From Beroe ovata (taxonomy: Eukaryota > Ctenophora > Nuda > Beroida > Beroidae): a DNA stretch of 64,000 bases. The position numbers were made by a program, and so were the translations under genes. The notes beneath the pieces were generated by a model. It had not been told where the DNA came from, did no database searches, and saw only the letters and a program-made list of their open reading frames with translations. Positions 1-64,000 of the stretch are shown here, piece after piece; the first letter of the stretch is position 1; each line of letters begins with the position of its first letter. The DNA is taken from contig CAMPET010000053.1 in the NCBI GenBank assembly GCA_946803715.1, positions 246,209 through 310,208 on the forward strand, written 5' to 3'.

Positions 1-3000
1 GACACATAGACACATAGCACACACACAAACACACACACACAGACACAGACACAGACACACATATACCGGATGTTTCTGGTATAATATCATGTGACACTTA
101 TGTAATGCGTGTGTGTATGTCATCTCTGATAATGTCAATGTCATATCGAGTTATGCGTTTTATCGGGAAGAACTGTTATGTGCGTTTTTTTCCTGCCGAG
201 GTTGATCATCGATATTTTGGCAAAAAGTTGCCAAGACTCTCGTCTACCTACCTTGTTTTTCCTGGTGTGTGTTTGTTTGTGTGTAACACTTCTTCTATGT
301 TGTTAATAACTCAATATGAATCCTTGAAAGTTTGCGAATTCCCGTGACTTTAGTCTAAACTCTTGCCTGATAATTCAACTTAGTTTTTGCTTCTCCCCCT
401 TTCTTTTCAAGCGCTGAAATGAATTCATTACATCCTATACTTTTAAAACTTTTTGTCTGCTTATTTTCCCTGCCAGACTCATTACTAACAACAAAGTCAA
501 TAATTCACTGGAATTTACTACCGTATTACTGCTATACCTACTTGTCGTACAGTCATTGGAGGAGGGTATACGTCTTCTTACTAAACATGAATTACCCACC
601 TTCACATGAACCACTATGACAATTGCTACCAGTTCATTACTACACACTTTGCAATATGACTTTAATATCAATAATAGCGTAGTCCAAGTCCCTTACCATT
701 ACTATTGCTACTTCACTACTAACTATTGCTACTTACTATTGCTACTTTACTATAAGTGTGCGTATGTATTATTATTATTGCTTTGGCCACAGAGATTATG
801 TGTCGAACGAGAGGTCAAGGTCAACCATAATGAGTGTGTCTTTGTGGCAGAATCTTTGGTCTTGTAATATGTATTGGAATTCTGATATGTTGGTTTATTC
901 TTTTCTCAACATTTTCTCTATCCGCCTGCAGATCCCTACTGTGTTTCCCTCACCTGCCCAATGCCCATCTTTCTTAAGCTAAGAGCTTCCTGACTATAAT
1001 AACTCGCCAAGCCCCACAGATTGATTGGTAATCATCATTCGATCAATATTTGATTGTATGTGTGTGGTTGTGCATGTGTCAGTGTCTCTGTGTGTGTCTG
1101 TGTGTGGTTGTGCATGTGTCTGTGTCTCTGTGTGTGGTTGTGCATGTGTCTGTGTCTCTGTGTGTGAGCGTATGTGAGACCTCCTGTATACATGACGCAT
1201 AATGAATTTAAAATATCGCTCTTTCATCAACGCTCCCATCATCCATGATAGCAAGACACGCTCGCTGAATTTCTACACCTGCAGATAGATCAGATAGCTG
1301 AGAGATGATTAGCGAGGTCTTCGTTATTAATTTTCTCTGATACTAGTAGTAGTAGTATCGGTGAATCAAGAATCCACGGAATTAAGAGATATTCTTCATA
1401 TCTAAATTTTTATTTCAAGATTTCGAAACGACATTATTCCGGCAAGAAATCCCGATATAATTTCGTAACTATCATCTGGGAGTGCAGTAATTGTGAGAAA
1501 TTTCACTAAACGCTCAACACACCCAGTTTCACTATCATCTTGTCTCAGCTCTGCAAGTCATTCTGTGGTATACCACTTCTTTATGGGTTTTTCTTGTGCA
1601 GCTATTTTCATTCTCTACTATTATTGTTGTGATATTGTTTGTGATAATTCAAATAAAATAACTAGGTCCTAGCATAATCAGTTTGTACTAAGAGTAGAAT
1701 TTGTCCTTTTCCTTTTTGTAAATAGTCTCCCCCGAATGTCGAATTTTCCCGAAGTATTAAATATTCCAAAAAATATCCTGCAATGAACTTAGCAAGGATC
1801 GATAAAGTTGGTGCAATTATGATAATCAGCTATAGCAATTGCGCGATCATCACTCGTTGTTCCGATAACTTCAAATCACCTGACCCCGCGCGCGCGTCAC
1901 ATGACCACGTGCACGTTTCACGTGACCTCTCCCCACGTTAACCATTGCTGTCACGTGACAGATGAACATATGGCGTAACATCTGAATAATAAAAATAAAT
2001 ATATTTATATCCGGTTATCGTGATTATTTATGCGCATAATTAGCCGACATACACTGGGGGAAACGAATGCGGGCGGGGAAATGTTGTTCGTTCGCTCGAT
2101 ATCGCAGCTGACGGCTGTTTCCCTCATTCTGCAGTTCATCATCATGTTCATTATCAACATCCTCGATTTTTATTGGATTTATCGATAATCGACTTCCATC
2201 CAATATCAATATCGGGTCTCAAAATTGTAGAGCTTACCTTTAGCACCATGTTAAGGCGAATGTGTGAGAAATCATTTCCTTTTCAATAAATACTGTTTCA
2301 CTGAGGGAGCAAGGATGCTGACAAAAGCAATAGCTGGAGTTACACCCAGCAACGCCTTATTGTCATGTAAATCATATGTACACGAGCCTTCACTAAAACT
2401 CATTAGAGCAGCGGTCTCTAATTGTAAAACACAATAAAATATTTTAAGAGCTTATGTAGGTATGCACAATACGGACATGCATAATTTATACCGCATATTC
2501 TCACAGTAATTTCTATTTTATGAGTTTTTTAAACCTTGCTGCTCCTTCATTAAATCAGCTATCGAAACCCGGACTATTTCAATACCAACCCAAGTGGGGA
2601 ACTTTTCACTCACATCGTATATACACGTTACAGACCGTGGGTAAGAGCTGAAGAAGGAAGAGGAGGGTAATTGACCTCACAAGACTCATGTTCAGCATAC
2701 ACATATGTTCACTAATGACATGTCATTTATATATTGTTTGGACCATAATTAATCACCTGGGCGGATCATAGACTACTGCTTACTGAACAATTTAGAGTAG
2801 GTAATGAGTTACAAGTTGGTATAATATCAGGTGTCCGAAGGTGCTTAGGCAGAAGGTCCATTATCAAGTCTATATCATATTGTATTGCCTTTTTTATTGG
2901 AGATAGAAACCCTTTTCCCCCGTGTTTCCACCAGCGAAATTTCCATTTGAAGTTCAAGAAGGTTGCATTTCATCTATAACAACAAAATGTGATCATTATT

Positions 3001-3151
3001 ATGTAGCTTTTCAACTATGTACTGTATGTAACCATGGCTCACTTTATGCCAGGATATTTCTTTGATTGCCCCATAAGGATTAATTACGTGGTGCAGATGT
3101 GGGATATATTCAATCCAAATTTAAAAATTCTTAATTTTTGCTTTGTTATAG
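1..3151. other. Non-coding flank with microsatellite and E-box cluster
   Basis: I see no convincing coding exon here. The first 60 bases are a CA-rich microsatellite, and 1057-1165 is a GT-rich minisatellite whose ~35-base unit alternates a TGTGTGGTTGTGC block with a GTGTCTCTGTG block. A CACGTG cluster at 1906-1959 could be promoter sequence for the gene starting at 3158. The acceptor at 3150-3151 implies an untranslated 5' exon somewhere in this stretch, which I could not place. Confidence 0.6.
1906..1959. promoter_or_regulatory. Cluster of three CACGTG E-boxes
   Basis: CACGTG occurs at 1906-1911, 1919-1924 and 1952-1957. The last sits inside the perfect 10-base palindrome GTCACGTGAC (1950-1959). 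Such sites are known targets of bHLH-zip factors (USF, MITF/TFE, MYC families). Position about 1.2 kb upstream of the first recognised coding exon suggests, but does not prove, promoter function. Confidence 0.45.
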
Positions 3152-3157
3152 GTCAGA

Positions 3158-6100
3158 ATGTCTGAAGACTTTGAAGAGCACATGCACGTAAGTGCTTTTC
3201 TTGAAATCAATGTTTCCTTTTGGATGCCAAATTCATTTCGAATGACGAATTCATTTTTCAAATGCCTCACAAAAACATGTACGTTGCGTACTCTCAACTG
3301 ATGTTAGCACATCTCTGCAGGAGGACGACACTGCTTCAGCAGGAGGAGCTGAGATCGAGGACCACGTTGAACCACCCCAACCTGAGCTCATTTCACTCGG
3401 AGATGACCATGCTGAAGATGCCCCTGAAACAGCATCAGAAGATCCTGTTGCCATGGATACCGGATCTCCTGTAGAGGCTGGTGACGAAGCAGAAGACATT
3501 GCCCCAGAAGTTGAAAACGAGCATCCCCCTGCTGTCGATGATGGATATGATCCAGTGAATGATATGCCAATAGATGAGCTGCCATCTGAAGAGGTGAATA
3601 TTGAGAAGGGGGTTGTTGTCTTCTCTGCATGTAACGCGGGGCTCGCCTTTCACAATCTCGAATTCTCTCCTGTTAATTACACAGAGCACTCTGGCATTGA
3701 TAGGTCACTGTAGAAGCTTTTAAGTGGTATATGATATTCTGATTCTCTTTACCTCACGATTGATATTCGTCAATATGTCACGATGATTGCCATACATTTC
3801 CAATGATTATCACACATTTGAAGTGTAGCATTTCAGCCTCTGAGCCACGAAGATGTCCTGGTGTCTGTCGATGATAGCCCTGTAAAAGAGCCAGTGGAAG
3901 AGCAAGTTAAAGAAGAGGTGGAGAAGGCTGAAGAAGAAATAGAGCAGAGTTCTATGAAACCTGAGGCAGAGTCTGAAGAACCAGAGGAGTCGCTGCAGGA
4001 AGAACCTGTAGTGTCTCTTGAGGACGCTGCTTCTGTAGAACAGAGTCCTTCAGAGCCAGTAGATCTGCTTGGGGGCTTTGATAATGAGCCAGTTGTTGCT
4101 CAAGACAATGTTGAAGCTCCCTCTGCTGTGGACGAAGCATGTGTCTCAGGTGTTGATGACACAGTCGAACCATCATCAATGATGGACTCAGCAGTTGATG
4201 AACCCGTTGATGAATCTCATGATGAGCCTGCCCAGGAGGAGGAGTCCATCCCTGTAGTTGAGCCCGAGGTCGTGAGTGAGGAGCAGTGTGCTGCGTGTGA
4301 GGACCACCTTGATATTCCTCATTCCGAGTCCCCAGCTAAGGTAGAAGAAACAGTGGACTTGATCGATGCAGCTGACACGAATGGTGATGTTCACCATGAT
4401 GAAATTGAGCAGGAAATTGAGGATAACCACCAACAAGACATTCCGGAAGGTAACGGGGATGTCCTTCTTGAAGAAGATGTCCCTGTTTCCATGACAATTG
4501 AGGTAATTTGATGCTGAATAACTTTGCTAGATGTTCAAATTCATGTGAATAACTGTGCTAACGTGTGTACGTAGCTGTGTAACTTCGTAATTGTGATCAA
4601 AATCATCTGCTTCTGTCGACCTTTCCTCTTATTTTTCCACTGTTTTTGTAACTCTATGTAATCACATTCATGATCAACTCAGGACCAACCCAAAGACGAC
4701 TCAACTCCCCTTCTACATAGCCTTAACCAACCAGAGCAATCTTCGCCTTTATCTGAGTGCGATAAACCAGAAATCGAACCTAGTACTGTTGACCCAGTTG
4801 AAACCACATTATCTCCCTCAATCGACCAACCTTCTTATCAACCAATCCCAGAACCCTTTGAAATCATAGATGCACCCGCTGTAGAAACTTTAGATGAAGG
4901 GGAAGATATTTCAGAATCAGTCCTCTCTCCTGCTGAACTTGACCCAGTTGTGTTGCCCATACTCAGTGATTCGGTTCCTGAAGATACAGTTATTGAATCA
5001 GATCCATGCCCTCCAAATGTTGAGGCAGAATTGCCATTCAGTCCCCTTGAAGTACCACCCTCTTCACCTTTCATCTCCGATTGTGCTACTACTGAAGAAG
5101 TTAACATTGAATCTGAAGAAGTTTCAGCATACATTGAACCTGAAGTCGTTGAACCCAATGATGAACTGAACGAAGAAGTATCAGACTCAATGCCTGATCC
5201 AGTCTTTGAAATCTGTTATGAAGATCCAGCAGCTGAATCAACCACCGAATTGATTACGCAAGAACCTGAGCCGAAAATTCCCGATTGCCTTGCTAATAAT
5301 GACTTTGAATTGGATCCGGAGACCCCAGCTGCTCTACTAGAAGTGGATGAAACTGAAATAGTGATCGAGGAAGTGGCTAAGGCATTAAGTCTTGAAGAAG
5401 TTGATCCTAGAGAAGTTGGACAAGAAGCTGAATCGTCAACACTTGAGGAAGAGGAAGATGTTGCAGTGGAAGTGACTGACGATCCTATAGTTGAGAGCGG
5501 AGAAGTTAAGCCAGAGAATGGGGCAGCAATGTCTCATGCCATTGAAGAGACTATTGACAAAATGACTGACAGATTGGAGGCCATGGCAGAAGAAGTGGAT
5601 CCATCACCATTTGAGATTGAGGATTACTCAATCGAATCTGAGTGTGTGGTGGAAGATGAAGATGAGGCAATTCCTGAGGTCAAGGAATCATTTCCTGTCC
5701 CTGTGGAGGATCACTTGGCTCCAGCCCCAAGTGAAGCTGAGATTCAGGGAGTGAAAGTACCTGATGACATACCAGAACCAAGTGACACTCAAGACGGTGC
5801 TGTCCTTGGAAACGAAGTTCCTTCTGAACTGAAGGAGACTGTTGAAGACAACATCATCGTACCATCTGTTGATGATATCTTGATTGATTATCACACTGAG
5901 ATGAGCAGTGATGACGTCATCAATGAGATCGAACTCACATTTGATGATGAGGAGTCTGAGGAGAAAGACTGTCCTTCTCAGGACGAAGAAGTTGCTGAAG
6001 CCATACCGGTAGTAGCTGGGTGTGAAGAAGCTACTCAACATGATGATCCTACCCAGGACCTTCCAATACCAGGAGAAGAGCCAGATGATTCTGTGGATGG

Positions 6101-9100
6101 AGTTATTCGAGAAGCAGTCATCCCAGTGGATGAATCAGTTACTCCAGTGGAAGAACCTGTCATTCCAGAGGAAGAACCAGTTGAAGAACCAGTCATTCCA
6201 GAGGAAGAACCAGTGGAAGAACCAGTCATTCCAGTGGAAGAACCTGTCATTCCAGAGGAAGAAGCAGTCATTCCGGTGGAAGAACAAGTCATTCTAGAGG
6301 AAGAAGCAGTTTTTCCGGTGGAAGAACAAGTTATTCCAGTAGAAGAAGCAGTCCCTGCAGTGGAAGAATCTTTCGTCCCAGAAGAAGAACCAGTAGAAGA
6401 ACCTGCTATTCCAATGGAAGAACCTGTCGTCCCAGAAGAAGAACCAGCCATTCCTGTAGAAAAACCAGAGAAAGAGCTAGACTCAACATCAGAAATCACA
6501 CCTACCACAGAGGAAATCCCATCAGTGATAGAAGATGCCAAAGAACAACTCCAAGTTGAGATTCCTGAAGCTGATGATCATGACAGTCTACCCTCACCAG
6601 GGGAGATTACAGACAAATACCAGCTTGTTGAAGAGGGTGAGATAGAGATGGATGAAGTGGAGAAGGATCCCGAACAAATTGATTATGAAAAGGGTGATAA
6701 GTATTCAACTGATCTCAATATCAATCATGACAGTGCAGAGAAGGAGATATCACTTCGAACCAAAGATCTGAGCCTTGGATTTGATGTGCCACAGTATGAG
6801 AAAGATGATAACCGGAAATCGATTGATCTAGCTACGCCTACAGGCAGGCCTGTACCAGAATTCCCCAGAGAAAAATTGAATTCGATCAACGAAAGTACAA
6901 ATATTATTGTTGCAAATGCTGAGATGGGTGCGAGAAATGTCGAATGTGGTTCTGATCTGGAATTCAAATCGCCGGAAAAGGACAATATCGACGGAATTAG
7001 GTACGAAGAATCAGTGAAGTCGAATGAGGAGAATTTGGCTGACTTTGAATCAACAGAGAGTGAAAAAGCTAAAGTTTTTGTGGATGAAATCATTCGGAAA
7101 TCAGAGAGCGACCTTCTGGACCTAATCGACGTTGACACTAATGCTACAGACACCCTGATATCAGAGAATGAGAAAGCAGTTTACAAGCCTCAAGAAGTTG
7201 AAAATGAGGAGAATGTTCTCAACATTTCGTGCGAAGAATCGGCCAACTTGTTGCCTCCTGATCAAACCACCGACGTTCCACCCTGTACCCCTGTAGCTGA
7301 TGTGGAGTCCTCTGTTTTTGAGGAATCTGCACCGGTTGAAGAAGTTACTCCCCAAGATGATGAATCGAAAGCAGAAATCACTGCTGCTGTCATCGTGCCT
7401 CCAGCTGTCACTTCACCTATTTCACCCTCTGTAAATGGGGATAAGGTTAAGGAACTCATGGACTTAGTGGAGGAAGAGAAAAAGCGGGAGCATGCAGCGA
7501 AAAGAAAGAGGGTTAAGGTAACGCAGAGAATATCTTGTCCACTGATTCTCGCCGAAACGAGGCCTACCCTTGATTCTTGGGTCCGTGTCTGATTCTAACA
7601 AATGCTGGAATACTGGAGGGGGAGTTTTTGACACACAGCCTGGTCACGAGATCTTGATCTTAAACACACAAGCAGCTCTGACGACCGTTTTTCATGAAAT
7701 CTTCCAGCTTTTTCATGTTCCACGTCGACAATGGACGATATAGCACCATGTTCAGTTTTCAATATAGCTTACCAGAATTCCATCACATATTCATCTCAAA
7801 TAGGAAGCCTTTTCTATTGTTTGATTGGCAACACTCTATGTTCACTCAGAATTCCACTGTTTGAAAGCCCATGTCGACCCCCTTCCCCTAAATCTCTAAA
7901 TGTTACCGATTTTTATGTTATCAGCTGCGCAAATCTAGCTTTTTTTCAAGACAGAAATTTCAACTTTTTGCTTCATTTTTTGTACGTTTTCCCGAAATTT
8001 TTACCCTAAATTGTTACAGGAACTGCAGTCAGAAATCAAATCACGTGATCAGATAATCGAAGCTGACAAATCAAAGATCACAGAGTTGGCTGCGCGGATT
8101 ACAGAGTTGGAGTCCACTTTGGAGAAACTCCAGGCCGATAAAGCTGCCCAAGACGAAACCATCAAAGCTCTGGAGGTATGTAAATTGTGAGATTTGGCGG
8201 GAAAAATATCCTTCTCACGATAGATTGAAGAATTCCGCAGTGATTTCAATCCGAGAATTGGGGATGTCAAATTGTCATAGAAATGCTGATTGACTATGAG
8301 GGTTGTTCGCCTCATGATCTGGTCGTATTTTTCACCACATAACCACATAACTTTGATTATACAAGTTTAACTGAAGTGAACAGCTCTCAAGACAAATTGT
8401 TGGTCAAATAGTGCTTGAACTGTTATATCGCACTGTTTCAAACACTGCACTTTTATCACTCTTGGTTATGCAAATCTCTCTTAGATTTCTCTATTTTCTT
8501 ATACACTTCTTTACACAATCAAGGAAAAAGAAGCAAAACGGCTCGAAGCGGATAAGAGTAAAAAATCAACGGTATGTGAAGTCAGTGTCCCACTTTTTAC
8601 CTTTTCAAAATCCGTTCTCTTTTTTACTCAGTCATGTTTGCTAGAAATGTAACCTGGCTTGCTAAACTTTCAATCGAATAGCTTGCTGACTGCTGATCTC
8701 TTTTGAATGAATCATTTGAGATGAACCTACCATAATAACGTAATCGTGCCATATGCTAAGAAATGTAGAAATAGTCTGTCTGTGCCTTCGCCCGTGTAAT
8801 TAGGGTAAGTAGAGACAACCGAACACTGGTCTTGAGTAGATGTTACATGCACTGGTATCGGTATAATTATGTCCCTGAGTTGTAAGTATCCGCCCATATT
8901 AATGCAATACTTAAGGAATAATGATTTCGTCTCTCCCCACGAAATAGGTCACGACTTAACCGCGGGCGCTGAATTCCCACACAATTTCCATGGAAAGAGT
9001 ACTCGGCAGGCTTTGCAGTTGCTGCGCGCGCGCATAATTCGTTCACATTTTTACGCGCTTCTCTGGTCACTCACATCTTCTTTAAACTACATACAGCTGC

Positions 9101-12100
9101 CTGGCAAGAAGCCCTCGACCCCGAATAGGACAACCACACCCAGTAGAACGACCACACCCAGTAAAACAACAACCCCATCCCGAACTACCGCCGCCAAAAC
9201 AGCTGCCAGTAAAGTCGTTACGCCGAAAAGCACTGCTGGGAGCAAAACAGGCGCACCCAACCCCATCACCCCTAAATCCAGTACCCGTACCAAGGCAGTC
9301 TGTACCAGTAAACCTAACACACCAACCAAACCAAGTCTCCCGCCAAAAACTAACGGAATCCCGCCCGCCTTGCCGCCAAAAACACGGGACAGAACCACGC
9401 CTCAAGTTTGTTTGCTCAATGATTTAACGAAGCATGGTCTTAGGGCACAGTGAATGTTCTCATATAATACTTCTGGCTCTTGCATTGCTATAGTCTCTAC
9501 ACTCTTGCATGACTCTGTTTTTTCGACCTCTGCTGATTCCAACTTGCTCTCATTTTACCGATATCTGCAAAGCACCCCTGGGTATTTTTACAATCACCCC
9601 CCCTCCCTCAATCCTCACTTCTGCAGGACAAGAAGACCCCTGGAGCAAAAACTCCGGGCTCTACCCGGACGCCCACTAAGACCGGTGCTAAGAAATCCAC
9701 AGACACACCTACAAAAACCCCAACTAAGACAGCAACCAAGACTACTGCAACCAAACCGGCTGCTACCAAACCCGCAACCACGAAGCCTGTCACAAAGCCT
9801 GCCACTAAGAAGCCTCTGACCAATGGTAAGCTCTCGGGGCTTGGTTTGGAAACTATGATGATTGATTTGGAAAGTGTCCAGTGACCCCTCTCTAATCTGT
9901 TTGCTCCTCTCACCCGAATCTATCTCTGTAGGTGTGACACCAAGCAAAACTCCTACAAATACTCCGACTAAGCCAGGGACACCAGCCAAGACCCCAGGGA
10001 CGCCGAAATCGACGAGAAGACCAGGTAACTTGCTCGAAATATTGCGGTCTGTGCTTTCGCGAATGAAATTTATAATGATCTTTTCAAAATAACATCATGG
10101 GGTCACGTTCTGGTTCGATTTTGTACCATTGCCAAAGATAATTCCACGAAAATAGCTATAGCTCGGTTGAGTCAGGTTGGCCGTTGGCAAAATAATAATT
10201 ACTGCTGATCCCATGTTTATGTCTTACATACATAGCTGTAAACATATGAAAAGCTGAACACACATTCCCATAAAAAACATTCCCATAAAAGACGATTTCA
10301 TCCATTGCTCAAATACTTGTAGTTGTACAAGCTGGAGCTGACATGATAGGGAAAGAAAGGCAGGGTTGGGGATCGCTATAATTATTCCGTATAAGGAATA
10401 AACTGACAAATTTCATTTTTCTCAGTGTCAGCGACGAGTAAACCTGTTGCCGGAGCTAAAACAGCCGCTAGCCCAAAGTAAGTAAAGATTCCGCATGTGA
10501 TTTACTATTAACCCTCGATAAGAAATGTTGGAGTGGGGTTTAGAGTGAAAAGAGAGTGGTTCTTGTCGATCGTTAGGCGTGAAAGTTGAGTGATAAAACA
10601 CATCCCAAAAACACTCCACTTTGCTGTGCTGTATCATTCGTGCTATTGCTGATTTTATGCCTGTCTCTGGTACTTAAGTACGTGACATATCCCTGAGTTA
10701 GTCACTCACTCAGTCCCTCATTCACTCTTTGTGAAACACCGAACACACACACTAAAATCCAGTATTGGGTTAACTAACTTGTTTTCATTAGATTACGATA
10801 GCCTGAATATTATGTTATCTGCTGTAACTCGCGAGCCTATGTTTCTTCCGAAATTCACAAATTTAAGGCTTGTAACCTATAGAAACTTCCTAAACTTCTC
10901 TTACCAAAACCCGATAATACGTCATACCTCGATCTTATTACTCCTTGATCAAAAGTGTGATTTATCATCGATGAGTATTATACTTTGTTGTATAGAACTG
11001 TGTCAAAGTGCCGATTGTTACGCGATGAGATTTTAAGTGATACCTTGACAAATGGATGCGTTTGTGACGACAAATTGTCACGTGGTACGGGCTAATCGAT
11101 CACGTGACAACAAATTCAGTCTCCCGGCAACGGAATATTGGTCACATGGTGACGTTGAATTGATCATGTGTCCATGTTAAACTGATCACGTGTTTTGGTA
11201 AGTGATGCGATCGGTGCTCTGGTGATGATATCAATATTTCTCCCTGATCTAACAGTCTGTGATAGGGTAAAACTCGGTTTCATTCCTACCAGTTCTCTTC
11301 TCTTGTTTGATTGGTTGTCATTTCCCTGCTTCTGATTGGCTGACATCTAGCTGGAAATGGGTCTCATAATAAGTGGTCCCTATTCCTTCTTTCGTTTCCC
11401 AAATAACAGGTATGACTGAGTAATTAAATGATCCACAATTCACACGGTCACTATAAATCGGTGTGAGAATGTCAAGAACGGCACCGAGTATTCCAACAAA
11501 TGTTTAATAAAAGCAATGAGCTTGACACTAGGGAGGGGTCCCGGTATTGTGTGGAACTATAAAATGGGGCTCCTACCTCATTGTGACGTCACACAACTAA
11601 TGATCTGACGTCGTTGTCAGTGCATCGTGACGTCATAAATAATGGGGGCGAGGGGGGTTCTTATAAAAAAAGGACCCTTATTATAAACCCTCATTATTAA
11701 TCCTGTTATGAAGGTGCTCTCTTCTTTTTTCCTACGCCCTCTTTCCTTCTTACAGTACACTCCATCTGTATAAGTCACAATCATAAAACCGTTGTACCGT
11801 TACCATGATACTGACATCACTGTGCTGTTACCTGGTTACCATGACACCACTCGCTGTCACCATGACAACATACCGCTGTTAACACATGACAACAACCATT
11901 AGGTGTCAGCTGTCTGTCCGTGAAATCAGACAATGTGGCGGGAAGTTCGTATGGGATTGCGCTCCGTCAGAAATATGGGGTCACGCGTACCTGCCATACC
12001 TTGCCGTGTAAATATTTCCTTGTGTTTGATGTGCAGCGGGACCCGCATGAGAGACCCTTGATTCTCGTCGATTCTGAAGCTCGTTGACGCATATCATCCT

Positions 12101-15100
12101 GGATGCATGTTGCTCATACATAATCACTGCTCGGACACTTTTTGCTTGCACAGGGGCATGTCGGAGATTTTCATGAAACTCGGTGAAAATGGAGAGATAA
12201 GTTCTTTGCACGTTTTTGTATGTGTTACAGTCACTGTTATAACGTACTGTTTTTGTTCTCCGATTCCGTCGAAATCCCGAGTCCATAGAACTTTCATCAC
12301 TTCCTCTTATGACCCACCAGTATCCTTCCTTGCGAGATTTTACCTGCCCACTTTTCCACTGAAATCTCTTGAAAATTATTCGTCGCCCTCCGATTGAACG
12401 ATGATTTTGTCACGTCTGGTTCCACAGTAACCCGTTCAGCTTAAGACGAGGTAACCATGACTGCTGGGCACTCTAGTCACCAAAGTAATCACTTGAGTAG
12501 TCAATAGTCACTTAATTGGTCACTAGAGAGTGGTTAATCCTGCAGATATTTGGACCACCCACCAAATTATAGGGCGATTTCGCTGCAGCTGCATAAGGAA
12601 GGCGAAGTGCTCGAAATTTCATAGTCTTCCATAGTCTGCAGTCGCTTGGAGTTCTACTATGTCCGAGTTTGATATTTTCTTTACGATAAGGTCACGAGAA
12701 ATTTGTGAATAATGATGATGCATAACTGCTGATAATGAGCAAAAAGGAATCCTGTATCCAATAACCATCGAGTTGATGAGTTACTCTGGGGGCTCATATC
12801 CAGACAAACTGTCATATACTTTGTTCATCATCAACTTTATCATCACCACATATTGATGGATGTCATGGCATGAGAACACTCATTCTCCCCTGATAGAAAT
12901 GAATATCATCTCTGTGTGGCAATATGTATGACACGTTCTACACTCAAACATATGTTCCGTTGTTACTTCATCCGTCAGTTTGTCATCAGCCAATCAGAGA
13001 CTGTGGTGGTTGATAACTAGCCAATGAAATTGCCCGAATCTTTTTCATGACCCAATGAAGACACAGGAGGTAACTCGTTCAGTATCCAATGAGAATTCAG
13101 CTACTTATCACATGACTCGGTGATAAGAAATGCAATGTGCCGATGAGAGAGCCAATCAAAACTATGTCTCCGCAAGTGTTTTCAGTAGCTTCAACTCAAT
13201 CAAATTAAAATAGTGGCAGTTGTTATGCGTGTGTGTGCTGGCTTCCGTGATGCCGTCATTCAATGAGTGTGTTTGTTTGTCTGTGTGTATGTCTGTGTGT
13301 ATGTCTGTGTGTTTCTGTGTTTGTCTCTGTGTCTCTGTGTGTGTGTGTGTGTGTGTGTGAAACACAATTTTATCATGACCTCACTCATGTGTGACTGAGC
13401 TTGTTTTTGAATCTGGCTACTCAAGTGACCACTCCTAATATACTTCCGCTTTGCTTATAAAGCAATTACTTGAGAATCTTCGAAATAATTACATTCGTCG
13501 ATAGTATCTTAAGTATTTGTGCAGTAAATCGCGAAATTACTCAATCATTATTTGGCAATTATTGATGTGAGATTCGGAGGAAACTCTAGGAGGAACGGCA
13601 CACACTCGCATCTTATCTTCCTTTCTTATCAGAATATTTGACTCATGCACACGTAATTGTATCCAACTTTTTTCAGTTGTTTGACAATGACAGTGTCACT
13701 AGCTTCTCAAGTTACTTTCCCTTATGACTCCAGTTTTTAAAGACTGCGTCGCCCTGTTCAATTATACCTACTGGATAGAATTCATGTGTAGGTATTATGA
13801 GAAGTCATATGTAACCACGTTTTCCATCCTTTAAACTTCTCGCTTAGGCCGTCGTTTGAAGAGAATATAAGCCGCTCATGTGTGGATTATAGATGTTATA
13901 TTTCGGTTCGCCGCTAAAGGAAATCGTGAATTTTATGAAATTTTCGCCACAAAGTAAATCACCGCCTACAATGTTATGTGCATTCATAGGGTACCTACTT
14001 TCTTTTTTCCCTTTCATCTCCTCTCTTTCCTTTTTCTTGTTTTCTCAACTCTTCAAATCCGTTGCTTCGAATTCTTTAATAAGGTAATTGGCGTTTAACT
14101 ATATTCTTTATTAATTGGCCATACATTCAATCAAGTAGGTTTGATTTACAGCTATGCATAGGAAGTGATGTTATTCGTCAACTCCAAGGCTGTATGAATA
14201 CCAAAAGTAATCTTTCTTTCGAGCTTTGTAATTTGTATTCACGGTACTGAGTTGCGATTTTCTTCCATTATATAATTCTAGAGCACAGCAATTATTTGGA
14301 AGTTTACTTCGCCAGACGGTATGTCGATGACCGACGCCCTTCAGTAGGTATGATAGAAGTATAAATGCAGTTTCTTGATTTCTTCTACTCAAGACTTGTA
14401 GGGGAAGGATCCAGTGCGTCAAACTAAAACCACGTGGCAATGTTTCTTTATTTCCAACGGTGTTCTCAGTGGCCAATATACTGCTGATAGCGACACAGCA
14501 AATTTTTGCAGACTGCCAGCAATCTATCGAAATTTTTTGATTAGATAATTGATCGTGACGTCAATTGTAGTTGGAGGGATTTCCGCAAATGCATTGCGGT
14601 AAACAAAAACATTTAATTTGGTTTCTCTCTCGATCTGAATTTTGTTCCTACTTTACGTGGTCAATGGTCATCGGTCCCTCTTTTTGTTTAAATCCTATTT
14701 TATTGGTCCCTCCTTCTGTTTAAATCCTATTTTATCGGTCCCTCTTTGTGTTTAATGTCCCATTTCCTGCTCATCTCGTGACCATTCCTTGCTCTTTCCC
14801 AACACAACGGTGGTTGCTCCGAAATCCAAATATGGACTCTTGATGTATCAAACTCACAATATTCTGTTATTCACAATTACTCCTGCTGTTAAGTGTTAGT
14901 GTTCCCAGCTCTTGTTTATGCTCTGTTAGTACCTGCCATGGTTGTAATATCTCAACTTGCCATTAGTTTTCTGTGACTACCGCGCCATGAGTGAAGTTGC
15001 CACTCAGCTTCCCGCTCCACCGACGCAGCCCAGTGCTGTGGTGAAGGAGAATCAGTAAGTCAAACACAAGGAAATGTTTTTTGTGAAATTATCCGTGTTT

Positions 15101-17131
15101 ACCGCTGTTCGTTGGACAATCACTCTACACCATTTACGTGCTTGAATGTATCTGAATCTCTCCATGAGTGTTACAGGAGTGATATCATTGAGTAGATTGG
15201 AATGCGTCAAATTTCGATCACGACTCACACTGATTGTTCTTTTCCCAATCAATATCATACACTTCCTGATTTTAACCACTTGACGTTTTCAGAACTGGTA
15301 CAAAACCGGATGCCACCAAAAAACCAGTGAAGGCTACGGCTCCTCCAAAAACCGGCACAGGTCGTAATGTGAGTAAAGCAAAGTAGTTTCCATAGCAACG
15401 TGCATATGTATAGAGCTCTGCAATCATGCTACCATGTGTCACGCGTTGCGGCTCACGCAGTCACGCGTTGCCATGGTAGCTCAGTGTGACCGTGTTGCCT
15501 TGGAAACGATCTATCTGTTGCTGATCGCGTTAATATACACTTATATCCGTTGCCCAAGCGATATTCATCATGATCGATTAATTATTGTTTTCATAATTTC
15601 ATTGCATAACTATGTATGTTTTCAAACATACATTGATATCACGTAAGTTGAATATGCATTATTTTTTGATGGATACTCATACGATATTTGTAATTTCGAT
15701 AAAGGGATGGTACAATATTGACGCAAGGATGAAAAGATGGATAAAATTTCCAATTTTATCATTTGCATTTTGTAAAATTGTTGAGAATAGGATTGTAGAC
15801 GTGATATATACATCATTATCGTTGGATATATTTGATTATTCAATGAATAATAAGATATTTTATCAATTTTACTTTTAGCGCTGGAGCATGATCAATAGTT
15901 ACATGGTATATTTTGTTGGTCCAAAATTGTGGAAATCGAATAGGTATTACAGGAGGCGTTTTTGACCTGTTTTTTTCTTTTGACTCTTTTATTTCGATGT
16001 TACTTTACAAAAGTATGATAAGATTTCATCAATTAATCTTAAAGAGAGGACGCCCCCTTTCACCTTTTACTGTCCTTGTTTTACTTTCGATGTCATCTTT
16101 CGACCAACATTTGAATATCATCTCGTTAATAATATTTGAAGTTATTTGATTGACGTTAAAGATATTTTGTATTAATTTGTTACAGCGAATATGATGCGTG
16201 ATAATTTAAAAACACTAATGAGTATTGGGTAATTATACCTGACTTTCCATGTCCATTGATCATGAAAATCTGTACCGTATTCTCTTACAGAATAACGTGC
16301 TGTTAGTGTATTCCATCTATCACGGTTTTCATGTCCACGCCCGGTACAATTTACGTGTTATCGAGCTGATACTCTTTCAAGATTTGGTGCAACTTTCTCC
16401 AATATGTTTCAGTGAACACAGGATATTATTAATTTTTACCGAAAACGGAAGAATGTTTATAACATTTTACCTGCAAATGGATATGTTGATAAATTCGAAC
16501 TTTGGAATTTGATTTTAAAATTCTTGAATGTTCTTAGATTAATTTGTGCTGACCTCATAGAGTGACATCATCAAGGGATGTAAACTGGGGTTTGGGATGG
16601 TATATTTTAAACGATAAATGATGGAGGTATTAAATTGCGCTTGCTGCGTGCTGGCTTTTGGTCATGCTCATAGAAATGTGGGGAGGGAGGAATCGGGATA
16701 CTCCTCTGATGATGTCAAACTGTTGTATTTAACCCCAATCACTTATTCACAGACGTATCGCGGCTTGAGGAGAGACACACCCGTGGTAAGTGGATGGTGT
16801 TTGTTACCATGTGTTTGGGTGTGGTTACCATGGTTACCGTGGTGACGTTACCATGGTAACCGCACTCCTGGCATGGTGATAAGATATGGTGTTACCCTGT
16901 ATATGAAACTGAGAGTGTGGTAAGGTCAAACTAATAACATTTTTATCTTTTCTTGTCATGGGGTTTTAATTTTACACCCCCCCTACTTTGACTTCCCCCA
17001 CAGCTCACCCCCACATTTATTCTCCCCTCTCCTCCCAGTTCACGAGTAACCAGCCCCTCATTAACATCACGTCCAACGGGAAGTTGGACGCTCTCCTGGA
17101 TGATATGGATGAAGATATGGAAGAGGGGTGA
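3158..17131 (+). CDS. Large acidic-repeat, coiled-coil and basic K/T/P-tail protein (13 coding exons)
   Basis: Coding exons: 3158-3187, 3321-3593, 3837-4502, 4683-7517, 8020-8175, 8524-8571, 9097-9405, 9627-9825, 9932-10024, 10426-10477, 15293-15368, 16753-16785, 17039-17131. All phases agree and give about 1620 residues. The start MSEDFEEHMH follows an acceptor at 3151, so a 5' UTR exon lies upstream. Residues ~11-1268 are extremely Glu/Asp/Pro/Val-rich with EEPVIP-type repeats. The next ~70 residues form a heptad coiled coil (ELQSEIKSRDQII onward). A highly basic Lys/Thr/Pro/Ala tail (TPSKTPTNTPTKPGTP) follows, then an acidic C-terminus ending DDMDEDMEEG. I do not recognise a named family. 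The acidic-projection plus basic Pro-rich layout recalls microtubule-associated proteins, but no tau/MAP4 repeats are visible, so that is inference only. The 4.8-kb intron after 10477 is unusually long and hosts an alternative first exon. Confidence 0.75.
6117..6477 (+). repeat. In-frame VEEP(V/I)IP-type acidic repeat within exon 4
   Basis: About 360 bases encode repeats of the EEPVIP kind, such as PVIPEEEPVEE and PVIPVEE, mostly in a 21- or 33-base register. Variation at third codon positions between units argues for repeated duplication under protein-level constraint. It is the most regular part of the acidic region. Confidence 0.9.
10478..14986. other. Long intron / internal promoter region without recognised exons
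   Basis: No exon-like ORF with proper splice signals was found. The stretch holds CACGTG sites at 11079, 11101 and 11187, two TGACGTCA (CRE) sites at 11584 and 11628, TTACCATGAC-type half sites around 11800-11880, five CCAAT motifs between 12990 and 13156, and a GT microsatellite at 13270-13358. The density of promoter-type motifs fits an internal promoter for the exon at 14987. Confidence 0.5.
12990..13156 (+). promoter_or_regulatory. Cluster of five CCAAT motifs
   Basis: CCAAT occurs at 12990, 13021, 13052, 13086 and 13152, all on the plus strand and mostly followed by GA or CA. CCAAT boxes bind NF-Y. The cluster is about 1.8 kb upstream of the alternative first exon at 14987. Function is not shown. 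Confidence 0.35.
14987..17131 (+). CDS. Short isoform from alternative first exon (89 aa)
   Basis: An ATG at 14987 opens 68 bases (MSEVATQLPAPPTQPSAVV then KENQ) ending at a good donor (CA|gtaagt at 15054). Its phase matches the acceptor at 15293 exactly, as does the phase of the upstream exon 10426-10477. Joined to 15293-15368, 16753-16785 and 17039-17131 it gives an 89-residue protein sharing the basic linker and acidic C-terminus (DDMDEDMEEG) with the large protein. The preceding bases lack an acceptor that keeps the frame open, apart from a poor one inside the ATG context, so an alternative promoter is the simplest reading. A separate small gene would look the same. No function is recognised. 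Confidence 0.6.
15386..15507 (+). promoter_or_regulatory. Three X-box-like (RFX) motifs in 122 bases
   Basis: GTTTCCATAGCAAC (15386-15399), GTTGCCATGGTAGC (15467-15480) and GTTGCCTTGGAAAC (15494-15507) match or nearly match the RFX X-box pattern of two inverted half sites around AT. A perfect palindromic GTTACCATGGTAAC lies 1.3 kb downstream at 16847-16860. All are in introns of the large acidic protein gene. Binding is inferred from motif only. Confidence 0.4.
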
Positions 17132-17587
17132 AGGATGAGCGGTGAGTGAGATTGAAAAAGCTATTGCTCATTTCAATTTCGTGCTCATTTTCGTGCTCAT
17201 TTGGGCCTACTGATTCAAATTTTCGTACGGGTTTTTTCTCATTTCCCATGTTTTTCAGGGATCGCTCTCCAGCTCAGTCACATTGCATGCGATGGAATGC
17301 GTCCAGATGGACTGCAATCTATCGTCGACAGCGGCCGCCTTGCTAGTCACAGACTATCACAAACTGACAATTCACAGATCTGAAATGATGTACATTTCCG
17401 ACGTACTAAATATCAAAAAGACCTGTGTCATCCGAGGGAAGTTGGTGATCGGTTAATTTTTGAAGACACCATTTCAAGAACGATGGGCAGCACACGTGCA
17501 ATGACAAATCAAAAGTCTTCATTTCCGGGGAAATTGATCGAGTTTGAAATGAACAATTTTGATAAAGTCCTTGGCATTATAGTCTTC
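17132..17587. other. Convergent intergenic interval
   Basis: About 450 bases separate two genes that converge tail to tail. I see no coding exon, and it presumably holds both 3' UTRs. No clear strong polyadenylation signal stands out. Confidence 0.5.
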
Positions 17588-19459
17588 TCATAACCTATTT
17601 TCCTGGGTCATATCCTTCGGGAAACGCAAGTATCTACAATTCTTCATCACAACCCTTAGATCTTGAACACCATTCTTGGGTACCACCGGTATCTTTCTGA
17701 GATCTTTCCTCAACCAGAACCTTTGTTTTGCTCGGATTGTAGCCCGATTAGACGTGTGATCCGAGAGTTTCAACACTCCTGTCCCATGACCCAACTTGAG
17801 GTAGATCTTCATGAGGTCGTTGAACTCAGCAGATTCGCCCTCATCCAGCAGGACCGTGCCCGATTTGTGATCGTGTTGCGAGGTGGATGTGTGGTTCATA
17901 TTTAGGGACATGTTGGAGGTGAGAAGAGGTCTTCTCTCGGCCCTATCGGGACATTTGACGTCAGGAAGGGAGGGAAGAGAGTGTGTTTTGTGGTCGTGGT
18001 GGAATAGGGCTAACTTGCTCCGATCTGGTTTGGTCAAAGTCTTTGACTGTTTCTTCGCTTCCTTTTCAGCTTCGTCTCGTAGTTCCTGTTGTCTGTCTGC
18101 CTAATTGGGGTTGGATACCGTGAGTTAATGATATCGGAGTTCCAGGGAAAGTATCTTAAAGTCCCATAAGCTGCATGGAAACCTTGAGGAAAAGAAAAGT
18201 GTCGTTTCCCTTTATTTTCGGCAGACAATCGAGTGAGTGTTTCCGGCTGGGTATCTTGGCATTCCTGTCTCCATCGTTAAGGAATTTGTTCAAGTTGTGG
18301 ATGAGTTTCATCTTCTCTTCGCAGCGTGTTCGACCATTGTTCTGCAAGGTCTTCAACATAACCTGTAGAGCTTGAGTGTGGAAAAGAAAAAGCATAACCT
18401 ATAGGGTTTGAGTATGAAATCGAAAAGTATGTGTGGTTCTGATCAATCTTGATTTAATCAAAGATGTCCAGCAGCTCACTTGTGTCAAGAACTTCAACTT
18501 GTCTATGTCGTAGAAACCCGTCAGTTTGTCTACCACTCGCTTTACCGCATCATCGGATACCGAGGACGATTTGCGTTTTGGGCTTGAACTCTTTCTCTCC
18601 GGGAGCGGAGTTTCCTTGAGATCTGCTTCTTGATGATCCGGAACGTTCTTCTTTGGCTCTTCGATATCTGAAATTCAAGACTAAGATCGTCGCATGATGA
18701 TGTAATTGTTGCATGAATCGAGCGATTGATCAGTTTAATCAGATATTCTTCACCCTTAATTTCTGTTTCTCACCGATGACGGTTGATGTTAGTGCTTCTT
18801 CTGAGTTGGTTGAATTTTCCGTTGGCTCATCATGAGTATCATCAGTCACACTCAGTGAACTGGTCGCATTTGACCCGAGAGACATTTCGGAAGGGTGGAA
18901 TGGATTTGTTTCTATCCTCAGATAACGAGGTACTTTTGCATCTTCTGACTCCACACTCGACAAACTGGGGATGAATATTCACGAAAACTGAAGAAATTGT
19001 GATGGTTTGCAGACATAGGCCGCGTTTCAAGATGGGATTGGGATGTGATCGACACATTAAAGTCATGTGATCCTTTCGAGTACCTGGTGACAGTCTTGAC
19101 AGTGCCATCATTGACAAGATCGGTGTTTGAAAACGCGATTTCCGTCAACTGGTTTACGAGTCCGTTTACGAATCTTTCTTGGGAGAGAGTCAAGATTTTT
19201 TGTTGCAGTTCCGCCTCCTTTGTCTCGATATTATGGAGACTTTTCTGAAATTGAATACAAGATCTGATTTGTCTGCTCAATGAGGAGCAACAGCCAACAA
19301 GTTTCAGCTCTGCGGAACATATACGGATACCTTCTTTTGTCTGTCGTAAAATTCCTGGAGGGATTTGCTCTGTTGTGCTAAGCCTTCGTTCCGATGGCAC
19401 ATTGTTCTGAATCTCTTCGAATGTTCCTTCTCCAGGATTGTCTTCACTCTATCCTCCAT
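17588..19459 (-). CDS. Unrecognised 453-residue protein, 6 exons
   Basis: Coding exons on the minus strand: 19459-19331, 19244-19084, 18964-18774, 18667-18480, 18362-18183, 18100-17588. Phases agree throughout. The start reads MEDRVKTILEKEHSKRF. Residues 1-~80 are Glu/Lys/Gln-rich and probably helical coiled coil (SLQEFYDRQKK, KEAELQQKILTLSQER). A Ser/Glu/Thr-rich segment follows, then a conserved-looking helical stretch (VVDKLTGFYDIDKLKFLTQ and LKTLQNNGRTRCEEKMKLI). After a basic KRKSSS region and an EAEKEAKKQ helix comes a C-terminal part with LLDEGESAEFNDLMKIYLK. I do not recognise the family. The pattern resembles centrosomal or cytoskeletal adaptor proteins only in a general way. The first ATG is used; no in-frame ATG lies just upstream. 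Confidence 0.75.
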
Positions 19460-20269
19460 GATGGCAGCAATATTCACGTTTAAAAGACACGAAAGAGAAA
19501 CTTCCGTAGCATGATTTAATTTGAGAAGTATTTCTGCTCCTTCATAAATATAGCATTAAACTTACAATTCCAATTATACATCGCAGTTCATCGTATTCTT
19601 TGTTGATATAATTTTGCTCACTTAGGTTGGAGACTCAAAGGTCTGTGACGCGCGCAGCGTGTAGGCATCAACATTATCGATGTATCACGACTGCGCGGCA
19701 CGCACGTGACTTCAGCCTTCTATTTCTATTGGCTGATGCGGATGTGTACATATACAAGTTGATGTACATATACAAGTTGATGTCACCTTATAATTCCCAT
19801 TGCGATCTTGCGTTGAATCCATTTCGCTGCATTCCTTGTTTCAGATGATCGTACAACTACAATGTACATTTTGTGTACAATGTATATCAATATCATGTTG
19901 ATGTACTACTAGTACTACTCTTCAAGTTCAAACCAATGTTGAAGTGTACAACTGTAATGTCTACCTATGTTATTGTTTGAGGTTCATGCAGGACCACGAC
20001 CAATCCTTCAGGATCTGGAAATGAAGAAACAGAAAGCACACCTCTTGCTCTGTATAAACATACTTGATCTTGAAGTTGATGTGATAACAAGTTACTAAAA
20101 ATAAAGTAAGTGAAACGGACGCTAAAACTTTCTAGTTCTACCTGTATCAAACTTTCAACTATAAAAACCAAACCATAAAATCAACCTTAAAAGAAACAAA
20201 AAGCTGTATTGCCGGACGATAAACGCAATGTTGATCAATGATCATGATAGTTCATTTTTTCGATCTCCT
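19460..20269. other. Intergenic interval between two minus-strand genes
   Basis: About 800 bases with no coding exon. It should contain the promoter of the 453-residue protein and the 3' UTR of the carbonic anhydrase. A short direct repeat of a GATGTACATATACAAGTT unit lies near 19750-19780. Confidence 0.5.
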
Positions 20270-22278
20270 TTACATTAGGGACACGATGACCAGGGCAGCA
20301 AGGAAGGGAGAAATGAACAGGGACACAGCGGAACTCAGGCAGTGGACAGTTCGGTCGTTGAGGTCCTGCAAAGCTCTCCAGTTTTCGGTGATGTGACTTC
20401 CGGTGCTGGGATCGGGTCCCAACTTCAGAGTCCTCAGTTCGACAAGCTGTGAAAGGTAGGGGTAAATGTACAGATAGACAGACAAACAGAGACATTGACA
20501 CTACACTGACACACACACACACACACACANTCACCACATGCCACACGATCTCATCACATCCCGGTGTTGTGAGAGATCCGTCGTACGCGTACGCCTTGTC
20601 GATCGTGTCCGGGTAGAGAGCCGTCAGGTTGAAACTCGCAACTGAATTGCAGTGGTAACCATGGTTACATCAACATGGTAATTATTTGGTTACCACCATG
20701 GGGCATGGTTACGACTATGAGGCTTGGTGAAGGCAGAAGGGCGTGGTTAAGGTTTCCCAATCCCTTCATACTATTGCTAGTAGCAAATTGCTACTTAAAT
20801 TGTGAATTAAATTTGATATGTTTCAGAGGGTGTGCACATGCACTGTGCACGTGGACTTTGCACGTGGACTCACTGTTCCTGTCAGCAGATCCTGCTGCTC
20901 CCTTCATAGCTGTGATCATCTGAGCTACTTCCGGGTTTGCTTCCTCCCCCTGTGCGGACCAAGTTTGATACCATGGTGGATGTGGACTGCATGACAAAGT
21001 TTACCATTTACCATGGTAAATGGTCATACGAAGAGTCAGGTAGGTGTTGATAAAATTCTAGTTTGAGTGTGGGATTTGTCCGTTGTATTACATTTGAATA
21101 AACTTTGGTGTTTGTCATGCAGTCCACATCCACATCAGTGAATATGATTCCGAAACTATTATTCCGATTAAAAAATCATGCACGAGTACAATATAGCATC
21201 GTAAAGAACTCGGCTGCTCACTCACCAGTTCGAAGAATCTGCCGATGGCAGCGTATTTTGTGACGTCATTCTCCTGGTACTCGGTTACCATGTGTATCTC
21301 CGCCTGGTACCTGGTATTGTCTACAGTGTGCTCAGACCCCACAGTATCACTGGCTCCCCAATGTAAGTGCAGTTGCAGGGCCTAGAGAAATAGAACATAG
21401 ACACTGCACTATCGAGCTTTGATGATGAGATTGATGATTCAGGGAGAGCGCTTGGCACTCGCGTCATAGGACTCCTATGAGTATGACGCGAGTGGATTGG
21501 AGTGGAGTGAGAACCTGACTACCTTGCTTAACATAATGCTATCCGCTTATCAATGTCCAATGTCATATTCATGAAGGCAGTTTTATTCGGGGAACTGCAT
21601 ATCATGGATCTATTGCTTGTTTGACATGGAAAAGGGAGTGAGCTATATACCTTGCCTAGAGTTGGTTCCTTCCCGGGTATGGTGAACTTGATGTCAGCAT
21701 CTGCGATACCAAACTGGACTGTGTACTCCTTGTCTGCATTCGTAGCTGCGACACTGCCTGCCGTCTCTGCGAAACAAGGAAATGCATCATCACATCATGT
21801 GGTACTTGGCAGCTGCAAATTGGTGCATACTGCATACGCATGATGACAGTATGACACTGACAGCTACAGTCATCATGTGGCAGTGATAACTGGCTTTAGC
21901 ACACAGGCATCCGTGCATGATGATTGATGACAATGAAAGTCATCTGTGACAGTCATCTCATATGTTATGAGATACTCATGTGATAGTGACATGTGAGAAA
22001 AGACAGTCGCATACGTCAGGTGAGATATGTAGAATTGTGAATCTGACGTGTTCACAATCCCGGTACATACCTGGTAGATGAATGATGTGGTCCCCAACTC
22101 TTGTACACTGGTCGTGATCAGTAGTCGTCTCCACGTTAATGGGGGACTGTTTCTTGGAGGCGGGGTCGTTGCACACCCCTCCCCACGTGGTCTGGTCCGA
22201 GTAGTCGATAGTATCGGCCGAGTGTGTCACTGTGACGAACAGACAAAGCAGGGCGATCATACTGATTCGCGTGGACAT
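20270..22278 (-). CDS. Secreted/membrane-anchored alpha-carbonic anhydrase (279 aa)
   Basis: Exons on the minus strand: 22278-22071, 21766-21651, 21381-21226, 20949-20874, 20641-20535, 20446-20270, with consistent phases. The enzyme interconverts CO2 and bicarbonate using a zinc ion. Visible features in order: signal peptide ([20 protein letters not shown]), QSPINVET, zinc ligands His113 and His115 in LHLHWG, His138 in AEIHMV, the SLTTPGC substrate loop with the active-site Thr, and [12 protein letters not shown] hydrophobic C-terminus ([18 protein letters not shown]) suggests a GPI anchor or membrane segment, as in CA IV-type enzymes. Cys in GGVCND and in TTPGC are positioned for the disulfide of extracellular forms. 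The proton-shuttle His64 seems absent. Such enzymes commonly act in acid-base control or biomineralisation; the role here is inferred. Confidence 0.94.
20977..21132. repeat. Perfect 22-nt inverted repeat around a 22-nt palindrome, in a carbonic anhydrase intron
   Basis: The 22 bases at 20977-20998 are the exact reverse complement of 21111-21132. Between them, 21003-21024 is itself a perfect palindrome centred on CCATGG. All lie in the intron between coding exons 3 and 4. This could be a small foldback element or a conserved secondary structure. Confidence 0.8.
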
Positions 22279-25200
22279 GGTGGTGTGAACGCACTGAGGA
22301 TAAGAAATGAGTGTTCAAAACTGATGCTCTAACAACTGTTTGAATGGATTTCCAGGGCCATGAAAATCACAATGTTATATGCTTGGAGTTGGTTGAGCAG
22401 CTAAAACTTTATGTGCAGAATATTGGAACAACTTGAGAACTATAATTCAAATTTTTCGAAAGTTTTGTTGAACCCTGGGAATTTATAATCACGGACGCTG
22501 CAAGAATGCGTAGCACTTGCATCACTCAGACTAAAAACGCGTGAGTTTTATAACAAAAAAAACAAAATGCGTGAGTTTGCATTCACAGAGAATCTCTCAT
22601 TCACAGAGTGAGAGATGAATAAAAATAAAATGTTGGAATATTACGTTTTCTTCTATACGTTAACATCTATGAAATACATGCAGCAGATCAAGACAAATAT
22701 ATTTTTCGCTCGCTTGAATTCTCGCTTGGGGTATTCCATTTCTCACGCGGCAAATTTAGTTATGCATGAAAAGTGATCTTAATATGCAGGAACATGTTCG
22801 GTCGCAAAGCACGTTTCCGAGAATTAAAATTGAAAATCCATGCATTAAGTGGACTATGATCTGACTTTTCAAGGAATTTTCAGCGAATTTCAATTTCTGT
22901 CGAACTTGAGCTCGCTTCGTTTTATCAACGGAAGTGGAATAGAGAATAAGCAATGAGTAGGAACAAGGTAAAAGTGATAATTTAGGTTATTATCAAGTAT
23001 AGTTATATGCAGCCTCATGTCCGCACCTTGCTCAGCTACTCTAGAGCTCAGTATGAGTAAGTTATGTAGAATAGCTCGTTTTTAAATCTAAAATTCTATT
23101 CGAGCTGTACTGACATTGACAATAAGATGAAAATCTTAAACAACGGAATATATTGAATTTGAATCGCATTTTCGAAGGCTTCCTCTATTTAATAAATGTA
23201 CTTATCTCCGTTACAGTTCACGCTTTAAGTTTAAATTAAGAACGACAGCAATGCTAAGTTCAATTATGATTTCAGTAACTTAAGACCAAGGTTCACAGCG
23301 GAGTGAATGAAGGTACCCGTCGGCATGACTCAAAAAATAAAAGCGTTGTCAGCGTTGAACGATACAAGCTTTGAATTTCATGTCTGTTTAAAATTCGATG
23401 CAAAATTACGTCACATGCGGGTGCGACACATGAAGAGAAGAAATCAGGTTATATGTTGCAATGAATATAATTAGTCGAACCGTCGCATATGTGATGTGGT
23501 GGATGTTGACGTTTAACAATGTAAAATTAGGGAAATTCAAAGAATGGTAGAGCCATGAGGGCCTGTATTTTCGGTATTTTTAACAGTGCATAATCAGAAC
23601 TTCGCCCGATCTTTCATAATATGGTTAAAAGGAAGAATAATAGCATTCACATATTTCATCTCAGAATTAATTGACCAGTTTTTGGGTGGATGGTTGGTCT
23701 GTCTGTCTGTCTGAATCAGTATGGTCTGTGATATTCAGAGTCTGTATGGGTTAATCCGTGTGTCTGTACTCTGTCAGTTTGTATGAGTATGACTCTCAGT
23801 CCCACACTTAATGGTATCCAACCCGAATATATTCGAATATACCGTAGTATATGCCGTTTCTTAACACTCAACATTGCATTACATATAAAGGCTGCAATTG
23901 TATCAGCCTGGATCTAACTCGGCTGGCGGACTAGAAACGCCCTCGTGAACTTGATTGAGGGCAATGCAATACTGCGATAAGAAATTTAGAAAGTATCATC
24001 AGAGGGTAACGCCACAACTACTGCACTGCTATTACTATCTGACACAGTGGAGATCATCAGGTCAATCTTCGCACGTGCAAAGAATGTGCTATGGGGATTG
24101 GAGAATATGGGACTGATTGAGTTATCTGGCTCTCCATGATGAATATCAAATTAGTTTTCCTCCTATTTTCGGGCTTGATACACTCTTGTTACATGGTCCG
24201 GGGATTTTGAGACACGCTTGGGTGATACCGTGCCAAATGCCATCCGCACTGGTAGAGAGGATTCATGATCGAATTCGAGAGCCCATAAATGATTCTTCGG
24301 AAATGGAAGTGTGCCTTAGTTAATGGCTACGACCGTATCCAGCAGACAACACTTATAGTTCTAAACTATGAAGTGTGATCTCTGCAACACTTGTCTATTG
24401 ATGCTTTGATATTCGGCTGCTCAACTAGTGCAACCCACTATAACTCGCTCGAAGAATTGACAAAACTTGCACGTGTGATCATTTGACATCTGGAAGTGCG
24501 GCGTGTGCAAGCCCACATTCATTCACTGTATAGTACAAATGAAACAGTGTATAATTTGGTCGATAAAGTACTACAGAATACAAATGTTACGCACTCAATA
24601 TCCAAAGAATCCCGTATTTTAGTCCAAAGTTGGTGCTAAAAGTGTATAAAGCGAGGATGGATGAATACGTAACGGCGTCCGACTTTAAAATTCTTACAAA
24701 ATATTCATAGTCGAATCAGTGCACTTGTTTCTTGAAAACCTACTTCTACACGCATATATTTGAACACTCAATAAAAATAAATAGCATATAACAGTTCAAA
24801 TCAGAAGTGTACATTTCAAATACGATGTTTTTCAAAACGGCATTCCTTCCCTCATGATTTCTGACCGAAACAGAGTTTATTCTTCAACAAAACGAGTGAG
24901 ATACTTAAATATCACTCATTTTGTGACATTTTGGTCTGCGAAATTGTCTTTCTTGTGTCCTGTAAACCATACTGTGTCCCGTCGTATTTGTCGAACTGCA
25001 TTATGAGGGTACAGCAGGAGTGTATCAATCTTCGTAGTCAAGTGAGCGATCCAGAGTGTTGACCAAATCAGGCTCACTGAAAAGTATCGAAGGGTGAAAT
25101 TTTGAAGCTGAGGTAATAATCTCATAATGTGGACAATCGCTCAATCAGTTGATTTGTTCGTTGAATGATTGAAATTCATTAGATTGCGCGCATAGTAGTC

Positions 25201-25596
25201 AGATAACTCGACGTATGCGCGCGGCGCGCGCATTTCCCGAAAAATAGCATACGCAACACAACGATAAAGCACACGCGCGTTCCGTCAAGTCTAGAAATCA
25301 GGTCCAAATCAGTCACTTTATCGAACGTAAACCAGTATTGTTGTAGCAGCGCATTGGCTAAATTTGGGATAATTAGAGCAACGCGTTGCTAACGCGTGAC
25401 CAACCTGGCAAAAGAGCAACGCGACATGTTACTGTACACTAATAACGTGAAACGTCGACTCGCTGATGCCACACAAATATGCGCGTTTTGGAACTGTGCC
25501 CGAGATATCGCGTGAACAAGCGCGCAAAGTTCCGTTAAAACATCATTTCCGTTTTTCGGGATCAAAAGTGAAGAACTTAAAAATCATTGGATAAAC
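22279..25596. other. Intergenic region, no gene recognised
   Basis: About 3.3 kb upstream of the carbonic anhydrase and downstream of the PHF21A homologue. I see only short chance ORFs. It contains a GTCTGTCTGTCTG microsatellite near 23700 and CGCG-rich patches at 25180-25300. Nothing else is identifiable. Confidence 0.55.
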
Positions 25597-26999
25597 TTAA
25601 TTAAGAAAATTCAATCTTATTACCGTTACATCCGTAGTATCGCTTTCCAAGTCTATTCTCACCCGTTTTGCTTCCATTAGCTGTCGTCGGAGAGCTTCAA
25701 TCTGTTCTCGACTAGCTGATAAGGATTCCGTTATGCCAAGAATTTCGTGAATCCAAGAATAGGTACTCCACGTTTTAGAAACTCCACGATATTTTAACTG
25801 TCAGAAGTATTCCGAATCGACAGTGAAATGCGAATCATACACGACGTGTTGTGTAAATCTGTTGTACGAAACGACTGTTGTTATGACGACATAACGTCTA
25901 CATTCTACATGGAGACATAACGTCACACGAACGTCACTTTGACGTCATAACGTCACTATGACGTCATATCGTCACTATGACGTCACTGTACCTTGATCAA
26001 CGTCAGGGTCTTCCATTATGTCTATCACGTTCACGTCCATACTTTCTTCCGCGTCTTTTTCCTCCTTCCGATAAAAGTAGGGTGAAGTTGGAGAAATTGG
26101 CGATTATCCAATAAATCGTTTGATATTAATTCAACCCAAAAACCTATCGATAATTACCAGATTACCGGGAGGCCAATTATCCAATTACCGCGTCAGTTAT
26201 TCCACGATTACAATGGCTGTAATTATCCAATTACCACGACGATAATTACCCAATTACCTGGCATTTTCCGCAAAACCACTCCCCGTCAGGAACTTGTTTG
26301 AGTGGTGGATCAAGGCAGAAGAGATGGTAGACACGCGGACACTTGTCACACATCAGTAATTCCCCTGCCATGCGGCACTTGCTACAGTAATTCTCGTGTG
26401 CGTCTGAGAGAGTAGACGCACGTTAGATTGACACCACTCAACTGTGACATCACTATACCCTGACACCACATTACTCCGACACCACTTTATCTTGACACCA
26501 CTTTACCCTGACACCACTTTATCTTGACACCACTTTACCCTGACACCACTTTATCTTGACACCACTTTACCCTAACACCACCATATCTTGACACCACTAT
26601 ANCTTGACACCACTTTATCTTGACACCACTATACCCTGACACCACTTTATCTTGACACCACTATACCCTGACGCCACATTACTCCGACACCACTTTACCC
26701 TGACGGCTGACACCACCTCAACTCACCCCCATCATCGTCGTTTTTCCTCCTTCTTTTCCTGGGTCTCTTCTCCAGCTGAAGATCCTGAATATCTTCCGAC
26801 TGTAAAATTGATCTGAGGGGAAGTGTGTTTTATTGTTTTATGAAGGAGTCAGGTTATGAATAATCACAAATCAGGGATCTGGATCCCACGGCTATTCCAA
26901 AATTGAATACGTTGATGGAATTGATTATGTCTCGTTTATGAGAAGTGCATAACAACCATTTCATTGACTACAAAGCACATAGATCAATTGAGTATCATG

Positions 27000-27066
<67 letters not shown>

Positions 27067-27168
27067 AAAACACANNNNNNNNNNNNNNNNNNNNNNNNNN
27101 NNNNNNNNNNNNNNNNNNNNNNNNNNNNNNNNNNNNNNNNNNNNNNNNNNNNNNNNNNNNNNNNNNCC

Positions 27169-27200
<32 letters not shown>

Positions 27201-29593
27201 TACACACACTCACAAAGACAAGGCTATGGTTTATCTCGTCATACCGTCGAAGTAACTACATAATCACGCCTGCTTGACGTGGGACGGAAGTGGAAGTTCC
27301 GGGCTACACAAAATGATAGCCTCATAGAACGAATCTGTGCGTGACATAGAACTGGTGTGTGTGATAGATAGAGAATCAAGTACCTATGAAACTCAAGACC
27401 GGGTGAGGGACGGGGTAGAGGGATTCATCAGATTAAACATACATATTGCATAAGCGGACTGAAGAGCAAGGTTTATTTTTCATAACTGATACTGGATTGC
27501 GTCCTCTGGAATCGATATGACAGTTCATCCACCTTCAGTCTTCACCCTGGCCTACTTTAGTTCGCACCACTTTGCACTTACTTTTTATCTGACACCATTC
27601 CCTGACACCACTTATCACTGGACCTAGGTAGTATTGACACCACTCTCGACTCACCTAGCCTCCTCGATTCGTCGTTTTCTCTGCGCGTGTGAGAAGAGTA
27701 TTCTCTGGTGCTCCTGTCGAGTGATAAGGCCCACCACACTGAGAAATTGGATTTTCTCCTTGCTGTGATTCACTACCGGCAACGTCTGAGAAAAAGAAGT
27801 ATATACTTAACTTGACACCATCGAGTCTTGAGACCAGATCATGTTTACGTTGACGAATGACGAAGCATATCATTTTCATTAGTAAAAACTTCATATTGAC
27901 ACCACATATCCAAGATCTCAGTTGACACCAAAATGACACCACTCACCTGGGAAAGGTCGATGAGGGGCACATTTGCAGGTTTCCTCAAATGATGAAAGTT
28001 AGCGGTGACGTGCTGTTTGTGTGGTTGTGGTTTAGGGCGGTGAGCGGTCTGAATCTGACGGCGGAGTGATGGTCCGGGCGATTTGAGGGTTTTGGCCGGG
28101 GTTTGGGATGAGGACGATGATGAACCTGCGGCGGTGTCAGCAGTCAGTGTGTTGTGGTGTCAAGGACAAGGGTGGTGTTGTGTTATGCGTTAACTAACGG
28201 CGAATTTTCTAATTTGTAACACTGAAAATTCTAGGATTGGCAAGGAGAAATTAACTGTGTTACACTAATTACACTAATTACAGTGTTACACTAATTGCCA
28301 CAGTACACATTATACTTAACTATAGAGGAATGACTTAAAAATGTTCATTTGAGGACAGTGTCCCGAAGGGTTCATTCGCTACAAGAAGGTCGGTATCCTA
28401 AAAATCAATTTAGCCTTATTTGGCGATGCGTCGTGACGCAATGTGGTCATGGTGAGACAATGTCAATATCACTGTATGGATTTAAAGATCTAGCTCCTTG
28501 AATAAACTAGGCGATAAATGACCATAACACTTCATTAACTTCTTCAAGTGTGCCATTTGCACAAAATGGACACAAATTCGATGACTGGTTAGTGGTTGGG
28601 GTAGCGTATAGGGAAATGGTTTCCAAACCTTGCTGCCCGGCATTCCTCATTCTCAGAATGTTGGCGATTATGGTTGTTAATTCGCTCTTGATGTCGTTGG
28701 GGGACGATGTCTTTGATTTGAGCTGCTCCTGAAATAGCCAGGTCACGTGACATCAGATTACCGTAAGATAGGATAGTTAACCGAATTGGAATTGAGACCC
28801 ATAAGTTCATTTCTAGAAAGTACCTGCAATAGTTTGAGATTTGCTGCAAGATTCGGATTTGATCCTCGCAGAGCATTTTCCAACAGCATAAGATTGTCAT
28901 TCTGAGATTTCTGAAAGAACAGCATTAACGGAATTCCGATAAGTTGCTTAAAGTCGGTGAAAGTTATGATGAACCCCATATGTCGCGAAGCAACAGGAAA
29001 TTGCTCATTAACAGTAAGTCGCTAAGCAACAAAGAGTTGCTAAGCAACAATCACTGTACCTGCATTGCAGGTTGATGGTTCTTCACTCCTCTGGTATTGT
29101 TGTGAATTCCACCACCGAGTGTCCACTGGGGCTGCTGCTGAGGAAGGAGGGTTGCTTGTACGGAGTTGTGTTGTTGTTGTTGTTGTTGTTGTTGTTGCTG
29201 AGTTTGTTTACCGATCACAGCCTGAATTTGGTTTTTTCATTACATTAAAAGATTGAATTTTACGTTGATGAAACTTAATAGCGCAGCATTTAGAATTCGT
29301 ATGTTAAAAATATAATAATACAATAACCAACACTTTGCTCAGGCAAACCTAGGCAGAATTGTAGTAATTATATACGTGTGTGTAATGTGTATGCTGCGTG
29401 AGCGCGTATGTTCGAATGTATGTGAGTGTGTGTGCTCTCTTTGTATGCGTGTACTGTGTGTGTGTCTGTACGTAAGTAAATAAGCACATATAAGCTCTGT
29501 TTGTGCGCGTGTGAGTGCCATGCGTATGTGTCTTTATGTGCGTGTGTTTGTATGTTTGCGGGAGTGTGATAGCGTAAGTATGTGCGTGCACAA

Positions 29594-29635
<42 letters not shown>

Positions 29636-31764
29636 CTATCTATGTGCGAGTACTGAGTGTGTATATTTGCGTGTGTGTGTACAGAACAAATTAACGAACA
29701 CTCCAGTACTGCACTAGTCGGATGTGATATTTTTAGAAACAAATTAAAAACGCTCACAAGGAATATTTTTCACACAACGGCCAGCAACAGTTCAATTGAT
29801 CGTGGTTTCTGTGTCAATTATTGGTGTCAAAGTGGCGTCAAAGTTCAAGAGTGGTGTCAAATAATGGGGTTCCAATTCTGACTGGTTGGAAGTTTACCTG
29901 CAATAGCTGCTGAATAAGGCTGTTGCCCGGTAACGCGTGACTGGTCACGTGACCCGTGGGAATCACGTTATTACGGTTAGGCACGTGGCTTTGAGCCCTG
30001 CTGCTCGACGCAACAGGTTGGGGTTGTGATGGTTGGGGTTGTCGTGTGAAGTGGTTTGGAGCCTGGGCCTGCTGGAGTAGAAAATATGTCCATATTAGGA
30101 AGTAGAATGGGAGATTTGTGAAATCACGAGGTCATGGTAAGTAATCACTCAACTTTCGTGTACATTTTGGAAACAAATGAGCACCAACTAACCTGTGACC
30201 GATTAGCAATAGCCTGCTGGAGCAGCACCTGTAGTTGGTTCTGAGGAAGTTGGCTGGTCGATGACGTGGGTTGTGACGTCATCTGCTGCCTCGTCGCCAT
30301 GAGGTCGGGTCTCTGACCAGAGGAGGAAGCAGAAGAGGGTGTGGTCCTGTTTTGTGCCGTATTCTGGGGGAGAGGAGGAGGGGCTAAATCGGGGAAATTC
30401 ATTGTTTCGATTTTCCGAAATTCTTCTGGAAAAGTGAACTATTGAATGGAACATTCTAGAAATCTTACTTTGACAAGAGCAGCAAGAGTCTGTTGCAGCT
30501 GTTTGAGTTTTGGGTTACAATCAGGTGCGTTAGGATCAACCATTCCCTTGATCCTAGCTGCTAATTGTGTGAGACTATCTGCGCGTTGGGGAGTGGATGC
30601 GGTCGGGGTAGCAGCCTTAGGTTTGATAACCTGGAGGAGAGAGTAAGCATGCTAACAAGATAATGTTTTTGAGAATGGCGCAGCAAATCCCCTTCAAAAT
30701 ATGTATAATGACAAACGCACATTTGTTACCTGGGTAACAACAAGATCATCAGTCTCATCATCGTCGATGGTGATGATCCCGTTACTTCTCTTGACACCAC
30801 CTCCCACTGCTCTGGTGGTGTCATGTTGCTTGATTCCTCCGAGCAACATGGACAAGGACGGTGGGACCTGTGAGCCAGCTGCCGATGTGCCGCCGGCAGA
30901 AACCCGAGCACTCGCGATGTTAGTGTTCGGGTTTCCGGATGATGACGATGGAGTCTGCGTCAAGTTCTGGGGCGTTGAAGCTGCGGCTTGCTGTGACTTG
31001 TTCAGGTTTATCAGCGATGGAATGAGTTTTTGGAGGAACGATTGCTGCATATTCGACATAGGTTTGAGGGACGCTTGGAAGTCAGCCATGGTGGATGACG
31101 AATCGTTGGAAATTTTGCTGGAGGGTGGGTTGGGGAGTGAAATAATCTGTGGGGGAGGAATTGCGGCAGTCGGCACAACTCCTGGAGCTATGCTGGTAAT
31201 GACAGGTGTTGGTGAGATGATGCTGGGCGTCAGGGAGGGCGGAGGAACGATCTTGGATGAGGACTCCGATTTAGGGGGAGTCTCGTCTAGGATCACAACC
31301 AGTTCTGGGGTGACTGGTTCGGGCTCCTTTGAGGTGGACGAGGCCATGAGGGCATCGTTTAGATGTTTTGCTGCCATATCGATATCTTCATAACTACTCT
31401 GAGATGAGTTTTGTTCACCTACGCTGTTCTGTAACAAATCCTGAGATTCATCTAGATTCACAACCGGTGGAGCCTCTGATTTCTCCTCCTCTTTTTCAGT
31501 TGAAGTGGGCTGAACATCACTGACTTCAGTCATTTCCCCCTCCACACTCTCCCCTCCTTCTCTTTCCTCAGTGAAGGAAATCTCATCATCATCCTTTACT
31601 GACGTGTTTTTCTCAACAATGTCCCCATTGCTCGAAGGGTGGATCAAGTTATCATGATCAGACGCTGGGGTATCAGGAGTGAGTGCTGTATCCACAGTTA
31701 TATTGGAGGGTGGTCGATAGAGGGGCGAGTCACTGGGGGCAGGTGAAGCGAGCAACTTTGCCAT
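25597..31764 (-). CDS. PHF21A: PHD finger protein 21A (BHC80) homologue, ~899 aa, 13 coding exons
   Basis: Exons (minus): 31764-30730, 30630-30469, 30438-30193, 30071-29898, 29221-29060, 28910-28824, 28728-28629, 28125-27947, 27785-27655, 26812-26727, 26403-26258, 26064-25992, 25715-25597; phases agree. In vertebrates PHF21A is the LSD1-CoREST complex subunit that reads unmethylated H3K4. Order here: disordered acidic/Ser/Pro N-terminus (~345 residues), helical [12 protein letters not shown], Gln-rich stretches including a poly-Gln run, a block [20 protein letters not shown] plus basic QRKRRIEE that matches the vertebrate segment before the PHD, a basic PRKRRRK stretch, a C4HC3 PHD finger (CSKC...CDKC...YHLFC...WFCGKC) opened by DAHENYC, and a C-terminal helix [15 protein letters not shown]. 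The N-terminus is much longer than in vertebrate proteins. The last exon is read to a stop after a possible donor, so the true C-terminus may be longer. An out-of-frame upstream ATG overlaps the start. Confidence 0.9.
25940..25985. promoter_or_regulatory. Three CRE sites (TGACGTCA) at 19-base spacing
   Basis: TGACGTCA occurs at 25940, 25959 and 25978, exactly 19 bases apart, joined by CTAT- or TAACGTCACT-type spacers; further CGTCA half sites flank them. The array directly follows the donor of the PHF21A exon ending at 25992 (minus strand). CREB/ATF binding is inferred from sequence. Confidence 0.55.
26440..26715 (+). repeat. TTGACACCACTT(TA) minisatellite array
   Basis: About fifteen copies of a 16-18 base unit, TGACACCACTTTA plus TCT or CCC, lie head to tail in a PHF21A intron. 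Copies alternate between TATCT and TACCC endings, suggesting a two-unit higher-order register. Related single copies are scattered elsewhere in the window (27560-27650, 27810-27935, 50150-50240, 55790-55890, 59740-60090, and inverted at 44120-44245). Confidence 0.9.
27003..27204. repeat. CA microsatellite interrupted by an N gap
   Basis: A (CA)n run begins at 27003, is interrupted by unknown bases 27075-27166 and resumes to about 27204. The gap is almost certainly an assembly break in the same simple repeat. It lies in a PHF21A intron. Confidence 0.95.
29366..29690. repeat. GT-rich simple repeat in a PHF21A intron
   Basis: GT-rich low-complexity DNA containing a pure (GT)n core around 29606-29634. 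No coding role is seen. Confidence 0.8.
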
Positions 31765-31777
31765 AAACTGGTGCCAT
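31730..31777 (-). promoter_or_regulatory. Overlapping upstream ORF at the PHF21A start
   Basis: An ATG at 31777 precedes the assigned start (31764) by 13 bases in another frame and encodes 15 codons ([15 protein letters not shown]) before a stop, overlapping the main ORF. An in-frame TAA upstream of the main ATG limits the main ORF. Overlapping uORFs usually reduce initiation at the next ATG; no such test exists here. Confidence 0.5.
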
Positions 31778-32082
31778 TAAATCTGAGATGGAGTCCAGAT
31801 TGCTAGGGTGAGGGAGAGTGGTTAACTTATGTCATATATGGGCGATCACCAGGTTGAAAACTTAAATGCCAGAAGGGGTTTAATTCTTCAAAAATTAACA
31901 GGTATCATTCAAAAGTAACGATTCAGTTTACAAAGATCATTGACTACTATATCATGTTGATCTAAGGACATGAATAAGTTAGAAAGCTTGTTACAAATTT
32001 AGCCTTTAAATCCCAATCAATCCATCAATGACAGAGTTCAATATTCACAGTTTCTAATATTCAACTTAATCACTGAGAATTT

Positions 32083-33412
32083 TCAATCCAAATCTTCTTT
32101 ATCTAGGAATTTGTTCCTAATGACTCCTCTTCCTCTATCATTGGCATAATCTTTCTTCATGTCAGAGCCCAGGTGGGTGTAATCAGACTTGTTTGTAAAC
32201 TCATAAACACAATCCTTATCTCCTCTGAGGTCTCGTGCATAACGACCTCGTATATTTGGTCCCTTCAGAGGTTTCTCCCTTCTCATTTCACCGGCTATGT
32301 ACCCCTCTTTTCGGGCTGAAAATGGTGAGAGCATATGTTGAAAAGTTGAAATACTCTTCGAAATTCAGAACATGGAAAATGTTCTAAGACTCACATGGAA
32401 CTGTGACACGAGTCTTGTAAGGATCGTATTCAACCCATCCATGAGTGATATTATGCATCAAATAATTCCTGAAATCAGAAATCAATTTGTTAGCTGCCTC
32501 GGAAATAAGGATGTCAATCAGTGACCAAAACTGTATTTGAATGGTCTATGGTATACAGTATACACACATGTCATATACAGTCCTCCTTTCATACAGAGTT
32601 TCTCCTTCCACCTCTAAAGTAGGCTGGTAGTTGTTAACTGTTCTGAAGGAAAATGATTTTAATAAGATGTCCATCCAACTGTGAAAAGCATTCGAAATGA
32701 TGCTAAATTCATGAAGACATTGCATCAGTATTACCTCGCATGAACTATCATTTTCTCCAGTAGATGAGTGTTGTGGATATGGCTTCCTTGAAAGTCAGCC
32801 ATTTGTGTAATATGGTGATAATCAGACTGTTTCTTCAGAATTCTGTTGATAATAGAAACATGATTAAGGTAGTTATCTTTAATCTTGGTTAAACTAGGTG
32901 CTTCGGAAATGCAACAACTAGGGACAAAAGATGTATGACACTAACCCAGCAGCATCTTCCTTATCCTTCCATATCTGTCTTGCTGCAATTTCCTCCTCCC
33001 CCATTGACTCACGACCAATGATAGTTCCTACAGGGTCCTGAAACAGGTGTTTCAATGTGCAATATTGGGTAGCATCATTCACACTTGACTCATAAATCTG
33101 AAAACGATTTTGCAGACCTGAAACACATCCCTCCAAGTCCAAGACACTTTGTTCTCATCCACGGAATTGTAAGTCTTTAGAGGGTCCTAAATTGGATAAA
33201 TCAATAGTGATGGTCCATCAAAATAAGTAGCAGAATCTTAATATACCATTTATCTTAATATATCATTTCAGAAGAGAGTAATGTAAAATTACCAAATCTG
33301 TTATGTACTGCTGGGCCCTTGCTTTCCATGCATATAAAATTCCTACTTTATCACGAGTCCTTGGTTCATCAGGAACAACATATGGGTTGTAAGGCCTATC
33401 TTCAACAACCAT
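32083..33412 (-). CDS. Unrecognised 276-residue protein, 7 coding exons
   Basis: Exons (minus): 33412-33293, 33186-33118, 33097-32946, 32842-32735, 32642-32568, 32468-32395, 32315-32083, with consistent phases. The ATG (MVVEDRPYNPYVVPDEPRTR) lies 11 bases inside an exon whose acceptor is at 33424-33425, so an upstream untranslated exon is likely. The protein is hydrophilic, rich in Tyr, Asp, His and charged residues, with no signal peptide or membrane segment; recognisable stretches are ILYAWKARAQQYI, GRESMGEEEIAARQIWKDKE, NYLMHNITHGWVEYDPYK and YTHLGSDMKKDYAND. The many introns and strong composition suggest a conserved eukaryotic protein, perhaps a cilium-associated one by general feel, but I cannot name the family. 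It is divergent from the proteasome gene at 34836. Confidence 0.78.
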
Positions 33413-33423
33413 CAGACATAAAT

Positions 33424-34835
33424 CTGAGATTATAATTAGTAAGCAATTCTACTAATCTATGGTACCAAATCATTTCTGGGAGACATCTTTGAGATATTGT
33501 AACCCTTATGAACCATTATTTATATCATTGGAGGAGTGTAATGTCTATGATATGAATTGAAAATGAAAACTTTGAGATCTCATGTTGGCAATAAGTAGAC
33601 ATCTTTGTTTGAGGTATGGTCGTTAAAATGTATACTAAATATTAGATTAAAATCATTGGTGATGAACATGTTCTAGTTCTACATTTTAGTATTTTGCGAG
33701 GGACCAATTTTACAAATTCATATTTATATGATGTCAAATGCGCGGCTCGCGCACGAAAAAGGAAAAACGGAACGCCACTTAACGGGCCGCTATTTGCAAA
33801 GCATCATGTGCATTATGCATGCTCTGCCAATAAATGTGCACAAATTGCGCGGCCCGCGCTTTTTATTTTGCTCGGCGCGATGATCTGAAGAATTGAAAAA
33901 TACAAAGCCGCGCAGCGCGCGCCGCGCGCCGCGCGCCGCGTGGAGTATTTGGGTCCGGTCACGCAGCTTCAGCGGGATACAGCTGTCAGATGTTACCTGA
34001 CCTGTTTCTTGCGCGCGCCGCGCGCGAGAAACTGAGGTCGGATAAAATCTGACAATTTGTCTGGCGATGCTAGACCGCTGATGCTGTCTGAGAATAAGTC
34101 TGCGCCGCTGATGCTGTCTGAGAATAAGTTTGCGCCGCGCGCGCGCAAAACGAAATTCTCGACAGGGTCTATCATTGATCGACAATCTGACAATATTTGC
34201 TTGCTGCTGCCGCGCCGCGCAGTACGAATCATATGCCCAATTTAGAATTTATCTGACCTCTGTTTGACTCGCGCGCGTGAATAACAAATCCTTGGATATA
34301 TCATACACCGCAAAAGTATACATGCGTCACCATTGTTTCACCGTTTTAGTTTATTTTCAATCATCTGCCTATTGCTGCCTTTTCATCTGCCTTTTCATTT
34401 GCCTTTCATTTGCCTTTTCATCTGCCTTTTGCTGCAGTCAAGTCAGGTCTGATTGATAGATTTATGAACACACTATAAATGATTGTGGTTTTGTTTACAG
34501 TTTAGACTATGGAAGCTTTTATTCTCTTCTACCAGACTCTCTTGATTCCAGTAAACTAGGCAAGTAGGCTGGGAACCAAAAGGAGCTAGCAACTAAGCAT
34601 ACAAGGGGCATAGAAATAATGGATCCTTTGCCAAGTTATGGATAAGGGATGAATATATAGATTTTTTTGTAGTCGCTTTTGTCAAGGATGTGTTTTAAGG
34701 ACTAATCTTGCTAGTTAATGACTGTTTCTGCTGTAGTTTGATAACAAATTGATAAAATTTAGTTGACACATTCTTCTTTACAGTTTACTAATTGCCTTAT
34801 CCCACTGGCATAACTTGAATTCTTCAAACTTCAGA
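33424..34835. other. Divergent intergenic region with GC-rich CGCG island
   Basis: Sits between the heads of the 276-residue protein gene and PSMB4, so it should hold a shared promoter. At 33735-34280 the sequence switches to CGCG-dominated DNA with repeated GCGCGCCGCGCGC blocks. It contains a 29-base direct repeat (starts about 34077 and 34106) built on GCTGATGCTGTCTGAGAATA. No credible exon was found in the remainder. Confidence 0.55.
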
Positions 34836-36218
34836 ATGGCTGGAATGTTTTCTACACATATGCACTTGCCTAAGCAGGTTGATCTCTCAGACAAAGTTGC
34901 TGATTTTTGGAGAAATGAGGCCACTCTTTCCAATCCAGTCAAGCATACCATGCAGCCAATTGTGACAGGTTAAACTGCCAAGAATACCACATTTTCCACT
35001 ATGAATTCCCACTGTACATAGACAATTTTAACATCATTACATCTAGGAACATCGGTCTTGGGCATCAAGTGCAAAGATGGAGTAGTGATTGCTGCCGATA
35101 CTCTGGGTTCATATGGATCTCTTGCAAGATTCCGTGACATTTCAAGGTAAGGCTTAACCTACCAACATTGTATTAAGCTTTCTTGAAGAGTGTCAAAAAC
35201 TTCATTTGCCTTACAATCTAAGGCTGATGAAAGTGAATGAGAGCACAGTTATTGGTGGATTTGGAGACTACGCAGATTTCCAGTATATCATGAAGGCCCT
35301 TAACCAGCAAACTATTAATGATGGTGTTATTGGTAAGTTGAAATGAATTCAATTGTTGGTATTTGCACTTCTTTTACAGTTTTCAGGAGTCCTTTGCTCT
35401 ACTGACCATGTTCCTCTTTCTTCAATTAGACTCGTTTGCCTATCTCTCCGATGTTTCAGGTGATGGTGTTTATAGGGATGCACCTTCTATCCATAACTGG
35501 CTGAGATGTGTCCTGTACAATAGGAGAACAAAGTTCAACCCTCTGTGGAACACAATTGTGGTGGCTGGGAAAACTTACACAGGTGAGAACTGGTGGTGAG
35601 AACTCAAGCTTTGGCTGAGAATAACCCAATGTCCATCTTCTTACTACTTTTGTCCTTGCAGGCGAATTCTATCTTGGATATGTTGATAAGATTGGTGTCT
35701 CATTCACTGGGGATAGCGTAGCTACTGGATTCGGTGGTTACATTGCTCAACCAATGATGAGGCAAGCTCTTGAAGGTAGAGAGTTTCTCAGCTTGGCATT
35801 ACCGTTTTTCCCAATTATTTTCCTACTCAAGATGCAACCACTCATTTGCTACTTATTTGATTGTTCTGACTATTATATGACCTCAAACTTTTCCTCAACA
35901 CAGAAAACCCGAATATCACTGTGGATGAGGCTAAGAAAGTGATTGCCCGGTGTCTCAGAGTCTTGTTCTACAGAGACTGCAGGGCTCTCAACAGATTCAA
36001 CATTGGAGTGGTAAGTTCTCACCGTTTGGGATCAAATCATGTCCGAGTCTTATATCATAACTTCATCAAGATATTCCCTGTTAGTCTTCTCGGATAATCT
36101 GCTGACCATGGTTCATTCCCCTGTTTTGTAGATAAGAGAAGGAGATTGCAGCATATCAGAACCCGTATCTGCTGACACTGATTGGACCGTTGGTGCGAAC
36201 CCCTCTGGTTACGAGTAA
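34836..36218 (+). CDS. PSMB4: Proteasome subunit beta type-4 (267 aa, 7 exons)
   Basis: Exons: 34836-34968, 35047-35146, 35223-35332, 35430-35582, 35662-35775, 35904-36010, 36132-36218; phases agree. It encodes the non-catalytic beta-7/PSMB4 subunit of the 20S proteasome core, which helps join the two half-proteasomes. Visible family motifs: a ~40-residue propeptide, [62 protein letters not shown]-like [49 protein letters not shown] and the tail NPSGYE. Length is close to that of human PSMB4 (264). Short introns (about 75-130 bases) are typical of this window. A polyadenylation signal AATAAA lies at 36578. I am very sure of the identity. Confidence 0.97.
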
Positions 36219-36666
36219 CTACCGCGTTGCTTATGACACACGTGATTATAAAACACGCGTGACACGTGCGTGACTTTTACACGTGGGCAGCATTGAACTC
36301 ATAACTATAGCAACCGTAAATGCTCTTCAAACTCCCTTTTATTATAGGTCTATTTCTTCTTATCGCGAAATTTTTTGGTCTTCACTTGATGCTGATTGAT
36401 GGGCAGGGCCCGTTAAAAATAGAGAATGTTCTATGAAAGTATGAAAATGTTTTCATAGTATTGTATTTGTAAGCCATATTAAGATTTGGTGTTGTTTCTT
36501 AGTAACAAGTGCGCTGTAATTCAATTGCAATTGTTGGCACAACAAAACGCGAAGTTGCTGAAAAAGTTGATGTATGGAATAAATGTTCTCCGAAGACAAC
36601 ATCTTTTCATCTTCTGTTTCATTTTGAGCCTACCATTCCCCTAGCATGTGAATTGTCACTACCAAG
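36219..36666. other. PSMB4 3' region and upstream of the FGFR1OP2-like gene
   Basis: The AATAAA at 36578-36583 probably ends the PSMB4 transcript about 365 bases after its stop codon. CACGTG and ACGCGTGAC motifs follow the stop at 36238-36285. No coding exon is seen. Confidence 0.5.
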
Positions 36667-38961
36667 ATGACGTCTAACACTATAAACAGAAGGGGGACCA
36701 GTGGTATGCCCGCGCGAGATATGCTCTCCGACTTACAGGTAGATGAGTGTTGTTCTTCATCAGAACTAGAAATCTTAGTAGGGGGTCATTAGGGTGTCAT
36801 TGATATACTTTCATAATATATCATACGACCGAAAACCCGAACAGCCAAAGATCCATGTCTGATGTTGTCACACTTTGTGTGACCCCGATGTGACCTCTAT
36901 ATGATCTCCTTGTATCCCCCTCTCAGAGTTTGGATAAGAATATCGGTGGAAACGAGCTATTTGCAGAGAAAATATCACGTAGTTTCACATTTCTCGAGTC
37001 CAAAATTGAGGCGATGAAACAGGTTTGACCGAAATAAATGAATTTAGCAATAGTGAAGGAGCATCGTATTGGAGGTCATTTTCACGACGTTCAAACTTCA
37101 GTATCGTTCTAACATGGAGGAGATGAACAGTCAAGCGAACCAACGACCAAAAGCAGATTTGGTGAAACGCAGTCAAACCGCCATCTACGAAAACAGGTTG
37201 AAATTCACATTCATTCTGGTTTATATGCACGACGTCACTGTCATTTTTGAGTTCATTCATCAACAATCGATATTTTCAGGAAAATTAGGGAATTAGTGAT
37301 GGAAAATAACGATTTGAAGCTGGCACTGACGGAACATCAGGAAGCGCTGGAGTTTATCATGTCCAAGTACAGAATGCAGGTGGGTAGTTAATTCATGTGT
37401 ATTACTCAACTGTGTAGGAAGGTCATATCAATACATGAGTCAGATCAATACATGAGATCAATACATGAGATCAATACATGAGATCAGATTTGACAGAAAA
37501 TTTTAGTGTCATATTTTCGATCAAAAATTGACCTAATCGACTCGAAATTTGATGGGGAACACGATTCAGGCCGTTTCGGGTCTTGGTTTTTGTTGGAAAT
37601 TGCATCCGATAAAGCCTGAGTTGACACTTAAGGGTACATGGAACACAAAAAATGGTCTCAAGACGACAAATAAAGTCAGAATTGTCTAAAAATTGGTATC
37701 CGAATTCTTGATCACTGTCCTAACAATATCCCGTCATAATCAGATCATTTGGAGAAAGTCGATGTTTTGACCCTTTCAGATTTCCATACTAACCATCAGG
37801 GTTTTTGATCAGATTTGACGGAAAATTTTTGTGACATATTTTCGATCTAAAATCGACCTGATAGACTCAAAATTTGATGGGGAACACGATTCAGGCCGTT
37901 TCGGCTCTTGGTTTTTGTTGGAAATTGCTCTTATCTTCGATAAAGCGTGAGTTGACACTGGAGGGTACATGGGACAAAAAAATCGTCTCAAGACGACAAA
38001 TAAAGTCAGAATTGTCTAAAAATTGGTATCCCAATTCTTGATCACTGTCCTAACAATATCCCGTCATAATCAGATCATTTGGAGAAAGTCGATGTTTTGA
38101 CCCTTTCAGATTTCCATACTAACCATCAGGGTTTCTGATCAGATTTGACGGAAAATTTTTATGTCATATTTTCGATCTAAAATGGACCTGATCGACTCAA
38201 TATTTGATGGGGAACACAATTCAGGCCGTTTCGGGTCTGGGTTTTTGTTGGAAATTGCTCCAATTTCCGATAAAGCCTGAGTTGACATTACAACTATCAA
38301 CTGTGAAGTTATATCGATACATGACAGACGACAGTAACAGCAGCTGTGATGTGATACTTGACATAGTTTCTGTGGCACGGTCACACAGAAAAGTGAATTT
38401 TTTGCATCGCGCGATGTCTTGTTTTGTATGTATACTTTTCGCGCGCATTGTTGGAATCGCGCGCGCGGCGCGCACTCCAACACACATTTTTACTTGCAAT
38501 CCACTTCGCCTTGTTTTGGGACAAACTTCTGATGTGAGCCTTGTTTTCAGATGGCTGCATTCATGGCACTCAATAAGGAGCAGTCGGAGGAGATGCCGAA
38601 TGATAACGAGAAAGTTCTCCAGCATTATATAGAGAAGATGGGTGATCTGATTGCGGTTTCTGACGAAGGCGTGAGTTCAAATCGATACAATCCACGATTA
38701 ACAATAGTTACAAATCGATGCAATATTTGGAAACCGGCAAATGCACCGCTTTTACAATTTTCCTGATCATAATGCCGAACTTTTTGATATCAGATTCGTC
38801 GAGACGAAAAGTTCGATATGGAAAACGAGCAGGAATTGGCGAGGCTGCGTTATGAAAACAAGTACCTCAAGGAATGCCTGAATATAGGCCGCCATTTCGG
38901 AAGTATCCCGCCAGAGAAGAAGATGGATGACGATGGGGAGTCTGGATGTGCCGAAAGTTGA
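36667..38961 (+). CDS. FGFR1OP2: FGFR1OP2 / SIKE family coiled-coil protein (216 aa)
   Basis: Exons: 36667-36738, 36927-37022, 37102-37196, 37280-37379, 38551-38670, 38794-38961; phases agree. Vertebrate FGFR1OP2 and SIKE1 are coiled-coil subunits of STRIPAK phosphatase-kinase complexes. Matching segments are KIEAMKQYRSNMEEMNSQAN, a KIRELVMENNDLKLALTEHQ block and EALEFIMSKYRMQMAAFM, corresponding to the EAMKQY, IRELQQENKEL, EHQSALELIMSKYREQM core of the family. The C-terminal part (ENEQELARLRYENKYLKECL) resembles the last family helix. The N-terminal 24 residues are divergent. The sequence cannot tell FGFR1OP2 from SIKE1; it is probably pre-duplication. The intron after 37379 is inflated to 1.2 kb by tandem repeats. 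Confidence 0.9.
37483..38290. repeat. Tandem ~327-bp repeat in the FGFR1OP2-like intron (2.5 copies)
   Basis: Copies begin near 37483, 37808 and 38136, each opening with GATCAGATTTGACGGAAAA-type sequence and containing GGGGAACACGATTCAGGCC and TTGGAAATTGC. The third copy is truncated. Copies differ by scattered substitutions, so the duplication is not an exact assembly echo. Confidence 0.9.
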
Positions 38962-40184
38962 CGGAATAGGACGTAGATAGCAGTTTTGTGCAACAAGTTT
39001 CGTCATCCTTCTTTTACTCCTGCGCCGGATTTCTAGCCATTTTAGTTTGCTGTCTGGCCACTTTTCTACTACAATTCTCATGAGTTCTCAGCCTCGAACA
39101 TAGTATAAACGGTTTTATTGACCCATCAGAATTGATAAAAGCTATCTGGACCATGGGCACCTAGATTTTCGGAGACTTGGAAGTTCAATTTTGAATTTTG
39201 ACTACCTAAATTCAGTAAAGATCTCACTGTGCTATCTTAATTGTAATGACGTAATGATTTGGGAGTCCCCGTTCGTACTCTCGATTCAACATAAAAACAT
39301 TTGTAAATCTTTCTAGTTTCTATTTTGCATGATATGTCATTGTTCAACAGTTCATTGTTCATGTATGTGCAACATGAGCTTATGTCCTTTGACATTTACT
39401 TCCAAAACTTTGAGTATACTATAAGTTGAGACTGGTGTCCATGTCGCGTCGGCAATGGCAATGATCACAGGATCACCTAACTGCACTTTACACTACGTCA
39501 CAAAACAGGGGTTTTGACATGACTATAAATGATATAGAATTAGATAAAGGTGCACGTGCGCCGTGCGGTCGTTTGCTGGCTGCATTGTAATTGTGCAATG
39601 CAGCTTTATATAACTGCAAACTGGCGTTGCATTTGCATTGTTAAATCTAGGCTCAAGGCTGCTGAGCTTGAGATTGACATGAAAATTGCGCGCGGAGGCG
39701 CCGCGCGGCGCGGGAGCAGAGTGCGAAACAGAATTGAATCGATCGACAAATATAATGCAGCTGTGCAATGTGCATCGCGTCGCGGTGATCGCGCGCAATT
39801 ATTATTTGCTAGGCCCGGCCCTACGCGACGTCAGCGGCGCGCGCAGGGCAAGAGAGCAGAGATTGAAAATTCTCTCCAAGACATCAAAATAATTTTTAAA
39901 AATGTGCTATGAAGTATTTACTGTATGACACAATGTTCCTATAGCAGAAGGAACTGAAATATGGAAATTAGGAATAGCAGCAACAATAAGTTGCATACTT
40001 TATAATATTACTATGATATTATGCATTCTTAACCAATCATGAAAAGAAATAGTGAGAAAATATTTTTTCTGAGGTTTCCTCAGTCTTGTAAAGCTGATCT
40101 TTCCATCCTATTTAGTTACAGGTCTTGCTAAAGCTATGAATCTATCAATTGATCCTCCATTCTAGGCTTGATTTAGAAAAGGGG
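38962..40184. other. Intergenic region with a second CGCG-rich island
   Basis: About 1.2 kb without a supported gene. The open frames across 39550-39910 are due to CGCG-rich composition (GCGCGCGGAGGCGCCGCGCG-type blocks) rather than visible protein homology. A smaller patch of the same kind lies in the intron at 38400-38480. Confidence 0.5.
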
Positions 40185-42143
40185 ATGAGGATTCTTTCTC
40201 CAGAGAAAAAGTATCTGTATTATCTCATGATAAGGTAATGGTCCTTCTCACCAATTTTGTCTGGTTAGGTACATATAATAAATACATTAAACCCAATATT
40301 ATCCAGTCAGTTACATGAAGATGGATACACTCAGCAAGCCCTCCAATTAGAAGTATCGACCATCCACAGTTCAGGAAATGTAAAAGCTAGTGACAAATTA
40401 AGTAGACTATTCTCCTCTTGTCTTTCAAGTGTTACAGAGGCTACTTCCTTTTTCAATAGCAAAGGTGATATAAATTTGATTGTTATTGGTGTATTAAATC
40501 TTTGTTTGCAGATAATTTATAGTAGTAACTCCTAATTCCTGTGTTCAGTTGGTGGAATAGCAGGAAGAAAGAGACATGGTAATCAATCAGCAGCAAACAT
40601 CAGGGCTGCTAATCTTGCTAATCTTGCTAAAAGAAGGAGAACAGCAGGCTCAATTGACTCTACTTCAATGCTTCAAGATTCCATTAAAAAATGTGTGAAG
40701 CTAGTGACCAGTGATCTTCACAAAGCAACATCTGATATAAAAGCTATATCTCCGGGAGCTAACCCACTTCTCAGTCAATCTAAACAGCCTGCAAAAAAGA
40801 GTTCACCTAACATGAAACAGAGTTCTCGACAACTGTTTTCTGGCTCATCCTCTAAAGGTCCCATACCAAAACCAGGCATTGCTCCTGTCTCAAATTCCTT
40901 TTTGAAAGGAATAAGTTTGCTGAAGTCTTCACAGTTGCCGTCAGTAACACCCTATGGCACAAATGTATCCCAGCTAGCATCAAGCAGTGCTTTGACCATC
41001 GGGAATCAAACCCCAACAAACAGTAAAGCAATGGTGCCATCCAATACTTCTCAAACACCTCCAAGTCAAAGAGTGGCTTCTGATACAGCAGCAGTTGTCC
41101 GTGTAACTAAGAATCCATCTAATGATCCAGTTGTTATTGATGTTGAAGCAAATACCTCAAGGGGAATTCAATCCACAGGTGGGCTCCAGTTAACAAAACC
41201 AAGATCTTTTCCAGCTTCAAACCTTTCTCATGCCCTCCCTTGTAGCTATACTCCACCAAAACTTACATCTCCACATTTATTGGGAAAGAAACCCATTCTG
41301 ACTGTTGGTCAGACTAATACCTCAGCCCTGAAATCTCTTGTGAGTAAAGTGGCTAGAACCCCAAAACTTCCTGCAAAATCATCACTGGAAGTTGTAGTTA
41401 TTGATGACAGCACCAGTAGTAATAGACCTGCACAGCAACCAGTGATGACAATAAGCTCTCCCACTCCAAATGTGGTCACTACAACTCCACCAAGACGGTC
41501 TGCAGCTCCAACTCTGACAACTCCTGAATCATCACCTTTACAAAGAAGTACTTCATCTTCTCCAAGCATGGCACCACTTGAAAGTGCTATGTCTCCTGTC
41601 TTAAGCACCCTAGGCTTACAACCCTCATCCAGAATAGATCAAACAAGTTCTGCATCAGCTGCCCAGCCTCGCTCACACCATTCCCCAAATCAAACTCATT
41701 CCTACACCGATTCAGCAACATCATCGCGAGCTGATACTCCTGCAAATGGTTTAACCTCAGAGAAGCCTATACAGGAAGACTCGGGTAGTTCTGCTGATCT
41801 TCAGGTGAAGGAAGAGGGTGTTCCGCTGAACCCTCTAGAGATAGCTTGTGGAAGATGTGAAGAGGAGGATGAAAAGTTTGCCATTCCATCAACCTCGGGA
41901 GGAGACAATAATGAAGGAAACACAGATCAGGGTGCTCTCGATGATCAGCAAGAGTCAGGTCAGACTGATGCTCCCAAATCTCGAGATATGGCCACAGCAG
42001 ATACTGATTTCCCAGAGGATATCTTTGCCCCGGAAGTTCCAACATCAGCTGCAACCGAAAAAGGATCGAAAGAATCGACAATTGCTACCACTTCGCTATC
42101 AGATGCTCTACATGCTGCGTCTGATGCACTGTTGGAAAACTGA
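40185..42143 (+). CDS. CstF-50-like dimerisation domain + Ser/Thr/Pro-rich protein (600 aa)
   Basis: Exons: 40185-40234, 40307-40464, 40549-42143; phases agree. Residues ~7-69 read EKKYLYYLMISQLHEDGY followed by a helix and ASDKLSRLFSSCLSS, matching the N-terminal dimerisation domain of CstF-50 (LYKLIISQL.YDGY ... PS..LL.L). No WD40 repeats follow, so it is not CstF-50 itself. Next come a basic stretch (AGRKRHG, NLAKRRRTAG; likely nuclear localisation) and ~500 residues rich in Ser, Thr, Pro and Gln with acidic patches (VVIDVEA, VVVIDDS; possible SUMO-interacting motifs). No DNA-binding domain was found. Coding exons 1 and 2 (50 and 158 nt) are the same lengths as in the zinc-finger paralogue at 49301. 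Family membership is by eye; function is inferred to be nuclear. Confidence 0.86.
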
Positions 42144-42884
42144 AGATTGTTCTAACAAGCTTGAAATAGAACTACACTTGAAATAGAACTGAAATTTTAA
42201 TATCATCCCGTTTGAAGTTGCATTACATGTAGGTACCATTTTCTTCGTAGTAGGAAATTGGTGCATTAATTTGTCATTATTGGAATTTACAGTTGTTATC
42301 GTTAGTGTGTTTATTCCAAATTTTTATCCCATTTAGCAGTATTATTTCAATCTCTGACTTCAATATTATATGGACGCTGCATTTCAATTTTATTTCACTG
42401 CGCAAGTGTTTATACAAGATCGACTGATGTTATATAAATGGTTAACTATTTGGAATACTATACCTATAAATGTGTAACAGTATTAAGGTAGAGTATAGAG
42501 TATTATATTTTTCTTTTATTGATGTTTTGATACACTAAATTATTCGTTTCAAATCAATTTCAAAATGAAATGAAGAATACTTTTCATTTTTCATTGCAGG
42601 TTAATCTGAATCTTCACTGCATCAGCATTGAATGTAGTTTGATGAAGCATGTTTATTTTATTTATCGTGATTTTGTCTTAAAAATTTTGTATGAGGTAGG
42701 TATTACCTTGCCTGAATAGATAGATTATTATTCCTTACTTCCTACTCCACTTCCTTGTTTTTAGTTTTACATCATTTGGTTGCTACCTTGGTCCTTGGTC
42801 CTTACAAAATGAATCAGCAATTCTGCCTACCTAATCTATTAACTGCCAGTTTTAGAATTGACATTTCAACCTGTTATAAGCTCT
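42144..42884. other. 3' UTR / intergenic interval
   Basis: AT-rich sequence between the stop at 42143 and the first ankyrin exon. I see no exon. The ankyrin exon remains open upstream of its ATG to an acceptor-like TTTTAG near 42854, so fusion with upstream exons cannot be excluded. Confidence 0.45.
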
Positions 42885-44102
42885 ATGACAAGACCAACTA
42901 GCAGTAACACCGGCTCACACAGCATCACGCAGAACAAGCTGATCTGTGCCAACTTGCTCCTGTCTCAGTTTGCAGATGTCAATGTCCCTAATGAAGATGG
43001 AGACACGCCTCTCATTGCAGGTGACTGTGAGATCATTGGGAGGCAAGAGTTATTTTAGTCTTCCCTGGGAAATAGGTGGATTAATTTTCAGTGTGATAAA
43101 AGCAAGGTTGTTTAATAGCATTATCGTTTTGAGCAAGATTTCATTGTTTCCCACCAATTAATCCCGTATTCTGCAGCTCTGGAACAAGGTAACACCAATC
43201 TGCACATGATCGCCCTTCTCCTGCATTATGGTGCTGATATCAATCACAAGAACAACGCTGGAAGATGCCCTCTCTCCATAGCAATAGACTCCAAAAACCC
43301 AGAGATTATCAAGTTAGTACGGGGTTGATTAAGTTACTGAGTGTAGTAGTGATTTCATAATAAAAATCTGTTGGTTTGATTTGTCCAAGTGCTTGGGATC
43401 ATGAGGGTCGGAAAATGGAAGTAGTCATCGATCCTCCTTTCGGAGTTAAGCCCGTACCACAAAGATCCAGTATTAAATTTCAGTTATTGTAAGTTGTAAC
43501 ACTCTTATCCAGGTTATTGGTAACAGGTAGAACCATCCCACAGTGGGCTTATGAGAGTATAGCTAACACACTGCCAGTAGAGGACAGCATGTCTCTTATA
43601 GCACTGTCTGGAACTATTCCATCTCTCTACACTCTTTCTAGGTTTGCCCGAAACGATTAATTTACCCCTTGACAATTGATGATACCTCGACTTTTTACGC
43701 TATCGGTTATCTTTCCACAATCCTAATCCGAGTTTGTTCCCTATGTCCACGATATTTCGACTTTCAGGTTAGCTGTTGTTAAGAACATGCAGAGGACGAA
43801 TGAAAAGTACTATAAGAAGGATGTGGTGAGTTCTGATGCTTTCGGTTTGGGTGCGAGGAAAAGTCTTCGTCTTTTCGAAAATGAGAGGAAAATCATAACA
43901 ACTTATTGTCAGAACAACTTATTGTCAGAACAACTTATAGTTGTCTCCTGAAACAAATTTTGATCGAAAAAAAACGTCAGCTTTACTGTCCGTAGGAGGT
44001 TGTAAAACAGATGCTGACGAAAGGAGAAGATGACATTCTGGAGACAGTATCACAGTACCCGACAACAGTCTTCACCCCTAGGAATAGAGCACCGATTTCC
44101 AG
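42885..44102 (+). CDS. Ankyrin-repeat protein, partial model (5 exons, 3' end unresolved)
   Basis: Exons: 42885-43020, 43177-43312, 43513-43641, 43768-43825, 43996-44102, all in phase; the last ends AG|gtgaaa (2 bases of a codon). The sequence shows about two ankyrin repeats (NVPNEDGDTPLIAA; ALLLHYGADINHKNNAGRCP; LSIAIDSKNPEIIKLLVTG). A segment IPSLYTLSRLAVVKNMQ follows that weakly resembles the start of a SOCS box (L..LCRL.IR). The terminal part is VKQMLTKGEDDILETVSQ. Phase-compatible next exons could begin at 47125 (open to 47350) or about 47534, across a 3-kb intron of repeats; I could not choose. The start ATG is the first Met in an exon open upstream. Function is unknown; ankyrin repeats mediate protein binding. 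Confidence 0.6.
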
Positions 44103-44421
44103 GTGAAAGTCCCAAGAGAGAGTGGTGTCAACAAATTACTGGTGTCAGCTAGTGGTGTCAGGGTGCTTGAAGGTGGTGTAGGAGCGCCGAGCGGAGTGGT
44201 GTCAAGGGTATGAAAGCTTAGGGGTACAGTGGTGTCACGAGTAAGTGGTGTTTACGTGCGCTTATCATTTCGCTTTTTTCAATTTATTTTGCTGTGGAAT
44301 TGTATATTTCTATACCGTAACCGACAATTGGAATTATGCCTGTAAATACGATCAAAGAATGTGCTTTTTGTTGTGGAAACTTTGACTAGCTTTTAATTTT
44401 GTTTTGAAAAAATTAATTTAA

Positions 44422-45970
44422 TTCCGAATGAAAGCTCTGTATGATATGCTGATTGTGTATAGTATGTATGTAATGACCCAATATTTCATTCTTTGGAATG
44501 TTTACTTAACAGTGTCGCGTTATTACTTATCCAAACAATTGTATAGTAATTTCTATCAACAACTTCTTCCATTACTGAAGCATTGCATCATACTACTATT
44601 ATGGGTATTATAGCAAGATTCCCTCCTCAACTCACAATTCCGCTCACTTCCCTCCCCTTTCTTACTCCCACTCCCACGTTCTTACTCCCACTCCCTCTTT
44701 CTTACTCCCCCTCCTTCTTTCCTACTCCCACTTTTCACAAAAGTTAGGCATGGGGGAACGTCCCTATTTTTCACCCAACTAATTCTATAATCTATAGGGA
44801 TTGACCTTAGGAAATCCCCCTCACTTCAAAGCCAGTCGTTAACAACCCCTCAAAGTTGAAAAGGAGGAACTGATAGTGCATATAATCCGAAATCAACAAT
44901 AGTATCAGTGACACAATATTTACTGTAACTGAATACATAAATTACTCCTGTAAATAATGAGATATTGACCAAGATCAAGTTACCGTACTGCTGTCCTTTA
45001 CATGGTATATAATGTTGGCACATCTGATTTGTATTCACTTTGGTTTCCACGATAGGAAATATAATGTATAGTTCACTTCAAAGTCTTGAACAATGGTCAA
45101 CGCTTGTCGCTTGCAAGACGAACTCTTCTAACGTTTTTTTTATTCTTGGCGTTACCCGTCTACCGTTTACTGATGCGCTCCGATTCTAGGACTGTTGTCC
45201 GAAGCGGACTGTTGTNTTCCGAATGAAAGCTCTGTATGATATGCTGATTTTGTATAGTATGTATGACCCAATATTTCATTCTTTGGAATGTTTACTTAAC
45301 AGTGTCTCGCTATTACTTATCAAAACAATTGTATAGCAATTTCTATCAACAACTTGTTCTATTATACTGAGGCATTGCATCATACTACTATTATTGTAGT
45401 ATTCCCTTCTCGGTTCTCCACTCACAATTCCACTCCCTTCCCTCCCCCTTTCCTACTCCCACTCCCTCTTCCCAATTCCCACTTTTCACAAGAGTTAGCC
45501 ATCGGGGAACGTCCCGAATTCTCACACAACTCATTCTATAATCTATAGGGATGGACATTAGGAAATCCCCCTCACTTCATAGCCAGTCGTTAACAACCCC
45601 TCAAAGTTGAAAAGGAGGAACTGATAGTGCATATAATCCGAAATCAACAATAGTATCAGTGACACAATATTTACTGTGACTGAATACATAAATTACTCCT
45701 GTAAATAATGAGATATTGATGAAGATCAAGTTACCGTACTGCTGTCCTTTACATGGTATATAATGTTGGCACATCAGATTTGTATTCACTTTGGTTTCCT
45801 CGATAGGAAATATAATATGTAATACGTTCACCTCAAAGTCTTGAACAATGGTCAACGCCTGTCGCTTGCAATACGAACTTTTCTAACGTTTTTTTTTATT
45901 CTTGGCGTTACTCGTCTACCGTTTACTGATGCGCTCCGATTCTAGGACTGTTGTCCGAAACGGACTCTTG
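44422..45970. repeat. ~795-bp tandem duplication with an N at the junction
   Basis: Copy 1 spans 44422-45216 and copy 2 about 45217-45970. Both open with TTCCGAATGAAAGCTCTG and share AAAGTTGAAAAGGAGGAACT and CGATTCTAGGACTGTTGTCC. The copies differ by substitutions and small deletions. A single N at 45216 lies exactly at the junction, so an assembly join of two alleles is possible. Confidence 0.85.
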
Positions 45971-46099
45971 TCCGAATCTGAGTTCCGAATTGGTTCCGAA
46001 AAATGCGGACTCTTGTCCGAATTGGACTAACCCTAACCCGAAAGCCATTTTACATTGCATTGAATAATTGTCATGCTAATTCGGACAAGAGTCCGCCAA

Positions 46100-46185
46100 A
46101 TGGATTCTTGTCCGAAGCGGACTGTTGTCCGAAAACCGAAAATTCGGATTCGGACAACAGTCCGCTTCGGACAACAGTCCGGTTA
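46100..46185. repeat. Inverted repeat of GGACTGTTGTCCG units
   Basis: CTTGTCCGAAGCGGACTG continuing into TTGTCCGAA on the left is mirrored by TTCGGACAACAGTCCG and CTTCGGACAACAGTCCGG on the right, with a short AT-rich loop near 46135. The units also end both copies of the adjacent duplication, suggesting the terminal repeat of a non-autonomous element. Confidence 0.75.
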
Positions 46186-49130
46186 CCATGCGCTCCAATG
46201 AAATTGAACTCACCCACGAACTTATTCTAGGAAGATTTAACACTCTGCGTTTCCCCAGAGTTTACAATTGTACTAAGTAGCACTATGAAAGGTTATACAG
46301 TAAATCCGAGAGAATGTAAACTCATCTGATTAAAGTATCACGTTCTCGTGAAAATTTTATAATGTACTTAACATTCAACATTTCCGCTTTTTGTGCATTT
46401 TATTCATTCTGTTTTACATAAAAATCGTTTTAAAACGAAATGGACATATTGTATGATAAATGTCTTATCAGATTTTTGAGTCACAGCTTTTCCTTCCTAC
46501 TTCATTGAAGAATATCCGAAAATTACGCGTATTTCCGCGGTTATAACTTTATAAATACAATAATTAACTTAGATTAACTAACAATCTCTCTGTTTATTCA
46601 ATGGAATTGTAACTCCTAATTAAGTTTTCCTCTCACACTTGGATGCTTTCTCCATTCTTTAAAATATTACCTCCCATCCCTCAGTTTTAAATCAAATTAC
46701 TTCCCGTATATTTTTCATGATACACTCTGACTTACAAAATCGAATTCAAAAATTTATCGTGCAACGAAGCCTCCTCTTGTGGTCATGTTTATTTTGATCT
46801 TTACATTTTTTGCGTGATTTTATATTTGTGAGCTCTATAATAATAATTCGGTACGGTAACTCAAAATTCGGGATATAATTTTGATATATGTACGAAGCCC
46901 TTTCCCTCCTAATGAGATATACTGATGATATGTTTTTTGGTGTTTTCTATACGTCTGTCAGGTATCACATTGAAATGAAATTACAATATATCACCCTTCT
47001 TTTGAAGTATCCCGTCATCTTTTCACAGTTGTTTCTTCAGACGATGCCGGGTTTTGCTATCCTCTACTTTTTATCACGCATCTTTTTTCAATCTCTGTGA
47101 GATCCGTTATCAACGTGTCCCAAGTTCGTTACCCATGATTGGAGATGTTACAAATCTTGATTTAGAAGAACGCGATGCTCTAGCAGTATCATTACCAAAT
47201 GCCCCTATCAGTCAGTCACCTTCTCCTTCATATAAACCTAAACAACACGACGTTCATACGTACATATATAGATCTGTTTATGACAGTACCAATCACAGCC
47301 TGTACCCAAATAACATAATCACCCAATTAGTACAACAGAACGACGAGTAATTACCTAATTAGTGGTAACCACGTGACCTCCATCGCTTACGAAGTTGGAT
47401 AAATCCTTTCCCCCGTGTGCATGTGTGTTTTGTTTTGTGACTTGTACCACTATCATGATGAATACTATTACATTGAGCCAAACTAATTGATGTTGTGATA
47501 ATTTTGATCTAACTTAATTTGATCTGTGTATAGTGTCAAGGCTTTCGTGTTGAACAATTTGTCGGATGATAAGCTACCTATTGTCACATGTATCTACCAT
47601 GCATTTGTCATTCTTTGAACATTTCGATTGATTACCCTTCTCTTTACCCCTCTCTTTGTATCCTTGTAAGTTGCAGTGTATTGAAGTGGTTTATGTTTTC
47701 CTGTTGTATGCAGAGCCCCTTCACCTGTGAAGTTGCTTATTACGCCTCGCGAGATGCCGCGGGCGGAGCAATGTCTAGCTCCTTCGCAAAGTTATCTGCT
47801 GTCACGTGACCCTAGATTTCTTGTCGGAATACCTCTCCACATATATATCTAAAGATTATTCCTTGTTTACGCGTACATATTATTTATATATTATGATATC
47901 TCCTAGCATCACACTACTATAACAGGCTGTGCCTTGTTACCATGATAAAAAACGCAGACTTGTTTTACTGATAATTTACTGTAACTGCGTGGACCGTGAG
48001 TGAGTGAGCTGTAAAATTTCAAAAACTCGCATTTTTCAGACAGTCCATCAACGAACTTATGTCCAAATATATCTGTTGAAATTGAGTTATGTTCACTAAC
48101 TAATATAGGTATTAGACTAACTTACAGGTAAATATTTTATATTGTGTGTGTATCTAACTTGTGATCAGGAAATTTACATTGTCGCAATTCGTAAAATCCG
48201 TTGGAGCACTTTCTGGAAGCTACCGTTTACTGAGTTAAAAATTAGTTTTATAAATCCCTATTAGAGAAAAATGTCTATTTATCAAATTCTGCTTGATTGA
48301 GATATATATTTCAATCTAATCTCGCTTTTAAAACAAAACATAATGTTCTTTATAATAAGCTTGCTAAATCTTCACTCAATGTAATTTTACTTAATGTAAG
48401 CTTACATGCTAAATACGATTCCCCTAGTTATATAATGTAACGAAACAAAATAAAGTGGATTTTACATCTCAATTAACTTTTCTACACATTGCATTATGAG
48501 TCTTGAGGTATTATAGACTATAGATCCTTTTCAACATTTCGTTTGAATCAATTTTTTTCTTGCTGAAACACTTATATAAATGGTTAACACATATTCTGGT
48601 TTGAAATTGTTCCTCAATTCTCTTGCATTTAAACTGTGTTTTAAACATTATTTCTATACTTCACGACAGCGAAATATGTTATGTTATCAATATATTTTTG
48701 TTACAAGATATTACTGAGAACGTTTAAAACGCCAAGTGGATTTTCTTTGAAGCAATTGCTCAATAAAAGGTGCTGATAGTGAGAGTTGACAATTTCACCC
48801 ATTGAGACACTGAGAAACACCCATTTTAACGAATGCCATTTGTTCTATTCATCTTATAAGGTTTCTCTTGACCTTCAATTGAATTGAATAGTTAATGATA
48901 GCGTTTCACTTTTCCAATACGAAACAGTTTTGTTGCTGTCGATGCGTACGATGTTCTATGTTATACATTCATTGATCATTCCACCCCATTACTCTTGTGT
49001 TTCAATATTGTCACACGACCCAATTTACTTATAGTAACGATATCATACATTGTATAAATCAACATTCTTGCTCCCCCTACCCCTTCCCCTTACCATGACC
49101 CTAGCTCGGAAACGTTGCCATTCTAAGTTA

Positions 49131-49169
<39 letters not shown>

Positions 49170-49292
49170 TGACCCTTAGCGTAGCCTAGGGTTTCCCTAA
49201 CACTCACCACAACCCTGATCAGTAACCTAAATTGATAAATTGATAACACTGAGATAACCCCCCCCTCTCTCCCAGTTATATAGCGGGATAGC

Positions 49293-49304
49293 ATGGCAGC
49301 ATGA
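49293..49304 (+). promoter_or_regulatory. Four-codon uORF (M-A-A-stop) overlapping the zinc-finger gene start
   Basis: ATGGCAGCATGA overlaps the assigned ATG at 49301 through the shared ATGA. An upstream acceptor-like CCCAG at 49271-49275 suggests both lie in the same exon. This arrangement would favour leaky scanning or reinitiation control. Confidence 0.45.
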
Positions 49305-52300
49305 CTGACACTCACCTAGACAAAAGATACCTCTACTACCTTATTATCAGGTAAGTTATTTGGAGATGATCACCATCATAATATGTTCTACTCATTCCCT
49401 ATTATCTCATCAAGTTTTACTCAATGTGTTACTTATGAGCTTATGTATGAGTAACCATAATACCTATATCTATTATCTAGTCCACTGAGCACACTTGAAT
49501 GTTCAATATTCAACTTTCACTGCCCAAAATTTGTGAAGAAACGTGTAACCGTACACTTACTCTGACTCAAGTTTCTACCAAATTCTATAACTTTTACAAG
49601 AGTTCAAAGGATTCCAGAGAATTCTCAATAACTTTATATCCGTCTGTTTCAAGTGCACTGAATCTCTAATAGCCTTGTCCAGACCCTGAAAATTAATCAA
49701 TCAACAAAATACGTTAACGCCAAAAGATTAGAGCTTAACAGGACTTGAAATTCAACAAAATTACAACACGAAATTATAAAGTTTGCAAGCGATGACTCCT
49801 CAATTATGGATAATTTTCGTATCTTTTCAACAGCTTTAAATTGACGCCGAACAATTTATGGTTACTTCATGGCATAAAGAGGAACATATTGTTGCTGGTT
49901 ACTAATTTTCCTCAAATTACAACTCCGCAACGTGCATTGTTATTGTTATGTACAGCAGTTGTAATGATAGGTTATGCCTGGGTATAATATGTAACTAGAC
50001 ATGTGTCTCAAGATATTATTCTCTTTCAGAGGTTCGTCTGTCAAGTAGAAACCTGTTGTGCTACGTATCGTTTCACGCGAACCTCACTCGACATTTTCTG
50101 ACATCGTGAAAGTTGGAGATTAATCTTTGAAACTTAGTTGACACCACTTTCAGTGTTCACCCCATTTTCCCCTCTCTTTCTGTTCACACCACTTGTTCTG
50201 CTTTATTAACACCACTTCCATTCCCCTCTCTTGACACCGTGTATACCTGCAGTCAGTTACGACAAGATGGATACCGACAGCAAGCCCTCCAACTTGAACG
50301 AATCATTCTACAAAGCTCACAGAGTGTACCGCCTAGCAACAAACTAGGCAATCTATTCTCTTCGTGCATCTTGAGTGTCAATGAAGCGACCAACTTCATC
50401 AACTCAAAAGGTAGGTAAAACGGCTGTAATACAAGTGAGTTTCGCCGTTGAAGGTCGAAACTTCTCACATACTTGGGGAGCCTGGCGTCAGCTCTCATTC
50501 AACCAATTGACATCGTCACCATCTTACCATTACTTCAGATCCAGAAGCAGTTGGTAAGACCGAATCATCGCCAGGCTCAGCAACTGAACACTCCCCTGTC
50601 CGACCTGAGCTTACTACTCCCCTCCCTTCATCACCTTACCAACCACCCTCCAACTCACCCTTACCGCCAGTCTCATCCGTCGTGAGCATTCCTCAACTAG
50701 CCACATCTACCCACCAGCCCTCCATACTCTCCACCCATGAGATATCCAGCTCGTCAGATTCAGGAGCATCACCTCAGAACCAGGGTCCGAGTTTCCAAGA
50801 CTCGTTACAGACTTGTTTGGAGCTTTTGAGCGGGGAGGGGGGCGGGGGTTCGCATTCAGGTAATGTCAAGGACTCTATAACAGAAGTAGTACAGATTATC
50901 AATAACTTGTCGAAATTAAACACTCCACCAAATGGAAACGGTGGAGAGATGTTGGTACTAAAGGATGAGCCAGTGGAAACAGATCCTATGAAGATCACAA
51001 GAGCTCTGGAGTCACTTCAGCAGACATTTAGTGTGAATAACAGTGAGGATGGTAGTATTGGTAGTCTAGCAAATGCACTGGAAGGGACACCTAACATGTT
51101 GGGATTGGAAAATAGTGATGTAACTCTAGATGATCTTACAAATGAGTTGTATGAGCGAAACGGAATGTTGAAGCAGTTTTCCCTTGCAGACAAGCAACTA
51201 AAATGTGCGAAGTGTGATTACTTGACATTTAGTAAACGTGCCTTTACACTTCATCTGAGGAGCCATGAGGACACACCAGTGAAGAAGGGTGAGAGGATGT
51301 CTTTTGCTAAGCACAACTATAGTGGTAATAAGCTAGTTCTCAGGCCCTATGCTTGCAAACTCTGCAAATACAGGGCTCCTTCCAGAATACAGCTAACGTT
51401 ACATGTCCGAACACACACTGGAGAAAAGCCCCATTCCTGCCCTTACTGTGATTACAGGACTGCACAAAAAGGTAATCTCAAGAAGCATATTGAGTTTAGG
51501 CATGCCAAAACTGAAAACAACGTTCACACGTGTAACATTTGTGGGTTCGAAACCTCTTCCAAAATGCAGCTTTCCCTTCACATCTCATCCTCTCATAAAG
51601 ATAAACCTCCTACGCAAGGACTTGAAGAGCCTGAGAAAAGGTACATCTGCAAGTACTGTGACTTCAGGTGCGTCTGGGTTGGCAGTTTACGGAGTCACAT
51701 GTTTGATAAACATCCAGAACAGATGGACAGATCAAGATCAGACCCGCCAGAACACAAGTGTACCTTGTGTGACTACAGCTCCCAATGGAGGGGTAACCTC
51801 AAGACACACATTATGAGGAAGCATGCTGAGCCGATGCTGACAGACGGATTCTTCCATTGCAAGAGGTGTTCCTTCAAATGCAACAGCAAGGAAGAGCTAG
51901 AGTCTCATTATGACACTCACATTTCAGACGAAAGACCATATCAGTGTACCCTGTGTGATTACAGAGCTGGACTCAAAAACACGCTGGATACACATATGAA
52001 ATACAAGCACAGCACCGAGAAACCGTTTAGTTGTAGCGTTTGTAGTTACCGCTGTGTTACCAAAGGTCAGCTGACAATCCATCAGCGGAAGCATACTGGG
52101 GAAAGACCTTACAAGTGCCCATATTGTTCCTATGATACAGCTCAACAGAGCAACTTGAAATCTCATGTCAAGCACAGACATCCACAGCAAGAACAAGATA
52201 TTTTCAATTCCAGAAGAGGAAGGAAGAGAAAATACCCTCTTCAGCAGGCGAATGATGAATCTCAAACAGGATCAAATACGGTCCAATTAGCTCCCTTCCT

Positions 52301-52652
52301 CGCAGACTATAGCCAGAGCAGTGAAAGTTACATGACTAATGTCAGTGAGAGTGATCTTCAGGATGTTGAACACAAGCGACAGAAGTCCAGTCCTGATCAG
52401 TCTTTAATGAAGAACAGAACCATCAATAATATGGAGTATCCTTCATCTGCACAAAATGAAAGGGACGGTACAATGAAATTGGGGCCATTCCATGCAGATT
52501 ATAGCTTGAACAGTGACAGCTTCATGACCAATGTGAGGGAATGTGATGAAAGTGAACCAACTCTTACCGTAGCTCAAGACACGGGTTACACTCAGAGTTA
52601 CAAGGGTAACATAAGTATGGAGGTCATGCTACCAAGTGGATCAGGGACATAG
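49301..52652 (+). CDS. CstF-50-like dimerisation domain + ten C2H2 zinc fingers (773 aa)
   Basis: Exons: 49301-49350, 50253-50410, 50539-52652; phases agree. Residues ~7-69 (DKRYLYYLIISQLRQDGY ... PPSNKLGNLFSSCI) closely resemble the CstF-50 N-terminal dimerisation domain. A Ser/Pro-rich linker with acidic helical segments (residues ~70-285) follows, then ten C2H2 fingers at ~290-620. They start KCAKCDY, YACKLCKY, HSCPYCDY, HTCNICGF, YICKYCDF, HKCTLCDY, FHCKRCSF, YQCTLCDY, FSCSVCSY and YKCPYCSY, several joined by TGEKP/TGERP-type linkers. The CxxCDY style with 4-5-residue His spacing recalls REST-like arrays. A basic RRGRKRKYP stretch and a twice-repeated motif end the protein. It is predicted to be a nuclear, DNA-binding, dimerising protein. 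No WD40 repeats. A 4-codon uORF overlaps the start. Polyadenylation signal AATAAA at 54034 is possible. Confidence 0.9.
51202..52188 (+). other. Ten-finger C2H2 zinc-finger array
   Basis: Ten C-x2-C...H-x3-5-H units are visible in one exon without introns. Fingers 2-3 and 9-10 are linked by consensus TGEKP/TGERP. Finger 7 (FHCKRCSFKC...HYDTH) and finger 5 keep all four ligands. No finger appears broken. Confidence 0.95.
52286..52552 (+). repeat. Duplicated PFxADYSxxSxSxMTNV motif in the zinc-finger protein tail
   Basis: Two copies, PFLADYSQSSESYMTNV and PFHADYSLNSDSFMTNV, lie about 64 residues apart after the zinc fingers. They are conserved at the protein level but divergent at the DNA level, pointing to a constrained peptide motif. 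I do not recognise it. Confidence 0.9.
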
Positions 52653-55600
52653 GGTGGAAAGTGACTTTGGCAGTTCAAATTAAGCCTATCAGAGGAGCTG
52701 TTGAAGAACTATCACTATCAGAATTCTTTAATCAGTAAATCTCCAATTTTCAGAATTTGAACATTGAACTGCATCGATTTAGTTTAAACTGTTCAGTTCT
52801 TCATTTCAATGAACTAACCCATCGAATAGATATGATCAATATTGAGACTTCTCCATTGTGTTTATTTTTCATCTATAGAAACTATATACCACTAAAAATG
52901 ATGTTATTATTTAGAGTGTTTTGCAAGAGAAACTGTTTTCGCGAGTGTGACTACTTAGCTCCTTTCTTGAAATACAAGAAGTTGGCGCTTGTTTGTTGAA
53001 TGAGAAAAAGTCTTAGTAATAACCTATGGAATCTTCTTATCCTTGTACATGTTTTGTGTTGAATTCGAATAAGAAGAAAACCAATGCCTTTTTAATTCGT
53101 TCCACGCATTTTAAAAGTTTTTTGTGTGTTATTAAGCTCGTAGAGTTGATACGAATGAGTGTTTAAAGTGAGTGAACATTGTTATACCAAGTTATCTATT
53201 AGAAGATGCTCGGTTTACTACTTAGTACTAGAATATTGCATTGATGACTCTGTGCCTATAATTCCCTATTATATCACATAACGAAATGTCTGTAACTGAA
53301 ATAACCTATTTGCTATTTGAGGTATAACTTAGCATGGCCTTTTCATGGTGTATAGAATCAAATTTTATCAATTGATTATTTAGCAATGCATTAATTATCA
53401 GTTCACAAACACGAAATCGATGTTATATTTTTATCAGCAACTCTATATTGTATTTCAGTACGGTGTTATAGTTCAATGTGAACTTATGGATAGACTATAT
53501 GAATAGTATTTTGATTTGAATTTAATGGTATAAATATCGAAGCTATGAATTCCAGTTCAATGGAGCTGTGAACGACTGTTGTTATATCGAATCACATATC
53601 TGGCTTTCAAATAGGACCTCAAGCTCTTTGTCCCTCTATAATAGTCAATCCTAGGCAATCTACATCTTATCTGCGGATTCACCGCAGATTTATAACTGAT
53701 TTTTGTCCATTTTTTCAATAATGAATAAGTTAGGAAATTTTATTAACGTCTAACGATTAAATGTATCACTAACCAATAACCATGTGCCCATTAATATGTT
53801 TTGCAATGGAGTTAAATGTTTAGATCGCATAATAGCTCATATGCCATTGGATACTTGGGTCTCATTATGATATGCTAGAATCTTCTAGGAAACTAGAATG
53901 ATTGCTCCTTTCAAACTATAATGTTTATTGGAGAAGTGGTTAATAAGAGTCGCCAGCTGCTTCAGTTCCAGTTGTGAGTAAGAGAGTGTAAATAAGTTGT
54001 AACTCATTGATAAACATGGGTATTTTCACACATAATAAACTGTTGTATTGTATTGATAAGAATTTCACCATTTTCTATGCATCCATTCATATCTTTCTGT
54101 TACATTTATACACGGTTAATGATATTTGATATCATGCTAGAAAAGATTACGGTACAGAAATTTAATGTTTTTATATCATATCCATTGTCCATTTTCTTCC
54201 AGTGGATTTAAGATTAAATAGTGGTTATAATTGATAATAGTTTTTGAAAGTTTAAATGACAGATTAAAGAAGGATATCTTGATCATTGCACGAACTATAA
54301 TACCTATAAGACGTGATGTTTGTATTATCCGTTATCTATGAATCCAAATTTTGGAAAAAATGAATTGTGTTTCAAGCGTGTCCCTTGTGCTCTTGTGTTT
54401 CGTTTTCACTAAACTTAGAAAGAGATAAAGAATTGATTTTATTTAGGTTTTGGTGTGGACTTTTTACAAGAATAATATATATTGGTTATTTTTACACAAC
54501 TTGAAAGTAATCTGTGTGATAAAGATTGCATGATTTGCTCTACTATAAAGTTTAATAAGCCCCATTAACCTTTCATATTGCATAAGATCACTTTTAATTG
54601 TTGAATAAGTTAAGATCTTTTGAACTCCTCCCGTTGGTTGTTAATAAGATGGTTGATTGTTAATAACAATGAGTTAATCCTCGTATAATCAGTCTCAATG
54701 ATTAATTGATCCTTATAAAAAATCTAAATCTATGATATTATACTATCAAAGCAAAACTTGTAAAGAAGACAGAAGGATATTAGCCTGATTCTGTTACCGA
54801 TATCATTCTCTTGACAAAGCTACGGAAATATCTGTCATGAAATGTAGGTTCATTTGTCAATTTATTTACATATTCTTTAGGCCAGTCCGAGAAAAACATT
54901 TTATACGCTTTGTGATGGGTGACAGAATCGTTTAGTGTAAAGTGAAATCCAATTCTTTTGTGTTATCCGAGTATACACTAAACGTTATCTACTCAAATAT
55001 CATCTTCTCTAGATAGTAGGCAATTGAGGAGAGTGAGAAAATCATTGATGTTTTCTTCGCAATGATTTGAGGTTTGTCTATTCTAATATTCAAGGAGTTT
55101 TGAATTTGTATTTGCAGATTGGACACGTTGTCATAACTGACCTCAAATTTTTTTCTCGTATGTGCCCCCTAATGCCTTCTTTCCAATCTATTTAAAAGCT
55201 TGATTTGTTGTAATGTATCTAATTCCCTCATATGTAAGTTATTAAGATTCCATTCAGTTATTAAGATTCAATTAATCCTCTGATGCACACCTTACTTTTT
55301 ATCATATTTGATAACAATCATCCTTGTTTCATTCTTGCATATTTTATAGACCTAGGCGTCTCCCAAGCCAGTTCAATCCCTCTATATAATAACTATACAG
55401 GTTTAGACTTATGATGATAACCTCGGACACAAAAAGAGCAGTAAGCATTCTTCCGAAATTCCTGGGTTTGTTATTTTTACCGGAAATATTATATCTATTC
55501 TGTCATCAACTTGGTCGGAATAAAGGATGTCTCCATCTCCTTGGATGACTGGGTTTTCAATCTAACTGGAATTTGCCGTTGTAATTCCCCGCCTTTTGCG

Positions 55601-55703
55601 TTGTTCAAGTTAGAAACTGTTAACATTATGTTAGCAGTTACCATGATAACATCCTAACATTTGTACCGTTCATATAGGAAGTCTTGTTCGTTGACATGTG
55701 ACT
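52653..55703. other. 3' UTR and intergenic AT-rich region
   Basis: About 3 kb with no supported coding exon. AATAAA at 54034-54039 would give a 1.4-kb 3' UTR for the zinc-finger gene. The rest is AT-rich with GTTACCATGATAAC, one base off an X-box palindrome, near 55637, just upstream of the homeodomain gene. Confidence 0.5.
55696..55701 (+). promoter_or_regulatory. Start-stop element (ATG TGA) before the homeodomain gene ATG
   Basis: ATGTGA lies two bases before the assigned start codon at 55704. Minimal start-stop uORFs can stall initiating ribosomes. Presence in the mRNA depends on an unmapped transcription start. Confidence 0.4.
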
Positions 55704-58700
55704 ATGAAGTTGAACGGTGTTTCTCTTCCTACGGATAAACAATACCTCTACTACCTTATCATCAGGTAAATCCATTTGTTGACACCACTTCATAGCATCT
55801 GAATCTCTTGACACCATCTACCCTGACATTACTCTATTGTGACACCGAAGGCGTTGGCGCCACTTTTTCCACCGTCAATCTTGACACCAATTTGTCTTTT
55901 TGTCCGGGCCATGCGATTATCGTATGGCCCGTACATATCGTATGAGCCGTACATATCATAGTTCATGGATTGGACGATTGAATAAGAGTCGCATAAGTTA
56001 CGATGATAAGTTTAAAAACTTATCAACACTACTTATTACAATCAAATTTGAGCCTGACGATGTCGTTGAACGACGAAATTGATCGCAATTAAAAAGACGT
56101 ATTTTCATTTGTAAACAGAGTCAAAAGAGAATTAACTAACTCTCTCTCGCCGTACATATCGTATTACGATAGATCGGTACCTTCACTAATCACAATACAC
56201 CATATTAGCATATTTATTCATGGACCACTTGACACAATAGCTTTCAGTGTACTACACACGCATCATATATGAGAAATGTATTCAGCAATTAGCTAATGAT
56301 CGAAACGAGCGAGTCAAAGATGTCAAAATGTATTGCAAATGAGACACAATGATCCATATCTGACATATATGATGATACATTAACTTTCATACACACCGCG
56401 CTAAGTACTTCTATACCTAAGTAGAATTTGATGTTCTCATATCAATGTTTGTACTGACGAAAGATGCGCCCGCCGCCTAGTGTTTCGTATTGAAATACGC
56501 CCAAAACATGCCTTCTGTTTTCAAAATTCGTGTATAATACTTTGAACTTTTCATCCTTACGTCTCACTCTCGGTCTCCCTTTTTCATACCTTTCCCTTCA
56601 TGGATCTCATGCTCTCTCCTACGTTAGGGACAATGGACATTCACCCCCTCGCAACTAATAGCATCTGTATGATAACAGTAAGTCCCTTGTTTCAGTCAAC
56701 TCTACAGAGATGGTTACATGGAGGCAGGAATGCGCCTCGAAATGAGCATTCTAGACTCAACAGGTAAGTAGGGAATATGGGTTGCCCGCAGAATTAGGCG
56801 AGTAGAACTAAATGTTATATCATTAGCTCATTAGGTATCACATCAACCAGATCAATCTTAATAGATGCTATGCGACAATTCCTGTATTTCAGGTCAAGTG
56901 TTACCAAGCAACAGGCTGAGTTGCCTTCTATCAGAATGCTTGCAGAGTTTTAGCGATTGGTCCGACTATCTAGCTAACCGACAAACTAATGGTTCGCTCA
57001 TCGAGAACAATTTCCAGCTTCAAATCCCGGTTTTTCTTATGAAAATTGGTTCTATGTTTTACTCAACATTGATAATCCTCAGTGCTCAAGCCCCTGACAC
57101 CGCCCTCTCCCCCAACGTCTCTAACGAATCCACTCCAAACCCCTCTCGATGCCACGACTAGGAAACGTCTGCACTCTGGTCCTGCAACTACCTCAACTTC
57201 TGCTCACAGGAGTGTCACGGTGGGTGGATTTCACCTTTTCAATATTCTGTTTCATTGAATAACCGTCTTGATTTTCATTCCTCATTCCTCAATTATAGCA
57301 CCCCCTCTTATTCCCCCCTTACTCCCTCACCACTCCCTCCATACTCCCTCCACACTCCTCCCCACTCCCTCCCTACTCCCTCCCCACTCCCTACTCCCTC
57401 CTAACTCCCTCCTAACTCCCTCTTCTCCTGCACAGCAAGGAGCTTCCTCTTCCACCATCTTCGTCCCGACCTCCGTTTTTCCCGCCACATCCTCCTCTGA
57501 GGGTATATACACGACCACCACCCCCTCCCCCTCCTTCGTTCCCCCGTCCACCAACTCTGATAACGGACAACAAGTGGTGGAATCGGGCGCCATCAGGTCG
57601 CAACTATCCAAGGTCAGCATTCACTACATGTCTTTCAACCAACCGTACGATCCAGATACCGCCGATTCCTTTGTTTTTTCCTATGTCTACCGTAAAAAGG
57701 ATTGATACTGGTAGTGTGAGAGAGCAGGAGACATGATTTGGTGAAAAATTTGTGTCGTAAGGGCCGATGAAGCTTTCATTAGAGACCCTCAAAATCGGAG
57801 TATAAAAGTACTTTCTACCGATAGGTAGTAGGTACTCAGATCAGAAAATCGAAGAAATTTTTTTGTTTTATTCTCATGCAAACTCTATGTATTCCCATGT
57901 ATTTTTGGACGCTTAATCTATTTCCGAACAAATTTTGGCCTCATCTTGCTTCCTTGAGGAGATGTATGTCGTGTGACTTCGAATTTTAAATCCGAGAAGA
58001 AATTGGAATTTATCTAAGTTCCTCGATGAGCTAGCTCAATAATTCCTTCAGATTCGGATTCTACGTCAAAAAATAGGCCAAAAACACTATATAACAGCAT
58101 GTCACGTGCAGAAATAATTTTGGCCTATTTGTGTGTCCCATTGATTTTCGCGTTTTTGTAGTGTTTGCTTCCCAGGGGAGAGAAATCGTCATTTGAGCGC
58201 AGTTTCACGGCGAGTATGCACTACACATGATCGTAACGAGAGTGGATATTTGTAGTTTGAGAGTAGGAGAGATGATTTGGTGGAAAATTAGTGTCGTAAG
58301 TGCCGGTAAAAACATCATTAGAGACCTCCGAAAATGAAGTAGAAAAGTGTGGAGTCATTCACTTCATTTTCTACCGATACTCAGATCAGAATTCGAAGAA
58401 AATATTTTTGTTCTTTTTCCATGCAAATACCATGCATTCCTATGTATTTTTCGACGCTGAATCGATTTCCGAACGAATTTTGGCCTCATCTCGCTTCCTT
58501 GAGGAGCTGTTTGTCGTGTGACTTCGAATTTCAAATCCGAGGAAAAATTGGAATTTATCCAAGTTCCTCGATGAGCTAGCTCAAAAATTCCTTCAGATTC
58601 GGATTCTACGTCAAAAAATAGGCCAGAAAAACTATATTACAGCATGTCACGTGCAGAAATAATTTTGGCCTATTTGTGTGTCCCATTGATTTTCGCGTTT

Positions 58701-61700
58701 TTGTAGTGTTTGCTTCCCAGGGGAGAGAAATCGTCATTTGAGCGTAGTTTCACGGCGAGTATGAACTACACATGATCGTAACGAGGGTGGATATTGGTAG
58801 TGTGAGAGTAGGAGAGATGATTTGGTGGAAAATAAGTGTCGTAAGTGCCGGTAAAAACATCATTAGAGACCTCCGAAAATGAAGTAGAAAAGTGTGGAGT
58901 CATTCACTTCATTTTCTACCGATACTCAGATCAGAATTCGAAGAAAATCTTTTTGTTCTTTTTCCATGCAAATACCATGCGTTCCTATGTATTTTTCGCC
59001 GCTGAATCGATTTCCGAACGAATTTTGGCCCTATCTCGCTTCCCTGAGGAGCTATCCGAGCTGTAAGTTTTAATATTTTGTGTGTGTCAGAGAACGATCA
59101 AAACATACTTTCTTTCTCAGGAGTTAGAAGAGATATGCAATGCTGCGGCTGCTGATGTCCGCCCAGAGACGGCATCATCATCATCATCGGCAAAACCTCC
59201 GGCAGTCAGCCTAATGGAGCATTCGTCACCGGTGAAGCTTGTGTCACAGCCAGCTAAACACACGACACCGCAACACAAGCATCAAACTCGGTCCAAAACA
59301 TCGACACGCAACGAAACCGGTGAGCGGAAATCCGAAATATCACGTGATTACGTTGTCCAATATGTTATGTCACGTGACCTCAATGCCATGACCCCTTCTC
59401 CTACCCCAGCCTCGAATTCTGGCTCATCAACGAAACAAGTCCCCTCTTCCACCCTCACTGACCCACCTCCTCCCTACCCCACGTCTCTCAAAGTGGAACC
59501 TGTCGAGCCTACCTCCATTTTCAAAGTAGAACCAGTGGAGCCATCCTGCAAACTGACGATGGAGTCAGGGCTCCATATCAAGATAGAAATGCCGGAGCTG
59601 GAGGAAGCACTGGATCCGGGAATCTCGTCGTCAGCTCTTCTTTCCTCGTCTCCAGGAGTGGTGGAGAGGACTGGAAATGGGTTGTGCAAACCGGGAAATA
59701 GTCACAGGTAGGAGCTTCTTCTGCTTACAAACTCCCGCTGACACCACTTTTCCTTGACACCACTTCTTCTTGACATCACTATTTCTTGACACCATTTTCA
59801 CCCTGACAGCACTTTCGTGTGACACCACTGACTACCTATATTCTCCTTGATACCACTCCTTCCTTGACACCAGTGATCATTATATTCGCTGACACCACTT
59901 GCCTTGACACAACTCTTTCCTTGACACCACCTCAGTTCAGTATATTCTCCTTGACACCACTTTCAACCTGACACCACTTCTCCTGACACCACTTATAATA
60001 TATTATCTGACACCATTTTCCTCGACCTCACTCTTCCCTTGACACCATTCTCGCCTGACACCACCAGTTACCTTGACACCACCTCAGTTCGAACATAGCC
60101 TCACCGATTGTCAGTAACTCATCAGCGGCGGATGAGGCAGCAAAGACCCTTCTCGACAACTTGAACAGTATCTCGAATATTAGTGAGATTGGGGATATCA
60201 ATGAGTTGACACAGAGCATTGTCGATAGCTTGGTGCAGGTCGGTGTTACTTCATATATTTGGTTGCTTTAATTGTTTCATTGATTGATCAATTTTATTTG
60301 GTTCGTCAAACAGTTTTTAGACTCTCTACCTTATCCAGCAATGATAGCATATAATTCAAAGAGTTCTGACAACCCCTGACAACCGCTCTAACCATCCATT
60401 CTCCTGCAGAGCACATCGATCCTCTCGCCGGATGACACCACCAAATTTGACACCTCCACTCCCTCCTCCTCCACATCACCGACCAAGGACCTACTCGGAG
60501 GAGATAGTGATGGTAAGATAGTGATGATGAGATAGTGACCTCCGATTAAAATTGATCCATCGTCGGCCACGGGCCATGTGATGGAAAAGGGCCGAGGGTA
60601 TATGTCACGATATTCAATAGTGAGTCTACCTATCTAAACTCTTCAGCTCATAAAAAGCACACCGATAGTTCAAACTATCCTATCCGGTGGAAATAAATGT
60701 TGCGAAATGTTGCATTTCACCATAAATTCAAGAGTTCGGTAAACTGGAAACTCAGAAAGCAACATATCGTGTTTTTCCAAAGTTAATTGAGATCTTAATA
60801 GAAAATAAACAGGCGTAGGTTGGTTTACAGACAGCCAAGTTGTGTGGAAATGGTTCTGATTGGCTAATATATTGACGTTTTTCCAGAATAAAGATACAAA
60901 ATGCATGGAATATTTCAAAGCGCATACTCATCAATAACAACGTATTTGATGAATTCCAGCTTCAAATGAATGATGGTCGATCTTCCGAGTTTATTCGTCA
61001 CGTGTGAGCATCAACTGAACGTTAATAATATCTGGACAGCAGAAACATTTCGTGTTCAAGATCTCGTTTTGGCGTACATCAGCTCACAATTCATGCGTAT
61101 TCCTGTACTTATTGTAACAAGATGGGCATGTATGTATTTATTTTGTAATACAATCTTTAATAAGACACACAGTGATATATTGACCAATCAAATGTCTCCC
61201 ATAACTCCAGATTAACCAATCAGAAACGCTTATTTCGGTCACGCGACCTGTGTATGAAAATTACTGCTTTATGTTTTGGGTATTTGATTTGATTATTCTC
61301 GGCCCAACCCACAATCATCTTATTTCAAGAAACACTTCAGCTCAAGTTACAGATACAGATTTACATCTTATTCTACACAATCAAGTGTCAGCTTACAGTA
61401 TACATTGTGTAGTGTATACTGTTCAGTATACAAGGTAGTATACATTGTGTAGTGTATACTGTACATTTATAAGGTAGTGTACGCTGTGTATACTGTACAG
61501 TTATAAGATAGGTTGAATAGTAACTTGACCATTGATAACCGTTGGTTATTATTAACTAAGTGACATATTATTTGACATGTTATGGGCTCACTTGACATTA
61601 CTGTCAATGTTTTTCATTGTTTTGTCAGTGACAATGTAATTCAGGAAAATTAGTCCAAACTGATGTATTACTCATTGCGATGTAATATTTACATCGTGAG

Positions 61701-63304
61701 GCGCAGTAGTAGTATAATCTATTGTATAAATAAAATGTAAAACTTATTATTCTTATTAAACACGTGTCCTATCACGTGCTGGCGTTTCGTCACGTGCGTC
61801 CTCCAATCTAGTTGCTGCTAGTTGTCATGACAACCAATCACGATGTGTCACGTGATGGAATGACAGCCAATCCTCCTTCCTACAAAATATCATCTTGTTC
61901 GATGAGTAGGATGATTGAACAACAATAGTACAATTAAACCAACCAATCCGCGAGCACCATTATTTTTCTCAGCCAATCAGCATGCCTGATTGAGTCACGT
62001 GTCTAACATTGACCAATTGTAGCGCGGTATCAGTCCTGTTGACCAATTACCGATTGTTCTATGTAACGTGATATTGGGAACAGTAAACTTCCCATCTCCC
62101 AGTATGGAATAATGTACAAAGTGACAGAGTTAAATACTCATATTATTCAACAGAGTGATGTTGAAATATTTTATGACATTCAAATTCCTGATTCATCTCT
62201 TACTGATAACTGACCATCAGTCTTTCTGTGAGAAGTCAATGAAGTTTCAATGAGCGAATTAGCATAGCACTCATTAGTCGATGAAGTAATGAATTACTGT
62301 TCTTGACAGGACATGAACCCATAGAGAAAAGTGACTGCGTTGAATGCTCTTGTGGAGCTGAATACATGAAAAATTTTTCTCTCGCGTGAAATAGACTTCC
62401 CGTCCTCCTTTCCTCAGCCCATCCTCAATCCCCACTTTATCCTCACTCTATACTCAGTTCACTCCCTCGCCCTATGTCTCAGCACATCTCTTCCCCTACC
62501 AACAATTCCCCTTCACTCCCCCCTCTCTCCCCCTCACTCCCCCCATCTCTCTCCCCCTCTCTCCCCNNNNNNNNNNNNNNNNNNNNNNNNNNNNNNNNNN
62601 NNNNNNNNNNNNNNNNNNNNNNNNNNNNNNNNNNNNNNNNNNNNNNNNNNNNNNNNNNNNNNNNNNNNNNNNNNNNNNNNNNNNNNNNNNNNNNNNNNNN
62701 NNNNNNCCCCCATCTCTCTCGTCCAGGAAGCAACACAGAAACATCACAGCAACAACTCCTCCTCTCATCCTCCTCCCTTCCTCCCGTTGTTCCCCCTTCC
62801 CCCTCATCCTCAACTCCATCCTCCTCCGAGAATTTCCAGCAACTCAACCTTTACAAGCAGAACAACACACTCCTCAATATCATGGGGTATAATTGTTCAA
62901 ATTCGAGGAATAAACCGTTCAGGAGGCATAGAACGAGATTTAATGATGAACAGGTGGGTTGGAACAGTTCACGTACTTTTGCTTTTCTTAAAAGTAAGTA
63001 CCATACAACGTTGCTATAACAATTCCATGCTTGCTATCTTGAATCGTTGCTATAACAACCCCAAGGTTTCTATCATGAATAGTTGCTATAACAACCTCAG
63101 GTTGCTGCTATGGAGCGGTATTACAACAACGTATCGCGGTACGCGCGTCCGGACAACGGCCTCCCTGAGCTGATTCGAGAAACTGGGCTCACGCACGATA
63201 CGATCATGTTATGGTTCCAGAATAAGAGGGCACGGGACAAGAGAAAGGGCTGGGATGACGTAGGGCAGGATGTTAAGAGATCCAAGACTGACCACATGGA
63301 GTAG
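55704..63304 (+). CDS. CstF-50-like dimerisation domain + C-terminal homeodomain (595 aa, 10 exons)
   Basis: Exons: 55704-55765, 56696-56763, 56893-56991, 57083-57219, 57436-57612, 59121-59707, 60115-60238, 60410-60512, 62727-62953, 63101-63304; phases agree. Residues ~11-75 (DKQYLYYLIISQLYRDGY ... LPSNRLSCLLSECLQSF) match the same CstF-50-like domain as the two upstream paralogues. A long Ser/Thr/Pro-rich linker carries duplicated KVEPVEP motifs and a helical block (AKTLLDNLNSISNISEI). The C-terminus is a homeodomain (FRRHRTRFNDEQ | VAAMERYYNN ... TIMLWFQNKRARDKRK) with Gln50, Asn51 and Arg53 kept and two extra residues between helix 1 and helix 3. It is predicted to be a dimerising DNA-binding regulator. 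An exon at about 62309-62388 ending in a stop could give a truncated isoform without the homeodomain. The donor after 56991 (gttcgc) is weak, and an N gap lies in the last large intron. Confidence 0.86.
57704..59050. repeat. Tandem ~545-bp repeat in a homeodomain-gene intron (2.5 copies)
   Basis: Copies begin near 57704, 58246 and 58791 with GATATTGGTAGTGTGAGAG-like sequence and share CTACCGATACTCAGATCAGA and GCATGTCACGTGCAGAAA. The two downstream copies are closer to each other than to the first. The third is cut off just before the exon at 59121. The open frames inside are repeat artefacts. Confidence 0.9.
59740..60090 (+). repeat. Degenerate TTGACACCACTT cluster in a homeodomain-gene intron
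   Basis: About fifteen imperfect copies of CTTGACACCACTT separated by 5-20 variable bases fill the intron 59708-60114. The same motif forms the array at 26440-26715. Confidence 0.9.
61388..61505. repeat. Tandem palindromic GTATACATTGTGTAGTGTATAC units
   Basis: Two to three tandem copies with a period of about 40 bases, each an imperfect palindrome built on GTATAC ends, lie in the large intron 60513-62726. They could form hairpins; the role is unknown. Confidence 0.8.
61761..62047 (+). promoter_or_regulatory. CACGTG and CCAAT cluster in the last large intron of the homeodomain gene
   Basis: CACGTG occurs at 61761, 61773, 61791, 61849 and 61996, and CCAAT at 61803, 61834, 61867, 61943, 61973, 62013 and 62043. 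This density resembles a CCAAT/E-box promoter and lies upstream of the homeodomain exons, so an internal promoter or enhancer is possible. Confidence 0.45.
62567..62706. other. Assembly gap inside a CTCCCC-rich repeat
   Basis: 140 unknown bases sit inside a CCCTCTCTCCC simple repeat, in the intron before the exon starting at 62727. The gap may hide length variation but is unlikely to hide a coding exon. Confidence 0.95.
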
Positions 63305-64000
63305 CTACGCCTCCATCTGTGTTGGACGTCACAGTGACGATTACTCATGGAGGTTTCGGGCCATGATGTAAGTGGTAATGGACGGTGAAAGTGGTACGAA
63401 GCCTCGGATTTTAGAAATGTTTTCTCTCCGGTGGCACGAAGTTAGCGGTGGGAGTTGTATATTTTCCCCTTGTAAATTAGATGGTTATAAATTCCAAGGG
63501 TGTAAATTAGAAACTTGATTTTAAAAATACATGATCAATGATTTCATTTAGTATTTTTATCCGACGTATCACCATTTTAGGTTTTTTGTGATTATTTCAA
63601 TGAACGATTGGCGCAAATTTTAACAATTCTGCCCCCCGGTGAGAGTTGAAACTCAATTCAAAGTACAGAAAGTTCGATGAGTTTGTTTCTATGTGGTAGC
63701 AAATTCGTTCAATAACCTGTACTCATTGTTGTCTGGGTTGCTAATTTTTAGACATTTTATCACTGGTAAACGATCCATGATATGGATGTTGTTGATTGTG
63801 ATAACAATCGGAAGTGGCACAAGCTTAATCTTTCACTCACAACCAACTTTATCAAAACATCATTTCCCATCGATTTTCGATCTTTTCACTGATAATCATT
63901 GTTTTTCTGTAATATATACGCATTATAGTTTGTAAAAAAGATACTTATACTTTAGTGAATTAGGATAAGTTTTCTTTAATCAGTTCCCGTCTGCCATTTT
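63305..64000. other. Downstream region, no gene recognised
   Basis: The 3' UTR of the homeodomain gene and flanking AT-rich DNA. I see no credible exon up to the window end. Confidence 0.5.

Follow-up and report, generated by a model that had tools for sequence, protein, structure and literature searches.

Within the window, by which we mean the whole stretch of 64,000 nucleotides of Beroe ovata DNA that was analyzed, ten forward-strand exons (55704-63304, +) were read by hand as a single frame encoding 595 amino acids, here called gene C. The N terminus of this gene model matches the Pfam domain CSTF1_dimer, and its C terminus is a homeodomain. Two further hand-read genes, A and B, lie upstream.

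40185..42143, +: gene A, exons 40185-40234, 40307-40464, and 40549-42143; 600 amino acids
49301..52652, +: gene B, exons 49301-49350, 50253-50410, and 50539-52652; 773 amino acids
55704..55765, +: gene C exon 1, carrying the start codon and the first CSTF1_dimer-type helix, MKLNGVSLPTDKQYLYYLII; phase 2 at its end
56696..56763, +: gene C exon 2, central part of the domain, SQLYRDGYMEAGMRLEMSILDST; 16/23 residues identical in Bolinopsis
56893..56991, +: gene C exon 3, last part of the domain, with GQVLPSNRLSCLLSECLQS; weak donor GTTCGC
57083..57219, +: gene C exon 4, linker with LKPLTPPSPPTSL and RKRLHSGP; kept in Bolinopsis
57436..57612, +: gene C exon 5, linker of low complexity
59121..59707, +: gene C exon 6, linker bearing the motifs ELEEICNAA and KVEP
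60115..60238, +: gene C exon 7, segment ADEAAKTLLDNLNSISNISEIGDINELTQSIVDSLVQ in mid-linker, conserved; 23/39 residues identical in Bolinopsis
60410..60512, +: gene C exon 8, linker; of 31 residues aligned with Bolinopsis, 8 identical
62727..62953, +: gene C exon 9, linker, then the start of the homeodomain (from about 62921)
63101..63304, +: gene C exon 10, remainder of the homeodomain (to about 63244), then the stop codon

Splice sites in gene C were set by hand, with phase agreement among the criteria. Because phase guided these choices, the nine matching intron phases arise partly by construction, and independent support for the model comes from the Bolinopsis protein described below. The donor of exon 3 (ATG followed by GTTCGC) is poor; it was picked by phase and by likeness to the paralogues, and the choice is consistent with Bolinopsis. 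Intron 8 carries a run of Ns immediately before exon 9. An earlier note had placed the first and last exons at 55704-55765 and 63101-63304, and both were located there. The residues that it quoted are present after splicing: exons 1 to 3 then read LIIS, continuing directly into QLYRDGY and on to PSNRLSCLLSECL, and the C-terminal residues of the homeodomain are WFQNKRARDKRK. The ELEEICNAA and KVEP motifs of exon 6 are possible SUMO sites by their likeness to the consensus.

Domain content of genes A, B, and C

The N terminus of gene C had been likened to the CSTF1 dimerization domain, and an HMM search was positive. Residues 1 to 84 of the first reading, once spliced, scored 34.2 bits (E = 2e-8) against PF16699 (CSTF1_dimer), and the full 595-amino-acid model scored 28.8 bits; the curated cutoff is 26.6 bits. 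The homeodomain (PF00046; cutoff, 22.9 bits) scored 47.8 bits in an 84-amino-acid piece, compared with 42.8 bits for the complete model, and its recognition helix, WFQNKRA, fits WF.N. A class partner domain was not found in gene C, for which Pfam at E ≤ 0.1 gives only Homeodomain, Homeobox_KN, and CSTF1_dimer; the Homeobox_KN match is weak (16 of 24 bits) and overlaps the homeodomain. Some homeodomain classes require no partner domain (the classes considered were ANTP, PRD, POU, LIM, SIX, and TALE).

Gene A matched PF16699 at 37.6 bits, and no DNA-binding domain was recognized in its 600 residues by the Pfam search. In gene B, a CSTF1_dimer-type domain (PF16699, 38.0 bits) is followed by arrayed C2H2 zinc fingers, with module and fingers contained in three adjoining exons. 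At E ≤ 0.1 in Pfam, WD40 repeats were matched neither in genes A and C nor in the Bolinopsis relative, and none is listed for gene B; no match to a ZAD, SCAN, or BTB module is listed for any of these three genes at the same threshold.

Relatives in other ctenophores

The earlier note had assigned the domain and the homeodomain to one gene and had named related genomes as a place to seek the same fusion. Both points are borne out by a database protein of Bolinopsis microptera, LOC134814232 (P0007), which has CSTF1_dimer (36.4 bits against PF16699) and a homeodomain in one chain, is collinear with gene C, and can be aligned across all ten exons. Identity between the two proteins is 47/62 in the domain (residues 1 to 62) and 57/59 in the homeodomain. 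Exon 1, whose intron position is common to five paralogues, is identical at 18/20 residues, and exons 1 to 3 together keep 55/76. For the linker (residues 77 to 379), 153 of 303 residues were aligned, with 68 identical. Judged by sequence comparison, the CSTF1_dimer-homeodomain fusion gene is conserved in a second ctenophore. The protein search that gave P0007 brought up no Mnemiopsis counterpart of gene C; for gene B there is a Mnemiopsis relative, P0001, with the same Pfam domain (PF16699, 29.3 bits) and fingers.

These comparisons bear on whether two adjacent genes, a short 5' CSTF1-like gene or pseudogene and an unrelated 3' homeodomain gene, have been joined on paper. The weak exon 3 donor, the hand-picked splice sites, and the Ns in intron 8 would fit such an error, as would the facts that the Bolinopsis entry is a database protein and that gene C was modeled from genomic sequence alone. 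However, P0007 is a single protein that spans the two ends as well as the exons between them, the residues of the first three exons are largely kept in it, and the module and fingers of gene B, which lie in adjoining exons, are joined in the Mnemiopsis relative too. An artificial joining of two genes is thus highly improbable.

In PDB structure 2xz2, the CSTF1_dimer domain has a three-helix fold. Helices were predicted at residues 10 to 25, 29 to 42, and 50 to 75 of P0007 in a low-confidence AlphaFold model (mean pLDDT of 49; residues 44 to 71 under 50) that is uncertain past residue 43. A Foldseek search with this same model did not return CstF-50 or 2xz2, and its top matches were homeodomains, at E values of 0.07 and worse. 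The uncertain prediction, together with the divergence of the module copies, would suit a leftover fold that no longer dimerizes and now serves as a helix bundle on which a co-regulator docks. Yet residues 1 to 62 are kept between the two species, the linker far less so, and the core CSTF1 positions are retained; we regard a docking role in place of dimerization as unlikely.

The module across the genome

A CSTF1_dimer-type module is present in at least seven genes of this genome, namely, A, B, C, and four others (C261, C177, C14, and C53a). The true CSTF1 (C106) is a separate gene with WD40 repeats after the dimerization domain, and the module genes are therefore not a broken CSTF1. Scores against PF16699 above 26.6 bits were also obtained for C53a (49.3 bits), C14 (39.3 bits), C177 (27.4 bits), and the short C81 (28.7 bits); the exon 2 part of C261 alone scored 25.1 bits, under the cutoff. 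The module is joined in matching phases to a forkhead domain (116 bits) in C261 and to fingers in C177, the best of which scored 29.9 bits (cutoff, 25.2 bits). We tentatively count C14 and C53a as module-C2H2 finger genes; because their fingers lie about 14.7 to 16.4 kb away and score 22.7, 19.6, and 18.1 bits, below the 25.2-bit Pfam cutoff, these joins are not secure. As for the claim that gene C reveals a new partner for the homeodomain, the CSTF1-type fusion exists, but the module is not peculiar to the homeodomain gene, as it also occurs in C2H2 and forkhead genes.

Gene structure is largely shared among the copies. An intron in phase 2 interrupts the domain in six of seven (exon 1 of C261 was not found), and the domain exon ends in phase 1 in 7/7 (with the gene C donor inferred); the module spans two exons in the other copies and three in gene C. 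When each copy is compared with the reference in its alignment, identity is 25 to 60%, and the best-conserved positions, LY.LII.QL..D...A..L....PS..L, are largely common to CSTF1 and the transcription factors. A profile built from only the seven module copies gave two matches in the PDB at E ≤ 1, both of them CstF-50 (32pv, 1.6e-9; 2xz2, 5.5e-9).

The genome was searched for copies with a sequence pattern and a protein query. The pattern hit 48 sites, including all seven module copies; with 53 hits to the reversed control, there is no overall enrichment. Inspection of 18 of the other 41 sites yielded two diverged module-like exons (C56; 15.1 and 15.4 bits against PF16699, below the cutoff) and one doubtful case (C3). 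A protein database search with the consensus module returned 33 candidates, none of which scored at E ≤ 10; since the known members also went unscored, this search is uninformative on other phyla.

Possible roles of the module

By profile, the module is the same domain as in CstF-50/CSTF1 (PF16699; PDB 2xz2 and 32pv), and it is N-terminal in both; CSTF1 continues into WD40 repeats (C106), whereas the module genes have DNA-binding domains or none. Zinc finger proteins of the ZAD, SCAN, and BTB/POZ types likewise have an N-terminal dimerization module, a variable linker, and a C-terminal DNA-binding domain, and occur in several copies. The likeness is one of design only: their modules are different by Pfam, and the CstF-50 module joins a homeodomain and a forkhead besides C2H2 fingers. 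Gene C encodes a ctenophore homeodomain factor in which a CstF-50-type module, a putative dimerizer, is probably used as ZAD and SCAN are. Its N terminus is a copy of the CstF-50 (CSTF1) homodimerization domain, and the family layout is the module, a linker, and then, in most cases, a DNA-binding domain. Three DNA-binding classes are represented: a homeodomain in gene C, a forkhead in C261, and C2H2 fingers in gene B, in C177, and tentatively in C14 and C53a; in gene A none is recognized. We infer that the module most likely turns each factor into a dimer, as we do its partner and its effect on DNA binding. If each factor is dimeric, two DNA-binding domains could contact two sites at once, and the long linker could allow these sites to be widely spaced, by analogy with the ZAD, SCAN, and BTB factors of other animals, which are thought able to reach far-apart sites via the linker.

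Related domains frequently cross-pair, and in this genome CSTF1 is accompanied by seven or more related copies, with conserved positions largely common to CSTF1 and the factors. The module might then pair mostly with other family members or with CSTF1 rather than as homodimers, mixing classes or coupling the factors to mRNA 3'-end processing. Because the copies have diverged to 25 to 60% identity, the dimer contacts could have changed; however, such divergence could equally mean insulated homodimers, and we consider predominant cross-pairing a less likely outcome than the homodimeric use favored above.

Homeodomain classes with partner domains likewise combine the homeodomain with a second conserved domain, and that of HD-ZIP III is said to regulate dimerization (PMC4901127). 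The word "CstF" has 0 occurrences in the main text of that review, and among the partner domains of 76 Mnemiopsis homeodomains in Table 1 of Ryan et al. 2010 (PMC2959044), none is CSTF1-like. The main text of Kim et al. 2025 (PMC12221973) describes the ctenophore tethering proteins CTEP1 and CTEP2 as C2H2 finger proteins reported from ctenophores alone, a description that gene B may share, and says that ctenophores lack CTCF; "dimer" occurs there once, on nucleosomes, and gene identifiers for the two proteins were not found in its passages. Going further, though doubtfully, the CstF-50 module could underlie a phylum-wide ctenophore factor superfamily in which homeodomain, forkhead, and C2H2 members pair, also across classes, and in which the C2H2 members bridge distant sites as the missing, CTEP-type loop tether.

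If the favored reading is true, a core mRNA 3'-end-processing domain became a dimerization module for three unrelated DNA-binding classes on an early animal branch. This would bring a homeodomain architecture for which no report was found, along with a source of pairing specificity that can be put to the test. The favored reading would further suggest a way for finger proteins of ctenophores to act as chromatin-loop tethers without CTCF, the factor that the main text of Kim et al. 2025 (PMC12221973) reports as lacking in these animals.

Structure and conservation of the homeodomain fusion gene

An earlier note, made from the sequence alone, had proposed that one gene (gene C) begins with a CSTF1_dimer-type domain, which we call the module (PF16699), and ends in a homeodomain. 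Manual splicing of this gene, with GT-AG sites and matching phase among the criteria, gave a single open frame of ten exons encoding 595 amino acids. Both terminal exons lie where that note had placed them:

55704-55765, plus strand, exon 1
56696-56763, plus strand, exon 2
56893-56991, plus strand, exon 3
57083-57219, plus strand, exon 4
57436-57612, plus strand, exon 5
59121-59707, plus strand, exon 6
60115-60238, plus strand, exon 7
60410-60512, plus strand, exon 8
62727-62953, plus strand, exon 9
63101-63304, plus strand, exon 10

The exon 3 donor is weak (ATG|GTTCGC) and was chosen because in the paralogues, too, the domain ends in phase 1; a Bolinopsis protein (P0007), found after this choice, reads AKPLTPPSPPTSL at that point. 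The full model passed the cutoffs of two Pfam profiles, with 28.8 bits for CSTF1_dimer and 42.8 bits for Homeodomain, and residues 1 to 84 alone scored 34.2 bits against CSTF1_dimer. When the single sequence was searched against the PDB with phmmer, two CstF-50 entries came out on top with modest E values (0.003 and 0.03). A profile of seven module copies, with CSTF1 left out, recovered the same two entries at 1.6e-9 and 5.5e-9, and no other PDB entry at E ≤ 1.

A database search with full-length gene C, in which the 7984 candidates sharing the most words were scored, returned a single protein at E ≤ 10 and no Mnemiopsis counterpart. The source names this protein, P0007 (E = 3e-115), as isoform X2 of Bolinopsis microptera LOC134814232; it has 448 amino acids and carries PF16699 and PF00046 in precomputed annotation. 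Its alignment spans all ten exons of gene C. Identity is 47/62 in the domain and 57/59 in the homeodomain, and therefore both ends are constrained in one protein; in the linker (gene C residues 77 to 379), 153 of 303 residues align and 68 are identical. The ten-exon frame, together with a second protein that has both domains, supports the fusion in one gene.

By eye, a mid-linker stretch of gene C that is conserved in Bolinopsis looks like stretches at two other module loci, C14 and C261. Intron 6 of gene C contains a dense tandem repeat (59739-60047, TTGACACCACTT-like), a motif also seen near gene B; the GC content of the window is 41%. Elsewhere in the genome, two NK-like homeodomain genes (L003 and L004; class assigned by eye) are very similar and lie on different contigs, and two divergent ones (L006 and L008) share FEGIDPPLLDP as an N-terminal motif, as well as the stretch SLEDL...AA.IC.

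Module copies in the genome

A PF16699 profile search of the whole genome (77.8 Mb, 534 contigs) found eight places at E ≤ 1, three of them above the cutoff. C106 is CSTF1 itself: a single open frame there encodes both the dimer domain and WD40; the other copies are mostly partial matches with a separate first exon. Gene C is not among the eight places, probably because its domain is split over three exons. Besides C106, the copies spliced or read by hand are genes A, B, and C, the loci C53a, C14, C177, and C261 (named by contig), and the short C81. Genes A, B, and C lie on the same strand within 24 kb:

40185-42143, strand of gene C, gene A, module copy
49301-52652, strand of gene C, gene B, module copy

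Exon 1 ends in phase 2, within ...LII|S or similar, in A, B, C, C53a, C14, and C177; it was looked for and not found in C261, and C81 has no first intron. The domain-ending exon closes in phase 1 in 7/7 copies (the same six and C261).

C81 (G000:C81:110419-110505) is a short frame in which no partner domain was seen. Two diverged module-like exons (L060-L061, G000:C56:58500-74000) lie 2.6 kb apart and score 15 bits, below the cutoff; the open frames after them repeat a unit of about 65 residues (e.g., VISILKEGWKLFSTFLIKVKEVIPCAKKYSAQEIIFAVFGVHSHQFLDF), and a Pfam scan of one of these frames gave only weak matches (best BTB_3, 14 of 22 bits). Introns of gene C (58300-59066) and C261 (between +799 and +2100, counted from its module exon) hold repeats, about 545 bp apart in the window and 543 bp apart in C261, that read into similar stretches (FYRYSDQ..., FHANT).

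Partner domains and a possible dimer

In gene B, the module exon is followed by a 713-codon open frame with C2H2 fingers. A database search with its residues 1 to 330 returned six proteins at E ≤ 0.001. The Mnemiopsis protein P0001 (ACHWQZ_G015292; 44% identity and 98% coverage as listed) combines PF16699 (29.3 bits) and fingers in one protein; the gene model of P0002 seems scrambled and contains a stretch resembling the module, and P0003 to P0006 have no module in their stored protein form. Both named relatives, one for gene B and one for gene C, come from ctenophores, and on this basis the window is assumed to be ctenophore DNA. At C261 the partner is a forkhead domain (116 bits):

G000:C261:56497-60774, minus strand, module, 350-amino-acid linker and forkhead, with matching phases

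C177, read by hand, runs from module through linker to fingers in five exons with matching phases; one of its three finger frames passes the C2H2 cutoff (29.9 of 25.2), and the other two score 18.7 and 17.2. Fingers also lie 14.7 to 16.4 kb downstream of the module in C14 and C53a, and these joins are tentative because the region contains Ns and the scores (22.7, 19.6, and 18.1) are below the cutoff. Gene A has no Pfam match besides the module.

A search of open-license literature found no mention of CSTF1_dimer, PF16699, or IPR032028, and no paper with ctenophore and CSTF1 together. The main text of a homeodomain class review (PMC4901127) does not contain "CstF," and among the 76 Mnemiopsis homeodomains in Table 1 of Ryan et al. 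2010 (PMC2959044) none is listed with a CSTF1-like partner domain. Kim et al. 2025 (PMC12221973) describe ctenophore-only C2H2 tethering proteins, whose DNA-binding domains were cloned for DAP-seq.

Against a dimer mechanism, which the earlier note had suggested for the homeodomain protein, we count the low confidence of the predicted P0007 structure, the lack of a CstF-50 match when that model was searched with Foldseek, and the strong divergence of the module copies from one another. CstF-50 reportedly homodimerizes through this N-terminal domain, a result attributed to Moreno-Morcillo et al. in 2011. If the copies kept this property, each factor would be a dimer in which long arms carry the two DNA-binding domains. 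A module common to homeodomain, forkhead, and C2H2 genes is a larger finding than a single fusion.
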